Assembly: GCF_003151135.1 (NCBI RefSeq)
Contig: NZ_QEQK01000018.1
Location: 1 to 64,000, forward strand
Direction: 5' to 3'
From: Abyssibacter profundi
Lineage (GTDB): Bacteria; Pseudomonadota; Gammaproteobacteria; Nevskiales; OUC007
Length of the DNA stretch: 64,000 nucleotides
The translations under genes and the position numbers were made by a program. Of this stretch, positions 1 through 64,000 are shown piece by piece. The notes beneath the pieces are model-generated. The model had not been told where the DNA came from, made no database searches, and saw only the letters and a list, made by a program, of their open reading frames with translations. How positions within the stretch are numbered: the stretch's first letter is position 1; each line of letters starts with the position of its first letter.

Positions 1-205
1 CTGCTCAGGTCGGCGCGCCTGCGGCGCGACGACTGCCCTGCGATGCTCGCCGGCGACGGGCGGGTCGGAAACTCGCCCGCTGCGCGGGCTCAAACAGCCG
101 ACCCGCTGATCCGTCGCCGGCTGCGCGTCTCGGCTGAGCACAGGCACGAACAACCCCGTGATCCGGCGTGAGGTGAACTCGACCCCGTGTTACGTGGCTA
201 ATCGA
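1..205 (+). repeat. Modular intergenic repeat, left-edge copy (partial)
   Basis: Bases 1 to about 150 are nearly identical to 7362-7507 and match the reverse complement of about 4999-5107 (module A). A shorter link at about 165-202 resembles the reverse complement of 4937-4975. The copy is cut by the window edge, and the second module (B) is lost after about 205. Short ORFs here are not supported as genes. Bases 206-446 hold nothing recognisable beyond the thiolase leader. Confidence 0.8.
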
Positions 206-446
206 AGAAAACCAGCTGCTTGCGAACACAGATCAGTCAGCGACCAGGGCACTCATCGGTCGCGAAGAATGCATCCACCACTATGGAGGAAAAACTCGCC
301 GGAGACGTTTCACAAGGCCGGATCGATCGCTGGCCGGCTCACGCCAGTTGACCCCACTGACACCCCACCACTCCCACCCCGGATGTTGCAGTGCGACACC
401 CGCAGGATTACCGTGACCGCCAATTTTCACGTGACTGGAGATCTCC

Positions 447-1757
447 ATGTCTGAGCTTCCACGCAAGGTCGCCATTGTTGGCAGCGCGCGCATTCCGTTC
501 TGCCGCTCCAATACGGCGTATTCGAAAGAATCCAACCACTCGATGCTGACCGCGACGCTCAATGCGCTGGTCAATAAGTACAACCTGGCTGGCGAGCGCT
601 TGGGCGAAGTTGCATCCGGCACGGTGATGCACCTGCGTCCGACCACCTGCATGACCCGCGAAGCCGTGCTGGCGTCACAGCTGGCCAATGAAACCCCGGC
701 CTACGATGTGCAGCAGTACTGCGGCACCAGCCTGGAAACCGTCCTGACGGTCGGCTCCAAGATCGCGCTGGGTCAGATCGACTGCGGCATCGCCGCAGGC
801 ACGGACACGACCTCTGACGCCGCTGTGGGTGTCAACGAGGGCCTCCGCAAGATTCTGATGGAGGTCAATCGCGCCAAGACCGGTGGCGATCGCCTCAAGG
901 CGCTGATGAAGATCCGCCCGGGCCATGTGGTTCCGAACATCCCGTCCAACGCTGAAGCGGCCACCGGCAAGTCCATGGGTCAGCATTGCGAAGACATGGC
1001 CCAGGCCTGGGGCATCAAGCGCGAGGACCAGGATCTGCTGGCCTTCACCAGCCATAAGCAGGCGGCTCAGGCCTACGAGGATGGCTTCTACGACGATCTC
1101 GTCTACGAGTTCGCCGGCGTCAAGCGTGACAACAACATGCGCGCCAACAGCACGCTGGAGAAGCTTGCCTCGCTGAACCCCGTGTTCAGCAAGAGTGACG
1201 CGGCCACGCTGACGGCGGCCAACTCCACCCCGTTGACCGACGGCGCCGCCGGCGTTCTGCTGGCCAGCGAGGAATGGGCCAAGGCCAAGGGCCTGCCGAT
1301 TCTGGCCTATCTGGTCACCGGCGAGACCGCAGCCGTGGATTTCATCAAGGCCGACAAGAGCGCCGACAACTTCGTCCGCGGTGCCGAAGGCCTGCTGATG
1401 GCACCGGCCCAGGCCGTACCGCGCATGCTCGGCCGCCTGGGCCTGGGCCTGGGTGATTTCGACTTCTACGAAATCCACGAAGCCTTTGCCGCCCAGGTGC
1501 TGTGCACCCTGGCCGCCTGGGAAGACGAGCGCTTTGCCAAGGAATACCTTGGCCTGGACAAGCCGTTTGGCTCCATCGACCGCAGCAAGCTCAACGTCAA
1601 GGGCAGCAGCCTGGCACTGGGCCATCCCTTCGCCGCCACGGGCGCGCGAATCGTCGGGACGCTCGCCAAGATCATCGAGGAGAACAAAGGCGGCCGCGGC
1701 CTGATCTCGATTTGTGCCGCCAGCGGCATGGGGGTCACGGCAGTGCTGGAAGGCTAA
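447..1757 (+). CDS. Acetyl-CoA C-acyltransferase (thiolase, FadI-like)
   Basis: This 436-residue thiolase should catalyse thiolytic cleavage of 3-ketoacyl-CoA, or the reverse condensation, in the cytoplasm. The acyl-accepting cysteine is C92 in QQYCGTSLE. The thiolase C-terminal motifs follow: EIHEAFAAQ, then LALGHPFAATGAR, then the second catalytic cysteine in ICAASGMG. Length and motif order fit the FadI/acetyl-CoA acetyltransferase branch. GGAG lies six bases before the ATG and supports this start. No fadJ/fadB partner is adjacent, and a strong hairpin follows the stop, so the gene looks monocistronic. Chain-length preference cannot be judged from the sequence. Confidence 0.93.
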   Translation: MSELPRKVAIVGSARIPFCRSNTAYSKESNHSMLTATLNALVNKYNLAGERLGEVASGTVMHLRPTTCMTREAVLASQLANETPAYDVQQYCGTSLETVLTVGSKIALGQIDCGIAAGTDTTSDAAVGVNEGLRKILMEVNRAKTGGDRLKALMKIRPGHVVPNIPSNAEAATGKSMGQHCEDMAQAWGIKREDQDLLAFTSHKQAAQAYEDGFYDDLVYEFAGVKRDNNMRANSTLEKLASLNPVFSKSDAATLTAANSTPLTDGAAGVLLASEEWAKAKGLPILAYLVTGETAAVDFIKADKSADNFVRGAEGLLMAPAQAVPRMLGRLGLGLGDFDFYEIHEAFAAQVLCTLAAWEDERFAKEYLGLDKPFGSIDRSKLNVKGSSLALGHPFAATGARIVGTLAKIIEENKGGRGLISICAASGMGVTAVLEG

Positions 1758-1781
1758 ACCCCGTCCAACACGGCAAGACCA

Positions 1782-1811
1782 GACAAAGGCCCGGGCAACC
1801 GGGCCTTTGTC
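1782..1811 (+). terminator. Hairpin terminator after thiolase
   Basis: A perfect 13-bp stem with a GCAA tetraloop starts 24 bases after the thiolase stop. The following sequence is T-containing but has no long T run. It is probably an intrinsic terminator of moderate strength. Confidence 0.7.
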
Positions 1812-1942
1812 GTCTCTGCCCCCTGGCAGTCGCACGCACGCAGGTGATTGCCTAAGATGCAACGCTACCTGCCCAAACCCAGATCTCGCGTGCACTGCCG
1901 CTTTACTGCAATGAAGCCCGCCGTATCGAGCGGGCGCACCTG

Positions 1943-3871
1943 ATGCCAGGTGCCGACGCCAGCACACGCGTACGCGCCGGACGCGGCGCGCTGCAGACGA
2001 TCGACAATGCGCTGGGCTTTCTGGCGCAGCACCCACCCTACGATCAAATCGATCCGGGGCTGCTACGCGAAGCCCTGCAACACGCCGAGTTGGCCTACTA
2101 CGCGGAAGGTCGCGCGATCATCGGGCCGGACGCCGGCGTCCCCGGTTTCTTCTGCATCGTCCAGCAAGGCCTGATCCGGGGCACCCGGCAGGATGACGTG
2201 CGCGGCGCAGCCCCGCTGTTTGAAGCCGGCCCCGGTGAAACCTTCCTCGCGGCCGCCCTGTATCAGCAACGCCCGACCCGCACCGTACATATCGCCGCGG
2301 AAGACAGCTTTGTCATCCAGCTCCCGCGCAGCGAGTTCCATACGCTGCTGGAGAGCAGCGAACGCTTTCGCCAGTATTGCGAGCGTCGCGCCAGCGTGCT
2401 GGTGGACCGGGCGCGCGAGCAGCTACGCACCGAAATTTCCGCCGAGATGCAGCGGGCCGCCACGCTCGACACCCCGTTGGGTCGCATGTCGCTGCGCGCA
2501 CCGGTGAGCTGCGAAGGTGACACGACCGTCCGCGCGGCCGTACGGAAAATGCACGAAGCCGGTGTCGGCAGCATTGTGATCAGCGACGGCGGGCAGCCGC
2601 CATCGGGCATCTTCACGCTACGGGATCTACGAGCACTCATCGCCGACGAAGCCTGTGATCTCGATGCGCCCGTCCGGGCCGCCATGACCGCCAACCCGCG
2701 TGGTGCCCAGGCCAGCGATACGGTCTTTGACGCGGCGGCAATGATGCTCGAACACCGGATCGGGCATCTGCTCGTCACCGATCAGAACCGCTTGCTGGGG
2801 GTGGTCTCGCAGCGGGACCTGTTCGCACAGCAACACGTCGACATGGTGAGCCTGGCGAGGAGTCTGTCCGGCTGTGACTCGGTGGCGGCAATTGCGGAGG
2901 TTCGGCAACACACGCAGCGAGTGATCAATGCCATGCTTGCGCATGGAGCGTCGGGACGGCAGCTCACACGCCTGCTGTCGCAACTCAACGATGTGGCGGT
3001 GCGCCGCGTGCTCGAGCTTGTTGAAGCCGGCCATCCCGACGCCCTGCCCCGCTACACCTGGCTCGCATTCGGTAGCGAAGCCCGGGGCGAACAAGCGCTG
3101 CTCACGGATCAGGACAACGGCCTGCTCTTCGAGCCCGTGCCTGGCGAACCCGTGGACGCCACGCGGCAGCGCCTGCTCTCGTTCGCTCAATCCGCCAATG
3201 AACAGCTCGCGGCCATCGGGTTTCCGCTGTGTGCGGGCAACATCATGGCCAGCAACCCCGCGCTCTGTCTGAGCCGGCAGGAATGGACCCGGCATTACGA
3301 AACCCTGATCGATGTGCAATCCCCCGAGGCGCTGCTGCAAGGCTCCATCCACTTTGACGTCCGCCCCTTGCATGGACACCGCCCGGCCCTGGATCCGGTG
3401 CTAAGCCGCGCGCTCGCCGCCGTCGAAACCAACACCCAGTTCCAGCACGCGCTGGCCCAGATTGCCCTGGGGTTCCGGCCAGCGCTGGGCCTGATCCGCT
3501 CATTTGCGACCCGACGGGTCGGTTCGGGCCGTCGGCTGGACCTGAAGAAAAACGGCTTGCAGTCGTTTGTTGCGGCCACCCGCACCCTGGCGCTGGCACA
3601 CGGCCTGGGCATGGCCAATACCGATGATCGGCTCGAAGCCCTCGCCGAGGCCGGTGCAATCGATGCTCGCGATGCGGCAGCCTGGTCGGAAGCCTTTTCG
3701 TTCATCCAGGTCCTGCGAATGCGCGCCCATCAACAGCAGTTGGAAGCCGGCGAAGCGCTGAGCAACGAGATCGATCCGGACAGCCTCAACCCGCTGGATC
3801 GGCGCATTCTGAAAGAGGCGCTGCGGCAGGCCCAGCGTCTGCATGATCGCCTGAAGCTCAACTATCCATGA
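1943..3871 (+). CDS. DUF294 nucleotidyltransferase-like protein with cNMP-binding and CBS domains
   Basis: This 642-residue cytoplasmic signalling protein has three parts: a cyclic-nucleotide-binding-like fold (about 30-150), a CBS pair (about 170-285), and a DUF294 nucleotidyltransferase-like region (about 310-460) with its C-terminal helical domain (to about 635). The transferase signature GSEARGEQ followed by TDQDN is visible. Its stop overlaps the next gene (ATGA), a DnaQ-like exonuclease. The same pair is common in gammaproteobacteria, often near acetate uptake or activation genes. The substrate is unknown. A regulatory uridylyltransferase-like role, analogous to GlnD, is inferred from the fold only. 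Confidence 0.88.
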   Translation: MPGADASTRVRAGRGALQTIDNALGFLAQHPPYDQIDPGLLREALQHAELAYYAEGRAIIGPDAGVPGFFCIVQQGLIRGTRQDDVRGAAPLFEAGPGETFLAAALYQQRPTRTVHIAAEDSFVIQLPRSEFHTLLESSERFRQYCERRASVLVDRAREQLRTEISAEMQRAATLDTPLGRMSLRAPVSCEGDTTVRAAVRKMHEAGVGSIVISDGGQPPSGIFTLRDLRALIADEACDLDAPVRAAMTANPRGAQASDTVFDAAAMMLEHRIGHLLVTDQNRLLGVVSQRDLFAQQHVDMVSLARSLSGCDSVAAIAEVRQHTQRVINAMLAHGASGRQLTRLLSQLNDVAVRRVLELVEAGHPDALPRYTWLAFGSEARGEQALLTDQDNGLLFEPVPGEPVDATRQRLLSFAQSANEQLAAIGFPLCAGNIMASNPALCLSRQEWTRHYETLIDVQSPEALLQGSIHFDVRPLHGHRPALDPVLSRALAAVETNTQFQHALAQIALGFRPALGLIRSFATRRVGSGRRLDLKKNGLQSFVAATRTLALAHGLGMANTDDRLEALAEAGAIDARDAAAWSEAFSFIQVLRMRAHQQQLEAGEALSNEIDPDSLNPLDRRILKEALRQAQRLHDRLKLNYP

Positions 3872-4545
3872 CCGGGCTAATCGACCGTGTCGGCCATGTC
3901 GCCGAACGTCTGCTCCATCCGACCACACACGATGTGCTGGATGCCGCTATGGATCAGCGCATGGTGATCGTGGATGTGGAAACAACAGGCCTGGATGTAC
4001 GCCGCGATGACCTGCTGGCCATTGGCGCCGTATCGATACAGGCTGGGCGGTTGCAGCTGGGCGATGCATTCAGCGTGCTCATGGATGCAGACACCACGCC
4101 CAGCCCGCATAACATGTTGGTGCATCGGCTCACGCCGCGGCTGCTGCGCGGTGGGGCGCCCCCTCGCGAGGCACTGGATGCGTTTCTGGATTTTGCCGGG
4201 CATGCGCCGCTGCTGGCCTACCACGCCCCCTTCGACGCTGCGGTGCTACGTCGGGCCGTACTCAAGGCCGAACACCGACTAATCCGACCCGTGTGGTTGG
4301 ACGTCGCGGAATGGGCCTTGATGCTCGCCCCCGAGTTGGGACCGCACATGCCCTCGCTGGATGACGCCCTCAACCACTTCGACATTCCCTTGAGCGATCG
4401 TCACGACGCCCTGGCTGATGCCACTGCCACGGCCTGGCTGGCACTCAAGCTGTTATCGCTCACGGAAGCCGAAGAGCCCCTGACGCTGCACGAACTGCGT
4501 CGCCGGCTGCGACGACATCGCGTCCTACGCCGCTGGCGTAGTTAG
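3868..4545 (+). CDS. DnaQ-like 3'-5' exonuclease (DEDDh)
   Basis: This 225-residue exonuclease has the DEDDh motifs. D36 and E38 lie in IVDVETTGLD (Exo I), HAPFD gives Exo II, and HDALADA supplies the His and Asp of Exo III. It lacks polymerase-binding regions, so it is probably not the replicative epsilon subunit. It overlaps the DUF294-CBS gene by four bases and is probably translated with it. The natural substrate is unknown. The downstream region holds a repeat and the convergent protease gene. Confidence 0.88.
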   Translation: MTGLIDRVGHVAERLLHPTTHDVLDAAMDQRMVIVDVETTGLDVRRDDLLAIGAVSIQAGRLQLGDAFSVLMDADTTPSPHNMLVHRLTPRLLRGGAPPREALDAFLDFAGHAPLLAYHAPFDAAVLRRAVLKAEHRLIRPVWLDVAEWALMLAPELGPHMPSLDDALNHFDIPLSDRHDALADATATAWLALKLLSLTEAEEPLTLHELRRRLRRHRVLRRWRS

Positions 4546-4587
4546 GCCGTTTGCTCCCGAACGCTGAGATCGATCCCCCAACCAGGA

Positions 4588-5132
4588 GCGCGGCCTTCAG
4601 GCCGAAACATCGTGGCGATCCGTTGTGTGCCTGCGATGTCCTGCAATCAGAGTCGTTCACGCCTGCCGTCAATACAACAGCGTCGGATCCTCATCGCGAG
4701 CAGTCGGGTTTCGCCCTGCCGGGCGAGCCGATTTTCTTTGTTCGCCCAAAGAAAACCGGCGAAAAGAAAAGGCGCCCGAACACGTGGCCCGCCACCTATT
4801 CGGCGGCGGGTGCCCTGTGCTTCTCGCAGTCGGTGGGCGTTGCAGACGGGCCATCGTGGCCCGACTGCAACGGCTTCGGCATCCTTGCCTCGCTCGGCGC
4901 TGCGCGCCGACTTATCCACCGCCTGCTGCGATGCTCGGCCACGTGACACGGGTTCAAACGCACATCACGCCGGATAACGAGCTTTTCCATGTCTGTGCTC
5001 AGCCGAGACGCGCAGCCGGCGACGGATTAAGCGGGCCGGCTGTTTGAGCCCGAAGGGCGAGTTTCCGGCCCGCCCGTCGACGGTGAGCATCGCAGGGGAG
5101 TCGCCCTTTTCCGCCCCTTATGGGCGCGCAAA
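4588..5132 (-). repeat. Modular intergenic repeat, inverted copy
   Basis: Read on the minus strand, this copy runs: hairpin H2, module A, a link (about 4937-4990), module B, hairpin H1, then a middle segment. Hairpin H1 at 4727-4760 has 14-base arms with one mismatch. The copy matches 6957-7510 in opposite orientation, but with the module order circularly permuted. The short ORFs inside are spurious, because they run through the hairpins. The copy fills most of the gene-free stretch 4546-5189. Confidence 0.85.
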
Positions 5133-5164
5133 AAAAAACGGGGCGGCCCCTTCCGGCCGCCCCG
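5130..5164 (-). terminator. Intrinsic terminator of the subtilisin-like protease gene
   Basis: On the minus strand a perfect 10-bp GC stem with a 6-base loop is followed by a run of nine T. It begins 25 bases after the protease stop codon. This is a textbook rho-independent terminator. Confidence 0.92.
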
Positions 5165-5189
5165 CTCGTCCAAGCACCCGCGTCAGACG

Positions 5190-6389
5190 CTAGAAGCCGG
5201 CCGGGTCGAGGTACATCAGCAAATTCGGCGAACCGCTGCCCGGGTTGGAAATCAGCCCCGAGCTGGCGGCACCCACCAGCGCTGCAGCGGCATCGGCCGG
5301 CGTGGCCGATGGCGAGTCGGACAAGAACCGCGCAACGCCGCCCGCAACATGCGGGCTGGCCATGGACGTTCCGCTGAGTGTCGCGGAGCCCGTGTCACTG
5401 CTGGAGCTGGCCGAGACGATATTCGAGCCCGGCGCGAACAAATCCACGCAACTGCCAAAGTTCGAGAACGAGGACCGCGCATCCGAGCTGGTGGTCGAAC
5501 CCACCGTAATGGCTGCCGGCAGACGCGCTGGCGACTGGCTGCAGGCATCGGTGTTGTCGTTGCCCGCGGCGACTACGGCCGTCACACCGGCGTCGATCAT
5601 CCCCTGAACCGCGTCATCCAAGGTCTGCGACGCGCCGCCACCCAGTGACAGGTTCGCGACCGCAGGTGCGATGGCATTGGCCGCTACCCAATCAACACCG
5701 GCAATAATGGTGGAGGTCGCGGTCGTCCCCGCACAGCTGAACACACGAACGGTGTGGATAATCGACGACTTGGCAATCCCGAACTCCGTTCCGGCAGCCG
5801 TGCCGGCCACATGGGTGCCATGGCCGTTGCAGTCTTCCACGTTATCGGGTTCAGGCGCAGGGCATCCGATGCCCAGCAGCGTGCAGAGCAATCCGCCCCC
5901 ATTGGACGCGAAGTTACGACTCTCGCCCAGACGGCCGGCGAAATCCACGTGGCTGGAATTAATCCCGGTGTCGATGATGTACACATGGGCACCCGCACCG
6001 GCCGCATCGGGGTAGTCGTAATGGCCGTCCAGACCCGTGATCTGATCGACCCGGTCCAGACCGTAGGACGGCACGTTGAACTGGGTGGCATTGAGCTGCA
6101 TGACCGTGTCCTGCTCAACACGGGCCACCAGCGGATGACGCGCTAGCGCACGAGCCGCAATGGCCGGCAGCTTCACGGCGAATCCATTCAGCGCGCTGTC
6201 GTAAACGTGCAGTCGTTCGCCGCCACCGACCGTCGCGATCAGCCCATCGGCGAGTTGCGCGATGGGACCTGTTGCGGCCTCATCCAGCACCACAATGTAC
6301 TGGCCGCGAATCGGCTCGAATGCCTGGGCAGCGGGCGCCATCAGCACCGGCCATACCGCCAGTGCAATCCAGCGGACCAACTTATTCAT
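5190..6389 (-). CDS. Secreted S8 family serine protease (proteinase K/subtilisin-like)
   Basis: This 399-residue preproprotein has a signal peptide (about 1-23, ending AQA), an I9-type inhibitor propeptide (about 24-100) and a subtilase domain to the C-terminus. The catalytic triad is visible as D140 (IIDTGINSSH), H190 (NGHGTHVAG) and S342 (GTSMASPH), with the oxyanion asparagine in AAGND. Extra cysteines (for example C170, C176, C187, C219) suggest disulfides typical of exported proteinase K-like enzymes. It should be exported by Sec and self-process. No C-terminal secretion domain is present. The gene lies between two inverted copies of the modular repeat. Confidence 0.95.
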   Translation of the reverse strand: MNKLVRWIALAVWPVLMAPAAQAFEPIRGQYIVVLDEAATGPIAQLADGLIATVGGGERLHVYDSALNGFAVKLPAIAARALARHPLVARVEQDTVMQLNATQFNVPSYGLDRVDQITGLDGHYDYPDAAGAGAHVYIIDTGINSSHVDFAGRLGESRNFASNGGGLLCTLLGIGCPAPEPDNVEDCNGHGTHVAGTAAGTEFGIAKSSIIHTVRVFSCAGTTATSTIIAGVDWVAANAIAPAVANLSLGGGASQTLDDAVQGMIDAGVTAVVAAGNDNTDACSQSPARLPAAITVGSTTSSDARSSFSNFGSCVDLFAPGSNIVSASSSSDTGSATLSGTSMASPHVAGGVARFLSDSPSATPADAAAALVGAASSGLISNPGSGSPNLLMYLDPAGF

Positions 6390-6415
6390 GTCAACCTCCG
6401 GGGATAAGGTTCAAT

Positions 6416-6432
6416 GCCACCGTTTCGGTGGC
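6416..6432 (-). other. Small hairpin in the protease leader
   Basis: A perfect 7-bp stem with a 3-base loop lies 26 bases upstream of the protease start codon. It may shape the 5' leader or be incidental. Confidence 0.3.
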
Positions 6433-6553
6433 GTCCCGGAAGGTTGACCCAGCCACTCAAGCCGGCGCGATAGCGCCTGGCCGAGTTCGCTGTAGGAGAA
6501 TTCCGACCCTTGGCGACAGCGCCGCAGATCGCCGTCGGGCGTTAGCCCAACTC

Positions 6554-6600
6554 AAGGAAACACTGGTCTATTGGCGGCGCGAATAGAGCTGCGTTTCCTT
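6554..6600 (-). terminator. Interrupted dyad at the 3' end of the small gene
   Basis: Two nested arm pairs face each other: AAGGAAAC (6554-6561) with GTTTCCTT (6593-6600), and TCTATT (6567-6572) with AATAGA (6582-6587), around a 9-base loop. The structure overlaps the stop codon of the 53-residue gene and lies between that gene and the protease. It could end or attenuate transcription toward the protease. There is no T run, so the terminator role is tentative. Confidence 0.4.
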
Positions 6601-6760
6601 AATCGTCATTCGCAGACCCGTTGGCAATCACCATCTGCAGATTGGCCCAGCGATCGAGCTGCAGCGACGGCTGCTCGGTCTTTGCAGGTAGCGACGAGCG
6701 CGCGCTCTGCAGGCTAAGCAAACGCAGTAGCTGGGAGTGGCTGTGCGGGAGGTGTTCCAT
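6599..6760 (-). CDS. Orphan 53-residue protein with its own sigma-28-like promoter
   Basis: I do not recognise this small protein. The chosen ATG at 6760 is preceded by GGAG eight bases upstream; an alternative ATG at 6778 would give 59 residues but has no good ribosome binding site. The N-terminus is histidine-rich (HLPHSHS), then come a Leu/Ser-rich stretch (LLRLLSLQSARSS) and a polar tail. There is no signal peptide or membrane span. A close match to the CTCAAG-N14-GCCGATA promoter lies 36 bases upstream, and a dyad overlaps its stop codon. That promoter is shared with flgM, flgK and cheV in this window. This suggests co-expression with late flagellar genes; the function is unknown. Confidence 0.55.
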   Translation of the reverse strand: MEHLPHSHSQLLRLLSLQSARSSLPAKTEQPSLQLDRWANLQMVIANGSANDD

Positions 6761-6795
6761 GGTCCTGACTCCAGACATACGGGGCTTCGAGTGGT

Positions 6796-6823
6796 GTATC
6801 GGCCGTGATTGGTGAGGCTTGAG
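6796..6823 (-). promoter_or_regulatory. Sigma-28 (FliA)-like promoter of the 53-residue gene
   Basis: The minus strand reads CTCAAG, 14 bases, GCCGATAC. This matches the flagellar class III pattern shared by six other sites in the window. The expected transcript would have a leader of about 30 bases carrying the GGAG site. Confidence 0.6.
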
Positions 6824-6956
6824 GATTTTTTTCTGGGTTTTTGATGTGGTGTTGATCGGCGGGGATGTGGGGGACTTGATCGGTGGTCGTATCCGTCGCG
6901 CGACCTCTAAGTATCGGAACGTCCTGCCTATCGCGACCAAGCCTCAGGATGGACCC

Positions 6957-7510
6957 CAACCCGTGTCACGTGGCCGAGCATCGCAGCAGGCGGTGGATTA
7001 GTCGGCGCGCAGCGCCGAGCGAGGCAGGGATGCCGAAGCCGTTGCAGTCGGGCCAGGACGGCCCGTCTGCAACGCCCACCGGCTGCGAGAAGCGCAGGGC
7101 ACCCGCCGCCGACAGGCGGCGGGCCACGTGATCGGGCGCCGTTTCTTTTCGCCGGTTTTCTTTGGGCGCGCAAAGAAAATCGGCTCGCCCGACAGGGCGA
7201 AATCTGCTTGCGATGAGGACCCGATGTTGGCGTGTTCCGTGGCGGACTGAACCGCTCTGGTTGCAGGTCTCCGCGTGCAGACAGCGAATCGCAATGTTGT
7301 TTCGGCCTGACGGCCGAGCCCCTTTTGCGCGCCCAAAAGGGGCGGAAAAGGGCGGGTGCCACTGCTCAGGTCGGCGCGCCTACGGCGCGACGACTGCCCT
7401 GCGATGCTCGCCGGCGACGGGCGGGTCGGAAACTCGCCCGCTGCGCGGGCTCAAACAGCCGACCCGCTGACCCGTCGCCGGCTGCGCGTCTCGGCTGAGC
7501 ACAGGCACGG
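6957..7510 (+). repeat. Modular intergenic repeat, direct copy
   Basis: The plus-strand order is module B, hairpin H1 (7151-7184), middle segment, hairpin H2 (7319-7342, perfect 9-bp stem), then module A (7362-7507). It matches 4588-5132 in inverted orientation and 1-205 in direct orientation. The order differs from the 4588-5132 copy by circular permutation. The rest of the gene-free stretch (6824-6956 and 7511-7589) shows nothing recognisable. Confidence 0.85.
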
Positions 7511-7589
7511 AACCCCCCGCAACCCAAACCCGCTTGAGCGCACACCTGCGTCCTGCAGGCGCGCGTCTGCGTCGCTCACATTCGCCACC

Positions 7590-7617
7590 CTCAAGCCCCC
7601 TGCCCCTCTGCCGATAC
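7590..7617 (+). promoter_or_regulatory. Sigma-28 (FliA)-like promoter of the PilZ gene
   Basis: The plus strand reads CTCAAG, 14 bases, GCCGATAC, ending 31 bases before the PilZ gene's ATG. Element and spacing match those before flgM and cheV. Confidence 0.65.
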
Positions 7618-7648
7618 CCGACCACGATGTCCCGAAACGTGGTGCGCT

Positions 7649-8383
7649 ATGCCTAGCCCGACTCTACAAGTGGTGTGTGGTGACAGCCTGCAACTGCAGT
7701 TTGTCGCTGACCAGGATGCCGCGCGGCCGCGTCTGACAGTTTCTGTGATTGGCCAGATTCCGGGGCGCAGTCTGTTGGTGACGCATCCCAGCGTCGCAGG
7801 ACGCCTGTTGCTGGTGCGTGATGGCGAGCCCGTGGCCTGCCGGATGTTCAGCGAAGGCCGGATGCTGGGATTCAAGACCGCGGTTCGCAAGGTCGCCACA
7901 CATCCGGATGCCTATTTGCATCTGGATTACCCCAAAGAGTTGGAGCAGCGCATTCTGCGCAGCGCACCTCGCGTCGCGGTGGATCTGGCTGGCCGCATCC
8001 GGATGAAAGACTCAGATCGCAGCCATGCGGCCCACATTGAAGATGTCAGCCTGTCCGGCTGTCGCCTGACCGCGCTACGCGCCGCCATCGATATCGGAGA
8101 GGCCGTCGTCATCACGGCCGATATCAAGATCGATGACAGCACCCAGGTGCTGGAGGCCGGCGGCATCGTGCGCAACCACCTTGAGAATGCCGACGCCGCC
8201 GCCCACCCCGAAGCCCAGACCTACGGCATCGAGTTCAATGCGCCGTCAGCGGAAGCATCGACGCTGCTGCGTGCCTTTCTTTATGACCAGCTGCATGCGT
8301 CAACGCGGATGCCGGTCGCGCCGACACCGGCGCGACCAGCTGCCAACGTGGTGGCTAGAACGCGTATCCAAGCGTCAGCATGA
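7649..8383 (+). CDS. PilZ domain c-di-GMP-binding protein (YcgR-like)
   Basis: This 244-residue protein has an N-terminal YcgR-N/PilZN-like beta domain (about 8-100) and a C-terminal PilZ domain. The c-di-GMP-binding motifs are intact: RxxxR at R104-R108 (RSAPR) and DxSxxG at D132-G137 (DVSLSG). By analogy with YcgR it probably acts at the flagellar motor as a brake or on related surface behaviour. A FliA-like promoter directly upstream supports a motility role, although the flagellar cluster is more than 30 kb away. Its last 29 bases overlap the convergent DUF1302 gene. A second YcgR-like gene sits at 52.6 kb. Confidence 0.88.
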   Translation: MPSPTLQVVCGDSLQLQFVADQDAARPRLTVSVIGQIPGRSLLVTHPSVAGRLLLVRDGEPVACRMFSEGRMLGFKTAVRKVATHPDAYLHLDYPKELEQRILRSAPRVAVDLAGRIRMKDSDRSHAAHIEDVSLSGCRLTALRAAIDIGEAVVITADIKIDDSTQVLEAGGIVRNHLENADAAAHPEAQTYGIEFNAPSAEASTLLRAFLYDQLHASTRMPVAPTPARPAANVVARTRIQASA

Positions 8384-10526
8384 GCGAATCGCGGTCGCGG
8401 AGCTGATTGTCCTCGCCCCCACCGGTGTACCAGGTGTAGCGCATCTCTCCGGTGTAGCGATTCAGGTAATCAAAGCGAATGCCTGAGAACAGTCGCTTGG
8501 ACCCTTCGACGAACAATCCACCCGGCCCCGGCGAGTAGCCCTGCACGTCGTGGAACAGGCCGAACAACGGCGAGACGTTGGCGCCCAGAATGGCGTTGTT
8601 GTAGGTGAACAGGCTGACCAGGCGATAGCCCCAGGAAAACTCCGACGCGAAGCCGTTGCGCTGCTGAGTGGGGTTTTGACGACGCGCGTCGGGCACCCCG
8701 CCTGACCCCGTGCCATCCGCGCCCGCGGAGAAGTGCGTATCCGTGCCGGATCCATGGAACTGGATCTCGTTTTCATCCGGCATATCCACTACATGAACCA
8801 TGCCGAGTTCGTAAACGCCCAGAATCTGGTCAGCGCCAAACCAGTTTGAACCACCGAAGGTCACGGTACCGCCCAGATTCAGCTGCCCGACCTTGAGCCG
8901 CTCATACCCACGGATGTAGTCGCCGGGTTGGATATTGGTATTGCCTCGGTACCGCGTCTCGACATAGTCGGGTACGGCGTTGCGGGCACCCGGCACCGTG
9001 GCCAGCCCCAACAAATCCACGTCGTTTTCGGGAAACGCCGGTTGCAGATGTGCGTACACCAAATCGACCTGATGCACCTGCACGGGCAGATTTTCGCGGA
9101 AGGCGTACTCGCCTTGCAGCGCGACATCGCCGATCAGGGTATTGAAGCTAAAGCCCCAGAGCTTGATGTCTTCCGGATATTCCAGGAACAGCGCACCGGT
9201 ATCCACCGGCAAGGCATTGCCCGGGAAGGCGGCCTGACCGGCCAGCGCACCACCAATGGTCGATGCAATGGCCGCTGGGTCCGCGCCGAGCAGGCCCAGG
9301 CAGGCTAGCTGCTCCGGCCCCACGGTTCCGATTCCGGGTAGCGGTAAACCGGGTGCGGTGATGCCATCTGCCGCGCGGCAGGAAGAGGCATCCGCAGCGG
9401 TGAAGCTCGCGATGGGAAACCGGCTGTGGTAGTTCGCATGGTAGAACGCCAGTTCGGTACCAGGCCCGAGCCAGTCGGCAAAATAGCGCAGCGCGATGCC
9501 GTACTGGCCATCATCCGAGGCGCGGCGATCCTCGACCCGCAGGGTGGTCCGGCTGCTGTCCGACAGCAGCGCGGTCAGACCGGCCGGTGTCGAGATCTGC
9601 TCAGGGTCCTCCGGCGCCTTGCCGAAGGACAGCATGGCGTAGTCGCCTCCGCCGGCAATATCACTAGTGCTGAAGAATGACCCGGCCGGGTCGGCCACCA
9701 CGGCCTGCCAGTCCAGGTGGTAGTTCAGTTCCATGGACAGGTTGTCGGTCAGGTTGGTCGACGCCACAACCAGCGCAATGGGATCGAAAATCTCAGCCGT
9801 ATCCGAACCCGGCATGTTCAGCCGGGCCAGGTTCGGCGGGCTGATGTGGTTGAGGCTGTTCGGCACCAGGAAGGTGCTTTCGCCCCAGTTCAGCACCTGG
9901 CGTCCGACCCGCAGGGTCAGTTCGCGATCGCCAATCGGCAGGGGGAGGTAGGCCGTCAGATAGGCGTCGAGCAGTTCGAGATTGGTCCCGATGTCTTCCT
10001 GCGCTGCCGCGCTGCGAGGCGTGTGCCTAGGCTGAAAACCCTCGTAGCCGTTGGCTTGACCATCCTCGACGTTGTGCGGGTGGTACTCGTCGAAATCGAC
10101 GTTGATCGGATCATAAAATGCACTGGTCCGAACAAAACCATAAAGCCAGTCGGTAAAGGAGAGGTTGAACTCGCTGCGCAGGCGCACCACCGCAGCCGTG
10201 AGGTCGTACTTGTCGTAGTTCAGGTTACCGTCGTCGCCATTCACCGAGTAAAAGCCCGGTGCATCGACAAAGCGCTGGTTGGGCGCCGGATCACCGCTGG
10301 ACGACACGCAGTCATCGGCTTCGCAAAGCCCTTGCTGCCCTGGAATATTCGTCTTGCCGATGATGCTGTGGTCGCGATCCTGCATTCGCATGTTCGCGCC
10401 CAGCGTGAACTGATGCGTGCTATCCATGCTGATGCCAAGCAGGTCGAAATCCTGCGCATTGGCAGCCGTCGCCGCGAGCAGCACCAGCGATCCGATCAGC
10501 CAGCGCCCCTCTTGTATCGTTGTCAT
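8355..10526 (-). CDS. DUF1302 family outer-membrane protein
   Basis: This large protein (723 residues from the chosen start) carries a signal peptide ending ATAANAQ, followed by DUF1302-type beta-rich sequence. It is rich in aromatic and Gly/Asp turns and ends in a terminal phenylalanine (GYAF), as expected for an outer-membrane beta-barrel. The ATG at 10526 is preferred over longer versions because the signal peptide follows at once and AGGAGG lies 11 bases upstream. DUF1302 proteins often sit with DUF1329 genes near degradation pathways for hydrophobic compounds, but no DUF1329 partner is present here. The divergent GbsR/MarR gene and the palindrome between them suggest local regulation. 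Confidence 0.85.
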   Translation of the reverse strand: MTTIQEGRWLIGSLVLLAATAANAQDFDLLGISMDSTHQFTLGANMRMQDRDHSIIGKTNIPGQQGLCEADDCVSSSGDPAPNQRFVDAPGFYSVNGDDGNLNYDKYDLTAAVVRLRSEFNLSFTDWLYGFVRTSAFYDPINVDFDEYHPHNVEDGQANGYEGFQPRHTPRSAAAQEDIGTNLELLDAYLTAYLPLPIGDRELTLRVGRQVLNWGESTFLVPNSLNHISPPNLARLNMPGSDTAEIFDPIALVVASTNLTDNLSMELNYHLDWQAVVADPAGSFFSTSDIAGGGDYAMLSFGKAPEDPEQISTPAGLTALLSDSSRTTLRVEDRRASDDGQYGIALRYFADWLGPGTELAFYHANYHSRFPIASFTAADASSCRAADGITAPGLPLPGIGTVGPEQLACLGLLGADPAAIASTIGGALAGQAAFPGNALPVDTGALFLEYPEDIKLWGFSFNTLIGDVALQGEYAFRENLPVQVHQVDLVYAHLQPAFPENDVDLLGLATVPGARNAVPDYVETRYRGNTNIQPGDYIRGYERLKVGQLNLGGTVTFGGSNWFGADQILGVYELGMVHVVDMPDENEIQFHGSGTDTHFSAGADGTGSGGVPDARRQNPTQQRNGFASEFSWGYRLVSLFTYNNAILGANVSPLFGLFHDVQGYSPGPGGLFVEGSKRLFSGIRFDYLNRYTGEMRYTWYTGGGEDNQLRDRDSLMLTLGYAF

Positions 10527-10599
10527 GATGATGTGTTCCTCCTGAACCCCAGTGCCGCCTTCGTCTTGCGCGATGGCGTGTTGTCGGTTGGTCACCATT

Positions 10600-10619
10600 C
10601 GTTTAATAGGCATTAAACG
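10600..10619. promoter_or_regulatory. Perfect 20-bp palindromic operator between DUF1302 and GbsR/MarR genes
   Basis: CGTTTAAT and ATTAAACG flank a 4-base centre (AGGC), giving an 8+4+8 dyad. It lies 73 bases upstream of the DUF1302 start and about 150 bases upstream of the divergent regulator. On the minus strand it overlaps a plausible -10 (TATTAA) with a TTGATC-like -35 at 19 bases. Size and symmetry fit a winged-helix MarR/GbsR dimer. Confidence 0.7.
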
Positions 10620-10766
10620 TCTAGTGTGATCAACGGACGCAACGATAAGCGGCATTGCCGCGTCAATGCGACTCGTGGGACGATACGAACACGGGAAGGA
10701 GGGTTTGCCCGTTTCACTGTCATGTGAGCCGGGTGCCCTGGGTGCACAACAACAAGAGGTTGGCCA

Positions 10767-11267
10767 ATGGGCAATTCAATCCAAGATCCATTAGACCGTT
10801 TTGTCGAACAGTTTGGAATCACCGCCAAGCAGGAAGGATTACCTCGGATCGCCGGCCGCTTGATGGGGTGGTTTGTTGTCCATGGTGGCCCGGCATCGCT
10901 GTCGGAACTGGCGGAGACGCTGAATGTCAGCCGTGCCAGCATCAGCACCAACGCGCGCCTGTTGGAGCAGCTGGGCGTATTGGAGCGCGTGGCCATGCCC
11001 GGCGAACGGCAGGACTTTTACCGCTACGCGGAAAACCCCTACTCGCGCCTGCTGGAAACCCATGTCGAACGCCTGCAGACGCGGCTGGACCATCTCACCC
11101 AGCTCGTCCCGCATCTGGAACAGACCAGTCCGGATGCCGTGCCGCGGGTCGAGGCGATGCGTCGCTTCTACGATCAAGCCATCAGCTCGAACGAAGAGCT
11201 GATTGACGAATTCGAGCGCATGGCCGAAAGCATGCCGGCCGCCAACGAAGATTCCCGCGACGACTGA
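10767..11267 (+). CDS. GbsR/MarR family transcriptional regulator
   Basis: This 166-residue protein has a winged helix-turn-helix (about 25-90: SLSELAETLNVSRASISTNARLLEQLGVLERV, quoted here only by its core SELAETLNVSRASIS) and a C-terminal helical dimerisation region. Its closest architecture is the GbsR-like branch of the MarR superfamily. It is divergent from the DUF1302 outer-membrane gene, and the shared intergenic region has a perfect 20-bp palindrome that it probably binds. The effector is unknown; by context it may be a hydrophobic compound handled by the DUF1302 protein. Confidence 0.85.
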   Translation: MGNSIQDPLDRFVEQFGITAKQEGLPRIAGRLMGWFVVHGGPASLSELAETLNVSRASISTNARLLEQLGVLERVAMPGERQDFYRYAENPYSRLLETHVERLQTRLDHLTQLVPHLEQTSPDAVPRVEAMRRFYDQAISSNEELIDEFERMAESMPAANEDSRDD

Positions 11268-11280
11268 ATGGACAAAGCCC

Positions 11281-11307
11281 GGCCGCCCGAGATCATTCGG
11301 GGCGGCC
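11281..11307. terminator. Hairpin between convergent genes
   Basis: GGCCGCCC and GGGCGGCC form an 8-bp GC stem around an 11-base loop. It lies between the stops of the GbsR/MarR and DUF2058 genes and could act in both directions. There is no T run. Confidence 0.5.
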
Positions 11308-11312
11308 GCGGC

Positions 11313-11861
11313 TTACCAGATCAAATCGTCTGGCACCTTGTAATCGGCGTACGGGTCATCCGGATCCGGTTCATCGCTCTCGGGCTCAGCTCTCCAAACC
11401 CATTCCGGCACCTTTTCCGCAATGCGGTCACCAATCGGGTGCGGCACGACGTGATGGATGCCGGCCCGACTGACAATGGACAGGCGACCGGCCGCCAGAT
11501 CCCGGCGCTGTTCACCGGTCACCTGCAATGAATGAATGCGGCCGTCGAGCATGAAATTGTAGGTTTCGCCCTCATCTGGCCGCTTCAGGCCATGACGTTC
11601 AACCAGCTGGCGCACCGTATTGTCCATGTCCAGCAGCTCTTCCCGCTGCTTGCGCTTGGCTTCCAGGGCCTTATCACGCGCGGCCTTTTTGCGGGCTGCC
11701 TCCTTGGCCGCCTGCTGCTCGGGCGTCAGTGTTTTCTGCGCCCGCGCTTTTTTGCTCGCCTTGTTGCCGGACTTTTTGCCCGATTTCTTGGAGGTTCGCC
11801 GGGCCTGCTCAGGCGTGGCCAAACCCGCCTTGAGTAGCTGATCGCGAAGTGAGTCGCTCAT
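11313..11861 (-). CDS. DUF2058 family protein (YaiL-like)
   Basis: This 182-residue protein begins MSDSLRDQLLKAGL, the typical DUF2058 N-terminus. A long Lys/Ala/Arg-rich coiled segment follows (about 20-80), then a C-terminal globular part ending in acidic and aromatic residues. It matches the family in length and composition. The biochemical function is unknown, though the basic coil suggests nucleic acid or ribosome association. It appears to be a single-gene unit. Confidence 0.85.
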   Translation of the reverse strand: MSDSLRDQLLKAGLATPEQARRTSKKSGKKSGNKASKKARAQKTLTPEQQAAKEAARKKAARDKALEAKRKQREELLDMDNTVRQLVERHGLKRPDEGETYNFMLDGRIHSLQVTGEQRRDLAAGRLSIVSRAGIHHVVPHPIGDRIAEKVPEWVWRAEPESDEPDPDDPYADYKVPDDLIW

Positions 11862-11956
11862 GGGATTCCGGTCACGGTGACCCGGGCTGCAAGCACCCGG
11901 TGCTGGATGGCCGCATAGTTTAATCGCCTCCGGCACGACGACCCAAGCACGCCGGG

Positions 11957-14038
11957 TCAGATGTCGCGTTCTTGACCGCCGTCGCGCCCCGCCGCCAGTC
12001 GGCGGCGAAGAATGTGGGCCAGCGTCAGCACCACTGCGGTGCCCAGGCCCCAGGGGCCTGAATGACCGCCGGCTGGCATGTCGACGGGCTCATCGGGTGC
12101 CTCTGGGACCGGCTCCGCGGCAACCGGCTCAATGGCCGGCGCAGGCGCCGGTGGGTCGACACGGCTCCCCACCATGGCCGCCGGCAGCAACACCGGTTGC
12201 AAATGCGGGTTACCACGGGGCGTCCGGTGCTGAGCGACCAGCTCCGCCGTGTCGCTCAACTCGCGTTGTGGCGAAACCCAGTTTTCGATGATGGCCTCGG
12301 ACTCGCGCAGGTGAACCATGGCGTGTCCGTATTCGGCCTTCCAGTTGAAGTAGATCAGGTTCGGGTTGGCGGCCTTGGCCGCTGTTTCGATGGCGATGGC
12401 CGCTGCCAACCCGGCCGGCCGGTAGTTCTGATCATAGTTGGCGGCATCATCAAATGGCGCTGCCTGTCGCCCACCGTTGGCCGCCCAGTACAACTCGTCG
12501 GCGACCACATCCTGTGCCCCGGGCCGCCCCATCGACGTGCCGACCATCTCCACCCCCACGGGCGGCAGCAGGCTGGCGCCCGTGAGCGGAACGTAGTTCG
12601 GCAGCTGTGGGTCTTCGGTGAGGTCGCTGCCAAACCAGCCGTGGGAGTCCCCGGACAGCACGATGTTGTCGACAATGCCCTGCTCCCGCAGCCAGCGGTA
12701 CAGTCGACGCCGGTCAGCCGGGTATCCGCCCCAGCCGGTGGTATAGATCTCCGGTCCGCGAGGATCGATGCCCAGCCCCGCCTGCAGGGCCTCGCCGTAC
12801 TGGTCGTAAAGCGGCGTGTTAATGGTGCCGACCTGCGACAGATTGATCTGGTTGACGATGATGTTGTGTCGCACTCCACGCGCCTGCGCCCCGAGCAGCG
12901 TTGTCTGCAGCCACTGCCATTGGCGGTCGCCGAGAATCTTCATCTCGGTCGCCTCGTCGTCACGGTGGCGACGGATGTCGATGAGCACGATCTCGGCAAC
13001 ATCCCCATACGGCAACGAGCGGTAGCTGTAGAACGCATCGTCCCCGCGCGGGATAGGCACATTGGTATTCGGACCCGTTGGCGCCGGAAACTGCCCGGAG
13101 CCATCCGGAATCGGTGAACGTAACGGGCACCACTCGTGATACACCTCGCCGGCTTGCTGGCGGGAGATCAGGACGGTGTCGCCATCGCTGGCGTCATCGT
13201 AATCATGCTGGTCGGCCATGATGGCGAACGGGGCACCCAGGTGCGCCGCCATCAGGTTGGGATCCTGGTAGTACAGCGCGTAGCGGCGACGGCATTCTCC
13301 GACGGATTGCCAGGCGCGGTTGTCGATGTCCTCATAGCCGCGCAGCTGCGGATTGCCCTCGGCATCCGGGTACTGCCGGCTGGACATGTGATTGCCCGAG
13401 ACTTCATAGACGTGGTCACCGGCATGCGTGATCAGGTCGATATCGCCGCGCTCACCCATCCGGGCATAGCCATTGAAGTAGTCCTGCCACCAGGAGGTGC
13501 AGGCCACATGGCCGATGGTCAGTTCGGTGATGCCCTGCCCGACCGCCGGTGCGGTTCGCGTGCGGCCGATGGGAGACCGATAGCCCAGGGCGGTGAACGC
13601 GTACCAATACGTCGTGGCCGGCTGCAGACCATCGGCATCCACCTTGACCGTGAAGTCCCGCGACGCATCGGTCATCACCTGCCCGCTGTTCACGATCTGT
13701 GTCAGCTCCGGGTCTGTCGCGATGATCCAGCCCACGGCCACACTGGAAAAACCCTGTGGATCCGGCACCTCGGTGACATCCCAGCCTCGCGCATCAGGAA
13801 TGGTGATCCGCGTCCACAGAATCACCCGGTCCGCCAGCGGGTCGCCCGAGGCCACGGCATGCCCAAACGGGATGAGGTCAGCCTGGGCCGGGTAGTGCCA
13901 ATCGCCGCCGGGCAGCTGGCGGGAGAACTGGGGCTCGGATTGCGCGCTGGCCGCACCAGACACCGCGCCCGCACCCACTGCTGCGGAGGAGACGGCGACG
14001 GTTTGTAGAAACTCACGACGATTCAGAGGCGGGGCCAT
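11957..14038 (-). CDS. PhoD-like alkaline phosphatase/phosphodiesterase, Tat-exported, with C-terminal hydrophobic tail
   Basis: This 693-residue protein starts with a Tat signal (NRREFLQTVAVS, with the twin arginines at residues 7-8). A PhoD N-terminal beta domain follows (about 40-150), then the metallophosphatase domain. Metal-ligand motifs are visible (HAGDHVYE, ADQHDYDDAS, LSGDSHGW). The enzyme should act in the periplasm on phosphate mono- or diesters. The last ~35 residues are unusual: a Pro/Glu-rich linker, a GG motif, a short hydrophobic stretch and an Arg cluster, resembling CTERM-type sorting tails. The start at 14038 puts the Tat motif at the N-terminus. It follows the RoxA-like gene by 117 bases. 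Confidence 0.9.
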   Translation of the reverse strand: MAPPLNRREFLQTVAVSSAAVGAGAVSGAASAQSEPQFSRQLPGGDWHYPAQADLIPFGHAVASGDPLADRVILWTRITIPDARGWDVTEVPDPQGFSSVAVGWIIATDPELTQIVNSGQVMTDASRDFTVKVDADGLQPATTYWYAFTALGYRSPIGRTRTAPAVGQGITELTIGHVACTSWWQDYFNGYARMGERGDIDLITHAGDHVYEVSGNHMSSRQYPDAEGNPQLRGYEDIDNRAWQSVGECRRRYALYYQDPNLMAAHLGAPFAIMADQHDYDDASDGDTVLISRQQAGEVYHEWCPLRSPIPDGSGQFPAPTGPNTNVPIPRGDDAFYSYRSLPYGDVAEIVLIDIRRHRDDEATEMKILGDRQWQWLQTTLLGAQARGVRHNIIVNQINLSQVGTINTPLYDQYGEALQAGLGIDPRGPEIYTTGWGGYPADRRRLYRWLREQGIVDNIVLSGDSHGWFGSDLTEDPQLPNYVPLTGASLLPPVGVEMVGTSMGRPGAQDVVADELYWAANGGRQAAPFDDAANYDQNYRPAGLAAAIAIETAAKAANPNLIYFNWKAEYGHAMVHLRESEAIIENWVSPQRELSDTAELVAQHRTPRGNPHLQPVLLPAAMVGSRVDPPAPAPAIEPVAAEPVPEAPDEPVDMPAGGHSGPWGLGTAVVLTLAHILRRRLAAGRDGGQERDI

Positions 14039-14112
14039 GCTGGGGTCCGGACAGAATTGGGCCGCCAAGCATGGCAGCTTTATATGTCAGCTTCGTGGAG
14101 TGGCGCCCGCGA

Positions 14113-14144
14113 CCGGCCACCCGCGGGCTCAGGCAGGTGGCCGG
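14113..14144 (-). terminator. Hairpin between the RoxA-like and PhoD genes
   Basis: A perfect 9-bp stem (CCGGCCACC/GGTGGCCGG) with a 14-base loop starts 12 bases after the RoxA-like gene's stop. There is no T run, so it may be a weak terminator or an mRNA-stabilising hairpin. Confidence 0.4.
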
Positions 14145-14155
14145 CAGCCTGGCCA

Positions 14156-16609
14156 CTAAAGCGTCTTGAGGTACTCGATAATCGCGGCGCGCTCGGCGGG
14201 GGTGAGCACGTCCGTAAAGTGGTGCCCCTGTTGTCCGTTGCCGAGAATGCGCGTGTCGTAGACCAGACGCTTGTCGATGGCGCCGGGCGTGGGGTCGGGA
14301 ATATTCAACAATCCCGCCCAGCTGACCGTGCTGTTGAGCAGATTCTGGAGCAGCTGGGTCATCGACGGCCCTTCATCGCCGACCGGTCCACAGTTGTGCA
14401 GCAGCGACCCCGGCATGTCCGAACAACCGAGTACTGCGTGTTTCCAACCCACGGCATCGAAGTCGTAGGCACGCTCCGGCGACTGATCGAAGCCGATGAC
14501 GGGTCCGCGCTGCTGAAGCTGACGCTGCCAGATCGCCGGTCGCTGCGTTGAATCGAGCACCTGCTCCAGGGTCGGAACCGACCCATTGTGGAAGTAAGGA
14601 GCCGTGGCCCAGACGCCGTACAGGGGCGGTGCCTGATAGCCGATGACGCCCTTCTCCCAACCACAGACGCCGACGGGGCGATCAGGCAATAAATCATCGC
14701 CGGCCTCGGTGAGCGGATCCTTGTCTTCGGGTGCCACGTAGCCGGGCACACCCTCCGGGTAACCCCAGAATGTCGTGTCCCAACCAACACGCAAGCTGTC
14801 GGTCAGCATGTCAGAACGCGCCGGGTCGGTACCGATGACGTCCAGGGGGGAAATATGCGCGGCCATGCCTTCCCAGTCCGGCGTTTCGAGATAGGCGGGG
14901 TCGTGCACAAAACGTGGCGAATACGCCCCATGACAAGATGCACAGGAGCCATTACCCCCCAGGGGTGCCGGCGCTTCGGCATTGCCCGGCTCGGCCCACA
15001 GGTCCTTGGCGTGGAACAGCACGGCGCCCTGCTCGGCCAGGGCGACATTGATCTCACCCGGCCAGGGCGGCGACTGACGCGACAGAAAGAATGCCTCGAG
15101 GTCCTGATCCCAGGCTTCGATGCGAGTCCGGTAGGGCTCCCCGGATTGGGAGAACAGTTCGCCGAACTCGCCCGGCCCCGCCGCCATAATGATGCGCGTG
15201 GAGTCGTTGGACACGCCGGCGTCAAAGAACTTGCGAGGCCGCACGCTCATGTTCCACCACGGGGGGGTGTCCTGCGTATGTGCCAGTGGATGCGAGGTAT
15301 CGACGACGCCCTGCACGCCGTATGGCGTCACGAATTTGAGGGGGTCGGGGTTCAGGCCCAGGCTGTCGAGGTCCAGCACCGTATTCAGAAACTCGAACGC
15401 CCCGACGGCATTGTTCTGCCCCCGTTGCTTGATGCCGATATTGAACAACGTGTTCACATCCAGCGGCGGTAGCACATCCGCCACATACTCGGCCTGCGCC
15501 CAAGGCATGCCGTCACGGCCAATCATGATGGGGTCGTAGTTGTTGTTGCCCAGCCCCAGACTGGCGAGGCCCAGTGAGGCGCCCTCGGCATCGGGCGAGC
15601 CCAACTCACCCCCGTGGCAGAGGAAACAGGCCGCCGTACCGATCTCGCCAGTCCAATTGCCGGTGTCATCTTTCAATTGCCGCAAGCCCAATGGCAGTTG
15701 ACCCGAGCCGCCGCCCGTCGCGTTGGGGTCCTCGCCTGGCAGTGGGTAAGGGTTATCGAATGGGGCCGGGTTGAGACCGTAGCGCAGTGCGTAAAGCGCA
15801 TCGAAATCATCGGGGCGAGCATCCAGCCCCCAGGCCTGCCAGCTGTTGTTGAACTCGGCGGCGGACATCGCCGGCATGGGGAGTTCTTCCGTCAGGAAGT
15901 GATACCCGCGGTCGCGCCGGCTGCGGTACTGGCCGCAGGTGGTTGGGGCTTGCTCAGAGGCCGGCGCATTGACGTGGCAGTCCTCCCAGTAAGCATTGAA
16001 GAACACGGCACGGCCAGCATTGGCGCCGGCCACAATTTGCGATCGTGGATCCGGTGGAAGGACGGCGTCGTCCGGCTGATCCGCACAGAACTCTTCCCAC
16101 ACGTGGGCCGCCCGCTTGCTCCCCAGCAGCGGCAGGGATTCATGCGGCGTTGGCTCGCCCGTGCTGATGCAATCGGTGCCCGCCTCAAAGCAATCCAGCA
16201 GGGTTCGCATGGCCACATGGCCGGCACTGCCGGCCGGCCAGGGTTTGCCGCCGCTGTGGGGCTCGGCCGGGTCGCCAGGCTCGGTGAGCAGCGGATGCCC
16301 CTCCACCCCTTCGCCCATGGCCACCCAGGCCGCATGGATGCGATCCCGGTCTCCGGCACCGCCGGGCGCCAATAGCAGTCGTCGGCCTTCATCGGTATCT
16401 GCCACACCGCCCGGGACATGGCAGGTTCGGCAATAGTCGAGTCTGGGCTGGACCTGCGCGGCGAAATGGTCACCGCCGGACTCCCCACCCCCGGCAGCCG
16501 GTGGCATGGGCTCGGTCTCGCCCGAGTAGTCGCCGGCACAGGCGGCCAGCCCGCAAGCCAGGGCCACGGTCGTACACCACGCAGCCAGACGTTCGCATCG
16601 GATCGTCAT
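14156..16609 (-). CDS. RoxA/RoxB-like multihaem c-type cytochrome lipoprotein
   Basis: This 817-residue protein has a lipoprotein signal (lipobox LAAC) and three CxxCH haem sites: CRTCH near the N-terminus, CFLCH mid-protein, and CASCH in a GSCASCHGAYSPRF context. The C-terminal half has the APPLYGVWATAPYFHNGSVP signature shared by rubber oxygenases RoxA/RoxB and related MauG/di-haem peroxidases. The first haem lies in an extra N-terminal domain absent from classical RoxA. A periplasmic or outer-membrane-facing redox role is likely; oxidative cleavage of a polyisoprenoid or other substrate is inferred from family only. AGGAGGAG four bases upstream fixes the start. Confidence 0.82.
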   Translation of the reverse strand: MTIRCERLAAWCTTVALACGLAACAGDYSGETEPMPPAAGGGESGGDHFAAQVQPRLDYCRTCHVPGGVADTDEGRRLLLAPGGAGDRDRIHAAWVAMGEGVEGHPLLTEPGDPAEPHSGGKPWPAGSAGHVAMRTLLDCFEAGTDCISTGEPTPHESLPLLGSKRAAHVWEEFCADQPDDAVLPPDPRSQIVAGANAGRAVFFNAYWEDCHVNAPASEQAPTTCGQYRSRRDRGYHFLTEELPMPAMSAAEFNNSWQAWGLDARPDDFDALYALRYGLNPAPFDNPYPLPGEDPNATGGGSGQLPLGLRQLKDDTGNWTGEIGTAACFLCHGGELGSPDAEGASLGLASLGLGNNNYDPIMIGRDGMPWAQAEYVADVLPPLDVNTLFNIGIKQRGQNNAVGAFEFLNTVLDLDSLGLNPDPLKFVTPYGVQGVVDTSHPLAHTQDTPPWWNMSVRPRKFFDAGVSNDSTRIIMAAGPGEFGELFSQSGEPYRTRIEAWDQDLEAFFLSRQSPPWPGEINVALAEQGAVLFHAKDLWAEPGNAEAPAPLGGNGSCASCHGAYSPRFVHDPAYLETPDWEGMAAHISPLDVIGTDPARSDMLTDSLRVGWDTTFWGYPEGVPGYVAPEDKDPLTEAGDDLLPDRPVGVCGWEKGVIGYQAPPLYGVWATAPYFHNGSVPTLEQVLDSTQRPAIWQRQLQQRGPVIGFDQSPERAYDFDAVGWKHAVLGCSDMPGSLLHNCGPVGDEGPSMTQLLQNLLNSTVSWAGLLNIPDPTPGAIDKRLVYDTRILGNGQQGHHFTDVLTPAERAAIIEYLKTL

Positions 16610-16770
16610 CGGTCTCCTCCTGGTTCGGTGCGCAAGAAGCGTCACGTCACCGCATGTCACCCGTCTATGCGGGATTGATCACCAGCAGGATACGCCGGGG
16701 TCAGCCCGGCCGAAATGCCCGATCCGGCCAAGTCATGGACTGCAGCGGCCAGGCAGGCCCGCGGAGGGGG

Positions 16771-17247
16771 CTAGGCGACAGGCACACCCTCGTGCCGGAG
16801 CAGCCAGCGCTTGCGGTCCAGGCCACCGGCGTAGCCCGTCAGACGGCCATCAGCACCGATCACACGATGACAGGGCACGATAATCGCAATCGGATTGCGA
16901 CCATTGGCCATCCCGACCGCGCGCGAGGCGGTGGGCCGGCCGAGCTGGGCGGCCAGCCTGCCGTAGCTACAGGTTTGCCCGTAGTCGATCTGCTGCAAAG
17001 CTGTCCAGACGCGTCGCTGAAAGTCCGTCCCTGGCGCCGCCACGGGCACCGTAAAGCCCTCCCCGACCCCAGCAAAGTACGCATCGAGCTGTTGCACGGC
17101 CTGATCGAGCACGGCGTCGCTTCGTCGGGTAGCAACAGGCGGCAGGCCCTCGGCATCCATCCGAAGCTCGATCAGCGCGCGGCCATTGCTCACCAGGCGC
17201 AGGCGGCCCAAAGGGCTGTCGTAGTCGCATTGTGCGGACTGAATCAT
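16771..17247 (-). CDS. ogt: Methylated-DNA-protein-cysteine S-methyltransferase
   Basis: This 158-residue suicide repair protein transfers alkyl groups from O6-alkylguanine to its own cysteine. The acceptor is C126 in IVPCHRVIG, preceded by the DNA-binding helix-turn-helix (YGRLAAQLGRPTASRAVG). The chosen ATG overlaps the stop of the Ada-AlkA gene (ATGA), so the two are translationally coupled. Together they cover phosphotriester sensing, base excision and direct reversal. Confidence 0.94.
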   Translation of the reverse strand: MIQSAQCDYDSPLGRLRLVSNGRALIELRMDAEGLPPVATRRSDAVLDQAVQQLDAYFAGVGEGFTVPVAAPGTDFQRRVWTALQQIDYGQTCSYGRLAAQLGRPTASRAVGMANGRNPIAIIVPCHRVIGADGRLTGYAGGLDRKRWLLRHEGVPVA

Positions 17248-18692
17248 GGTGTCCTCGTCAGTGATTGCCACAAGTGCATGGCGGCGTAGCTGCGCCAGGG
17301 CCGCCAGACCTCGGCCTGCTGCTCCAACGCCTTGGGTGTGGAACATCCAGCCGCTTTCATCAGACCCAGATCAGACGCCGGCCATGCGTCCGGCTGACCG
17401 AGCACGCGCATCGCCAGATACTGCACGGTCCAGGGACCGATACCGGGTATGGCTTGCAGGGCGTCCATCGTCTCCTGGGCGGCCGCGCTGGGATCCAATC
17501 GCAACTGACCTTGCGAGACCGCCTGCGCGACCTGCTGAATCGTCTGTGCCCGCCGGGCGGGCAGCCCCAGGTCAATTAGCGACTGCAAAGAAGCTTCGGC
17601 AACTGTCTCTGCCGCAGGCGGCGTTCGCTCCAGGGTCGGCCAGGGGGTCTCGATAATCGTCCCGAAGCGCTCGGCGAAACGGCCGTAGAGGGTGGTCGCG
17701 GCGCGAACAGAGATTTGCTGCCCGAGGATCGCCCGCAGCGCGACCTCAAACCCGGACAGCCCGCCAGGAATTCGCAGGCCGGGCGCCGAAGCCACACAGG
17801 GGCCGAGCAGCGGGTCGTCACGCAGCTGTGCGTCAATTGGCGCCGGGTCGGCGTCCAGATCGAACAGCTGTCTGGCGCGGGCCAACAGCGGGGTTAGCGC
17901 GGGCACCAGCGACTCGGACACACGCAGCAGCAGTTCAGGCCGCTGCCCCTTGGCCGGTCTTGCCGCCAGCCATCCCACGCGCTCATCCAACCGCACCGTG
18001 CGGCGGTACTCGCCGTCGGCCACTTGCTCCACGGCCGGTGCCCCTCGGCTGGCCAGAAAACCGGACAGCCCTGCCCAGTCCAACGGTGGGCGATAGCCCA
18101 ATCGGAGTTCGAGGCCCTGCTGATCCGACTGGCGCCGTCCGCGCCGCATGGCGCTGGGCTGCAAGCCATAACGGTCGCGAAACAGGTGGTTGAATCGCCG
18201 CACGCTGGAAAATCCGGCCGCGAACGCGATATCCGCCATCGATAGCTGCGTGTCGGCTATCAACTGCTTGGCCAACAGCAAGCGGCGCGTTTGTGCGAGC
18301 TGTACCGGCGTGACCCCATAGGTTTGCTCCACCACACGACGCAGCTGACGGGCACTCACGCCCAGATCTGCCGCCAGATCGCTGAGACTGCGGTCCGTCA
18401 ACTCGCCGGCTTCGATGCGATCGAAAGCCATACGGGCGACGCGCGATACCGCATCCACGCGCGCTGTCCCAGGCGCCAACTCAGGCCGACAACGCAGACA
18501 GGGTCGAAAGCCCGCGGCTTCGGCCGCCGCCGCGTTCGAGTAAAACGTACAGCGGTCCTGTCGCGGCAGCCGCGCCGTGCAAACCGGCCGGCAGAAGATG
18601 CCGGTGGTCGATACCCCCACATAAAACACCCCATCGAAGCGCCGGTCCCGGGCGCTTAGCGCGGCATAGCAAATGTCGGGGTGCAGCTCCAT
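17244..18692 (-). CDS. Ada-type regulator fused to AlkA DNA-3-methyladenine glycosylase
   Basis: This 482-residue fusion has an N-terminal Ada zinc domain with C34, C38, C65 and C68, and an AraC-type helix-turn-helix (about 90-180). An AlkA N-terminal domain and an HhH-GPD glycosylase follow (about 200-480). The helix-hairpin-helix IPGIGPWTVQY and the catalytic aspartate of ASDLGLM (about D441) are present. It should sense methylphosphotriesters and activate its own operon, and also excise alkylated bases. The second Ada activity, O6-methyltransferase, is supplied by the overlapping ogt gene. Confidence 0.93.
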   Translation of the reverse strand: MELHPDICYAALSARDRRFDGVFYVGVSTTGIFCRPVCTARLPRQDRCTFYSNAAAAEAAGFRPCLRCRPELAPGTARVDAVSRVARMAFDRIEAGELTDRSLSDLAADLGVSARQLRRVVEQTYGVTPVQLAQTRRLLLAKQLIADTQLSMADIAFAAGFSSVRRFNHLFRDRYGLQPSAMRRGRRQSDQQGLELRLGYRPPLDWAGLSGFLASRGAPAVEQVADGEYRRTVRLDERVGWLAARPAKGQRPELLLRVSESLVPALTPLLARARQLFDLDADPAPIDAQLRDDPLLGPCVASAPGLRIPGGLSGFEVALRAILGQQISVRAATTLYGRFAERFGTIIETPWPTLERTPPAAETVAEASLQSLIDLGLPARRAQTIQQVAQAVSQGQLRLDPSAAAQETMDALQAIPGIGPWTVQYLAMRVLGQPDAWPASDLGLMKAAGCSTPKALEQQAEVWRPWRSYAAMHLWQSLTRTP

Positions 18693-18831
18693 GACGGCAG
18701 TCTAGCGCCGGGCTCAGACCGCTTCTCGCCGTTTTCGGCCATCGAGTCTCGACTCTCGACTCTCGGCTGACAACAGTAGACGGCCCGATGCTTGCAGCGC
18801 AGGCTGAGCACTGGCACCGCAGGACCTCAGC

Positions 18832-19581
18832 ATGTCCGGACCCCAAACGCCGCCGAGGGCATTTCGCTATTACGACTTCTGCCTGGTGGGCATGGTCGCC
18901 GTGCTGCTCTGCTCCAATCTCATCGGCCCCGCCAAGGTCTGCGCCGTGACGCTGCCCGTCATTGGCCTGGTGAGCTTTGGCGCCGGCAATCTGTTCTTCC
19001 CGATTAGCTACATCTTTGGCGACATCCTGACCGAAGTCTACGGCTATGCTCGGGCACGGCGTGCCATCTGGGCCGGGTTCGCGGCGCTGATCTTCGCCAG
19101 CGTCATGGCCTGGGTGGTCATCCACATGCCCACGGCTGACACCGCGTACAACCAGACCCTGCAGCCCGCGCTGGAAGTCGCCTTCGGCACCACCGGACGC
19201 ATCGTGCTGGCGAGCATCATCGCCTACTGGGTCGGGGATTTCGTCAACTCCTACGTCCTGGCTCGAATGAAAATCTGGACGGGTGGACGCTGGCTGTGGA
19301 CGCGCACCATCGGGTCGACCGTGCTGGGCCAGGGCATTGATTCGCTGATTTTCTATCCGCTGGCGTTCTACGGCCTGTGGGCTTCGGACACCTTGTTGCT
19401 GGTCATGCTGTTCAACTTTCTGTTCAAGGTCGGCGTTGAGGTGCTGCTCACCCCGGTGACCTACGCCGTCATCGGCTGGCTGAAGCGCAAGGAAGGCATC
19501 GACACCTACGACACCAGCACGCGATTCACACCCTTCTCCCTGCGCGATGAGGGTGAGCGCCGCCAACCGCCGCCTGGCTGA
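18832..19581 (+). CDS. Queuosine precursor transporter (YhhQ family)
   Basis: This 249-residue membrane protein has about six hydrophobic segments. It shows the YhhQ/ECF-like family features NLIGPAKV, FPISYIFGDILTEVYGY and WVGDFVNSYVLARMK. It probably imports preQ0/preQ1 for queuosine tRNA modification at the inner membrane. The start is the first ATG of the conserved N-terminus. No que genes are adjacent. Confidence 0.9.
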   Translation: MSGPQTPPRAFRYYDFCLVGMVAVLLCSNLIGPAKVCAVTLPVIGLVSFGAGNLFFPISYIFGDILTEVYGYARARRAIWAGFAALIFASVMAWVVIHMPTADTAYNQTLQPALEVAFGTTGRIVLASIIAYWVGDFVNSYVLARMKIWTGGRWLWTRTIGSTVLGQGIDSLIFYPLAFYGLWASDTLLLVMLFNFLFKVGVEVLLTPVTYAVIGWLKRKEGIDTYDTSTRFTPFSLRDEGERRQPPPG

Positions 19582-19677
19582 CCACCCGCCCGGCGATCAC
19601 GCACTGACCTGATTCGCGCTAAATTGGCGCAAAAGGGTGATGAGCCAGCCCAGTCGCTCAAGGAGACAACAAACCGA

Positions 19678-20736
19678 ATGACGGCCAGCAGTGACAGGCC
19701 CGTCGGGGACACCGCGGTCGGCGATGCGGCCGCCAGCCGCAGCATTGTCAGCGTGCAGCTGCTGGTGCGACTGGCCCAGGATTACGGAGTCGATGGCCGC
19801 ACCTGCCTGCAACACACCGGTCTGAGCAGCGACGATCTGGCCGATGCCCACCGACTCATTGACCCAGCACAGGAACTCCAGGTGGCCACCAATCTGGTCG
19901 AGGCCCTACCCGACCACCCGACCCTGGGGCTCGAAGCGGGCAAGCGCTACCACCTCGGCATCTACGGCGTTTGGGGATTTGCCCTGGCCACCGCCCCGAC
20001 GCCCCGAGCGCTGGCGGACATCGCCCTGCGCTACCTGGACCTCAGCTTTGCCTTCGTCCGCTTCAAGCTGGCGCTGGACCAGGGCACGGCCAGCGTCACC
20101 CTGGATGATCAGGCCATTCCGGCACCCGTGCGCCCATTCATGCTGCAGCGGGATTTCGCGGCGATGGTCAATGCGCTCACCGAAGTCATGCCAGGCGCTC
20201 GACCGTTTCAGCGCATCGACCTCGCACTGGCGAGTCCGCAGGACACCACGGCCTACGAGGCGCTTTGCGGGCAGCGTCCCCGATTCGGACAGCCCCGACA
20301 TCGCATTACCTTCATGGATGGGTTTCTGGATCAGGCCCTGCCGCGTGGCGATGCGCTCATCGCCCGGGCGTGCGAAGACCACTGCCGACGACTGCTCGAC
20401 CGCCAGCGACAGCGCAACGGCTTGGCAGCCCAGGTCCGCGACCGCCTGCTGCGTACGCCGCACCGCATGCCCAGCCTTGTAAGGGTCGCCGAGGAGCTAC
20501 ACCTGTCGGAGCGCAGCCTGCGCCGACATCTGCAGGCCGAGGACACCTGCTTTCGCGCCCTGGCCGACGAGGTCCGCAAGGCGCTGGCCATCGAGCTGCT
20601 GACCAAGGCCGGCCTGAAGCTGGACGAGATTGCCGGCCGCCTGGGCTATGCCGATGCCGGGAGTTTCATCCACGCGTTTAAACGCTGGACGGGGGAATCA
20701 CCGACCCAGTTCCGACGCCAGTTCTGGAAGGACTAA
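19678..20736 (+). CDS. AraC family transcriptional regulator (AraC-type N-terminal arabinose_bd-like domain)
   Basis: From the chosen ATG the protein is 352 residues. It has an N-terminal ligand-binding region of the kind found in OruR/ArgR-like AraC regulators (about 20-200) and a C-terminal double helix-turn-helix (about 250-345). AGGAG lies 12 bases upstream, and a longer TTG-initiated version is less likely. It converges on a Baeyer-Villiger-type monooxygenase gene; such pairs are common in ketone and alkane catabolism, so it may regulate that gene. That link is inferred from position only. Confidence 0.87.
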   Translation: MTASSDRPVGDTAVGDAAASRSIVSVQLLVRLAQDYGVDGRTCLQHTGLSSDDLADAHRLIDPAQELQVATNLVEALPDHPTLGLEAGKRYHLGIYGVWGFALATAPTPRALADIALRYLDLSFAFVRFKLALDQGTASVTLDDQAIPAPVRPFMLQRDFAAMVNALTEVMPGARPFQRIDLALASPQDTTAYEALCGQRPRFGQPRHRITFMDGFLDQALPRGDALIARACEDHCRRLLDRQRQRNGLAAQVRDRLLRTPHRMPSLVRVAEELHLSERSLRRHLQAEDTCFRALADEVRKALAIELLTKAGLKLDEIAGRLGYADAGSFIHAFKRWTGESPTQFRRQFWKD

Positions 20737-20741
20737 CCAAC

Positions 20742-20771
20742 GCAACAGGCCGCCCGAAGGCGGCCTGTTGC
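20742..20771. terminator. Bidirectional hairpin between AraC and monooxygenase genes
   Basis: A perfect 13-bp stem with a CGAA tetraloop sits 5 bases after the AraC stop and 23 bases beyond the convergent monooxygenase stop. T residues follow more closely on the minus strand (GTTGGTT). It is well placed to end both transcripts. Confidence 0.75.
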
Positions 20772-20794
20772 AGTTCAACGAAGCGACCTCAGAC

Positions 20795-22288
20795 TCAGGC
20801 CGCTGCAGCCTGGTTGGGCTGGTCCGCGGACGCCGCCTCGAACTGCAGCACACCGTCTTCCAGCGGCTCCTTCAGCAACATCCGCTGATCGCGTTCGAAG
20901 TTATGCAAGACGCGCCACGGTAGCTTGCGGCCCTGACGCGGCAGGTTCGGCGCACCGCGCCGCACATAGCCGGAGGCCAACTCGTCCATGATGGATTCGT
21001 CCTCGACCTTCACGCCCTCATCGTCGTGCGGGATGAAGACGTCATAGCCCTTGCGGTCCATATGATTGAGCAGCCGGCACATGTACTCCGAGGCCAGATC
21101 CGCCTTGAGCGTCCATGGGGCGTTGATGTAGCCGAACACGTAACCGAAGTTCGGTACATCCTCGAGCAGCACGCCCTTGTAGGTCATGCGACTGCTGGCC
21201 TGTTGCGGCTCGCCGTCGATGCTCAGATCCATGCCCCCGAGCATCTGCAGCTGCAGACCGGTGGCGGAGATGATGATGTCGGCCTCCAGCTCGCGGCCGG
21301 ACTTCAGCTTGATGCCCGTCTCGGTGAAGTGATCGATATGGTCGGTGACGATGGAGGCATCGCCCTTGCGAATCGCCGCGAACAAATCGCCATCCGGCAC
21401 GGCGCATAGGCGCTCGTCCCAGGGGTTATAGCTGGGCTCGAAGTGCGACATGTCGGCGTTCTCACCCAGCTGACGCTTGACGCCCGACAACAGGAGCTTG
21501 CGCGTGGCATTCGGCCAGCGCTTGGCCGCCTTGTACATCCAGCGCTGGACCACGATGTTGCGCTTGCGCGCCATGCCATAGACCAGCGAGTCGGGCAGTA
21601 GCTTGCCCAGACGCTCGGAGAGCGCATCAAACCCTGGCACGCTGAAAATGTAGCTGGGCGAGCGCTGCAGCATGGTCACATGCGCCGCCTTCCCGGCCAT
21701 CGACGGCACCAGCGTCACCGACGTGGCACCGCTGCCGATCACCACCACCCGCTTGCCGCTGTAGTCCAGGTCCTCGGGCCAGTGCTGCGGGTGGAACAAC
21801 TCACCCTTGAACTGATCGGCGCCGGGGAAGTCCGGCATGTAACCCTGGTCGTAGCTGTAGTAACCGGTGCAGGGCAACAACACGCGGCAGACGAAGGTTT
21901 GCGTCTCGCCGGTGGCCTCGTTCACCGATTCCACCGTCCAGCGACGCGCAGCACTATCCCAGTTGGCCGAACGGGTTTGCAGCCCGTAGTGGATGTGATC
22001 ATCCACCCCATATTCCCGCGCAGTCTCACCGATGTACTGGCGAATGGACGGGCCATCGGCCAACACCTTGAGCGCATGCCAGGGGCGGAACTTGTACCCG
22101 AAGCTGAACATGTCGGAATCCGAACGGATGCCTGGGTACCGGAACAAGTCCCAGGTGCCGCCCAGGCGCTCGCGCCGCTCGACCAATGCATAGCTCAGCC
22201 CGGAACATTGCCGGGCGATATGGCAGGCCATGCCAACACCGGACAGACCGGCGCCGATGACGAGCACATCAACGTGGGTGGTACTCAT
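20795..22288 (-). CDS. Flavin-binding (Baeyer-Villiger-type) monooxygenase
   Basis: This 497-residue FAD/NADPH oxygenase has an FAD Rossmann motif (GAGLSGVG), then GGTWDLFRYPG. The Baeyer-Villiger fingerprint FxGxxxHxxxWP is complete (FKGELFHPQHWP), and the NADPH site is GSGATS. It should insert oxygen into ketones or oxidise heteroatoms in the cytosol. The ATG at 22288 follows GGAGG by 11 bases; a slightly longer ATG start (22306) is possible. An inverted repeat 54-84 bases upstream is a candidate control site. Confidence 0.9.
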   Translation of the reverse strand: MSTTHVDVLVIGAGLSGVGMACHIARQCSGLSYALVERRERLGGTWDLFRYPGIRSDSDMFSFGYKFRPWHALKVLADGPSIRQYIGETAREYGVDDHIHYGLQTRSANWDSAARRWTVESVNEATGETQTFVCRVLLPCTGYYSYDQGYMPDFPGADQFKGELFHPQHWPEDLDYSGKRVVVIGSGATSVTLVPSMAGKAAHVTMLQRSPSYIFSVPGFDALSERLGKLLPDSLVYGMARKRNIVVQRWMYKAAKRWPNATRKLLLSGVKRQLGENADMSHFEPSYNPWDERLCAVPDGDLFAAIRKGDASIVTDHIDHFTETGIKLKSGRELEADIIISATGLQLQMLGGMDLSIDGEPQQASSRMTYKGVLLEDVPNFGYVFGYINAPWTLKADLASEYMCRLLNHMDRKGYDVFIPHDDEGVKVEDESIMDELASGYVRRGAPNLPRQGRKLPWRVLHNFERDQRMLLKEPLEDGVLQFEAASADQPNQAAAA

Positions 22289-22341
22289 GCTGTGTCTTGC
22301 CTCCATCCATGCGAATGCATGCGACTGTTACTAATCCTGAA

Positions 22342-22372
22342 TGAAACTTACATGATCTGATGTCATGTTTCA
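22342..22372. promoter_or_regulatory. Interrupted dyad upstream of the monooxygenase gene
   Basis: TGAAAC, 4 bases, ATGA, 7 bases, TCAT, GTTTCA. The arms are complementary but one side carries four extra bases. It lies 54-84 bases upstream of the chosen monooxygenase start, so it is a plausible operator. The binding protein is unknown; the nearby AraC regulator is one candidate. Confidence 0.45.
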
Positions 22373-22408
22373 TTGACGCTTGTTACCGCCCCTTTGCGGG
22401 CAGTACGG

Positions 22409-23272
22409 TCACTGGCCTTCAAAGATGGCATTGCGCACCTGCCAAAGCTCCGGATAGAGAAAATCCTCCATGCCTTCGATGGCGGTTTGCTGCAGATAAC
22501 GCAGGCCGGCCGAGCCACCGGTGCCGGTGGACCGACCGATGACCCGGGCCACGGTTGTCAGATGCCGGAAGCGCCAGCGACGGAAGGCATCCTCCAGATC
22601 GATCAGCCGCTCGCCCAGCTGAAACAGCGACATATGCGCGTCCTGGTCATCATAAATGCGTTTCCAAACCGCAAAGACCCGGGGATCGTCTGCCATGGAA
22701 TCCGTGTAGTCCCGCCCCTGTGCCGGCCTCGGCTCGATGCCGGCGTCCGGAAAGCGCTGTGCCAGCAAATTGAGTGTCGCATCGTAGATGCTGGGTTCGG
22801 CGCAACGACGGGTTAACCGCTCCTGCACGACCGGGTCCTTATGCATGGCGATGACATCGACCTGCCGCACGGACTCTCCGGTATCAAAACTGCGAATTCG
22901 GCGCTTCTCACCAAGCAGGAATTCGATCTCACGATTCTGGATGGACTGGAAGCCCGAGGCCCCGTCGCGCCCGACGCTCTCGCGGAAGACCTGAAACTCG
23001 GTTGGCGACAGTGTGGACAGGACATCCCAGGTACGAATCTGGACCAGCTGGATCTGGTGCACACGCGACAGAATCTTGTAGGCGCGCAGCTCATCCCCGG
23101 CGTATAGGGCCCGTCGCGCCCCTTCCAGCTCGTGGATCATCAACTTGAACCACAGTTCCTTGGCCTGGTGAATGGTCAGGAACAGCAGCTCGCTGTCGGC
23201 ATCGGTGGCGCAGTCCTGCGCGGACAGCAGCGTGTCCAGGTGCAGGTAACTGCTGTAGGTGTTCTCGCTCAT
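22409..23272 (-). CDS. kynA: Tryptophan 2,3-dioxygenase
   Basis: This 287-residue haem dioxygenase opens the tryptophan indole ring to N-formylkynurenine. Family landmarks include HQAKELWFK (H35, acid-base histidine), FRHLTTVARVIG (axial haem histidine) and GTGGSAGLRYL near the C-terminus. Length is typical. It is the last gene of a four-gene minus-strand run (xthA, ampG, Rieske, kynA) with 27 bases to the Rieske gene. No kynureninase or formamidase is nearby. Confidence 0.95.
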   Translation of the reverse strand: MSENTYSSYLHLDTLLSAQDCATDADSELLFLTIHQAKELWFKLMIHELEGARRALYAGDELRAYKILSRVHQIQLVQIRTWDVLSTLSPTEFQVFRESVGRDGASGFQSIQNREIEFLLGEKRRIRSFDTGESVRQVDVIAMHKDPVVQERLTRRCAEPSIYDATLNLLAQRFPDAGIEPRPAQGRDYTDSMADDPRVFAVWKRIYDDQDAHMSLFQLGERLIDLEDAFRRWRFRHLTTVARVIGRSTGTGGSAGLRYLQQTAIEGMEDFLYPELWQVRNAIFEGQ

Positions 23273-23299
23273 CGCATCTCCCCCGCTGAGTCGGTCTTG

Positions 23300-23638
23300 T
23301 TATTCGAAGTCTTCGCCCAGGTAGACCACGCCACCGTCGACATAAACGGTCACGGATGTGAGCCGGTCGCCCCGGCAAGGCCCGGCCACACAGCGGCCGC
23401 TTTCGATCTCGAACAGCGCGCCATGCAGGGCGCACTGGATATGCCGGCCGTCGCCCGCCAGGAACTGCCCCGGCGACCAGTCCATCGGCGAATCGGTATG
23501 CGGGCAGCTATTAAGATACCCGTAGACCTGCCCATCACGCCGCACCAGGCACAGCGAGTAGCCGTAGGGATGGTCGGGCAGCTCGAACCGGGCACTACCC
23601 GGATCCGGCAGTTCTGCCAGTCGGCACAAACGTCTCAT
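23300..23638 (-). CDS. Rieske [2Fe-2S] domain protein
   Basis: This 112-residue single-domain protein has CPH (C45, H47) and CALH (C69, H72), the ligands of a Rieske cluster. The spacing fits ferredoxin-type components. It overlaps the ampG-like gene by four bases (ATGA) and precedes kynA. The redox partner is unknown. It could supply electrons to an oxygenase, but tryptophan dioxygenase does not need one. Confidence 0.9.
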   Translation of the reverse strand: MRRLCRLAELPDPGSARFELPDHPYGYSLCLVRRDGQVYGYLNSCPHTDSPMDWSPGQFLAGDGRHIQCALHGALFEIESGRCVAGPCRGDRLTSVTVYVDGGVVYLGEDFE

Positions 23639-25002
23639 GATGTGACCGGCTCGCTAGGCGGCAGCCGGCGGCTGCGCCACCACATGTAAATGGACAGCAG
23701 AATGGCCGGCAGCCCGATGGCCGCCGCATACAGGAAGAACGGGGCATAGCCCGAGGCATCCACGACAATGCCCGAAAAGCCACCGACCACCTTGCCCGGC
23801 AGCGTCATCAGCGACGAAAACAGCGCGTACTGCGTGGCGGTATAGGCCTGACTGGTCAGGCTGGATAACCAGGCGATGAAGACCACATTCGACAGCCCAC
23901 CCGCCAGATTGTCCGCCGAGATCACCAGCGTCAGCCACTGCAGGTCTGGCCCGATGCCGGCCAGCAGCGCAAACAGCAGATTCGTCGCTGCCACCAGGGC
24001 GGCGCCGGCCACCAGCGGCCCACCGAGGCCGTAGCGCGCCACCAACACACCTCCGATAAAGGAGCCGGCAATGGTCATGAAAAAGCCGAACACCTTGGTC
24101 ACGCTGGCGATTTCTGACTTGCTAAAGCCCAGGTCCAGGTAAAACGGATTGGCCATCACACCCATGGTGATGTCGGAGACACGGTAGATCGCAACCAGCA
24201 GCAAAATGGTCAGCGCCACCCAGCCGTTGCGTCGGAAAAAGTCCACGAACGGCCCGACCACGGCGCCGGCGAACCAGGCCGTGGCATGGCGTAGCCGCGA
24301 CGGTGCGCGGTCGCCCAACATCGCGCCGGCCATGCGGTCTTCGAGAATCTCCGTCACCCGGTCCACCCGGCGAATGGGCTCTGCAATGCAAAGCGTGGTG
24401 ACCATGCCTATGCCCACGCAGGCCGCCATGACCTGGTAGGCCAGCGTCCAGGAGCCGAAATCGGCGACGTAGAAAGCGCCCGCGCCGGCCACCAACAAGG
24501 CCACGCGGTAACCGAAGATGTAGGTCGCTGCCATCGCGGCCTGCAGCGTTTGCTGGACGGCCTCGATCCGGTAGGCATCGATGGAGATGTCCTGGGTTGC
24601 CGAAGAGAATGCCACCAGCAAGGCCAGCCAGGCCACGGCGACCAGCGAGGTTTGCGGGTCGATCAGCGACATGCCTACCAGGCCCGTGGCAATTCCGAGC
24701 TGCGCCAACAGCATCCAGCCGCGGCGCTGCCCCAGGCGGCGGGTCAACAGCGGCAATGGCAGACGATCAACAATCGGCGCCCAGAACACCTTGATGGAAT
24801 AGGTGATGCCGACCCAGGAGAAAAAACCGATGGCCGTCCGGCTCACGCCCTCGTCGCGCAACCAAGCCGAGAGGGTCGAGAACACCAATAAAAATGGCAG
24901 GCCCGCGGAAAACCCCAGAAAGGCCATGCCGATCACCCGCGGGTGCCGGTAAACGGTCAGCGCAGCCAGCCAGCCCCGCCGGGTGTCGGTGTTGTCATTC
25001 AC
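23635..25002 (-). CDS. AmpG-like MFS permease
   Basis: This 455-residue protein has about 12 hydrophobic segments. The N-terminus (FLGFSAGLPFLLVFSTLSAWL) and the segment ATQDISIDAYRIE are characteristic of AmpG muropeptide permeases. It should import anhydro-muropeptides across the inner membrane for cell-wall recycling and beta-lactamase signalling. It overlaps xthA upstream and the Rieske gene downstream by four bases each, so all are probably co-transcribed. Confidence 0.9.
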   Translation of the reverse strand: MNDNTDTRRGWLAALTVYRHPRVIGMAFLGFSAGLPFLLVFSTLSAWLRDEGVSRTAIGFFSWVGITYSIKVFWAPIVDRLPLPLLTRRLGQRRGWMLLAQLGIATGLVGMSLIDPQTSLVAVAWLALLVAFSSATQDISIDAYRIEAVQQTLQAAMAATYIFGYRVALLVAGAGAFYVADFGSWTLAYQVMAACVGIGMVTTLCIAEPIRRVDRVTEILEDRMAGAMLGDRAPSRLRHATAWFAGAVVGPFVDFFRRNGWVALTILLLVAIYRVSDITMGVMANPFYLDLGFSKSEIASVTKVFGFFMTIAGSFIGGVLVARYGLGGPLVAGAALVAATNLLFALLAGIGPDLQWLTLVISADNLAGGLSNVVFIAWLSSLTSQAYTATQYALFSSLMTLPGKVVGGFSGIVVDASGYAPFFLYAAAIGLPAILLSIYMWWRSRRLPPSEPVTS

Positions 25003-25772
25003 CCCAGAGGACCGTCGTAGTCGATGGTCAGCGGTGCGTGGTCAGAAAACCGCTCGTCACGGTAAATCGCTGTCGACTGGATCCGATGCTTCAGGCTGGG
25101 CGTGACCATTTGGTAGTCGATCCGCCAGCCCACGTTCTTGGCCCAGGCCTGCCCCCGATTAGACCACCAGGTGTACTGGTCCGGCTCCTGATTCACGACA
25201 CGGAATGCATCGACCCAGCCTACCTCGTCGAACAGCGTGTCTAGCCAGGCCCGCTCCTCCGGCAGGAAACCGGAGTTTTTCTGATTCGATTTCCAGTTCT
25301 TCAGGTCGATGTTCTTGTGCGCGATATTCCAGTCACCGCACAACACGTAGTCGCGACCATCGGTCATCATTTCGCGCAGTCGCGGCAGGTACAAATCGAG
25401 AAAGCGCCACTTGGATGCCTGGCGATGGTCGCCCGAAGAGCCGCTGGGCAGATACAGCGAGACGACAGACAGGTTGCCGAAGCGAGCCTCAATCGCGCGA
25501 CCCTCGGCATCGAATTCCTCGAAGCCAAAACCCCAGTGCACCGTGTCTGGCTGCTGGCGCGCGTAGATCGCCACACCGCTGTACCCAGGCTTGTTGGCAT
25601 CGCAGTAATACGCATGCCAGCCCGGTGGAAAGAAGCTTTCATCCAGCTGGTTGATCTTGGCCTTGGTTTCCTGGATGCACAGCACGTCGGCATCCTGTTT
25701 CGGCAACCAGTCAAAGAATCCCTTGCGGGCCGCGGCACGGATGCCGTTGGCATTCAACGAAATAATGCGCAT
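24999..25772 (-). CDS. Exodeoxyribonuclease III (Crc-like but catalytically intact)
   Basis: This 257-residue EEP-family nuclease retains the catalytic residues: LNANG, E35 (IQETK), D147/N149 (CGDWN) and D244/H245 (SDHAP). It should act as an AP endonuclease and 3'-5' exonuclease. It is divergent from pyrE, the same arrangement as Pseudomonas crc-pyrE. It also shares much of Crc's sequence pattern (ERAWLD, QYTWW-like, WRIDYQ), but it keeps the active site that Crc has lost. The gene starts the operon that continues into ampG. Confidence 0.93.
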   Translation of the reverse strand: MRIISLNANGIRAAARKGFFDWLPKQDADVLCIQETKAKINQLDESFFPPGWHAYYCDANKPGYSGVAIYARQQPDTVHWGFGFEEFDAEGRAIEARFGNLSVVSLYLPSGSSGDHRQASKWRFLDLYLPRLREMMTDGRDYVLCGDWNIAHKNIDLKNWKSNQKNSGFLPEERAWLDTLFDEVGWVDAFRVVNQEPDQYTWWSNRGQAWAKNVGWRIDYQMVTPSLKHRIQSTAIYRDERFSDHAPLTIDYDGPLG

Positions 25773-25885
25773 GCAATCGATCGGTTGGGATGCTACCGGC
25801 CAGAGAAGCGATCGATTCCTGGCGGCGGCATGGAATCAGGGCCGGTATCATAGAAGCTCGAACCCGCTCCGGCCACGACATCCGC

Positions 25886-26515
25886 ATGACCCCTGCTGCC
25901 GAAACCCTGATCCAGACCGCGCTGGAGCGCGGCGCCCTACGCCTGGGCGACTTTACGCTCAAGTCCGGTCGCCCCAGCCCGTATTTCTTCAATTTCGGTG
26001 CGCTGGATGACGGCGACGCCCTGCTTCAGGCGGCAGAGGCCTACGCCGACCTGCTGATGCCCGCTGAGTTCGACGTGTTGTTCGGCCCAGCCTACAAGGG
26101 CATCCCACTGGTTGCGGCCATCGCCGTGGTCATGGCCCGGCGCGGCCGCTCCGTGGCCTATGCGTATAACCGCAAGGAAGCCAAGACACACGGTGAGGGC
26201 GGAAATCTGGTCGGTGCACCGGTCGACGGGCGCGTGGCTTTGGTCGATGACGTGGTAACCGCCGGCACGGCGATCCGCCAGGCCATCGACATGGTTCGGG
26301 CCGCAGGCGGCACGCCGACGCTGGCCGTGGTTGCGCTGGACCGGCAGGAAGCCGGGCCGGATGGGCTGTCCCCCCTGGCCAGCCTGGCGGACCAGGAACA
26401 GATTGATGTCCGCTCGCTGTTTACCGCCGGTGATGTGGCCGACAGCGTAGAAGCCAGTCAACCCGATGCCGCGAGCGCCATCCGTCGGCATCTGGGCGAG
26501 TATGGCGCCGGCTAG
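25886..26515 (+). CDS. pyrE: Orotate phosphoribosyltransferase
   Basis: This 209-residue enzyme makes orotidine 5'-phosphate from orotate and PRPP. The PRPP loop is visible as ALVDDVVTAGTAIR, and the N-terminus (FTLKSGRPSPYFFNFG) is typical. The ATG at 25886 is chosen over upstream starts because it matches the family N-terminus. It is divergent from xthA. Confidence 0.96.
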   Translation: MTPAAETLIQTALERGALRLGDFTLKSGRPSPYFFNFGALDDGDALLQAAEAYADLLMPAEFDVLFGPAYKGIPLVAAIAVVMARRGRSVAYAYNRKEAKTHGEGGNLVGAPVDGRVALVDDVVTAGTAIRQAIDMVRAAGGTPTLAVVALDRQEAGPDGLSPLASLADQEQIDVRSLFTAGDVADSVEASQPDAASAIRRHLGEYGAG

Positions 26516-26533
26516 CGCTGACGGGTTGGCGTG

Positions 26534-26986
26534 ATGACGCACCGGTGCACCGAGGCCGATCTCCGCTTTCGTGAAGCGTTCGAATCCGGGCGCTGGCCCA
26601 CCAATGCCTTTGATCACGCGGCACATTTGCGGCTGGCTTACGTGTATCTGTGTACCTCGGACACCGACACCGCCGGCCAGCGCATGGCGGGCGCGCTGCA
26701 GCAATATCTGGCGCATCACGGTCTGCCGCAGGAGAAGTTCCACGCCACGCTGACACGCGCCTGGATACTGGCGGTCGCGCACTTCATGGCCGTGACCCCA
26801 CCCTGCCCGTCTGCCCAGGCGTTTCTGGCCGCCCAGCCACGCCTGCATGATGGCAAGCTGATGCTCACCCATTATTCCCGGGAGCGGCTGTTCTCGGCAT
26901 CGGCGCGCAATGGCTTCATGTCGCCGGACATCCAGCCGATACCCAGGCATGCATCGTCATCGTCCAGACCGGAGACACTGGCATGA
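26534..26986 (+). CDS. Conserved hypothetical protein
   Basis: This 150-residue soluble protein has a conserved-looking N-terminal pattern (DHAAHLRLAYVYL), a central FHATLTRAWI and a C-terminal HYSRERLFS. Similar His-containing helical proteins of unknown function exist in proteobacteria, but I cannot name a family with certainty. It lies 18 bases after pyrE and overlaps the DUF4124 gene by four bases. It is probably part of the same transcript. Confidence 0.75.
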   Translation: MTHRCTEADLRFREAFESGRWPTNAFDHAAHLRLAYVYLCTSDTDTAGQRMAGALQQYLAHHGLPQEKFHATLTRAWILAVAHFMAVTPPCPSAQAFLAAQPRLHDGKLMLTHYSRERLFSASARNGFMSPDIQPIPRHASSSSRPETLA

Positions 26987-27591
26987 TTCGACCTCTCATC
27001 CTGATCACCCTGCTGTCCGTCACCTCGCTCGGGCTGGCCCAGAACAAGCTTTATCGCTGGGTCGACGACAATGGCCAGGTGCACTATGGCGACCGCATCC
27101 CGCCGAAGTACGCAAAAAAAGAGCGGGCCGAGATCAACGAGCGTGGCGTGGTGGTGGACGTCAAAGCCCGCGAGAAAACCGCCGACGAGCTCGCCGCACA
27201 GCAGGCTGCTGAGGCCGCGGCGGCCGCGGAAGCCGAGCGGGCGGCCGAACAGGCCCGCTATGACCGCTACCTCATTTCCTCTTTCAATAGCGTGGCCGAC
27301 CTCATGGCCTTGCGTGATGACCGGCTTAGCCTGCTGGAATCGCGCCTGACGCTGGCGCGTAAGAGCGTGGCCGACACGGAAAAATCGCTGACCGGACTCA
27401 TCGAGCGCCGAGACAAACTGCAAGCAGCCGGCAAGCCGGTTCCTGACAGGCTCAACCGCCAGATCGGCGAGTTCGAGAGCAGCCTGGTCGCCGGGCTGCG
27501 CAGCGTGAGCGGGCTGGAGGAAGAACAGGTCGAAACCCGCCGTAAGTTCACCAACGACATCGAGCGCTACATCGAATTGCGCAATAACTAG
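26983..27591 (+). CDS. DUF4124 domain protein, exported
   Basis: This 202-residue protein has a signal peptide (about 1-19, ending LGLAQ) and a DUF4124 motif (KLYRWVDDNGQVHYGDRIPP). A long charged helical region follows, probably a coiled coil (about 60-195, Ala/Glu/Arg rich). It should sit in the periplasm. The function is unknown; such proteins often bind or organise envelope components. It is translationally coupled to the upstream gene. Confidence 0.85.
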   Translation: MIRPLILITLLSVTSLGLAQNKLYRWVDDNGQVHYGDRIPPKYAKKERAEINERGVVVDVKAREKTADELAAQQAAEAAAAAEAERAAEQARYDRYLISSFNSVADLMALRDDRLSLLESRLTLARKSVADTEKSLTGLIERRDKLQAAGKPVPDRLNRQIGEFESSLVAGLRSVSGLEEEQVETRRKFTNDIERYIELRNN

Positions 27592-27708
27592 TCGCGCCCC
27601 ACCGGCTGTTGCGGATCGGCGGCTGCACAGGTGTATAGCCAGCAGCGCCCCGAGCGTTCACCATGGGCGTCCCGTTTCCGGGAACACATTCGACTGTAGG
27701 ACATCCCG

Positions 27709-28674
27709 TTGAGCTACTCGCGCATTGCAGGCACTGGCAGCGACCTGCCCGAACGCATTGTCACCAACACCGAACTCGAATCGCGGATTGACACCAGTGA
27801 CGCCTGGATCGTCTCTCGCACCGGAATCGAGGCCCGGCATGTCGCCGCCGAAGACGAGACCACCAGCGACCTGGCCCGGCGCGCGGCGGAACGCGCCATG
27901 GAATCGGCTGGCGTCACGGCCGACGACATCGACCTGATCATCGTCGCGACGACCACGCCAGACATGGTGTTTCCGTCCACGGCCTGCATCCTCCAGGCCA
28001 AATTGGGGGTCAAGCAGGGTGCGGCGTTCGACATCCAGGCGGTCTGCACGGGCTTTATCTACGCGCTGGCCACGGCGGACAAGCTGGTCGCCAGCGGAGC
28101 GCATCGCTGCGCGCTGGTCGTGGGCGCCGAGGTGTTCTCACGCCTATTGGACTGGAACGATCGCCGCACCTGCGTGCTGTTCGGTGACGGCGCCGGCGCG
28201 GTGGTCATCCAGCAAAGCGACGAGCCCGGCATTTACTCCAGCCATCTCCATGCTGACGGTAGCCACGGGCACATCCTGCAGGTCACCGGTGGTATCGCCG
28301 AAGGCAAGGTCCGCGGCAATCCTTATCTGGAGATGGATGGCCAGGCGGTGTTCAAGCTGGCCGTGCGGGTGCTCGGCGAGTGCGCAAAGGAGGCGCTGGC
28401 CCACAACGGCTTTGATGCCAGCGTGCTCGACTGGCTTATCCCCCATCAGGCCAACATGCGCATCATCAAAGCCACGGCCGATCGCGTCGGGCTACCCATG
28501 GACAAGGTCGTCACCACCGTCGCCCGGCACGGCAACACCTCGGCCGCCTCGGTGCCGCTGGCCCTGGACACCGCCGTACGCGATGGCCGGATCGCCGCCG
28601 GTCAGCACGTCATGTTGCAGGGTGTCGGGGGCGGGATGACCTGGGGCTCAATCCTGCTGCGCTGGTCGCGCTAA
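27709..28674 (+). CDS. 3-oxoacyl-ACP synthase III (FabH-like)
   Basis: This 321-residue condensing enzyme should initiate fatty acid synthesis by joining acetyl-CoA to malonyl-ACP. The catalytic triad is present: C113 (AVCTGF), H246 (PHQANMR) and N276 (RHGNTS). The start is a TTG at 27709 preceded by AGGA seven bases upstream. It is not in a plsX-fabHDG cluster, so it may be a second paralogue for special acyl primers. It converges with a small lipoprotein gene four bases away. Confidence 0.9.
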
Positions 28675-28677
28675 TCG

Positions 28678-28893
28678 CTAGGACTTCGTGTCCTTGAGCG
28701 CCTGTTCACGCTGGTCCTGGTACTCGTCGTACGAGCGACGCGCATCAGCCTCGCAGGCGTCACGCTCGTGCGCGTCCAGTGTTCGGCAATCTTCCAGACG
28801 CCAGGCGGTGGTGCCCTCGTAAATCCCTCGCTGAGAACAACCCGATACCACCACGAGCGGTATGGCCAACGCCACGATTAACTGCCTTCGCAT
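28678..28893 (-). CDS. Small lipoprotein
   Basis: This 71-residue protein has a lipoprotein signal with lipobox VSGC, preceded by a short basic start. An acidic, helix-prone tail with three further cysteines and many Asp/Glu/Arg follows. The ATG at 28893 places the signal at the N-terminus; an upstream start is less likely. Function unknown. Confidence 0.7.
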   Translation of the reverse strand: MRRQLIVALAIPLVVVSGCSQRGIYEGTTAWRLEDCRTLDAHERDACEADARRSYDEYQDQREQALKDTKS

Positions 28894-28999
28894 CACCCAC
28901 CCATTCTGGTCTGAACGCCGAAGGGAAACGCTAACGTAATTCACGCCACGAACACATCAGCGCTTCCCTGCTACGCCCCACAGGCGGCTAGATCGCGTT

Positions 29000-29018
29000 A
29001 ACGACCTCGGAGGTCGTT
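29000..29018. promoter_or_regulatory. Perfect 19-bp palindrome upstream of the small membrane gene
   Basis: Nine-base arms AACGACCTC and GAGGTCGTT face each other across one base. It lies 57 bases upstream of the DUF6713-like gene. It could be an operator or a hairpin; no known consensus fits with confidence. Confidence 0.4.
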
Positions 29019-29074
29019 GCCTTGGTCACGCCTAGTCAGCACGCTGCTCACTCTCTCGACCGGACCGCAACGTG

Positions 29075-29458
29075 ATGAACCGCCTCGATTGGATCAGCCT
29101 GTGCAACCTCACGGTGCTCTGCACCCACCAGATCGACGCCGCGTACTGGCACGAATGGGAGCTATTCCATTTGCCTGGCGGCAATCAGTTGAATCTGATG
29201 CTCAACCTGCCGCTGATTGGCAGCGCCCTGCTTGCCCTTTGCGCCATTGTCACCCGCTCGCCCCGCGCCGGCTTGGCGCATGCGTACCTCATCGGGCTCG
29301 GCCTGCTGACCGTAGTGCTGCACGGCGGTTTTTACGCCACGGGCCACAGCCAGTTCATGCAGCCGATGTCCTACCTGCTCATGGTTGCAATCGGCGTGTT
29401 GTCAATCGGGCAATGCCTGGCCCTCCGTTCTGACAACCCGGCTAAGCCCCTCGCTTGA
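29075..29458 (+). CDS. DUF6713-like small membrane protein
   Basis: This 127-residue protein has an N-terminal conserved segment (CNLTVLCTHQIDAAYWHEWELF) quoted here only as its core THQIDAAYWHEW, followed by about three hydrophobic spans. The pattern fits DUF6713 family membrane proteins. The ATG at 29075 is used; a GTG directly before it is also possible. Function unknown. Confidence 0.75.
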   Translation: MNRLDWISLCNLTVLCTHQIDAAYWHEWELFHLPGGNQLNLMLNLPLIGSALLALCAIVTRSPRAGLAHAYLIGLGLLTVVLHGGFYATGHSQFMQPMSYLLMVAIGVLSIGQCLALRSDNPAKPLA

Positions 29459-29508
29459 TGCATGCCCCGGTCACGCCACGACGGATGAATCGCTAAAAGG
29501 AAATCACC

Positions 29509-29973
29509 ATGGACATTCACTCGGGCGGCTGCGGCTGTGGTTCCGTGCGCTTCACGCTCTCGGCCCCTCCCATCCTGCGCACCCTTTGCCACTGCAGCAT
29601 CTGCCAGGCATTCAATGACGCGCCCTACGCCGACATCACCCTGATCGCCCGGCGGCATGTGACCGTCAACGACCTGACCCTCATCGATTTCCAGGCCTAT
29701 CGCCCCCCGCCGAACGTACAACGCGGCCGCTGCCGCCGCTGTGGTCAGCCCGCTATTGAACAACTGCACCTGCCCGGCCCCATGGCGCTGACGATCATCC
29801 CCAGCCGCAACTTTGACGATGCCGAAGCGTTGCCACCGCCGCGGATGCACGGCTTCTACGACAGTCGTGTCGCCGACATCGCGGACCGGCTACCGAAGTA
29901 CCACGGCTACTGGGGGTCGCAGCTCGGGGCGATGCGGCATCTGCTGGGCGCGCTGATCAGGCCATCGCGCTGA
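29509..29973 (+). CDS. GFA/CENP-V family zinc-binding protein
   Basis: This 154-residue protein has the zinc-binding cysteines of the glutathione-dependent formaldehyde-activating (GFA) fold: GCGCGSVRF, CHCSICQ and CRRCG. Although named after formaldehyde-glutathione binding, most members have no proven function. AAGGAAAT precedes the start. It lies 50 bases after the DUF6713-like gene. Confidence 0.9.
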   Translation: MDIHSGGCGCGSVRFTLSAPPILRTLCHCSICQAFNDAPYADITLIARRHVTVNDLTLIDFQAYRPPPNVQRGRCRRCGQPAIEQLHLPGPMALTIIPSRNFDDAEALPPPRMHGFYDSRVADIADRLPKYHGYWGSQLGAMRHLLGALIRPSR

Positions 29974-30085
29974 CCAGGCATCGTCGATTGCTCGAGCGCG
30001 GACGGCTTGAGGGCCGATCAGCCCAGATCATGGCACCAGCGGCCGGCGGCGCTACACTCGTGACAGCCCCCTTCTGGTGACTGCA

Positions 30086-30316
30086 ATGACGCAAGACGAC
30101 ATCAACGCACAGGAGTGGCACAACCCGGACAACTGGACCGGGCGCCTCTTCCCCGGCCTGTACTTCAGCAAACGGGATTCGCGCATCTGGGTGCCCAAAC
30201 GGGTTCGCGCACTGGGCTGGACCCTCAACCTGGCCCATACCGCCGGCGCCATCTGGGCGCTGATTCTGCTGCTCATGCCCAGCGTGCTACTGGCCGGCTT
30301 GTTGCTGACACGTTGA
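30086..30316 (+). CDS. DUF5808-like small protein with C-terminal membrane span
   Basis: This 76-residue protein carries the DUF5808 pattern (NWTGRLFPGLYFSKRDSRIWVPKR, cited by its core YFSKRDSRIWVPKR) followed by ALGWTLNLAH and one hydrophobic helix (about 52-74). It is probably an inner-membrane protein of unknown function. A GTG nine bases upstream is an alternative start. Confidence 0.72.
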   Translation: MTQDDINAQEWHNPDNWTGRLFPGLYFSKRDSRIWVPKRVRALGWTLNLAHTAGAIWALILLLMPSVLLAGLLLTR

Positions 30317-30391
30317 GGCCGAGCCGGCTATGCCGACACCCAACACAGCGGTGTCAATGCAGTGGTAACCGGCTCTCAGCTGTCGCGAGGC

Positions 30392-30949
30392 TTATGCATC
30401 CAGCGCCGTCTCGATAGCAGCCAGCACCCGGGCATCGGCGGGTGGTATATCCGGGGCGAATCGTGCAAGCACGTCGCCGTTGCGACCAACCAGGAATTTT
30501 TCGAAGTTCCACATCACGTCGGTTGCACGCTCTGGACCGAGTCCATGTTCGTCGAGCTTGGCTTTCAGCGCGCTCGGTTCATTGGCTGTGGCGTTGGGCT
30601 GCGCATCGATCAAGGCGGCGTACAGCGGGTGGATGTCGGCACCTTTGACGGAGACCTTCTGCGCCAGCGGGAACTCGACACCAAACTGGGTGCTGCAAAA
30701 GTCCCTGATCTCGTCGTTGGAGCCGGGCTCCTGCCCACCGAAATTGTTGGCCGGAAACGCCAACACGATCAGGCCCTGATCCCGTTTGTCCTGGTAGAGC
30801 GTCTGCAAGGCCTCGTACTGCGGCGTAAGCCCGCACTTGGATGCGACATTGACGATCATCACGACCGAGCCGGCGTAATCCGCCAGCCTGGCCTCACGGC
30901 CGTCCATGCGGGTGAACGGAATCTGATCGAGGGTCTGGGGCATTTGCAT
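30392..30949 (-). CDS. Glutathione peroxidase
   Basis: This 185-residue peroxidase reduces hydroperoxides at C39 (VASKCGLTPQY). Q73 (FGGQEP) and W147 (VMWNFEKF) complete the site, with the following asparagine. It uses cysteine rather than selenocysteine and looks like the bacterial, thioredoxin-using type. It follows the alcohol dehydrogenase by 19 bases and is probably in the same transcript. Confidence 0.94.
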   Translation of the reverse strand: MQMPQTLDQIPFTRMDGREARLADYAGSVVMIVNVASKCGLTPQYEALQTLYQDKRDQGLIVLAFPANNFGGQEPGSNDEIRDFCSTQFGVEFPLAQKVSVKGADIHPLYAALIDAQPNATANEPSALKAKLDEHGLGPERATDVMWNFEKFLVGRNGDVLARFAPDIPPADARVLAAIETALDA

Positions 30950-30968
30950 GGTCCTTGTCAGCGCCGAA

Positions 30969-32024
30969 TCAGGCGTTCTTCAGTGATTGCATGTCGATGA
31001 CAAAGCGGTACTTCACATCGCCCTTTTTCATCCGCGCGTAGGCCTCGTTGATGTTCTGGATATCCAGCATTTCGACGTCGCACTCAATGTCATGTTCAGC
31101 GCAGAAATCCAGCACTTCCTGGGTTTCGGGAATGCCGCCGATCAGCGAGCCAGCCAGCACCCGCCGCTTGCGCACCAGTGCACCGATTTGCAGCGGGGGA
31201 TCCACGGGCTCCAGCAACCCGACCATGATCTGCACGCCATCGACTTTCAGGCAGTTCAGGTACGGATTGAGGTCATGCTGAACCGGAATCGTGTCCAGCA
31301 GGTAGTTGAAGCGATTGCGGGCCGCCTTCATCTGCGCGCGATCGGTGGAGATCACCACGTGGTCGGCACCCTGGCGCTTGGCCTCGGCCACCTTGCTTTC
31401 CGAGCGGGTGAAGATCGTCACCTCGGCGCCCATGGCCTTAGCGAACTTCACGCCCATGTGGCCCAGCCCGCCCATACCGATGACGCCGACCTGATCTCCT
31501 GGCTTGACGCCAAAGTGACGCAGCGGTGAGTAGGTCGTAATGCCGGCGCAAAGAATGGGCGCGGCGGTCGCCATGTCCAACTTGTCCGGAATCCGCAGCA
31601 CGAAATCTTGATGCACGACCACGGCTTCCGAGTAGCCCCCGTAGGTCACGGATTCGTCGTGGCGGTCGATCCCGTTGTAGGTGCTGACCATGCCCTGGTC
31701 GCAGTACTGCTCCTGACCCTGCTGGCATGGATCGCAGGTGCGACAGGAATCGACGATGCAGCCAACGCCAACCTTGTCACCGACCTGGTACTTGCTGACC
31801 TGCTCGCCAACCGCCGTGACCCGGCCAACGATTTCATGCCCCGGCACCACCGGGTAGATCGTGCCTCCCCAGTCGTTCTCGGCAAAATGGATATCGGTGT
31901 GGCAGACGCCGCAGTAGTCAATCTCGATGGCCACGTCATCCGGGCGCAGGGCCCGACGCTCGATGGTATGGGGTCCGACGCCCGAGGTTTCCGACTGGGC
32001 GGCATAGGCTTTAACTGCGCTCAC
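30969..32024 (-). CDS. Zinc-dependent NAD(P)-alcohol dehydrogenase (cinnamyl/YahK type)
   Basis: This 351-residue medium-chain dehydrogenase has the catalytic zinc motifs YCGVCHTD (C41) and GHE (H63, E64), plus a four-Cys structural zinc lobe (CRTCDPCQQG region). Its Rossmann motif is GMGGLGHMG. The pattern fits NADPH-preferring aldehyde reductases of the CAD/YahK group. It should detoxify or reduce aldehydes in the cytosol, which suits its neighbour glutathione peroxidase. Confidence 0.92.
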   Translation of the reverse strand: MSAVKAYAAQSETSGVGPHTIERRALRPDDVAIEIDYCGVCHTDIHFAENDWGGTIYPVVPGHEIVGRVTAVGEQVSKYQVGDKVGVGCIVDSCRTCDPCQQGQEQYCDQGMVSTYNGIDRHDESVTYGGYSEAVVVHQDFVLRIPDKLDMATAAPILCAGITTYSPLRHFGVKPGDQVGVIGMGGLGHMGVKFAKAMGAEVTIFTRSESKVAEAKRQGADHVVISTDRAQMKAARNRFNYLLDTIPVQHDLNPYLNCLKVDGVQIMVGLLEPVDPPLQIGALVRKRRVLAGSLIGGIPETQEVLDFCAEHDIECDVEMLDIQNINEAYARMKKGDVKYRFVIDMQSLKNA

Positions 32025-32265
32025 ACGATGTCCTTGCTGGGTGAATCTGCCCGCTATTGTGCGCGCCCGAGCCTCCTGATGCCGAATCCTGTCCTGCCGG
32101 GTACATAATTCGTGCCCGAGCCTGCGCCGCGCAGGCCGCGTCAGCGCTAGCGTTCGGGGGACTCACGCAGCCGCTGACCTCGCGATGGACGCGCGCCGGT
32201 GATGGGCTGCCGATGCGCAAATGCCGTTGCTACACTGCCGACCCACCCTGCCTCCGGTGCCGATT

Positions 32266-32736
32266 ATGGCCTCCAGAACCTCCCCCCTCACCGCTCTGCG
32301 ACGACTGTCGCTGGTCGCCCCACTGTTGCTGCTGGGCTGCGACACCGGTGACGACGAGGGTGTGGCGGGCGCCTGTGTCAACCTGCCCAACGACGAGGTG
32401 CTGCAGATCGACCAAGCGACCGGCGCGAACACGGGCAGCGTCATCGGCGAGATCACCCTCTCCGGATTTGCCATCGATGGCCAGACCGTCACCGCGGCCA
32501 GCATTGCCGACCAGCGCAACCGGAACATCACGCTCGACGACAACGCCCTGACCTGCGTGCTGCCCTGTGCCTTCGGCACCCAGGAAGGCACCTGGACCTT
32601 TGGCGCCTCGGCCGACGGCTACGACCTGACCCCGCAGGAAGTCGTGGCGGTCTACAACCGCTTTGTCGGCGGCTGCCCCTCGTATGTCGAGGACGGCACG
32701 CACACGGACATCACCCTGCAGGAATCCGGCAGCTAG
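32266..32736 (+). CDS. Hypothetical lipoprotein
   Basis: This 156-residue protein has a lipoprotein signal with lipobox LLGC. A beta-rich, Asp/Thr-rich domain follows with four further cysteines, probably two disulfides. No family is recognised. The ATG at 32266 places the signal directly at the start. Confidence 0.7.
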   Translation: MASRTSPLTALRRLSLVAPLLLLGCDTGDDEGVAGACVNLPNDEVLQIDQATGANTGSVIGEITLSGFAIDGQTVTAASIADQRNRNITLDDNALTCVLPCAFGTQEGTWTFGASADGYDLTPQEVVAVYNRFVGGCPSYVEDGTHTDITLQESGS

Positions 32737-32775
32737 AGAAGTACGCATCGATTCGCGCCGCCCAGTTGCTGCCCG
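32736..32775. repeat. 40-bp dispersed repeat, copy 1
   Basis: This segment matches 50552-50591 in inverted orientation at about 33 of 40 positions, centred on GATCGATTCGCGCCGCC-like sequence. The rest of the gene-free stretch to 33038 shows nothing recognisable except the leader of the next gene. Confidence 0.5.
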
Positions 32776-33038
32776 CGAACAGGCCAGGCAAGGCGCGATC
32801 TCCGTACGCATTCGTGTCGTTCGCTGACTTGGAATGACCAAGCGGCACTTGCTCCGTCTGGGCTCGCGCGGCAACCGGCGCGCTCTGGGTGCTGCGCATC
32901 AATCCGTGCTCGCCTGGGGAACACTTCGGCGCGCGCGTGGTCGCTTGAACAGGCCGGGCGGATTGGCGGGCTCGCAGGGCCCGACTGTTTGCGCAGCGGT
33001 CACCGCAAGGATGCGGGGGGACGACCGATGGAGCTGAC

Positions 33039-34283
33039 ATGGAGCGTTTTCTCACCCTCTGGGCCGAGGCGGCCCTGACCAGCACGGGATTTTTCTGGAT
33101 GGCCCTGTGGGCCTTCGCGCTGGGCTATCTGATCAGCAGCCTGATCCAGGTGCTGGTCACCCGATCCCGAATGCAGCGACTCATGGGCCATGATGGCCCC
33201 CGCAGCATGGCTTTGGGCACGGCCTTTGGCTTCGTATCGAGTTCCTGCAGCTTTGCCGCGTTGTCCACCACCCGCGCGCTATTTCAGAAAGGCGCCGGCC
33301 TGGCGCCGTCCATGGCGTTCCTGCTGGCCTCGACCAACCTGGTGATCGAGCTGGGCATCGTCATCGCCCTGTTCCTCAGCTGGCACTTTGTGGTGGGCGA
33401 ATATGTCGGCGGGCTGCTGCTCATCGGCTTCGCCTGGCTATTCATCCGCATGACCCGACCCGATCGGCTGCTGAGCCGCGTACGCGAACGGCTCGGCGAC
33501 GACGGGGATCACACCCACGATCAGCCACCCAGCCCCTTGCAGCGCCTGCGTTCGCGGGACGGCTGGCAGGCCATTGGTCGGTCCTATGTCATGGAATGGC
33601 AGATGGTTTGGAAGGACGTACTCATCGGCTTCACCGTCGCTGGCATCATCGCCGCGTTCGTCCCGGATGCCGCGTTCAAGACGCTGTTCATCGGTGCGGG
33701 CAGCCAGACCGACCCGGGGTTCTGGGCCGTGCTGGCCCAGACACTGATCGGCCCGATCGCCGCCTTTGCGACGTTTATTGGCTCGATGGGCAATATTCCG
33801 CTAGCGGCCCTGCTACACGAGCACGGCGTCAGCTTTGCCGGGGTCATAGCCTTTATCTTCTCGGACCTGGTGGTGCTGCCGGTCCTGCGTATCAACGCGC
33901 AGTACTACGGATGGAAGATGGCCTTGTACATCCTGGCCATGCTGCTCTGCGGTCTGGTCGTGGTGTCGCTGGCGCTGCACTACGGTCTGGCGGCGCTGGA
34001 CTGGCTACCTGACAGCCAGGGCGGAGGCCGGCAACAACGCGAGCTGTTCAAGCTCAACAACGGCTTTGTGCTGAATCTCGTCTTTCTTGCAATCAGCGCC
34101 GTACTCGGCTGGCTTTGGTGGTCGGGCCGGTCAGCCGGGGCTAGCCATGAACACCATGACCACGGCGGCGCATCGCGCAGCGAGCAGGTGCTCACCGGAA
34201 TAGCCGTGATCGCGATGACCTGGCTGGCTGGGGGGCTGCTCGCTGCAGCGCGACCCGGCATCCAGGCGAGCGGCGGCGGTTAG
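33039..34283 (+). CDS. YraQ/UPF0718-type membrane permease
   Basis: This 414-residue protein has about ten hydrophobic segments. It includes family features such as the SSSCSFAALSTTRALFQKGAG region (cited by its core SSSCSFAALS) and a mid-protein His/Asp loop (DDGDHTHD), with a second His-rich loop (HEHHDHGG) near the C-terminus. YraQ-like permeases have been linked to metal or metalloid efflux, and the His-rich loops suit metal handling. The substrate is not shown. No metal regulator is adjacent. Confidence 0.85.
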   Translation: MERFLTLWAEAALTSTGFFWMALWAFALGYLISSLIQVLVTRSRMQRLMGHDGPRSMALGTAFGFVSSSCSFAALSTTRALFQKGAGLAPSMAFLLASTNLVIELGIVIALFLSWHFVVGEYVGGLLLIGFAWLFIRMTRPDRLLSRVRERLGDDGDHTHDQPPSPLQRLRSRDGWQAIGRSYVMEWQMVWKDVLIGFTVAGIIAAFVPDAAFKTLFIGAGSQTDPGFWAVLAQTLIGPIAAFATFIGSMGNIPLAALLHEHGVSFAGVIAFIFSDLVVLPVLRINAQYYGWKMALYILAMLLCGLVVVSLALHYGLAALDWLPDSQGGGRQQRELFKLNNGFVLNLVFLAISAVLGWLWWSGRSAGASHEHHDHGGASRSEQVLTGIAVIAMTWLAGGLLAAARPGIQASGGG

Positions 34284-34299
34284 CTTGCCGGCGCAGGGC

Positions 34300-34539
34300 C
34301 TAGCCTGTCGCCGATTCCTCAGCTTGGCGGGCCTCCCAGGCCTTGAGCGCACGCTCATACGCCCGGACCTGATCGGAGTACATGTCCCAGACACAGGGAT
34401 CACAGCCGGTTTCGCAGCAATCGGAATCCAGCGGCTTGTCGGGTGGGCTGGGTCGCGAGTTGGATCGCGAGTTGTCGGGACGGGGGTCGGACACGACGGC
34501 AGAGACGTTCGGGGAAGCCCGACAGTTTAGTCCAGCCAC
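34300..34539 (-). CDS. Oxidoreductase-like domain protein (small, cysteine-rich)
   Basis: This 79-residue protein ends with the pattern PPDKPLDSDCCETGCDPCVWDMY (cited by DCCETGCDPCVWDMY), typical of the short oxidoreductase-like family. The N-terminus is low-complexity and the GTG start at 34539 is uncertain; a later GTG is possible. Cys spacing suggests metal or cluster binding. It converges with the YraQ gene and follows the response-regulator operon. Confidence 0.72.
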   Translation of the reverse strand: MAGLNCRASPNVSAVVSDPRPDNSRSNSRPSPPDKPLDSDCCETGCDPCVWDMYSDQVRAYERALKAWEARQAEESATG

Positions 34540-34564
34540 GTCAATCGGCGCGAACGCGCGCGAC

Positions 34565-35752
34565 TTACTGCTTGGCCGTTTGGGGGCAAGCGACCAGCAG
34601 AGGTTCCTCGATGGCGTCGGTGGCGAGCAGATTACGTAAGGCCATGATCGCGGTGACCGTCAGCTCGCGCCCCTCGCCCAGCACCAGCCCGCCCTGCCGG
34701 GTCTTGATGTCTTCGGCGACGACCCAGCCCGGCAGCAAATCACTCACCCGGGCGCTGCGGGTGGAATTCCCGCTGTGGAGCTTCACAGTCCGCAGCGCCT
34801 GACTCACCGCATAGCGAACCGGTGGATCCAGCTTGGCGACAGCCTCCTGGGCGCGGGACATGGGCTGCTGATTGGCCAATTCTCGGGCCAGGGTACCCGC
34901 CGCACGCAGCAGCTCGGCACCCAGCACCACATCCGGATCAGCATCCTCAGGCGCCGGTCGATGCTGGTAACGCACGACCTGGGCAACGGAATCCAGGCGC
35001 GGAATCGCCTGCAGCAGCTTGAAAGCCGTTTCGGGATGCGAATCCAGGATGTCGCGTTCTTCCTGATCCAGCGGCCGTCCGGCCATCTCGCGCTGCACGA
35101 TGTCCGAGGGCACGCTGACACAACCGATGTGGCTGAGCGCGGCCGCCATATTGCCAATCCAGGCATTCGGCCAGTCCAGGGTTCTGGCCGCCTGCTTAAC
35201 GCAGGTCTGAATGGTCGCTGCCCGCATGGAGGCCCAGGGTGCAATCAGGCTCAGCACCTGGGTCATTGAATCCACCACGCCGGCTAGGGTGGTTTCCATC
35301 ATGTCTTGCTCGATCACGGCAGACCGATGGCGCTCCACCGCCTCGTGAAGGGTCGGGATCAGCACATCGGAGGGACATGGCTTGCAGAGATAGCGAAAAA
35401 TGGCGCCATGATTAATTGCCGCGATGGCCGATTCCGTATCCGCCTGGCCGGTCAGCAGTATGCGGGTGCTGTTCGGGCTGCGCTCACGCACCCGCGCGAG
35501 GAACTCGGCGCCATCCATGCCTGGCATGCGCATGTCGGAGACGATCACGGCGAACGGCGGCTCTTCTTCGACGATGGCCAGACCCTGCGCCCCGCCGGGG
35601 GCGGTGGTGACGTCGAACTCACCGAACAGGGTGCGCTCCAACCCGGCGAGCAGATTGGGCTCATCATCGACGCAGAGAATGCGGGGCAGATCCTCATCGT
35701 CAGGATCCGTGGGCAGCACGGCATCCATGCCGAGTGTTGTCGCCGGATTCAT
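34565..35752 (-). CDS. Response regulator with degenerate HD-GYP output domain
   Basis: This 395-residue protein has an N-terminal receiver (about 22-140) with the phospho-acceptor Asp in VSDMRMPG, and a C-terminal HD-GYP-like region. The HD pair is degenerate (ALSHIGCVSVPSD instead of LHDIGK) and the GYP motif is absent, so it is unlikely to hydrolyse c-di-GMP. The chosen ATG overlaps the HDOD regulator gene (ATGA). It is the last gene of the FIST-kinase operon. Degenerate HD-GYP proteins act as allosteric partners in Shewanella nitric-oxide signalling (HnoD), which fits by analogy. Confidence 0.85.
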   Translation of the reverse strand: MNPATTLGMDAVLPTDPDDEDLPRILCVDDEPNLLAGLERTLFGEFDVTTAPGGAQGLAIVEEEPPFAVIVSDMRMPGMDGAEFLARVRERSPNSTRILLTGQADTESAIAAINHGAIFRYLCKPCPSDVLIPTLHEAVERHRSAVIEQDMMETTLAGVVDSMTQVLSLIAPWASMRAATIQTCVKQAARTLDWPNAWIGNMAAALSHIGCVSVPSDIVQREMAGRPLDQEERDILDSHPETAFKLLQAIPRLDSVAQVVRYQHRPAPEDADPDVVLGAELLRAAGTLARELANQQPMSRAQEAVAKLDPPVRYAVSQALRTVKLHSGNSTRSARVSDLLPGWVVAEDIKTRQGGLVLGEGRELTVTAIMALRNLLATDAIEEPLLVACPQTAKQ

Positions 35753-36858
35753 GCGGCCGCCTGTGCTTCGGTCAGGGCGCTGGCGGCGGCCCGCCAAGCC
35801 GGCAGGTGAGCCTTGACGCCGGCCGCCTGCAAGAACGCTTCGTTCACGGCCTCGCCATGGGCGAGCGCCACCGCCACATGCACCACACCCACCGCATCAA
35901 AACGCACACTGGCCAGCCGTTCGGGTGTTCGATGCTGGGCGACGGCCTCGACGACCGGCCCCGGCAGCCCCCATGCACCCAACAGGTAGGCCCCGATTTC
36001 GGCATGGGTCGGCGATGCACCGGCATCCTCACCCAGCGGGGTTCGGCCAATGCCCTTGAGCAGCGCGCCCACGTCGCTGAGCAAAGCGGCGGTCATCACG
36101 GTTTCGCGCGCCGCATAAACGCTGCAAATCTGGCCTGTAATTCTGGATGCGAGCACGGAACGTTGGCGGAGTGATTCGACCTCCCCCCCGTCGAATTGGG
36201 CGTAAACCTCGGTGGCCAAGACCAGAACCGCCAGCATGCCGAAGCCGATGCGCTTGACCGCCTCGGCGATGTCACTGACCTCACCCCCCGCATACAGCAG
36301 CGCAGAATTGGCAAACTGCAGCACCTTGGCAGCCAGCGCCGGATCGGAACCGATAACCTCCGCCACGTCCGTGACCTTGGCGTTGGAGTCTTCCAGCAAG
36401 CCGGCCAAACGGGCGTACATCTTCGGCGTCGCGGGCAGTTGCCCAACCTGTCCCAATGCCGCGCGAAGACTGTCGTCGCGTAACAGGGCTTGCAGCGACA
36501 CAGCACGGTCGATGGTTTCGACCAGCACGGCACCTTCGCAAGGTTTGGACAGAAACTGCTGCGCAACGTCCAGGGCGCGCAGTGCGGCCTCCTGTTCCGT
36601 CTGGCCAGTCAGCATGATGCGAACGGCCTCCGGCCAGCGCTCACGCACCGTTCTCAGGAACTGTGCGCCATCCATCATGGGCATGCGCATATCGCTAATC
36701 ACCACATCGACGGGCTCGTCCTCCAGCAGTGCCAGCGCTTCGGCCCCACTGGTCGCGAACTCGGTTTCCCAGTCTCGATCACACATGAACAACATGCGCT
36801 CGATTCCGCCCAGCACGCAGGCATCGTCATCGACAAACAGCAGTCGCATGGGCGTCAT
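35749..36858 (-). CDS. Response regulator with HDOD output domain
   Basis: This 369-residue protein has a receiver (about 1-125) with the acceptor Asp in ISDMRMPMMDG and a C-terminal HDOD domain (about 140-330: LPATPKMYARLAGLLED and following). HDOD domains are regulatory, not known as phosphodiesterases. It overlaps the kinase gene upstream and the second regulator downstream by four bases each. It should be phosphorylated by the neighbouring kinase. Confidence 0.9.
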   Translation of the reverse strand: MTPMRLLFVDDDACVLGGIERMLFMCDRDWETEFATSGAEALALLEDEPVDVVISDMRMPMMDGAQFLRTVRERWPEAVRIMLTGQTEQEAALRALDVAQQFLSKPCEGAVLVETIDRAVSLQALLRDDSLRAALGQVGQLPATPKMYARLAGLLEDSNAKVTDVAEVIGSDPALAAKVLQFANSALLYAGGEVSDIAEAVKRIGFGMLAVLVLATEVYAQFDGGEVESLRQRSVLASRITGQICSVYAARETVMTAALLSDVGALLKGIGRTPLGEDAGASPTHAEIGAYLLGAWGLPGPVVEAVAQHRTPERLASVRFDAVGVVHVAVALAHGEAVNEAFLQAAGVKAHLPAWRAAASALTEAQAAA

Positions 36859-37967
36859 GACGCATCGCCTCCATCAATCGGCAGGCGAACGACAAACTCG
36901 GTGCCCGTGCCCACTTCAGTTTCGAAAAAGACCACCCCGCCATGTTTGTCGACCACAGTGGAGTAGACGATCGCCAGCCCCTGCCCGGTTCCGTCACCCA
37001 CGCCTTTTGTGGTGAAGAACGGATCGAACACCTTCTCCCGCACGGCTTCCGGAATGCCGCCGCCATCGTCAATCACACGAATATCGACATGCGTGTCTTC
37101 ATACGGAGCGAGCACGATCTCGATGCGACCCGATTCCCGGACGCCCGGCTCGAGCGTGTCCTTGATGGCATGGGCGGCATTGACGACCAGATTCAGCAGC
37201 ATCTGGGCAATCTCGTCACGCAGACAACACACCGGAGGCAACTCGCCTTCGCAGCGGATGGTCAGACTGGCCACATACTTCCACTCATTCCGGGCCACCG
37301 TCACGGTGGTCTCGGCCAGTGCATGCAAATCCACCTGCTCCTTTTCACCAGCCGATGGATGTGAGAACTCCTTCATGGCGCCGACAATGCGCGATATGCG
37401 TCGCAGCCCGTCCAGCGACTGTTCCAGGGCCGCCGGCACCTGCTCCTGCAGGAACCCGAACTTGGATCGCTTTAGCTGACGGCGGAACGCCACTGCGGCC
37501 GCCTGCGTCGCCTCATGCGGTTCGGCCGCGTCGGCCAGCGTGCAGGCGGCCTCGACCAGCGTGGCAATCATGCGCTGGGCCTTGCTGACGAACTCGACGT
37601 TATCCCGCACGTACTGAGTTGGCGTGTTGATTTCATGCGCGACGCCGGCTGCCAGCTGACCGATCGACTCCATTTTCTGCGCCTGGAGCAACATGGCCTG
37701 GGTCCGGCCTAACTCGGCCAGCGCTTCCTGCAGCTCTCGACGTTCTTCGCTGAGCTGCTGCGTCTTCATCGCCACGACCTTGCCCAGGGCGATGTTCTGC
37801 TCGAGCGTCGTCATCGGCGTGGCAAGCGAGTCGTCGCGCTCCTTCACCCGTCGCTTGAGCACATGAATCGTCTTGTCACGGGCAGCCAGCTTGCGCTGCA
37901 GCACGTCGATCGCGTCCGTTGCGGGCGCCCGCGCTGTCGAGGGGTCGGGATGGGCTTGATTAAGCAT
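36855..37967 (-). CDS. Histidine kinase without its own sensor domain
   Basis: From the chosen ATG this is 370 residues: an N-terminal coiled coil (about 25-95), a HisKA-type phosphoacceptor (GQLAAGVAHEINTPTQYV, His in AHEIN), and an HATPase_c domain with NAAHA (N-box), DDGGGIPE (G1) and GTGQGLAI (G2). It has no membrane span or sensor domain, so it probably depends on the adjacent FIST protein. The HEINTPTQ form of the H-box is typical of this kinase group. One base separates it from the FIST gene's stop. Confidence 0.9.
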   Translation of the reverse strand: MLNQAHPDPSTARAPATDAIDVLQRKLAARDKTIHVLKRRVKERDDSLATPMTTLEQNIALGKVVAMKTQQLSEERRELQEALAELGRTQAMLLQAQKMESIGQLAAGVAHEINTPTQYVRDNVEFVSKAQRMIATLVEAACTLADAAEPHEATQAAAVAFRRQLKRSKFGFLQEQVPAALEQSLDGLRRISRIVGAMKEFSHPSAGEKEQVDLHALAETTVTVARNEWKYVASLTIRCEGELPPVCCLRDEIAQMLLNLVVNAAHAIKDTLEPGVRESGRIEIVLAPYEDTHVDIRVIDDGGGIPEAVREKVFDPFFTTKGVGDGTGQGLAIVYSTVVDKHGGVVFFETEVGTGTEFVVRLPIDGGDAS

Positions 37968-37968
37968 G

Positions 37969-39087
37969 TCAGGCTCCGATGGCGATGCCTGTGAAGGTCT
38001 GGTTGATGTGCAGTCCGTTGAACTGCTCCCCGTAGGTCGAGAAACCGAACACCTTGCGGCTGGCCATGAACTGGCCGACCGGATCCAACATCGCGTTCTG
38101 TTCGAACTCCACGCGGCGCAGAATGCAGTCACAACCCAGGATCAGAGCGGGTTCCGGCACGGTCTCGCGCACGCCGTCGAAGGCCTCTTCCAGCGTCTTC
38201 ATGACATCCACGGCCTTGCCAACGGAAATCACCCGCCCCTCATCCACCGCGCAGTAGCAGGTCAGCGACCCATCTTTGTTGGCCTGCTGGATGGACCGCA
38301 CATAGGGGTCGCCCCCCATGGTCATCAGCAATGGGTGGGTGGAGAACACGTTGGCGTCGAGCTGGTCCGGCGACAGCCCGATGGCATCGGCATAAGCCTG
38401 GGCCGCGGGCTCGCCATCGATCTCGATGATCAGCCGCTGCTCGGGATCGGCCTCGGTAATGACGAGATCGATTTCGCTGGGGACGAAATGCTGGAACTTG
38501 AAGGACGCACAGGGTTTTTCGCACTCGAACTGCGCCAGAACGGCTGCGTTCTGCTGGAAATGCCCATCGAAATAAACATGTGTCTGGCGGAACTGCAGAT
38601 TGTCTCCGGCCGACCCGCCGATCAGCGGCACGTTACCCAAGGCCTGGTAAAGCGAGGCGGCCAGTTGTTCCTCGCGCATGGATAGGCCATCGACCAGCAA
38701 GAGGCCGAAACTGAATTCCATATCCGACCGGACCACCATCGATTGCACGGTGTCGGCAACGGACGAAGCGCAGGCCGTTTCATCCGACAAGGGGGAGATT
38801 AAATGCGGGCGCATGCGTAAATCCCCGCCGCGCAGCCCGGCCGCGAGTATGCCGGTGGCCAGAAAACCGTTCGGGCCGATCTGTCCGGATGCGGTGCAGC
38901 CAATGACGGGGCAGTCGAAACCGGCCTTAATCGCCGGCCCCAACGCATCCAGGTCATGACGGGGGTCGCAGTAGAAAATGACCGCGTCCAGCGGGTCGGA
39001 CCCCAGCTGTGTGCGAAGTTCCTCCACCGCGACTTGAGCAGCGGACTTGGCCGTCTGCGCGTAACTGACGTTCAGGGTCATCTCCAT
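37969..39087 (-). CDS. FIST domain sensor protein (NosP-like)
   Basis: This 372-residue soluble protein has FIST_N (about 20-215) and FIST_C (about 220-360) domains. The order FIST, kinase, HDOD regulator, degenerate HD-GYP regulator resembles NosP/NahK nitric-oxide relays of Pseudomonas, Vibrio and Shewanella, where the FIST protein binds haem and controls the kinase. Haem binding is not provable from sequence alone. It is the first gene of the four-gene operon and has a FliA-like promoter 28 bases upstream, linking it to motility genes. A start six bases later is also possible. Confidence 0.88.
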   Translation of the reverse strand: MEMTLNVSYAQTAKSAAQVAVEELRTQLGSDPLDAVIFYCDPRHDLDALGPAIKAGFDCPVIGCTASGQIGPNGFLATGILAAGLRGGDLRMRPHLISPLSDETACASSVADTVQSMVVRSDMEFSFGLLLVDGLSMREEQLAASLYQALGNVPLIGGSAGDNLQFRQTHVYFDGHFQQNAAVLAQFECEKPCASFKFQHFVPSEIDLVITEADPEQRLIIEIDGEPAAQAYADAIGLSPDQLDANVFSTHPLLMTMGGDPYVRSIQQANKDGSLTCYCAVDEGRVISVGKAVDVMKTLEEAFDGVRETVPEPALILGCDCILRRVEFEQNAMLDPVGQFMASRKVFGFSTYGEQFNGLHINQTFTGIAIGA

Positions 39088-39114
39088 CCTACCGATTGTG
39101 GTCTTGTCTAACCG

Positions 39115-39142
39115 TTATCGGTGGATTCGGATCGCACTTGAG
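39115..39142 (-). promoter_or_regulatory. Sigma-28 (FliA)-like promoter of the FIST operon
   Basis: The minus strand reads CTCAAG, 14 bases, ACCGATAA. The -10 ends 28 bases upstream of the FIST start. Same element and spacing as the flgM and cheV promoters. Confidence 0.65.
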
Positions 39143-39209
39143 CGGGTGGTCCGGCGTGAGCGAACCAGTGGCTACATTCTCACGACGACTGGCGTTGCAG
39201 TCGCCGGTG

Positions 39210-40391
39210 CTACAGCAGCCTGAACAGCGACAGGCCCTGCACGCGGACCAGGGTTTGCTGCGCCGCTTCCAGCGCAGTGATCTGCAGGGATAGACGGCTG
39301 GCCGCCTCGGCGATGTCCACGTCCCGTAGATCCGACAGCGTCGCCATTAGCTCGACGGCCACGCCTTCGTGGGACGATTCAGCCCGATCCAGCGATTGCA
39401 GACGGTTACCCACCGAGGCGCGGGTGTCGATGACATGATCGGTGGCGGTGTCGATTTGCTCGAGACCGGCATAAAGCGTCGTTGTCAGCTGCGCACGGCT
39501 GCCGGCGCTCCCGTCGAAACCCTCCAGGGCCGTTGCGATCTGGTCGAGGCGACTGAACACGTCCTGCTGGCCGGCAGGCTGAACGGTGAACTGATCCCCG
39601 TCGGCCGGCGTATTGGCGAATTGCAGGCTCACACCGTTGACGACGAAGGCCTCATCGCTGCTGTATGGGCCGGTCCCCAGGGTTGCCCCGCTGTCGCCAG
39701 TGACCGTCCAGTTGCCTCCTGAGAACTGCACGGTCCAGGGCAGGTCGGCCGGCGCGGCGGTGGCATCGACACTGAGCCGGGTCAGAGCCGCCGTCCCCGT
39801 GTTAGCGGCGGCCGCCTGCACGGTCGGCCCGCGCGGAATATCCATGAAGACGGCCCGGCCCGTATCACCATCGGCGACCCGGTGGCCCGGACCAATGCGC
39901 ACTTCGCGCGACTGTGCGTCGCCGTGATAGGTCGTGCCGGCACCTGTCGCCGAGAAGGCCTGCTCCACGGCGCGGGTGCCGACGAACAAGGCCTGGCCAT
40001 CGGCACCCTGTCGGTTGGCAATACCGTACAAATCCGCGAGCTGACTGCGAATCTGACCGGCAATGGCCTGAGCCGCCGAGGCATCCACCGCCGAACCACC
40101 GGCCTGCACCGCGAGCTGCCGCACGGAGTTGAGTACCTCGGTGGCCTCGTCGAGCGCGGCTTCCTCACCGACCAGGCGTTCCCGCACCCGACTGATATTC
40201 GACTGATAGCGGGTGACTTGCTCCAGCGCCGAATCCAGCGCCACACCACGCGCCGCAGCGGCCGGATCATCGGCGCTACGCGTCAGGCGCTGGCCCGAGG
40301 CCAGCTGCTCCTGGGTGTGGGCCAGTTCCGTCTGTTTTTGCTGGATTAGATCCAGCGTCCGGTTCTGAAAACCTGCAGTGGAAATGCGCAT
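39210..40391 (-). CDS. flgL: Flagellar hook-filament junction protein FlgL
   Basis: This 393-residue protein has a flagellin-type N-terminus (MRISTAGFQNRTLDLI then LASGQRLTRSADDPAA) and a matching C-terminal helix. Together with FlgK it forms the junction between hook and filament. It lies 3 bases after flgK and has a typical length, which separates it from flagellin. It is the last gene of the flgB-L run. Confidence 0.95.
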   Translation of the reverse strand: MRISTAGFQNRTLDLIQQKQTELAHTQEQLASGQRLTRSADDPAAAARGVALDSALEQVTRYQSNISRVRERLVGEEAALDEATEVLNSVRQLAVQAGGSAVDASAAQAIAGQIRSQLADLYGIANRQGADGQALFVGTRAVEQAFSATGAGTTYHGDAQSREVRIGPGHRVADGDTGRAVFMDIPRGPTVQAAAANTGTAALTRLSVDATAAPADLPWTVQFSGGNWTVTGDSGATLGTGPYSSDEAFVVNGVSLQFANTPADGDQFTVQPAGQQDVFSRLDQIATALEGFDGSAGSRAQLTTTLYAGLEQIDTATDHVIDTRASVGNRLQSLDRAESSHEGVAVELMATLSDLRDVDIAEAASRLSLQITALEAAQQTLVRVQGLSLFRLL

Positions 40392-40394
40392 GGC

Positions 40395-42275
40395 TTATCT
40401 CCGCACGGCCGAGAGCAGCGTATCGAACAGGGTGGAGGCCACCGACATCACCTGGGCGGCGGCCTGGTAGGCCTGCTCAAAACGCATCAAATTGGCGGCC
40501 TCTTCATCAAGATTGACGCCGGACTGGGCGTCGCGGTCTGCCATGTCGGCCGACTGGATGGTCAGGGCGCCGGAGTAGCCCGCCTCCGCGGTCGCCGCCG
40601 CGTTGCCCAAAGTGCTGATCAGACGGGCCGAGGCTTCGGCGGGACGTTCACTGCCATCGCCCAAAAAGCTGTTGCCGGCCAGCCCGGCCAGCGCCTGGGC
40701 CGTGCGGTTGTCGGATGAACCGGCGCCGGTGGCACGAAGCTGCACCTGGTCACCCGCCTGTGGCGTGCCGGTGAATTGCAGGCGCAGGCCATTCACCAAC
40801 ACCCCGGTCTGGGCGTCATAGGCCACAACCGGACCGCCGTCGATGGACACCTGATTCGCCGCCGGAAAGGACAGGGTTGCAGCGCTGCCGTAGCCCGCAG
40901 CCGTGGTGTCCTCCACCGCGTACTGCTCCAGCGCCAGCGTCCCGGTATTGCCGGTGGGTACTTCGACCACCACCGCACCCGCAGCCGCCAGGCCGCTTGG
41001 ATCCCGCAGCGCCATGCCGAAGTCGTCCAGCGCATCACCCATCCCGACTCGGAATCGATCATTCGCCGCTGGCGCGCCACCGAGGACCAGCTCCAAACCA
41101 TCCAGCTGGATAGGGTCGGCAACCGAGCCAGTGCCGCTCAGCGGCACGGCGTTGCCGCCATCGACCCGCAACCACTGCGTCCCGTCGTAACGCAGCTCGG
41201 GGTCGGTGCCCGGCAGGTTGCCCGGATCGGTGACCGAGACGGCAAAGGACGCCGACCCAGTATTGGCGACATGCCCGGTGACATCAATTGAGGCCGCGGT
41301 GAAGACATGGCCGCCCGCCTGCCCGGAGGGCGTGACACCCCCGGCGTGGACCGCGTTGAACTGCTCCGACACCCCCAGTGCCAACTGCGCCACCTGCCCG
41401 CGTGTTTCATCGAGCAAATCTGCGGTTGCCAGAATGCCGCCGATCTCCCCCCCGCCGACCTGGCGGCTGATGTTAACGATGCCACCCTGGGTTTCGACGC
41501 CTAGCTGCGGTACCAGCGACCCCATCGGATCATCAACGGCGGTCAGCGCATAGGCATTGGCGCCGAGCACCAGCGCCTGTCCGGACTGGGCGAACACATT
41601 GAGCTCGCCGCTGTCTGCGGCCACGGTCCGGATATCCAGCTGCGTCGCTAGATTGCGGACCAGTTCATCACGGGTATCGAGCAAATCATTCGGTGGCTGA
41701 CCACCAGAGCGGCCCATCGCCAGGGTGATCTGTTCATTCAGTGTGGCGATTTCGGTCGAGAGGTCGTTGGCCGTGGCAACCGCCGTATTCATTTCCAGAC
41801 CCAGATCGCGCTCCAGGGCATCGAACTGATAGGCCAGACTGCCCACACGCCGGGTCAGATCCTGGCCGGCCGCCAGCAGGCTTTGTCGGGCGGCCGTGGA
41901 ACTGGGGTCGGCGGCGAGGTCTTCAGCCGCCGTGAAGAACTGATCCAAACCGCTACCCACCGACAGCGTTTCGTCGGACAGCAAGCCGTCCAGTCGATTC
42001 GCCACCTGGGTCTGCATCGAGAAATACCCCACCTGACTGGCATCGCCGATCAGGCGTTGCTGCACCAGGTCGCTGGCATTGCGCACCACGGTGTTGGCGT
42101 AGACCCCGTTGCCGTACACGCCCTGCCCGCTGGGGGTTGGGGTGCGGGTCGACAATTCCACGCGTTGCCGCGAATACCCGGGGGTATCCACGTTCGCCAC
42201 GTTATGGCCCACGGTGTCCAGCGCCCGCCGATAACTCAGCAGCGCGGAGGAGCCAATACTGAATAAATCCGTCAT
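40395..42275 (-). CDS. flgK: Flagellar hook-filament junction protein FlgK
   Basis: This 626-residue protein starts MTDLFSIGSSALLSYRRALD, with the conserved VGHNVANVDTPGYSRQRVE. Its C-terminal helix ends LFDTLLSAVRR. It is the first junction protein on the hook. The ATG at 42275 is preferred over a longer version that would overlap flgJ. A FliA-like promoter lies within flgJ, 103 bases upstream, giving flgKL late expression. Confidence 0.95.
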   Translation of the reverse strand: MTDLFSIGSSALLSYRRALDTVGHNVANVDTPGYSRQRVELSTRTPTPSGQGVYGNGVYANTVVRNASDLVQQRLIGDASQVGYFSMQTQVANRLDGLLSDETLSVGSGLDQFFTAAEDLAADPSSTAARQSLLAAGQDLTRRVGSLAYQFDALERDLGLEMNTAVATANDLSTEIATLNEQITLAMGRSGGQPPNDLLDTRDELVRNLATQLDIRTVAADSGELNVFAQSGQALVLGANAYALTAVDDPMGSLVPQLGVETQGGIVNISRQVGGGEIGGILATADLLDETRGQVAQLALGVSEQFNAVHAGGVTPSGQAGGHVFTAASIDVTGHVANTGSASFAVSVTDPGNLPGTDPELRYDGTQWLRVDGGNAVPLSGTGSVADPIQLDGLELVLGGAPAANDRFRVGMGDALDDFGMALRDPSGLAAAGAVVVEVPTGNTGTLALEQYAVEDTTAAGYGSAATLSFPAANQVSIDGGPVVAYDAQTGVLVNGLRLQFTGTPQAGDQVQLRATGAGSSDNRTAQALAGLAGNSFLGDGSERPAEASARLISTLGNAAATAEAGYSGALTIQSADMADRDAQSGVNLDEEAANLMRFEQAYQAAAQVMSVASTLFDTLLSAVRR

Positions 42276-42288
42276 CAGGTGTTCCTGG

Positions 42289-43230
42289 TCAGACGCCGGC
42301 GCTGGCCGCAGGCAGGCGGTGATCGCCCGCATGCGGACGCGAGGCGGTCGTCGGCGTATCGACAGTCCATGACTCCATCATCGGCCCGTTGGCGATTCGC
42401 TTGAGCTTTTCGGCGTATCGGGGATCGGTGGCATAGCCGGCCTGCTGCAGACCTTCGGCGTAGCGCTCACCGTCGCCCGCCTGGGCCAGCGCGTCGGCAT
42501 AGCGTGGCTGCGACTGCAGGAACTGCACGTAATCCTCCACGCTAGCCTCATAGGAATCGTAGGCCCGGAAGCTATCGGTCAGATCGATGCGGTGCCCGCC
42601 GATGTACTCATGGGTGCGCACCTCGACGGTTTGTTCGGCCCCATGGGCCTTGATGCCAAACAGGTTGTGGCTGGACCGACCCTGGGCATCGACGGGAACG
42701 GACTGCCCCCACCCGGTCTCCAGTGCAGCCTGGGCCATCACAAAGCGTGGGTCCACGCCCAGCTTGCTGGCCGCCCGCTCAACCACCGGCGCCAGCTTGC
42801 TGACAAAATCCTCGGGCGATTCGAAGCCGCCAGTCAGACGCGGCCCCTGGGTCGGCAGGCTGCTCCGGGCAATGTCATCAAAACGCACGGGCGCCGACTC
42901 GTTGGTCAGCCCGGCCTGACGCTGGAACTGCTGGATCATCAGGTCTGCCAGCCCTAGTCCCCCGGCCTTGCTGATGTCCTTGGCCACGGCCTGATCCATC
43001 ATGTCGCGGTACATGGCGCCACCGTTACCGGACAGATCATCACCAAACTCCGTGGCCCGCATGGACTGCAGCATCATCTGCGTGAACAAGGCCTCGAACT
43101 GCAGCGCCGCCTCGCGCAGCGCCTTGGCGTCGCCCGCCTGCTGCCCCGCCGAGGCCTGGCCCGCCATACGCTCGACGCCACCATTGGCGGTGGCGCCCAG
43201 CGGGTTCAGCGTTGGCGATTGCAGTTCCAC
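42289..43230 (-). CDS. flgJ: Flagellar rod assembly protein/muramidase FlgJ
   Basis: This 313-residue protein has an N-terminal rod-cap region (about 30-105) and a C-terminal glucosaminidase domain (about 140-305) with catalytic E171 (AQAALETGWGQ). It digests peptidoglycan so the rod can pass. The start is a GTG. Fused bifunctional FlgJ is typical of gammaproteobacteria. The flgK promoter is embedded near its 3' end. Confidence 0.95.
   Translation of the reverse strand: MELQSPTLNPLGATANGGVERMAGQASAGQQAGDAKALREAALQFEALFTQMMLQSMRATEFGDDLSGNGGAMYRDMMDQAVAKDISKAGGLGLADLMIQQFQRQAGLTNESAPVRFDDIARSSLPTQGPRLTGGFESPEDFVSKLAPVVERAASKLGVDPRFVMAQAALETGWGQSVPVDAQGRSSHNLFGIKAHGAEQTVEVRTHEYIGGHRIDLTDSFRAYDSYEASVEDYVQFLQSQPRYADALAQAGDGERYAEGLQQAGYATDPRYAEKLKRIANGPMMESWTVDTPTTASRPHAGDHRLPAASAGV
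42378..42405 (-). promoter_or_regulatory. Sigma-28 (FliA)-like promoter inside flgJ, driving flgKL
   Basis: The minus strand reads CTCAAG, 14 bases, GCCGATGA. It sits in the flgJ coding region, 103 bases upstream of flgK. Internal FliA promoters before flgK are known in enteric bacteria, so the position makes sense. Confidence 0.55.
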
Positions 43231-43237
43231 GACCGGC

Positions 43238-44350
43238 CTAGATCACCACCAGCTCGGCGCGCAGGGCACCCGCTGTTTTCAAGGCTTCGAGAATCGCCAC
43301 CAGATCGCCCGGTGCTGCGCCGACCCGGTTGACGGCGGCCACGATGGCCTCCAGCGTCGCGCCCGAATCAAACAGGAACATGCGGTTGCGCTCCTCGGTA
43401 ATGTCGATGCCGGTATCGGGCACGATGGCGGTGTCTCCACCAGCAAAGGGGTTCGGCTGGCTGACCTGGGCGTCCTCGCGGATGGTCACGGTCAGCGAGC
43501 CATGGGTGACGGCGGCCGGATGCACACGCACATGACTGCCGATGACCACGGTGCCTGTGCGGCTGTTGACCACGACGCGGGCGGGCGCGTCTCCCGGTTC
43601 CACATCCAGATTTTCGAGCACCGACAAGAAGGCCACCCGCATGTCCGGATCGGCCGGCGCACGCACGGCCACCGTCACGGCATCCATGGCCCGGGCGGTC
43701 TGGTCACCGAGCAAATCGTTGACGCTGCCGGCCAGCCGGGTCGCCGTCGTGAAATCGGGGGTGTGTAGGTTCAGCAGCACCTCGGCCTTGGTTGCAAACC
43801 CATTGGCCACGCTACGCTCCACCATCGCGCCACCGGGAATCCGGCCGGCACTGGGAATGTTCACGGAGATCCGCGAGCCGTCGTTGCCCGATGCCCCGAA
43901 GCCGCCAACCACCAGATTGCCCTGGGCGATGGCGTAGATCTGGCCATCGGCACCCTTGAGCGGTGTCATGAGCAGCGCGCCGCCCCGCAGGCTCTTGGCA
44001 TTGCCGATGGACGACACGGTGATATCCAATTTCTGGCCCGGTTTCGCAAACGGGGGCAGTTCGGCATGGATGGCCACGGCGGCCACGTTCTTGAGCTGCG
44101 GGTTGACGTTTTGCGGAATCGTCACCCCGAGCTGCGTCAACATGTTGCGCAGCGTCTGGGTGGTGAACGGCGCCTGGCTGGACTGATCGCCCGTGCCATC
44201 CAGGCCCACCACCAGGCCGTAGCCGACCAGCGGGTTGCCACGCACACCGGCCACGCTGGCCAGATCCTTGACCCGTTCGGCCTGGGCCAAGGGGATGACG
44301 CAGCACAGCGCGGTCAACGCCACGATCCAACGAGACAGAACACGGCTCAT
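43238..44350 (-). CDS. flgI: Flagellar P-ring protein FlgI
   Basis: This 370-residue protein has a Sec signal (ending PLAQA) and the P-ring hallmark [21 protein letters not shown] (cited by [14 protein letters not shown]). It forms the periplasmic P ring. The chosen ATG overlaps the flgH stop (ATGA), so the two ring proteins are coupled. Confidence 0.96.
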
Positions 44351-45015
44351 AGCGGCCACCATTTGCTGTCGAAGAAGCGGGCCAGCCAGCCCTTGGCATT
44401 GGCATCGGCCAGCGCACCCTTGCCGCTGTAGCTAATCGCGGCATTGGCCACGCGCGTGGAGGCGATGGTGTTGTCCGGCTGAATGTCCTCGGGCCGGACC
44501 AGACCGGAGATCTTCAGAATCTCGTCGCCCTGATTCAGACGCACGCGCTTTTCGCCCATGATCACCAGCAAGCCGTTGGGCAACGCCTCCGTCACGACCA
44601 CGGACAGCGAGCCCGTCAGGCTATTGCTCTGGCTGGCGTTGCCGCTGCCGGCAAAGCTGCGGTCGGCATCAACCTCAGCGGCCAGAAACTCCAGCCCATT
44701 GGCCGTCACCGCCCCGCCGAACAGGCTGGGTGCGCCGATGGCGATGGAGGAGTTTTTGCCCGTGCTGGCTGTGGCCTGTTTCTGGGCGTTGGTCTGCTCG
44801 CTCAGAATCACGGTGATCACGTCGCCCACCTGGGTGGCGCGGCGGTCGGTAAACAAGGCCAACCCCTGTCCAGGGGCGAAGATCGCACCGGCCGTGGGCT
44901 GCGCAGGCGTGAGCTGCGGCACCGGTGGCACGGCATCGGCCGGGTTGGGTGTGGAGGCACAGCCAGCCAGACCCAACAAGGCGATAGCGGCGGCGAACAA
45001 GGGCAGGCGCATCAT
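44347..45015 (-). CDS. flgH: Flagellar L-ring lipoprotein FlgH
   Basis: This 222-residue lipoprotein (lipobox LAGC) forms the outer-membrane L ring. The middle shows the family motif [17 protein letters not shown]-like (here [17 protein letters not shown]). It lies 5 bases after flgG and overlaps flgI. One of two adjacent ATGs is the start. Confidence 0.95.
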
Positions 45016-45020
45016 GGCGA

Positions 45021-45806
45021 TTACAGGTTGTTGTTCACGTAGGACAGCATCTGGTCCACGGTGGAAATGGCCTTGGAGTTCATCTCGTAGGCGCGTTGGG
45101 TTTCGATCATGTTCACCAGTTCCTCCACCACATTGACGTTGGAGGCCTCCAGCGAGCCCTGTACCAGCGAACCCAGCCCATTAATGCCGGCGGTGCCGGT
45201 CTGCGGCGGGCCGCTGGCACCGGATTCGGTGAACAGGTTCTGCCCCTGTGGCTGCAAGCCAGCCGGGTTGACGAAGTCGGTGACCTGTAGCGAGCCGATC
45301 TGCTGCGGCTGGGCCTCGCCAGCGAACTGCACGGACACCGTGCCGTCCTGACCGATGGACAGGCTTTGCGCGCCATCTGGCACGTTGATGCCGGGCTGGA
45401 CGGGGAAACCATTGGCGGTGACCAGATCACCGGTTGCGCTGACCTGGAAGCTGCCGTCGCGGGTATACGCGGCCGTGCCGTCCGGCAGCAGCACCTGGAA
45501 GAAGCCGCGCCCGTTGATGGCCACGTCCAGCGGGTTGCTGGTCTGCTGCAGGTTGCCTTGGCCGAATTCTTTTTCGGTGGCACCGACCTTCACCCCCGTC
45601 CCCAGCGACAGGCCGGTCGGAGAATCGGTTTGCTGCGAGGTCGGCGCACCCACCTGTTTGACGTGCTGGAACAGCAGGTCTTCGAAACTGGCCCGGCCCT
45701 TTTTGAAACCGGTGGTGTTGACGTTGGCCAGGTTGTTGGAGACTACGGACATGCGCGACTGCTGCGCATCAAGCCCGGTCTTGGCGACCCAAAGTGCTGA
45801 ATTCAT
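45021..45806 (-). CDS. flgG: Flagellar distal rod protein FlgG
   Basis: This 261-residue protein has the rod/hook N-terminal motif ([31 protein letters not shown]) and a C-terminal [13 protein letters not shown]. It forms the distal rod. Neighbours and length are typical. Confidence 0.96.
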
Positions 45807-45817
45807 CTGTGTTACTC

Positions 45818-46561
45818 CTAACCGTTCACGCGCATGACGGCTGCCGCTGCCTGGGCATTTTCGTCAGCGCTCTGGATGGCCTTGACCTGCAATTCGAACT
45901 GGCGGGACAGCGCGATCATGTCGACCAGCGACTGGGCCAGATTCACGTTGGAAGACTCCAGGACCCCAACGGCCAGCGATTGACCGGCAGCGGGCTGGAT
46001 CTCGGCATCTTCGGTGGGCCGGAACAGGCCGTCATCACCGCGACGCAAATCCTGGGGATCGATGTTGTCGACGCGGATGCGCCCGACCGTGGCCAGTACG
46101 GCTCCGCCCTGGCCCTGGGGCACGATGGCGATGGTGCCGTCCTCGGCAATGCTCACCCGCTCGTTGGGCGGAATCGCAATCGGTCCGCCGTCACCCAGCA
46201 CCAGCTCGCCGCGTGCGGTCACCAGCTGACCCAGCGGATCGACCTGTAACTCGCCGTTGCGGGTGTAGGCCGGCTCGCCGTTGGCGTCCTGAATCGCAAT
46301 CCAGCCGTTGCCGCGCACCGCCACGTCCAGCGGACGGTCGGTCGACATGAGCACGCCGGCCGAGGGGTCGAAGGCGTCGCCTCCAAACGTGGAACTGACC
46401 CGGGTCGGCAGACCCGGGCCATCCAGCGGCGCCGTCTTGGCCATGGCCATTTCAGCGCGAAACCCGACGGTCGAGGCGTTGGCGAGATTATTCGACACGG
46501 TCGACTGCGCCGTGAGCGTGCGCACGGCGCCAGACATCGCGGTGTAGATCGATTTATCCAT
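45818..46561 (-). CDS. flgF: Flagellar proximal rod protein FlgF
   Basis: This 247-residue protein shares the rod N-terminal motif ([15 protein letters not shown]) and ends with [15 protein letters not shown]. It is a proximal rod subunit, 11 bases upstream of flgG. Confidence 0.95.
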
Positions 46562-46584
46562 GACGAACCTCGCCTCGCTCCGAA

Positions 46585-47802
46585 TTAACGGATGTTGATG
46601 ATGGTCTGGGTGATGGTGTCGGCGGCCGAGATCATCTGGGCGTTGGCCTGGAAGCTGCGCTGCGCCGTGATCATGTTGACCAGCTGCGCCGTCAGATCGA
46701 CGTTGGAGGCTTCCAGCGCACCGGATTGCACCAGTCCCAGATCACCGCTGCCGGCCACGCCCAGACGGGCTTCACCCGAGGTAAAGCTCTCGGTCCAGAA
46801 GTTGTCGCCCTGTGCCTGCAGGCCCTGGGTGTTATTGAAGTTGGCGATCGCCAACTGACCCAGCTGCGTGGCCTGGCCGTTGGTGAAGCGCGCCTGCACC
46901 ACCCCTTCGGAGGTCACTTCCAGGCCGCTGAGACGCCCCGTGGTGTAGCCATCCTGTGTCAGGTTGTTGACGGCAAACTGACCGCCGTACTGGGTGGTAT
47001 CGCCGACATCCAGCGCCAGGTTGAGATCGGCCGCGCCGGTGGTGACCGGGTGCGCCGGCAGCGTCAGCGAGCCGTTGGCCGGTGTGACCAGGGCGCCATT
47101 GCTGTCGTAGGCCAGGGTCTGGGCGGCGCCGACCGCCGTACCGTCGACATAGGCCTGCACGTTCCAGGTATTGGCGGCGGCGTCCTTAACATAGAAGAAG
47201 CTGGCCGTATGCGCCGCACCCAGGGAGTCGTACACCGTCATTGAGGTGGTGTGGTTGTAGCTGTCCGGGTCAGCCGGATCCAACGGGGTCACCGCCGGCA
47301 CACTGGCGTCGGCCGGCAGGTTCACGCCCAGCTCCAGGTTGCCACTGGCCTGCGGGGCGTTGTCCGTCGAAGACAGCTGCAACGAGGTCAGACCGCCCGT
47401 GGCGAAACCACCGGTCCCGACGGGCGGGAACACCTGCAGCTGCTGGCCGGCCGAGTTCACGACAAAGCCGTCACGGTCCACCTGGAAGGCGCCGGCACGG
47501 GTGTAGCCCATGCTCCCACCGTCCGAGACGGTGAAGAACCCCTCGCCATTAATGGCCAGGTCCAGCGGGTTTTCGGTGAAGTTCACCGTGCCCTGGCTGA
47601 ACTGCTGGGTGACACCGGCCACGCGCACGCCCGAGCCCTGCTCGGTGGCAGACAGGCCCATGGCGCCAGCGGCGTAGACATCGGCAAATTCGGTGCGCGA
47701 TTCCTTGAATCCGGTGGTGTTGGCGTTGGAAATATTGTGAGCAGTGGTGTTCAGGTCCGCGGAGGCGGCATTGATTCCACTGAGTGCGACGTTAAAGGGC
47801 AT
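46585..47802 (-). CDS. flgE: Flagellar hook protein FlgE
   Basis: This 405-residue protein begins MPFNVALSGINAASADLN and carries HNISNANTTGFKESR, then a long variable hook domain and a C-terminal VNMITAQRSFQANAQ. It polymerises into the universal-joint hook. It follows flgD by 10 bases. Confidence 0.96.
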   Translation of the reverse strand: MPFNVALSGINAASADLNTTAHNISNANTTGFKESRTEFADVYAAGAMGLSATEQGSGVRVAGVTQQFSQGTVNFTENPLDLAINGEGFFTVSDGGSMGYTRAGAFQVDRDGFVVNSAGQQLQVFPPVGTGGFATGGLTSLQLSSTDNAPQASGNLELGVNLPADASVPAVTPLDPADPDSYNHTTSMTVYDSLGAAHTASFFYVKDAAANTWNVQAYVDGTAVGAAQTLAYDSNGALVTPANGSLTLPAHPVTTGAADLNLALDVGDTTQYGGQFAVNNLTQDGYTTGRLSGLEVTSEGVVQARFTNGQATQLGQLAIANFNNTQGLQAQGDNFWTESFTSGEARLGVAGSGDLGLVQSGALEASNVDLTAQLVNMITAQRSFQANAQMISAADTITQTIINIR

Positions 47803-47812
47803 GGATGCCTCC

Positions 47813-48496
47813 TCAGGCGATGCGTGTCACGGAAGAAAACGGAACGTCACCGAGACCGGTGACTTCGAGCAGCAGGCCATTGCCATCCATACGAACGGCG
47901 TTGACCTGACCGGCGAGTTCAGGGGTGAGTGCAAGCTCGGACTGGCCCTGCCCGGCCCGTGCACGAATGGTGTAACCGGCCGCCGGCTGCTGAACGCCAT
48001 CGGCGCTGATGCCATCCCAGGAGAACTCGAAGGTCTCTCCCAGGGCGCTGCCTTCGGCGACAAAGCTGCGAACGGTCTGGCCGCGGGCGTCGACAATCTC
48101 GACCGTGATCCGGTCTGCACCGGTGGGCACCGCCACGCGACCGTCCACCGATCCGTGGCCGGCGTAGTCAATGCTGTCGGTTGGCACGAGCACGTTGCGG
48201 TCGATCAGGCCGCTGGCCTGCAACGTCTGGTCGGAGGTCATCTGCGTGCGCAGGTCACCAAACGACGAATTCAGCGTGTTGATGCCATCGACCGTGCTGA
48301 ACTGGGCGATCTGCCCTAGAAACTCACCGGACTCCATTGGCTTGAACGGGTCCTGGTTCTGGAACTGGGCAATCATCAGGGAGAAAAAATCTTCCTGATT
48401 GAGCATGTTCTGCTCCGCGCTGTTCACCGCAGCCGTTGCTGAGGTGGCACCGCCAAGCAGGCTGGTCAGGCTGGGGCTATCGGAGATTCCCGTCAT
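47813..48496 (-). CDS. flgD: Flagellar hook cap/assembly protein FlgD
   Basis: This 227-residue scaffold has the conserved N-terminal segment (LNQEDFFSLMIAQFQNQDP) and a C-terminal FlgD Ig-like/tudor fold. It caps the growing hook and is later replaced by FlgK. It starts one base after flgC. Confidence 0.95.
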   Translation of the reverse strand: MTGISDSPSLTSLLGGATSATAAVNSAEQNMLNQEDFFSLMIAQFQNQDPFKPMESGEFLGQIAQFSTVDGINTLNSSFGDLRTQMTSDQTLQASGLIDRNVLVPTDSIDYAGHGSVDGRVAVPTGADRITVEIVDARGQTVRSFVAEGSALGETFEFSWDGISADGVQQPAAGYTIRARAGQGQSELALTPELAGQVNAVRMDGNGLLLEVTGLGDVPFSSVTRIA

Positions 48497-48497
48497 C

Positions 48498-48902
48498 TCA
48501 GCGACCCAGTTCCAGCGTCTTGAGAATGAGGTCCTTGCTGGTATTCATGACCTCGGCGCTGGTCTGATACGAGCGACTGGCCGAAATCATGTTGACCATC
48601 TCCTCCACCGGGTTGACGTTGGTGGCGTAGACATAGCCATCGGGATCGGCGTCCGGATGCCCGGGCTGGTGCAGCCGCACGGGTTGTTCGGTGCTCTGGA
48701 CAATGCCCGCCACCCGCACGCCCGCCTGCTCGGCGGCTGCATTGAGCTCGGTTTCGAATACCGGCATGCGCGCCTTGTAGACCGCATCCGGCGTACCCGC
48801 GACGGTGTCGGCATTGGCCAGGTTACTGGCCACGGTGTTCAGGCGAACGGACTGCGCCTGCAAGGCCGAACCGGCGATATTGAAAATGGAAAAGTCAGAC
48901 AT
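48498..48902 (-). CDS. flgC: Flagellar proximal rod protein FlgC
   Basis: This 134-residue rod protein has the N-terminal motif FNIAGSALQAQSVRLNTVAS-like (cited by ALQAQSVRLNTVASNLAN) and ends VNMISASRSYQTS. It forms the proximal rod with FlgB and FlgF. Confidence 0.95.
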   Translation of the reverse strand: MSDFSIFNIAGSALQAQSVRLNTVASNLANADTVAGTPDAVYKARMPVFETELNAAAEQAGVRVAGIVQSTEQPVRLHQPGHPDADPDGYVYATNVNPVEEMVNMISASRSYQTSAEVMNTSKDLILKTLELGR

Positions 48903-48924
48903 GCGTGGACTCCTGCGTCAGCGG

Positions 48925-49329
48925 CTACTGGCCCTTGAAGGCCGTAATCAGCGTGGAGAGACGGCCCTGCGCGAATTGCAGGGAGGCGCGATAACGCAAA
49001 GCGGCATCCGCAAAGGCTGCCTGCTCGCGGTGCAGTTCCACGGTGTTGCCATCCAGGCTGGGCTGGGCGGCCTGACGCTCGGTGGCCTGGCTGGTCGCCG
49101 GGGCCGCGACCCCAGCAATGTTCAGGTGTCGGTTATGGGTGCGCTGCAACGGCTGGGCATCAGATGCCCCTGCGGCCTGCTGCAAGGCCGTTTTGAAATC
49201 GATGTCTTTCGCCCGGTAGTTGGGCGTATCGGCGTTCGCGATGTTGGCCGCCACCTGCTGCAGTCGCTGGTGTTGCAGCGCCAGCGATTGCGAGTGAATG
49301 CCATAGAGCTTGTCGAATCCGGCTGACAT
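48925..49329 (-). CDS. flgB: Flagellar basal-body rod protein FlgB
   Basis: This 134-residue protein has the FlgB N-terminus (HSQSLALQHQRLQQVAANIA cited by LQQVAANIANADTPNYRAK). It starts the 11-gene flgB-L operon and anchors the proximal rod. A good sigma-54 promoter lies 36 bases upstream. Confidence 0.95.
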   Translation of the reverse strand: MSAGFDKLYGIHSQSLALQHQRLQQVAANIANADTPNYRAKDIDFKTALQQAAGASDAQPLQRTHNRHLNIAGVAAPATSQATERQAAQPSLDGNTVELHREQAAFADAALRYRASLQFAQGRLSTLITAFKGQ

Positions 49330-49364
49330 GCCGAGCCTCCGGCGGAATCTGTACGCCAGAGTGG

Positions 49365-49380
49365 GGCAAGCCGTGTGCCA
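49365..49380 (-). promoter_or_regulatory. Sigma-54 (RpoN) promoter of the flgB operon
   Basis: The minus strand reads TGGCAC, 5 bases, TTGCC, the -24/-12 pattern with exact spacing. It lies 36 bases upstream of flgB. Sigma-54 control of rod/hook genes is usual where FleQ is the flagellar master regulator. Confidence 0.85.
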
Positions 49381-49431
49381 CGGGCGGCCGGATCAGGCGT
49401 CCCGTGCGGCAGATAGGGCGTGTCAGGCTGG

Positions 49432-50376
49432 CTAGGCCATGGCGGCCTCAGACAGCGCCAACTCCTTGTCCCGCAAGCGTTCCACGACGCCTTTGGCCAG
49501 TTCATCAGAGTTGAATTTGGGCACGAACCGGTCGGCCCCGACATGCTCGACCATGCTGTGGTTGAACAGCCCCGACAGCGAGGTATGGAGCAGCACATAG
49601 TGGTGTTCCAGTCGCGGATCGCGACGAATTTCCGTCGTCAGCGTGTAGCCGTCCATATCCGGCATCTCCACATCGGAGATCACCATGAGCAGGTCATCCT
49701 CATGCCCGGTCTCGGCCTGCGACCTGAGAAACCGCAACGCTTCACGGCCATCGTTTACCAGGACGGGCTCCAGATTCAGCTGCTCCAGCGTGCGTGCAAT
49801 CTGCATGCGCGCCACCTTGGAATCGTCGGCCACCAGCACCCGCCACTTGCGACGGCGGGCGTCGCTGGCGTGTTCCGGCAGTTCCTCAAGGTCGGCGGCC
49901 AGGCCGATGACATCGGCCAGCACCTTCTCCACGTCAATAATCTGGATCAGACGCTCACCCAGTCGCGTCACCGCCGTCAGATAACCGTCATCACCAGCGC
50001 TGGCTGGCGGTGGTGTCACCTGGCCGACATCCACGTTCACGATGCGTTCGACCCCGTGAACCAAGAACCCCTGCACGCGGCGGTTGAACTCCGCCACAAT
50101 CAAATAGCGGGGCTCCTCAGCCGGCTGCGTGCCCTGCACCGCCGATGCCAGATCCAACACCGGAATCATGCGCCCGCGCACCGGCGCCACCCCGCGTACA
50201 TGCGAATGTGCCGCCGGCACCCAGGTCAGCTCCGGTGCCTGGACCACCTCCTGCACCTTAAAGACATTGATGCCGAACAGCTCAGGGCCACCCAGGCGGA
50301 ACAGCAACAAGGCCAGCCGGTTATAGCCAGCCAGCTGGGTCCGGCGATTGATGGAGTCGATCAGGCCGTTGGACAC
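49432..50376 (-). CDS. cheV: Chemotaxis protein CheV
   Basis: CheV joins a CheW-like coupling domain (about 10-150) to a receiver (about 175-310) whose acceptor Asp lies in VISDVEMPDMDG. It links chemoreceptors to CheA and tunes adaptation. The GTG at 50376 is preferred to the TTG at 50391 because the FliA-like promoter ends 31 bases upstream and a GCGGAA Shine-Dalgarno-like site precedes it. The longer form would leave almost no leader. It lies upstream of flgB on the same strand. Confidence 0.93.
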   Translation of the reverse strand: MSNGLIDSINRRTQLAGYNRLALLLFRLGGPELFGINVFKVQEVVQAPELTWVPAAHSHVRGVAPVRGRMIPVLDLASAVQGTQPAEEPRYLIVAEFNRRVQGFLVHGVERIVNVDVGQVTPPPASAGDDGYLTAVTRLGERLIQIIDVEKVLADVIGLAADLEELPEHASDARRRKWRVLVADDSKVARMQIARTLEQLNLEPVLVNDGREALRFLRSQAETGHEDDLLMVISDVEMPDMDGYTLTTEIRRDPRLEHHYVLLHTSLSGLFNHSMVEHVGADRFVPKFNSDELAKGVVERLRDKELALSEAAMA

Positions 50377-50406
50377 GAAGGCATTCCGCAAGAGTATCTG
50401 CGGTGG

Positions 50407-50434
50407 TCATCGGCCCCGACACGGGAATCTTGAG
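50407..50434 (-). promoter_or_regulatory. Sigma-28 (FliA)-like promoter of cheV
   Basis: The minus strand reads CTCAAG, 14 bases, GCCGATGA. The -35 extends to CTCAAGATT, close to the enteric consensus. It lies 31 bases upstream of the preferred GTG start. Confidence 0.7.
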
Positions 50435-50519
50435 AGGACAATCAGCAGGCGATGGGAGCGGGCGCGAACCGCCCAATGCGAGAGCCGGCGGTCGTGAACC
50501 CCGGAGCGATTCGCACCGC

Positions 50520-50547
50520 TTACACGGAGCCGATTACACGGAGCCGA
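50520..50547 (+). repeat. Perfect 14-bp tandem duplication
   Basis: TTACACGGAGCCGA occurs twice head to tail in the gene-free stretch between cheV and the CPCC gene. No function is apparent. Confidence 0.6.
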
Positions 50548-50551
50548 CTTT

Positions 50552-50591
50552 CAGGCAGCACCATGGCGGCGCGAATCGATCCGTGCTTCCC
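50552..50591. repeat. 40-bp dispersed repeat, copy 2
   Basis: This segment matches 32736-32775 in inverted orientation at about 33 of 40 positions. It abuts the stop of the CPCC gene. Confidence 0.5.
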
Positions 50592-50920
50592 TAGACCTCT
50601 CTCGGTCGGTGCTCGAACCGAAGCCGCTCTTCGGGTGGCAACACATGCTGCTTCATCGCCAACTCGCAGGCGCCGAATGCTGAGAAATTAAGACGCCCGG
50701 CTCGCAAGCTGATGCCGTGATTCGGGCCAGACATCTGATCCAGTTCGTCGATGTCCTGACCATCATCTTCCCAAAAGCACACCGGGCAGATCAGGGATTG
50801 ATTGCGGGCCGGAAGCGACACGTAATCACAACAAGGGCATTGAGCCTGCGGCGCCGGGTCGTCCGGTTCATACCAAACGTAGTACCGGCGCTTGAGCCGA
50901 TCAGCCCATTTTCTCCACAT
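50591..50920 (-). CDS. CPCC family cysteine-rich protein
   Basis: This 109-residue protein has CPCCDY and CPVCFWEDDGQD, then PNHGISLRAGRLNFSAFGA, the pattern of the CPCC family. The four cysteines probably bind zinc. Function unknown. The start at 50920 puts the first motif near residue 28. It is not obviously linked to the flagellar genes around it. Confidence 0.85.
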   Translation of the reverse strand: MWRKWADRLKRRYYVWYEPDDPAPQAQCPCCDYVSLPARNQSLICPVCFWEDDGQDIDELDQMSGPNHGISLRAGRLNFSAFGACELAMKQHVLPPEERLRFEHRPREV

Positions 50921-51067
50921 GGTGCTTCTATCTCTCCACAGCGATGTGCGCATTGTTGAGGGCGAGGGTGTGCCTCGGCAGGGACTGGTGTCAAAGCACC
51001 GACGCGGTCGGAATCGTGCGCGCGCGTCAAATCCACGTCGCACCCTGCCCTAGGCCGACTTTTTCTG

Positions 51068-51083
51068 TGGTACGCGGCTTGCC
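51068..51083 (+). promoter_or_regulatory. Sigma-54-like site at the flgA start
   Basis: TGGTAC, 5 bases, TTGCC matches the -24/-12 pattern with one change. It ends 12 bases before the flgA ATG, so the predicted transcript would begin at or within a base of the start codon. This makes it either a leaderless start or a chance match. Confidence 0.45.
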
Positions 51084-51094
51084 TGAGGGGTGCC

Positions 51095-51781
51095 ATGAGA
51101 CGATTTCTTGCCATGACCGGCCTGGTGACCGCAGTGCTCGCCCCCGCTCCCGCGGTGGCAGGCACCGAGGACGTGGCCCGCATTCAGGCCGCGGCCGAGC
51201 GTTACGCGCGCAGTGAGTTGCCGCGCGGCACGACCATCACTGCCAATGGGCTGGATACCCGGTTACAGCTCCCCCGCTGTGGCACCGAGCCGCAGGGCAC
51301 GCGACTGATTGGCAATGCGGCCAGTGGTGCGGCAACGGTGGAGGTTCGCTGCCTGGCAACCCAGGGCTGGAAGCTGTTCGTGCCGGTACGCACGCAGCAG
51401 CGTAGTTACATGATTGTGGCGCGCGCACCGATTGCGGCAGGCACGGTGATTGCAGCCGATCAACTGGAACGGGTCGAACAGGCGGTACGCGGTGCGTCTC
51501 GCGGGTTCATGACCGATCTGTCTGCGGTGGTGGGTCAGGTGGCTCGCCGACACATCGCGGCGGGGGCGATTCTTCGGCCGCAGTGGTTTCAGGTCGCCCA
51601 TGTCGTGGACCGGGGCCAGACCGTCACCTTGGTCGCGCGCAGCGCCGGGGTGGAGATTCGCAGCCGCGGCGAGGCCTTACAGGCGGCCGGGCCTTCAGGT
51701 TTGGTGAAGGTCCGCAACCTCTCGTCGGGCCGGGTGATTGAAGGGCGTGCGCAGGCCGATGGCACGGTTCTAGTCAATTGA
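51095..51781 (+). CDS. flgA: Flagellar P-ring assembly chaperone FlgA
   Basis: This 228-residue exported protein has a signal peptide (MRRFLAMTGLVTAVLAPAPA, cleavage near AVAG) and a C-terminal SAF/FlgA domain (about 100-225). It helps FlgI assemble the P ring. A GAGGGG site lies four bases upstream of the ATG. It is divergent from the CPCC gene and lies upstream of flgMN. Confidence 0.94.
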   Translation: MRRFLAMTGLVTAVLAPAPAVAGTEDVARIQAAAERYARSELPRGTTITANGLDTRLQLPRCGTEPQGTRLIGNAASGAATVEVRCLATQGWKLFVPVRTQQRSYMIVARAPIAAGTVIAADQLERVEQAVRGASRGFMTDLSAVVGQVARRHIAAGAILRPQWFQVAHVVDRGQTVTLVARSAGVEIRSRGEALQAAGPSGLVKVRNLSSGRVIEGRAQADGTVLVN

Positions 51782-51838
51782 CCTTTAATATCAACAATTT
51801 ATGCTCGATGACCGTTCGTCGGCGTCGAAAAACAGACG

Positions 51839-51866
51839 CTCAAGCTTTCGTGAAACGCGTCGATAA
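51839..51866 (+). promoter_or_regulatory. Sigma-28 (FliA)-like promoter of flgMN-ycgR
   Basis: The plus strand reads CTCAAGCTT, 11 bases, GTCGATAA, close to the enteric consensus TAAAGTTT-N11-GCCGATAA. It lies 37 bases upstream of flgM. A FliA promoter here would give the classic FlgM autoregulatory loop. Confidence 0.75.
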
Positions 51867-51902
51867 CGTCAGTCATCTGACTTTGAATGCAGGAGAAACA
51901 TC

Positions 51903-52211
51903 GTGACCGGAAAGATCGAATCGTCCGTTGTCGCCCAGATGACGAACAGTCCGCAGAGCGTGCAGGCGGGCAAAGCCGGTGCATCCGGACATGCCCGGGT
52001 TGGCGCGGTGAGCGAGGCCGACGTGGTCACGCTCAGTGGCCAGGGCGCAAATCTCAACGAATTGGTGAACGTGGCTCAGCAAACACCCGACATCGACGTG
52101 AAAAAGGTCACTGCCATCCGCGAAGCCATCGCGGCCGGCACCTACCAGGTCAACGCCGAATCCGTGGCCACGAAGATGGCCCATATGGAATGGCAGATGG
52201 GACGCAGCTAA
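51903..52211 (+). CDS. flgM: Anti-sigma-28 factor FlgM
   Basis: This 102-residue protein has a disordered N-terminal half and a C-terminal helical part (KKVTAIREAIAAGTYQVNAE) typical of FlgM; it holds FliA until the hook is complete. The start is a GTG with AGGAG seven bases upstream. It overlaps flgN by one base (TAATG). Confidence 0.93.
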   Translation: MTGKIESSVVAQMTNSPQSVQAGKAGASGHARVGAVSEADVVTLSGQGANLNELVNVAQQTPDIDVKKVTAIREAIAAGTYQVNAESVATKMAHMEWQMGRS

Positions 52212-52582
52212 TGAATGATCAACAGCTCACCGACCTCGAGACCGAACTGGGCCAGCACATTCAGGCACTGGAAGCAGCGGCACTGGGTCAGGATCCCGAT
52301 GCCCTGCTCACCGTGGCCCGCGACCTGGAAACGGCCGTGCAGGCCCTGGATCAGGCCGGGCTGGATGAGCTGAGTGCTGACACGGCCGGCGAGCGCGAAC
52401 GCGTCGAAGCGGCCCTGCACCGTTTGCAGCGCGACATGCGCCGCACCTTTTCCGTGGTCGCGCAACGGCGCGAACAGACCGGCGCAGCCCTGCGTGCCCT
52501 GGGCACGGGCCGCGACGACAGCCCCTATGGCCAGCGAGGCGCCCGCGCGCCCATCGCCGGCCGTGCACTTGGCCAGGCCTGA
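52211..52582 (+). CDS. flgN: FlgN-like flagellar chaperone
   Basis: This 123-residue helical protein follows flgM directly (TAATG), the usual place for FlgN, the chaperone of FlgK and FlgL. The sequence is an acidic, heptad-like helix as in FlgN. The identification relies on position and fold rather than strong motifs. Confidence 0.85.
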   Translation: MNDQQLTDLETELGQHIQALEAAALGQDPDALLTVARDLETAVQALDQAGLDELSADTAGERERVEAALHRLQRDMRRTFSVVAQRREQTGAALRALGTGRDDSPYGQRGARAPIAGRALGQA

Positions 52583-52592
52583 GGCCCGGTAG

Positions 52593-53288
52593 ATGGCCGA
52601 CACCGACACGCAGGCTTGGCAGCGGGTTGAGCTGCGTGCCGACGTGCTCACGCTGCTCGGCAAGCTGGCGCAATCCCGCCAGCCTGTCACGCTGACCCAG
52701 GCGTCGCGGCACTATCTCAGTCTGTTGCTGACACTGGACGCCCAGCGGGACGAACTGCTGTTCGATGCACCCGCCGGAGGCTTTGCCAAACTGAAACCAC
52801 GCAGCCTGCTCGACGCCCAGGCGCGTGTTGCGGGCTACGGCCTGCGATTTGCGACACACGTCGATTCGCTGGTTGACGACGGCAGCCTCATCACCGCTCT
52901 CCCGCAATGGGTGGAACATGCCCAACGCCGCCGAGCGCACCGCGTGAACGTGCCCCGTTCGATGCCGATACGAGCGACGCTGTTCCCGCTGGGCGGCGCC
53001 CCGGTTCGAGTGCGTGTAACCGACATTTCCACGCAGGGTTTCGGCGCGCATGTCCGGGGCGAGATGGCCGATGAGTTTCACCCGGGCCGGGTGCTCGACG
53101 GGGCGTTTGGCCTGCACGGCTCGGCATTTTATGCCCCGATCACGGTGCGCGGTGTGCGTCGGCGTGGCGGCGAAATGGCCATGGGCGGCGAGTTTGCCCG
53201 GCTCGACCCCGAAGACCGACGCACGGTCGAACGCGAGGTTGTGGAGCTGGAGCGCTACTGGCGCCCGCGCCACGCGGCGGTCGGCTAG
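52593..53288 (+). CDS. YcgR-like PilZ flagellar brake protein
   Basis: This 231-residue protein has an N-terminal PilZN-like domain (about 10-105) and a PilZ domain with RxxxR (RRAHR, near residue 113-117) and DxSxxG (DISTQG). The c-di-GMP site is intact. Ten bases after flgN, it is probably in the flgMN transcript, and so slows motors when c-di-GMP is high. A related paralogue lies at 7.6 kb. Confidence 0.9.
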   Translation: MADTDTQAWQRVELRADVLTLLGKLAQSRQPVTLTQASRHYLSLLLTLDAQRDELLFDAPAGGFAKLKPRSLLDAQARVAGYGLRFATHVDSLVDDGSLITALPQWVEHAQRRRAHRVNVPRSMPIRATLFPLGGAPVRVRVTDISTQGFGAHVRGEMADEFHPGRVLDGAFGLHGSAFYAPITVRGVRRRGGEMAMGGEFARLDPEDRRTVEREVVELERYWRPRHAAVG

Positions 53289-53368
53289 GCGCCATCGCCG
53301 CGACGACCGCGATGCGGTCACATCGCCTGCCCGCCGGCTGATGTACCCCGAAGTACCGACCAGCGGAG

Positions 53369-53396
53369 CTCAAGAGGCGCGGTGGTCGGCCGATAT
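53369..53396 (+). promoter_or_regulatory. Sigma-28 (FliA)-like promoter of the GGDEF-EAL gene
   Basis: The plus strand reads CTCAAG, 14 bases, GCCGATAT. It ends 50 bases upstream of the preferred ATG. The -35 tail differs from the enteric consensus, but the core and spacing match the other sites. Confidence 0.55.
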
Positions 53397-53446
53397 CCAC
53401 TCCATCTAGTACGGATCGATTGCGATCCCGTTGGAGTTTCCACCAA

Positions 53447-55678
53447 ATGGCAACCGTGTTTTCTATGAGTGGCTCGACACTCAAGGCTTCGGCACCTGAC
53501 AAGGAACGTCTGCGGACCGTGACCAGTATCGAAAAAGCGCCGACCTATAGCCCGGCGGTACTCAGCAGCGAGCGCTTCCACCACACCCTGGCCTACGAGT
53601 CTGCCGAGACCTGGTTGGATGCGGCGATTGAGGCGTTCCGAACCGAGGTTGCCTGCGACCGGGTCAGCATCTGGCAGCGCATTGGCATGTCCGCGCAGTT
53701 TGAGATGCTGCATGGGCAGGCCAGCGACACGGCCAGCCCCCCGGTTTCACGCGCCATCGACACGCTCTGCGAGGGCGAGCCCACGCTGATCCGGCAGCAG
53801 CAAGTCGATGAAGACGGCACACGGTATGACACCGGCGACGCCTGGCTGATCGTGCCCGTGCTGGCCCGTGGTGAACTGCGTGGCGCGGTGTGTGTGGAAC
53901 GCAGTGCCGATGCGCGTTACCAACCGGGTGATGTCGAATCGGCCCGGGCCCTGGCGGGCGCGATCGGCGAGATCTGGAGCCGCAAGCGCATCAACGAACT
54001 CGAAGAAGGGCTGATGCTGAGCCTGGCGCGTTACCGCCTGCTGCACGAGCACTTTCCCGGCATGGTGTTTTTGCTCGACTCGGAAGGCCGCATCGTCTCG
54101 ATGAGCCTGTTCGCGGCGCGCCGGTTGGGCGTGAGCTTCGCCGAGGTTGCCGGTTATACGTTTGACCAGCTGTGCGACTGCGAATCGGCCGAGGATCTGC
54201 GCACGGCCCTGCGTTCGTCGCAGGGGTCGCAAACCAACGAAACGATTCAGTACGAGGCCTACCTGCGAGGCAAGAAAGGCACTCCCTTGCCGGTGGTGTT
54301 GTCGATCCGCACGCATGAGATGCCGCAAAGCGACCCGGTGACGTTAATCGCTGCCGAGGATTTGTCCCGGCTGCGCAAGGCCGAGCGACAGCTGCATCGA
54401 CGCGATCGCATCGACCCGGTCACCGGTCTGCTCAACCGCTGGGAGTTCGAGCGTCAAATCGCCGACACCTTGCTGGAACTGGGCGACGACGAAACCTGCT
54501 CGGTGATCTACGTGAACCTGGATCACTTCAAGGTCATTAACGAGTCCACGCGCCACGAGGCGGGTGATCGCTATCTCAAGCAAATCGGTAGCGTGCTGCG
54601 CGACACGTTGGATGAGACGGCGCTGATCAGCCGGATCGGCGCCGACCATTTCGCCTGCTACCTGCGTGACCGCTCTGATGCCGAGATCAAGGCCAGCATG
54701 TCCAAGATCGCCCGGACCATCCGGAGCTATCGGTTTTCGGTCGACCACCACATCTTCCGCTGTGGCGCGAGTGTGGGTGCGGTCACCGGCTTCGGGCCAG
54801 ACCTGACGGCCAATGATCTGCTGGCCCGCGCAGAGCGTGCCTGCGAGCGCACGCGTGAATCCGGCGACCCGTTCCTGGATTACTGGTCGCCGCACACACA
54901 AAACGCTGGCGAGGATGGCGACAGTGAGGTCGACTGGGTTGCACGCCTACACGACGCGCTGCGCTACGGCCGTTTTCGCCTGTATGCCCAACCCATCGAA
55001 TCGGTGGGCCCCGATCGGCTGCGACATTACGAGATCCTGGTGCGTATGTTGGCCGGTGACGGCACGGTGATTCCGCCAGGCAAGTTCCTGCCTGCCGCTG
55101 AACGCTTCGGCTTGTCGGACGAGCTGGATCGCTGGGTTTTTCATGAAACCCTGGCGTTTCTCAAGTCGCAGCAAGCCGATGCCAGCCAGTGCCAGTACTC
55201 GGTGAACCTGTCGGGCAAATCGCTGGCCAACCGGGAGTTTCTGGACGAGGTCGTCGCCACCCTGCAGCGCAATCCATTGCTGGCACGCAGACTGTGTTTC
55301 GAGATCACCGAATCCTCGGCCATCGGTCGCTTTGATGTCGCCTCGGCCTTCATCGGCGAGGTACATGCCTGCGGTGCCCGCGTGGCACTGGACGATTTCG
55401 GCAGCGGCATGTCCTCCTTCGGCTATCTCAAAAAGCTGACCATCGATTACCTCAAAATCGATGGCATGTTCATCCGCGATCTGCTGGGCGACGCCAGCAA
55501 CCAAGCCATCGTCAAAACCATTGTGTCCATGGCCCAGGCCTTCAACGTCGAGACGGTGGCGGAGTTTGTCGAAGACCGAAACGTTGCCGAGCACCTGGCC
55601 AGCATGGGCGTGGACTATGTGCAGGGTTTTGGCATCGGCAAGCCGCAGCCGCTGAGCGCAAACGAAGATCGGTTCTAA
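53447..55678 (+). CDS. GAF-PAS-GGDEF-EAL c-di-GMP protein, phosphodiesterase-like
   Basis: This 743-residue cytoplasmic protein has GAF (about 50-180), PAS (about 195-300), GGDEF (about 315-470) and EAL (about 490-735) regions. The GGDEF signature is degenerate (RIGADHFACYL), so cyclase activity is doubtful. The EAL catalytic set looks intact: EILVRM, NLSG, EITES, DDFGSG, DYLKID, AEFVE and VQGFGIG. It should lower c-di-GMP and favour swimming. GGAG lies ten bases before the ATG. An upstream FliA-like promoter links it to the flagellar genes. Confidence 0.92.
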   Translation: MATVFSMSGSTLKASAPDKERLRTVTSIEKAPTYSPAVLSSERFHHTLAYESAETWLDAAIEAFRTEVACDRVSIWQRIGMSAQFEMLHGQASDTASPPVSRAIDTLCEGEPTLIRQQQVDEDGTRYDTGDAWLIVPVLARGELRGAVCVERSADARYQPGDVESARALAGAIGEIWSRKRINELEEGLMLSLARYRLLHEHFPGMVFLLDSEGRIVSMSLFAARRLGVSFAEVAGYTFDQLCDCESAEDLRTALRSSQGSQTNETIQYEAYLRGKKGTPLPVVLSIRTHEMPQSDPVTLIAAEDLSRLRKAERQLHRRDRIDPVTGLLNRWEFERQIADTLLELGDDETCSVIYVNLDHFKVINESTRHEAGDRYLKQIGSVLRDTLDETALISRIGADHFACYLRDRSDAEIKASMSKIARTIRSYRFSVDHHIFRCGASVGAVTGFGPDLTANDLLARAERACERTRESGDPFLDYWSPHTQNAGEDGDSEVDWVARLHDALRYGRFRLYAQPIESVGPDRLRHYEILVRMLAGDGTVIPPGKFLPAAERFGLSDELDRWVFHETLAFLKSQQADASQCQYSVNLSGKSLANREFLDEVVATLQRNPLLARRLCFEITESSAIGRFDVASAFIGEVHACGARVALDDFGSGMSSFGYLKKLTIDYLKIDGMFIRDLLGDASNQAIVKTIVSMAQAFNVETVAEFVEDRNVAEHLASMGVDYVQGFGIGKPQPLSANEDRF

Positions 55679-55686
55679 GCAAAACC

Positions 55687-55703
55687 GCCAAGCCCTGCTT
55701 GGC
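55687..55703 (+). terminator. Short hairpin after the GGDEF-EAL gene
   Basis: GCCAAGC and GCTTGGC form a perfect 7-bp stem nine bases after the stop. No T run follows, so it is a weak candidate. Confidence 0.35.
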
Positions 55704-55771
55704 ATGCATTGTGCGCCGTTTGGGGGCGCCGGCCTTGCGCCGGGCCTTCCCGCTCTACACGGATCACCTGC

Positions 55772-57580
55772 ATGCTCGCTCTTGCCCGTTTCCGCTGCAA
55801 AGCCCTGCGCCGCAGCACGCTGCCCATCCCACTCGTCGCCGCACTGCTCGCCGCCTGCGGCGGTCAATCGGAGTACGGCGCGCCCGTCACCCCTGCACCC
55901 GATGGCGTCACGCGGCCCGAGTTGCCCGCCGTAGCCGATGTCGCCGCCGATCCGGCTGAATCCGGCCCGCTGACACTGACGTCAACCGACTACGACTTCG
56001 GCCGCATCACGGTGACCGACGAGCAAACCGGCGACAGTTATGAAACCGACGTCCACGGCTACGTCACCTACCCCACCGATGCCACCGGTCCATTTCCGGT
56101 CTTGCTGTTTCAACACGGTCGCCACCAGACCTGCGAAACCACGGTGGGCCAGCTCCCATTCCCGGTCGGAGATGACAACTGCCCTGACCTGGCGGGGGTG
56201 ATCACGCCCGCCAACAGCTACCGGGGGTACGACTATCTGGTGCAAAGCCTGGCCAGCCACGGCTATGCCGTGATCTCGATCGACACCAACGACATCAACG
56301 ATAACGATGGCAGCCCCAATGCCGGAGACGCCGGCGCGCTGGCCCGTGCCGAGCTAATCCTCACGCATCTCGATGCATTTCGAGAGATTCACCGCAACGG
56401 CGGCCAAGGGTTTGACGCCCTGATGGGCCGGCTGGATTTCGACCGCGTGGGCCTGATGGGCCATTCACGCGGTGGTGAAGGCGTGAACAAGACCGTCACC
56501 GTCAATGCTGCACAGGATGAACCCCACAACCTGGCGGCCGTGTTCTCGCTGGCACCAACGGACTACAACGCCCTGGACGTGACGGGTGTGACCTGGGCCA
56601 CGCTGCTGCCCTACTGCGACGGTGACGTGGAAAACCTGATGGGGGCCTTCGCCTATGACGCCGCCCGGCTGCTCTCACCCGATGACACGCACCCGCGCTT
56701 CCAGATCATGGCCATGGGCGCCAACCATAACTACTTCAACACAGTCTGGACCTCAGACGACTGGACGATTCACGGCACGTCGACGGACAGCCACTGCGGC
56801 ACCGATTCCGCCACACACCAACGTGACACACCGGAGGCGCAACGCGCGCTGGGCAGCTTCTTCATGGCCTCGTTCTTCCGGACATTCGTGGGTGGGGAAA
56901 CAGCGCATGCGGACTACTGGACCGGGCTCGCCGCCGTACCGAACACCCTCTGCCCCGGTGGCGAAGCCGCGGGCTGTGCGGGCCGGTATCCCCTGAGCAT
57001 TTATGCATCTGCAACGGACCGGCTGATCATCGACTCCACCCCCATCGACACCGCACTGAGCCAGAACGCGTTGGGCGGTGCGGTCACGCTGGAGGGCTTT
57101 GCCAGTTTCGAAGCCTGCACCACGACCGGGCGCGATGGATCCGGTTGCGGTGCATCCGACCCCACGTTCACCACCGCCGATCAACTGCGCCTGCACTGGA
57201 CAGCCCCTGCCATCTACCGCAGCGCGCTGGGTGATCTGGATGCCAGCGATTTTCATGTGCTGTCCCTGCGAGTCGGCCTGTCGCTGGACGATCCTGCCAA
57301 CGACGCGGGCCAGGACTTTGCCGTGGTGCTCACCGATACCGATGGCCGCAGCGCACGACTCAACGCCAGTGCATACAGCACGGATTTGTTCGCACCACCT
57401 GGGGATGCGTTCGATAGCGGTGGCTCGGAAAAACTTGTGCTGACCGATCTACGCATTCCGCTGACCGAGTTCCCGGCGCTGGATTTCGCCCACCTGGATA
57501 CGCTGGAACTCCGCTTTGATCTGACACCCGCCGGGACGGTGCAAATCACCGACCTGCAGTTCCAGCGCGTGGCACCCTGA
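55772..57580 (+). CDS. Lipoprotein alpha/beta hydrolase (chlorophyllase/dienelactone-hydrolase-like)
   Basis: This 602-residue protein has a lipoprotein signal (lipobox LAAC, C29). It has an alpha/beta-hydrolase core with a LLFQHGRHQ oxyanion strand and a nucleophile elbow GHSRGGEG. A beta-rich C-terminal extension of about 200 residues may bind substrate. It should sit on the outer or inner membrane facing the periplasm or outside. Its stop overlaps the amidase start (TGATG), so the two are coupled. Substrate unknown. Confidence 0.85.
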   Translation: MLALARFRCKALRRSTLPIPLVAALLAACGGQSEYGAPVTPAPDGVTRPELPAVADVAADPAESGPLTLTSTDYDFGRITVTDEQTGDSYETDVHGYVTYPTDATGPFPVLLFQHGRHQTCETTVGQLPFPVGDDNCPDLAGVITPANSYRGYDYLVQSLASHGYAVISIDTNDINDNDGSPNAGDAGALARAELILTHLDAFREIHRNGGQGFDALMGRLDFDRVGLMGHSRGGEGVNKTVTVNAAQDEPHNLAAVFSLAPTDYNALDVTGVTWATLLPYCDGDVENLMGAFAYDAARLLSPDDTHPRFQIMAMGANHNYFNTVWTSDDWTIHGTSTDSHCGTDSATHQRDTPEAQRALGSFFMASFFRTFVGGETAHADYWTGLAAVPNTLCPGGEAAGCAGRYPLSIYASATDRLIIDSTPIDTALSQNALGGAVTLEGFASFEACTTTGRDGSGCGASDPTFTTADQLRLHWTAPAIYRSALGDLDASDFHVLSLRVGLSLDDPANDAGQDFAVVLTDTDGRSARLNASAYSTDLFAPPGDAFDSGGSEKLVLTDLRIPLTEFPALDFAHLDTLELRFDLTPAGTVQITDLQFQRVAP

Positions 57581-59271
57581 TGCGCGCCGGCCTGCTCGCG
57601 GCCCTGCTGGCCACACTGGGCCTGCTGGGATGTGGTGCTTCGCCGGCCCCGACGGGGCCCACCACCGTGCCGCCACCCGAGGCTGCTGGCTTCCGGTGGG
57701 TCGAGGCGACCGTCGCCGATGTACAGGTGGCTCTGGCGGCAGGCGAGCTGAGCTGTGTGGAGCTGGTCCAGGGATACCTGGACCGGATTGCGGCCTATGA
57801 TCGGCAGGGGCCCGAGCTGAACAGCGTCATCGCCGTCAGTGCGACCGCGCTGGAGGATGCCGCCGCCCTGGACGCCGCCTATGCGGCCTCCGGACCAACA
57901 GGCCCGCTGCACTGCGCCCCGGTGTTGCTCAAGGACAATTTCGATGCGGCCGGCATGGTCACCAGCGCGGGAGCCACCGCCCTGGACAATGCCAGCCCGC
58001 CTGACGATGCCTTTAGCGTGGCCGGCATCCGTGCGGCCGGGGGGCTGATTCTGGGCAAGGCCAATATGGACGAGTTCGCGTTTGGCTTTGTGGGTTCCTC
58101 GTCCATGGGCGGTCAGGTGCACAACCCCTATGACCCGACGCGTGGCGCGGGCGGAAGCAGTTCGGGCACGGGCGCGGCCATCGCCGCGAATCTGGCGCTG
58201 CTCGGCACCGGGTCGGACACGGGGGGATCCATTCGTGTGCCCTCATCGCTCGGCGGCCTGGTGGGCATCCGCCCCAGCCTGCGACTGGTCTCGCAGGACG
58301 GCATCCTGCCGCTCGCCCACTTCCAGGACGTGGGTGGCCCCATGTGCAGAACGGTTCGAGACTGTGCCCTGCTGCTGGACGCCATGGTTGGCTTCGACCC
58401 CGGCCCCGGATCGGGCCACTACAACGAGCCGACCACACGCCCCGAAGATGGCGCCACACCGGTCGCCGACGCAGCCAGCTACGCGGCGCTGGTGGGGCTG
58501 CCGGATTCCTATGCCAGCGGCCTGCGCGCTGACGGGCTACAAGGTGCGCGGATCGGCGTCGTGCGTGACCTGTTCGGCAGCAATACCGATGTAATCACCG
58601 TCATCGAGGCCGCCCTGCAGGCCATGACCGATGCCGGCGCGACCGTGGAGGACGTGACCATCGAGGACCTCAACAGCATCACCGGCTATTCCAGTGTCTC
58701 GCGCTGGGAATTTCGCGACCACATGACCGAATACCTGGAGTCCTGGCCCTCCGATGAGGACGGTCATCTACGTAGCTTCGAGGCCGTGGTCGCCAGTGGC
58801 GGTTACGAGAACGACAGCCTGTTCGTGCTGGTGCTGGATGCCGCCAGTGGCCATACCCGTGAGTTCGATCCGACCTACCTCGAAAACGTGCGGGAACGCG
58901 GTCCATTCGTCCGGGAGCGCCTGCAGGCCGCGTTGGACAATCGCCTGCTCGACGGCACCCAGCAAGGCGCAGCCTACGACGTGCTGCTCTACCCCAGCGT
59001 GCTGGGGCTGGCACCGGCTGCAGGCTCTAGCCCCAGCGCCGGATCCAACAACCGCCTCAGCCCCTTCTCCGGGTTTCCGGCCGTCTCGGTTCCCGCCGGG
59101 TTGGCGGCCACGGACCCCGCGCTGCCGGTCGGCATGGAACTGCTGGGACGCGAGTTCGACGAAGCCCGCATCCTGCGCCTGGCCTATGCCTTTGAACAGC
59201 ATGTGGCCCGGACGCCCGGTCTAGGTCGCGCCGCACCGACCTACACCCCGGAACTGGCGGAGCAGGACTAG
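57580..59271 (+). CDS. Amidase-signature lipoprotein
   Basis: This 563-residue enzyme has a lipoprotein signal (lipobox LLGC, C18) and the amidase-signature catalytic set: K118 (LLKDNF), cis-Ser S193 (GGSSSGTG) and nucleophile S217 (SDTGGSIR). It should hydrolyse amides or peptide-like bonds at the cell envelope. It is translationally coupled to the upstream hydrolase, suggesting a shared substrate with ester and amide bonds. Confidence 0.92.
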   Translation: MRAGLLAALLATLGLLGCGASPAPTGPTTVPPPEAAGFRWVEATVADVQVALAAGELSCVELVQGYLDRIAAYDRQGPELNSVIAVSATALEDAAALDAAYAASGPTGPLHCAPVLLKDNFDAAGMVTSAGATALDNASPPDDAFSVAGIRAAGGLILGKANMDEFAFGFVGSSSMGGQVHNPYDPTRGAGGSSSGTGAAIAANLALLGTGSDTGGSIRVPSSLGGLVGIRPSLRLVSQDGILPLAHFQDVGGPMCRTVRDCALLLDAMVGFDPGPGSGHYNEPTTRPEDGATPVADAASYAALVGLPDSYASGLRADGLQGARIGVVRDLFGSNTDVITVIEAALQAMTDAGATVEDVTIEDLNSITGYSSVSRWEFRDHMTEYLESWPSDEDGHLRSFEAVVASGGYENDSLFVLVLDAASGHTREFDPTYLENVRERGPFVRERLQAALDNRLLDGTQQGAAYDVLLYPSVLGLAPAAGSSPSAGSNNRLSPFSGFPAVSVPAGLAATDPALPVGMELLGREFDEARILRLAYAFEQHVARTPGLGRAAPTYTPELAEQD

Positions 59272-59363
59272 GCAATACACCATCGCTGCCCTGAGGCGTC
59301 TCGCCCAGCCCACCCTGGACATCCGGCACACTATGGACCGGACACAGGCAATGGATGGCATGC

Positions 59364-60308
59364 ATGAGCGCTCAGGACAACGCGATTTCACATCTGGCAC
59401 CGACCTCGGCAGGGCTGCGGCGGCGCGTCGTCAAAGGTCTGCTGAGGACGACGATGAAGCCGTTCCTGGCGGCGCACCCGCCGGTTTCGCTACAACGTGC
59501 CTGGACCAAGGCGTTCACGCAAAGCATCCGCAAGCCGCGCGCGGTACAGCACCATAGCCGACAGTTTGGCGCGGTGCCGGTGCACATCCTGCAGCCGGCC
59601 AACGGCGTCCCCGGCGAGGTGGTGCTGTTTCTGCACGGCGGCGCCTATGTGCTGGGTGGCGACGGCGCCTATGTCGGCTACGCCGGGCAAATGGCAAAAG
59701 CCTTAGGTCGCACGATCTGGCTACCGGAGTATCGACTGGCGCCCGAACACGCCTATCCGGCTGCCGTGGAGGATGCGCTGACCGCATTCGACGCCATTGT
59801 CGACAACGGCATTGCGCCCGAGCGCATCATTCTGATGGGCGACTCGGCCGGCGGGGGCCTGTCACTGGCCACCGCACTGGCCCTGCGTGACCGGGGCGGA
59901 CCGCAGGCCGGCGCGCTGGTGTTGATGTCTCCGTGGACCGACCTGACCATGAGCGGAGAAAGCGTGCAGCGCCTAGCGCGGCGTGATCCGTTCATCCCTC
60001 CGACCTGGGGTGGCCATGCTCGCATCGGATATGCCGGCGCCCGGCCCTTCGACGACCCGGGCCTGTCGCCGCTGTTCGCCGAGCTGAACGGCCTACCCAG
60101 AACCCTGGTGCAGGTGGGCAGCGAGGAAATCCTGTTGTCCGACAGCATCCGGCTGGTGGAGGCTGCCGCGCAGGCCGACGTGGAAATCCATTGCGAGGTG
60201 TACGACGGCCTGTGGCACGACTTCCAGATGCAGGTGGGCCTGCTACCCGATGCCACGCGCGCCGTTGCGCGGATTCGCCGCTTTATGAACGGCGACGATT
60301 CCCACTAG
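59364..60308 (+). CDS. HSL-family alpha/beta hydrolase (esterase)
   Basis: From the chosen ATG this is 314 residues. It has the HGGA oxyanion motif (91-94), the nucleophile S160 (GDSAGGGL) and a C-terminal WHDF histidine. This is a hormone-sensitive-lipase-type carboxylesterase. It has no clear signal, so it is probably cytoplasmic. An ATG nine bases upstream is an alternative start. Its last 26 bases overlap the convergent phospholipase-like gene. Confidence 0.9.
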   Translation: MSAQDNAISHLAPTSAGLRRRVVKGLLRTTMKPFLAAHPPVSLQRAWTKAFTQSIRKPRAVQHHSRQFGAVPVHILQPANGVPGEVVLFLHGGAYVLGGDGAYVGYAGQMAKALGRTIWLPEYRLAPEHAYPAAVEDALTAFDAIVDNGIAPERIILMGDSAGGGLSLATALALRDRGGPQAGALVLMSPWTDLTMSGESVQRLARRDPFIPPTWGGHARIGYAGARPFDDPGLSPLFAELNGLPRTLVQVGSEEILLSDSIRLVEAAAQADVEIHCEVYDGLWHDFQMQVGLLPDATRAVARIRRFMNGDDSH

Positions 60309-61692
60309 CCCCATCCGTGACCTCCGCGGCCGTGCGGAAGGTCCACACCAGCGGTTCCATCAGCGCGCGCCCACGGTCGTCACGTGCACGTGGGGTGATG
60401 ACCGCGGTGTACTCCGTGTCGGGTTGTAAGGCTCCGGTGATTTCAATGCCGATCCCGTGCGTCCCCTCGCCTTGATACAAGGGCCCGAAACCGGAAAGCC
60501 GCGCTTCAACAATCTGACCATCGGGAGCAAACAGCACCAGTGCACCCGGCGCGTTGGCAACGCTGGCGCGATCCACACCACTGGAGATGAACACACGGAC
60601 ATAGCGATCGGCGGATGCATGAATCGGCACGGCCTGTTCGCCGTTGTCCGGGTGCACGCCCACGACCCGGGGTCCACGGGCGTTGACCACACCGGCCTGG
60701 AGCTTGTCCCAGAGGTGCAGGTAGTAGCCGGCAATCATCTTGCCCACATGAATCACTCCGCCCGATCCGGTGAAGTAGTGACCGGCGGCCCAGGGCATTT
60801 GCTGGCGCACGCGATCGTACTCGGCCAAGGCGCCCAATCGTTCCGCCAGGACCAGGGTCCGGGTCGCCAGCGCCGCGCGTTCGATGGCCTCGCGTGACAC
60901 ATCCGCATCGCGGCCGGCCCGCCGGTAGGCCTCGGCCAGCGTGTCGGCCGGAGGGAACGTCAGGTAGGGCACATCGGCCCAGAGCTGCTGCTCACGAATC
61001 GCGATGACATCCATCGCATATTCGATGCTGTTCAGCGAAACCGGATCAAACCCGGCCCGCAAGGCCTCAAAGGGTTCGTCACCAATAACGCCGCGTAGCA
61101 AGTCCCCGACGCTGGGGTCGGCTCCGGGCGGAAACGCGTCCAGCGTGTAAGCCGGCGAAGACTCCGCCTCCTCACCTCGCTCCCGCACCTGTGGCTCGAA
61201 CAGGGCATCCCAGACCTCGTCGCCCAGACCATGCGCGGCAATGCCCATGGCATAGGCGATTTGCGTGCCGCAGCTGTCATCAAAACGCAGTTCAGCCAGC
61301 GGCGCCAACCCGGTGGCCGTCGTGGTCACATAGTCCAGCGTTCCAGAAAACACCGGCACATCCAGCGACTCGCCGGACACGCAGCCAGCATCATGCAGGA
61401 CCTGCATCAGCGGATTGACGAAGTATTCCCAGTGGGCATCCTCAGCGACGTTGCGATCACCAGGAAAAGCGGCCCCTGTCGCGTAGCCTCCATCCGGGTA
61501 CAACGCCCCGGCCAGCAGCGCGGGTCGATGCGCGGTCAGCACGGCCTTGAGCGGATGCGTATCCGGCAAATAGCGGCGACCATATTCGGCCATAAGCGCG
61601 TGGGTGCTCATGCCGGCCGCCGATGCCAAACCGCTAAAACCCAGCGCGACAACAACAAACCAACCGCGGCGCATGCTTCGATCGTTAATCAT
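60283..61692 (-). CDS. Exported zinc-phospholipase-C-like protein with Ig-like tail
   Basis: This 469-residue protein has a signal peptide (cleavage near LASA), a zinc-dependent phospholipase C-like helical domain and a C-terminal beta domain like Big_5 Ig-like folds (about 355-460). Candidate metal-ligand motifs in the catalytic domain include STHALMAEYG, PDGGYATG, DAHWEYF and AAHGLGDEVWDALF. It should act outside the cytoplasm on phospholipids or related esters. Its start overlaps the stop of the Ig-repeat lipoprotein gene (ATGA). Confidence 0.82.
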   Translation of the reverse strand: MINDRSMRRGWFVVVALGFSGLASAAGMSTHALMAEYGRRYLPDTHPLKAVLTAHRPALLAGALYPDGGYATGAAFPGDRNVAEDAHWEYFVNPLMQVLHDAGCVSGESLDVPVFSGTLDYVTTTATGLAPLAELRFDDSCGTQIAYAMGIAAHGLGDEVWDALFEPQVRERGEEAESSPAYTLDAFPPGADPSVGDLLRGVIGDEPFEALRAGFDPVSLNSIEYAMDVIAIREQQLWADVPYLTFPPADTLAEAYRRAGRDADVSREAIERAALATRTLVLAERLGALAEYDRVRQQMPWAAGHYFTGSGGVIHVGKMIAGYYLHLWDKLQAGVVNARGPRVVGVHPDNGEQAVPIHASADRYVRVFISSGVDRASVANAPGALVLFAPDGQIVEARLSGFGPLYQGEGTHGIGIEITGALQPDTEYTAVITPRARDDRGRALMEPLVWTFRTAAEVTDGASGNRRRS

Positions 61693-62633
61693 GACTCGTC
61701 TCCCAGACCGGCAGCCTGGCGTTGCTGCTGGCGTTGTTCGAACAATGCTTTGGCCTGGGCCAGGGGGTCGGTGACCGCCACATCGACGCTCTGTTCAATC
61801 GCGCGCCCTGGCAGCAGGGCATCGCAGCTCAGGGTGTAGCGGTGAGCACCCAACGCGCTTGGACGCAGGTGTTCCTGGCCATTGGCCGCACGCGGTCCCG
61901 ACCAGCCGTCGCTGGCCACACAGCCACTCACCGAGCGCGCGGACCAGATCAGTTGCGTCGATTGGCCCTGTTCGATCTGGCTGGCTGTGATCTCCAGCGT
62001 AAGCGTCGGTGCCGGCAGGCCTTCCAATGTCACCGCGCGAGCCACCTGCCCCCCGGGTCCACGACATTGCAGCCTGAATTCACGCACGCCAAGGGCGGCC
62101 GCCAGTGACGTCCGGCCGGACAGCGCGCGCGTGCCGCTCCATTCGGCATCCCCGCTGGCCAGGCATTCTTCGGCGTCGGTGCTAACCCACTGCAATGTGA
62201 CCAACTCGCCGACCAGCAAGCGAGTCGCGGTGAGTTTGAAATCCAGGCTGGGCGCTGGCAGGCCGCGTAGCGTCACGCTGTCGCTGGTCTGTAACTGGGT
62301 GCTTGCGCAGGTCAGCGTGAAGACTTGCTCGCCCGCGGCGGTTAGCAACACCGATTCGCGACCTGACAAGGGCTTGCGGCCTTCCCATCCGCCGGAGGCG
62401 AAGCACTCCTCAGCGTGGTCGCCACGCCAGCTGAGTAGGACCTGCTCACCCACCGCAGCTTCTTCCCTGCTGGCGGTCAGTTCTACGGTCGGCGCAACCG
62501 GCACCGGAGGCCGCGGAGCAGCCACCCCAGAACCCGCGTCGTCACCACAACCAGCGAGCAGGACGAGCAAACCGAGCAGACCGGCGCGCTGGTGTTTGAG
62601 TGCGCGCGCTGCGCGTGCAGGCTGTGTAGGCAT
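61689..62633 (-). CDS. Lipoprotein with three tandem Ig-like modules
   Basis: This 314-residue protein has a lipoprotein signal (lipobox LAGC). Three related modules of about 75 residues follow, each with a conserved Trp, two cysteines and an SG..W.G pattern (for example CFASGGWEG, CLASGDAEWSG, CVASDGWSG). Each probably forms a disulfide-linked Ig-like fold. The start at 62633 is chosen so the lipobox is near the N-terminus. It precedes the phospholipase-like gene and is coupled to it, so the two may act together at the surface. Confidence 0.78.
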   Translation of the reverse strand: MPTQPARAARALKHQRAGLLGLLVLLAGCGDDAGSGVAAPRPPVPVAPTVELTASREEAAVGEQVLLSWRGDHAEECFASGGWEGRKPLSGRESVLLTAAGEQVFTLTCASTQLQTSDSVTLRGLPAPSLDFKLTATRLLVGELVTLQWVSTDAEECLASGDAEWSGTRALSGRTSLAAALGVREFRLQCRGPGGQVARAVTLEGLPAPTLTLEITASQIEQGQSTQLIWSARSVSGCVASDGWSGPRAANGQEHLRPSALGAHRYTLSCDALLPGRAIEQSVDVAVTDPLAQAKALFEQRQQQRQAAGLGDES

Positions 62634-62707
62634 GACCGCCCCCCAGGATCGGCGCCCAGTCTGGCGCGTATAGATTGCGGGGTGATGACCGACCTCGGCA
62701 TTGACGG

Positions 62708-63352
62708 TCAGATGCACCGCCGCTCGGATGCGATCTCGACAATGCATTTTGCAAGTTGCTCGGCCGTGCCGATGCGCGTGGGTTCTACCCGCCGAATGGC
62801 ATTCAACGGCATGTCGGGGAACTGGGCATCGTCGGGGTCCTGAATCAGGCAATAGCCACCCGCGTCGCTAATCGCCCGCAAGCCGGCCGTGCCATCCCAC
62901 AAGGTACCGGACAACACGACCCCCACGCTGTTCGGCCCCGCAAACTCGGCAGCGGATTCGAACAGCGCATCGATACGGCGCATCCGCATGGCACGCTCGT
63001 GCATGGCATCAATACTGACGCGATCACCCTCGATGGTGACGAACTCGGACGGCGCACCGACTAGCAGCGTGGCGCAGTCAAGGGATTCTCCGTCCTCGGG
63101 CTCGTTGACGCGCACCCCAGAGTAGCGCCGCAGAATCTCTGCCAGTCGATTGCCAGGACTATCGGGTGGTCGATGGGTGGCGATGACCACGGTGGCCTGC
63201 AGACTGGGAGGCAGTCGATCCAGGAGCCGCATCAGCGCATCCAACCCGCCCGCCGAGGCGCCAATTACGATCAGCAGGTTGGGAATATCGGGCTTGGCAT
63301 GGTCATCGTCTCCGGAGCCACGCACCGGCTGCTCACCCTGTTTGTTGCGCAC
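62708..63352 (-). CDS. Stand-alone CheB-type methylesterase domain protein
   Basis: This 214-residue protein is a CheB catalytic domain without the usual receiver. The triad is visible as S33 (GASAGG), H60 (ATHRPP) and D153 (LWDGTAG). It should demethylate chemoreceptors, or other substrates, without phospho-control. The start is a GTG at 63352 with no clear Shine-Dalgarno site. It is not near other che genes in this window. Confidence 0.88.
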   Translation of the reverse strand: MRNKQGEQPVRGSGDDDHAKPDIPNLLIVIGASAGGLDALMRLLDRLPPSLQATVVIATHRPPDSPGNRLAEILRRYSGVRVNEPEDGESLDCATLLVGAPSEFVTIEGDRVSIDAMHERAMRMRRIDALFESAAEFAGPNSVGVVLSGTLWDGTAGLRAISDAGGYCLIQDPDDAQFPDMPLNAIRRVEPTRIGTAEQLAKCIVEIASERRCI

Positions 63353-63479
63353 GCTGAACCCGCTGATTCAAGGGCCCAGAAGTGTAGCCCGGACCGCCCC
63401 GCGGTGGACCGGACCGCCAGCGGGTGCTAAACACGGCCCCATAGACCGACGTGAACGTCGGCGATCAGGGAGACAGGGT

Positions 63480-64000
63480 ATGAAGAAGTTTGCAGGGACG
63501 CTGGTCGCGCTGCTGGTGATCACGGTCATCGGCTACATCGTCGCGGCACGCCAGAATTGGCTGGGTTCACCCCCGGGCCCTGGTGCCATCACCGGCGATG
63601 GCCTGCCCCAGGCAGCCGTCATCGCTCGCCAGCAGGCGCGGGTCGATGCTGCGACCTCTGCTGGTGTGGATGGCCCCAAGCATGTGCTGTTCGGGGACTT
63701 TCACGTGCATACGACCTACTCCACCGATGCGTTTCTCTGGTCCCTGCCAATGGCCGGTGGTCGGGGCGTCCATCCCATCGGAGATACCTGCGACTACGCA
63801 CGTTACTGCTCAGGTCTGGATTTCTGGGGGATTACTGACCATGCGGCAGCCTCCACGCCGCGGCGCTGGAATGAAACCAAGGCGTCGCTGCGACAATGCC
63901 AAGCACTGGCAGGCGATCCGGCACAGCCGGATCTGGTGTCGTTCCTCGGCTTCGAATGGACGCAGGTCGGCAATCTCCCCACCAACCACTATGGCCATAA
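63480..64000 (+). CDS. DUF3604 family protein, N-terminal part
   Basis: The gene starts with ATG at 63480 behind AGGGAG and runs off the window, leaving 173 residues visible. It has an N-terminal hydrophobic segment (about 5-22, signal or anchor), then GDFHVHTTYSTDAF and GITDHAAAS. These match the metal-binding N-terminus of DUF3604, a PHP-like metallo-hydrolase family often found in marine bacteria. It is exported or membrane-anchored. The C-terminal catalytic part lies beyond the window. Confidence 0.85.
   Translation, partial: MKKFAGTLVALLVITVIGYIVAARQNWLGSPPGPGAITGDGLPQAAVIARQQARVDAATSAGVDGPKHVLFGDFHVHTTYSTDAFLWSLPMAGGRGVHPIGDTCDYARYCSGLDFWGITDHAAASTPRRWNETKASLRQCQALAGDPAQPDLVSFLGFEWTQVGNLPTNHYGH

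Follow-up and report, generated by a model that had tools for sequence, protein, structure and literature searches.

A small sigma-28-associated gene paired with a YcgR-type flagellar brake gene in Abyssibacter

The flagellar brakes YcgR, MotI and FlgZ act on MotA, FliG/FliM or MotC and so reduce motor speed (PMC8203827). In E. coli ycgR is a target of the sigma factor FliA (sigma-28) (PMC4183435). A brake gene of this type is found in the window, the 64-kb stretch of Abyssibacter DNA analyzed here (7649-8383, plus strand). Its product matches PilZNR (PF12945, 'Flagellar protein YcgR', 1.8e-13) and PilZ (PF07238, 1.2e-10), and carries the motifs RSAPRVAV and DVSLSG; its domain content is that of a YcgR/MotI-type c-di-GMP brake. 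The c-di-GMP motifs RxxxR and D/NxSxxG are intact in all three Abyssibacter genomes compared, which are the window genome (G000) and two relatives (G001 and G002, both MAGs). The genus belongs to the Oceanococcaceae in the NCBI taxonomy. The brake gene has a putative sigma-28 promoter, TCAAG-N14-GCCGATAC, at 7591-7617 on the plus strand, 31 nt from the ATG, with an equivalent in both relatives. A very small gene is transcribed away from it on the other strand. Both genes are present and keep sigma-28 promoters in all three genomes, suggesting that they form a conserved, co-regulated divergent unit.

The distance between the two genes is unusual in the window. In the relatives the gap is roughly 100-230 bases, far shorter than in the window, where a long repeat (6958-7512) pushes the genes apart. 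The repeat has an inverted copy at 4584-5133. The two copies are roughly 550 bases each, flank the small gene together with a downstream protease gene, and have pieces in common that are up to 155 bases long and 96% identical. The intergenic regions of the relatives are too short to hold such a repeat beside the small gene.

The small gene is a complete unit, as the first-pass annotation of this DNA had proposed. On the minus strand, 53 codons (MEHLPHSHSQLL...ANDD) run from an ATG at 6760 through an open frame at 6602-6760 to a TAA at 6601-6599, so that the gene occupies 6599-6760. The ribosome site GGAG lies at 6772-6769, eight nucleotides before the ATG as had been noted, and the homologues in the relatives have GGAG or AGGAG, with a spacing of 7-9 bases over the three genomes. 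Two upstream starts (a 113-codon TTG frame and a 59-codon ATG frame) were rejected; conservation is limited to the ATG behind GGAG. The sigma-28 promoter, TCAAG-N14-GCCGATAC, is at 6796-6822 on the minus strand, and its -10 end is 35 nt from the ATG. A weight matrix derived from the general sigma-28 consensus scores it at 19.4, the joint-best match within the window; after shuffling, hits of 16 or more turn up at a rate of about 0.2 per 64 kb. A second, weaker site, TCAAG-N14-GCCGATCA, lies upstream (6853-6879, minus strand), and its equivalent was not found in the two relatives.

The promoter is kept at the same place in all three genomes. The promoters in the relatives are TCAA-N15-GCCGTTAA and TAAA-N15-GTCGATAA, at distances of 32 and 33 bases from the start codon, and the boxes are conserved while the spacers are unlike and the surrounding DNA has diverged. 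Pattern searches of whole genomes found 11 sites matching TMAA-N15-GCCGATA in the 3.74-Mb window genome, the promoters of the small gene and of the brake gene among them, versus two for the reversed control. A slightly relaxed pattern has 10 and 12 sites in the relatives, two per genome at the small-gene/brake locus. There the reversed control is about as frequent, so the support from the relatives comes from position and conservation and not from genome-wide counts. With a FliA promoter at leader distance in three of three genomes, it is highly likely from the sequences that the small gene belongs to the sigma-28 regulon.

Codon-level conservation shows that the small gene encodes a protein. 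Each relative has one full-length homologue (G002:C1:41878-42042 and G001:C256:23578-23742), embedded in intergenic DNA that otherwise cannot be aligned among the three genomes. The two protein identities are 46 and 42%, with E values of 3e-8 and 3e-7. The proteins are 53-56 residues long across the genus. In the ungapped 53-codon alignment of the three, 19 residues are invariant, and the in-frame BLOSUM score is 369 compared with 161 +/- 40 for a column-shuffled null (maximum 282 in 2000 shuffles) and at most 202 for the five alternative frames. Given these scores, and with the third codon position the least conserved in all three genome pairs, the frame is protein-coding; the start and the ribosome site are kept as well. 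The order of neighbors is also common to the three genomes: a DUF1302 protein, the divergent PilZ protein, the small ORF, and an S8 subtilase. The first-pass annotation had asked for a homologue with the same promoter in related genomes, and had taken a kept promoter with neither homologue nor codon conservation as counting against the gene. In both relatives the promoter, the homologue and the codon signature are conserved together. Judged from this comparison, it is close to certain that the small gene and its promoter are genuine.

The small protein has no recognizable family. Searches of Pfam, NCBIfam, PHROGs and PDB sequences gave no match, and neither did a fold search with the predicted structures, in agreement with the earlier reading; the lack of an export signal was likewise borne out. 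The start had been described as histidine-rich. Three of the first eight residues are indeed His, but only H8 is invariant. AlphaFold predicts helices at residues 6-21 and 31-50 for the window protein and at 9-16 and 35-50 for the protein of one relative, both with low confidence (pLDDT 65-71, pTM 0.31-0.34). The second helix (LxRWAxxQMxI) is the best-conserved stretch of the protein, which suggests that it may be a docking surface.

The distribution of the gene suggests that it is restricted to Abyssibacter, as far as could be searched. No credible homologue was found in the sister genus, among 82 further genomes of the order, or among 368 of the class. Weak profile matches in genomes of other genera (E 0.0001-0.05 per genome) were put down to chance, as they are short and lie inside longer frames of 125-756 codons. 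The sister genus was also found to have neither flagellin nor a PilZNR protein. Flagellin is present in 45 of 58 relatives outside the genus; flagella do not, as a rule, depend on the small gene. At four YcgR-type loci from other families, the weight matrix found no sigma-28 promoter in the flanks, and no similar pair of genes was seen (ORFs were listed for two of the loci). By sequence, the neighbors of these brake genes resemble succinate dehydrogenase subunits. As neither a homologue nor a sigma-28 promoter was found in these other families, a YcgR-type brake does not generally seem to need the small protein.

A palindrome overlaps the stop codon of the small gene, but the comparison does not support counting it with the gene, as the first-pass annotation had done. 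This dyad does exist (GGAAAC...CTATT...AATAG...GTTTCC, about 6554-6600), and its RNA fold has an energy of -23 kcal/mol (z -2.6). However, it has nine matches genome-wide at E <=0.01, eight of them elsewhere, and no T-tract terminator is called there; a role as a gene-specific terminator was rejected on these grounds. G001 has an element like it upstream of its homologue, and neither relative has one at the stop. The palindrome is thus a dispersed repeat that overlaps the stop codon by happenstance, although it could shorten the small-gene transcript.

Other sigma-28 sites in the window genome point to a recognizable flagellar regulon. The genes behind them encode flagellin (fliC), a MotA-like protein, FlgM, a response regulator, a GGDEF-EAL protein and a FIST protein, showing that the promoter patterns mark this regulon. 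The site at 53370-53396 in the window precedes a gene whose product has GAF, PAS, GGDEF and EAL domains (53420-55678) and which adds a second c-di-GMP gene to the regulon. Two further sites are on contig C13 of the window genome. One (G000:C13:56703-56729, score 22.2) is 30 bases 5' of a 134-codon ORF (MDKAIAAVATVRNAIIDTV...) that is preceded by GGAG and has no Pfam match, and its product is a candidate for a second unknown protein of the regulon. The other (G000:C13:3316-3342) scores 23.5, the top value among the strict sigma-28 sites seen in the genome, and is upstream of a possible 104-codon ORF where an obvious ribosome site is absent.

The leading idea is that the small protein works at the motor or together with the brake, a reading of the sequence evidence to which a probability of about 45% is given. 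On this reading the gene is a genuine flagellar class III gene that depends on sigma-28. Its product is a soluble cytoplasmic protein, 53-56 residues long, predicted with low confidence to have two short helices with a variable linker between them. It would be transcribed alongside fliC, motA, flgM and ycgR after hook completion. The conserved C-terminal helix may then dock on a partner, possibly the brake or the motor target of the brake, and the peptide would therefore tune motor output or c-di-GMP braking. The small gene is a good candidate for an accessory of swimming control, because it appears to be co-expressed with the flagellum and adjoins the brake gene back to back. The pairing of the genes is weak evidence of physical interaction. 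A narrower version, in which the small protein serves the brake as a dedicated partner, perhaps as a helical peptide occupying the brake or its motor-binding site, is rather doubtful.

The main alternative is that the small protein is a flagellar accessory unrelated to the brake, such as a helper in filament formation, export or chemotaxis, and that its pairing with ycgR reflects a shared regulatory region. The part of PMC4183435 available describes sigma-28 regulons as holding many unrelated late genes, and the Abyssibacter set includes fliC, flgM and the MotA-like, FIST and GGDEF-EAL genes. The two promoters of the pair are also separate, and far apart in the window. However, nothing specific points to filament, export or chemotaxis, and there is no match to a family or a chaperone. 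This alternative is possible but less likely than not.

A second alternative is that the small ORF is a leader cistron of the protease downstream, an S8 subtilase with an I9 propeptide (5190-6389, minus strand), and that the sigma-28 promoter serves the protease. The two genes are on the same strand and adjacent in all three genomes; roughly 110-210 bases separate them, and a clear terminator is lacking there. However, the small peptide is conserved at the amino acid level, and a secreted protease is atypical as a flagellar gene. The protease also has a separate block immediately upstream (6390-6500), conserved in all three genomes as AACTCGG..GG..GCTNTC and then TCAACCTTCcGG, that is probably its own regulatory site. 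A leader role is improbable.

The first-pass annotation had suggested a small regulator or an anti-sigma or motor-associated peptide, and the motor reading remains plausible. The flagellar association is supported by the FliA promoter and the divergent sigma-28 brake gene, and this neighbor strengthens the motor reading. A small helical protein made from a sigma-28 promoter does recall flgM, and it might regulate sigma-28 or another transcription factor. However, none of the three homologues matches any Pfam family up to E 1, including FlgM (PF04316), and a genuine flgM (PF04316, 1e-16) is present at about 51.9 kb in the window, behind a sigma-28 promoter of its own. A regulatory role of this kind is very unlikely. 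It is hardly to be credited that the ORF is spurious and that its promoter yields a non-coding RNA or nothing, for although E. coli FliA sites are often intragenic or novel, without an obvious target gene, in the accessible part of PMC4183435, the coding signature, start, ribosome site and length hold in three diverged genomes, and an Rfam search of the locus was empty.

Overall the locus holds a very small gene, not described before, whose expression appears to go with that of the flagellum; genes of this kind are easily missed by annotation. If the peptide acts on the brake, a small protein made together with it would join c-di-GMP in setting brake engagement, and a control point regarded as run by c-di-GMP would gain a protein input. 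The portions of PMC8203827 and PMC4183435 consulted describe no such layer for YcgR, MotI or FlgZ. Like FlgM, the Abyssibacter product is a small protein from a sigma-28 promoter, but it has no sequence match, whereas FlgM has a gene of its own and matches PF04316. Like E. coli flxA and ynjH, the small gene is very probably a late flagellar regulon gene outside the core set. It differs from them in that family searches showed no homology, and in being genus-restricted and paired with a brake gene. The neighbor resembles E. coli ycgR in its PilZNR and PilZ domains, in the motifs RxxxR and DxSxxG, and in having a sigma-28 promoter. No paired small gene is mentioned for YcgR, MotI or FlgZ in those same portions of the two sources, whereas in Abyssibacter the pair is kept in all three genomes.
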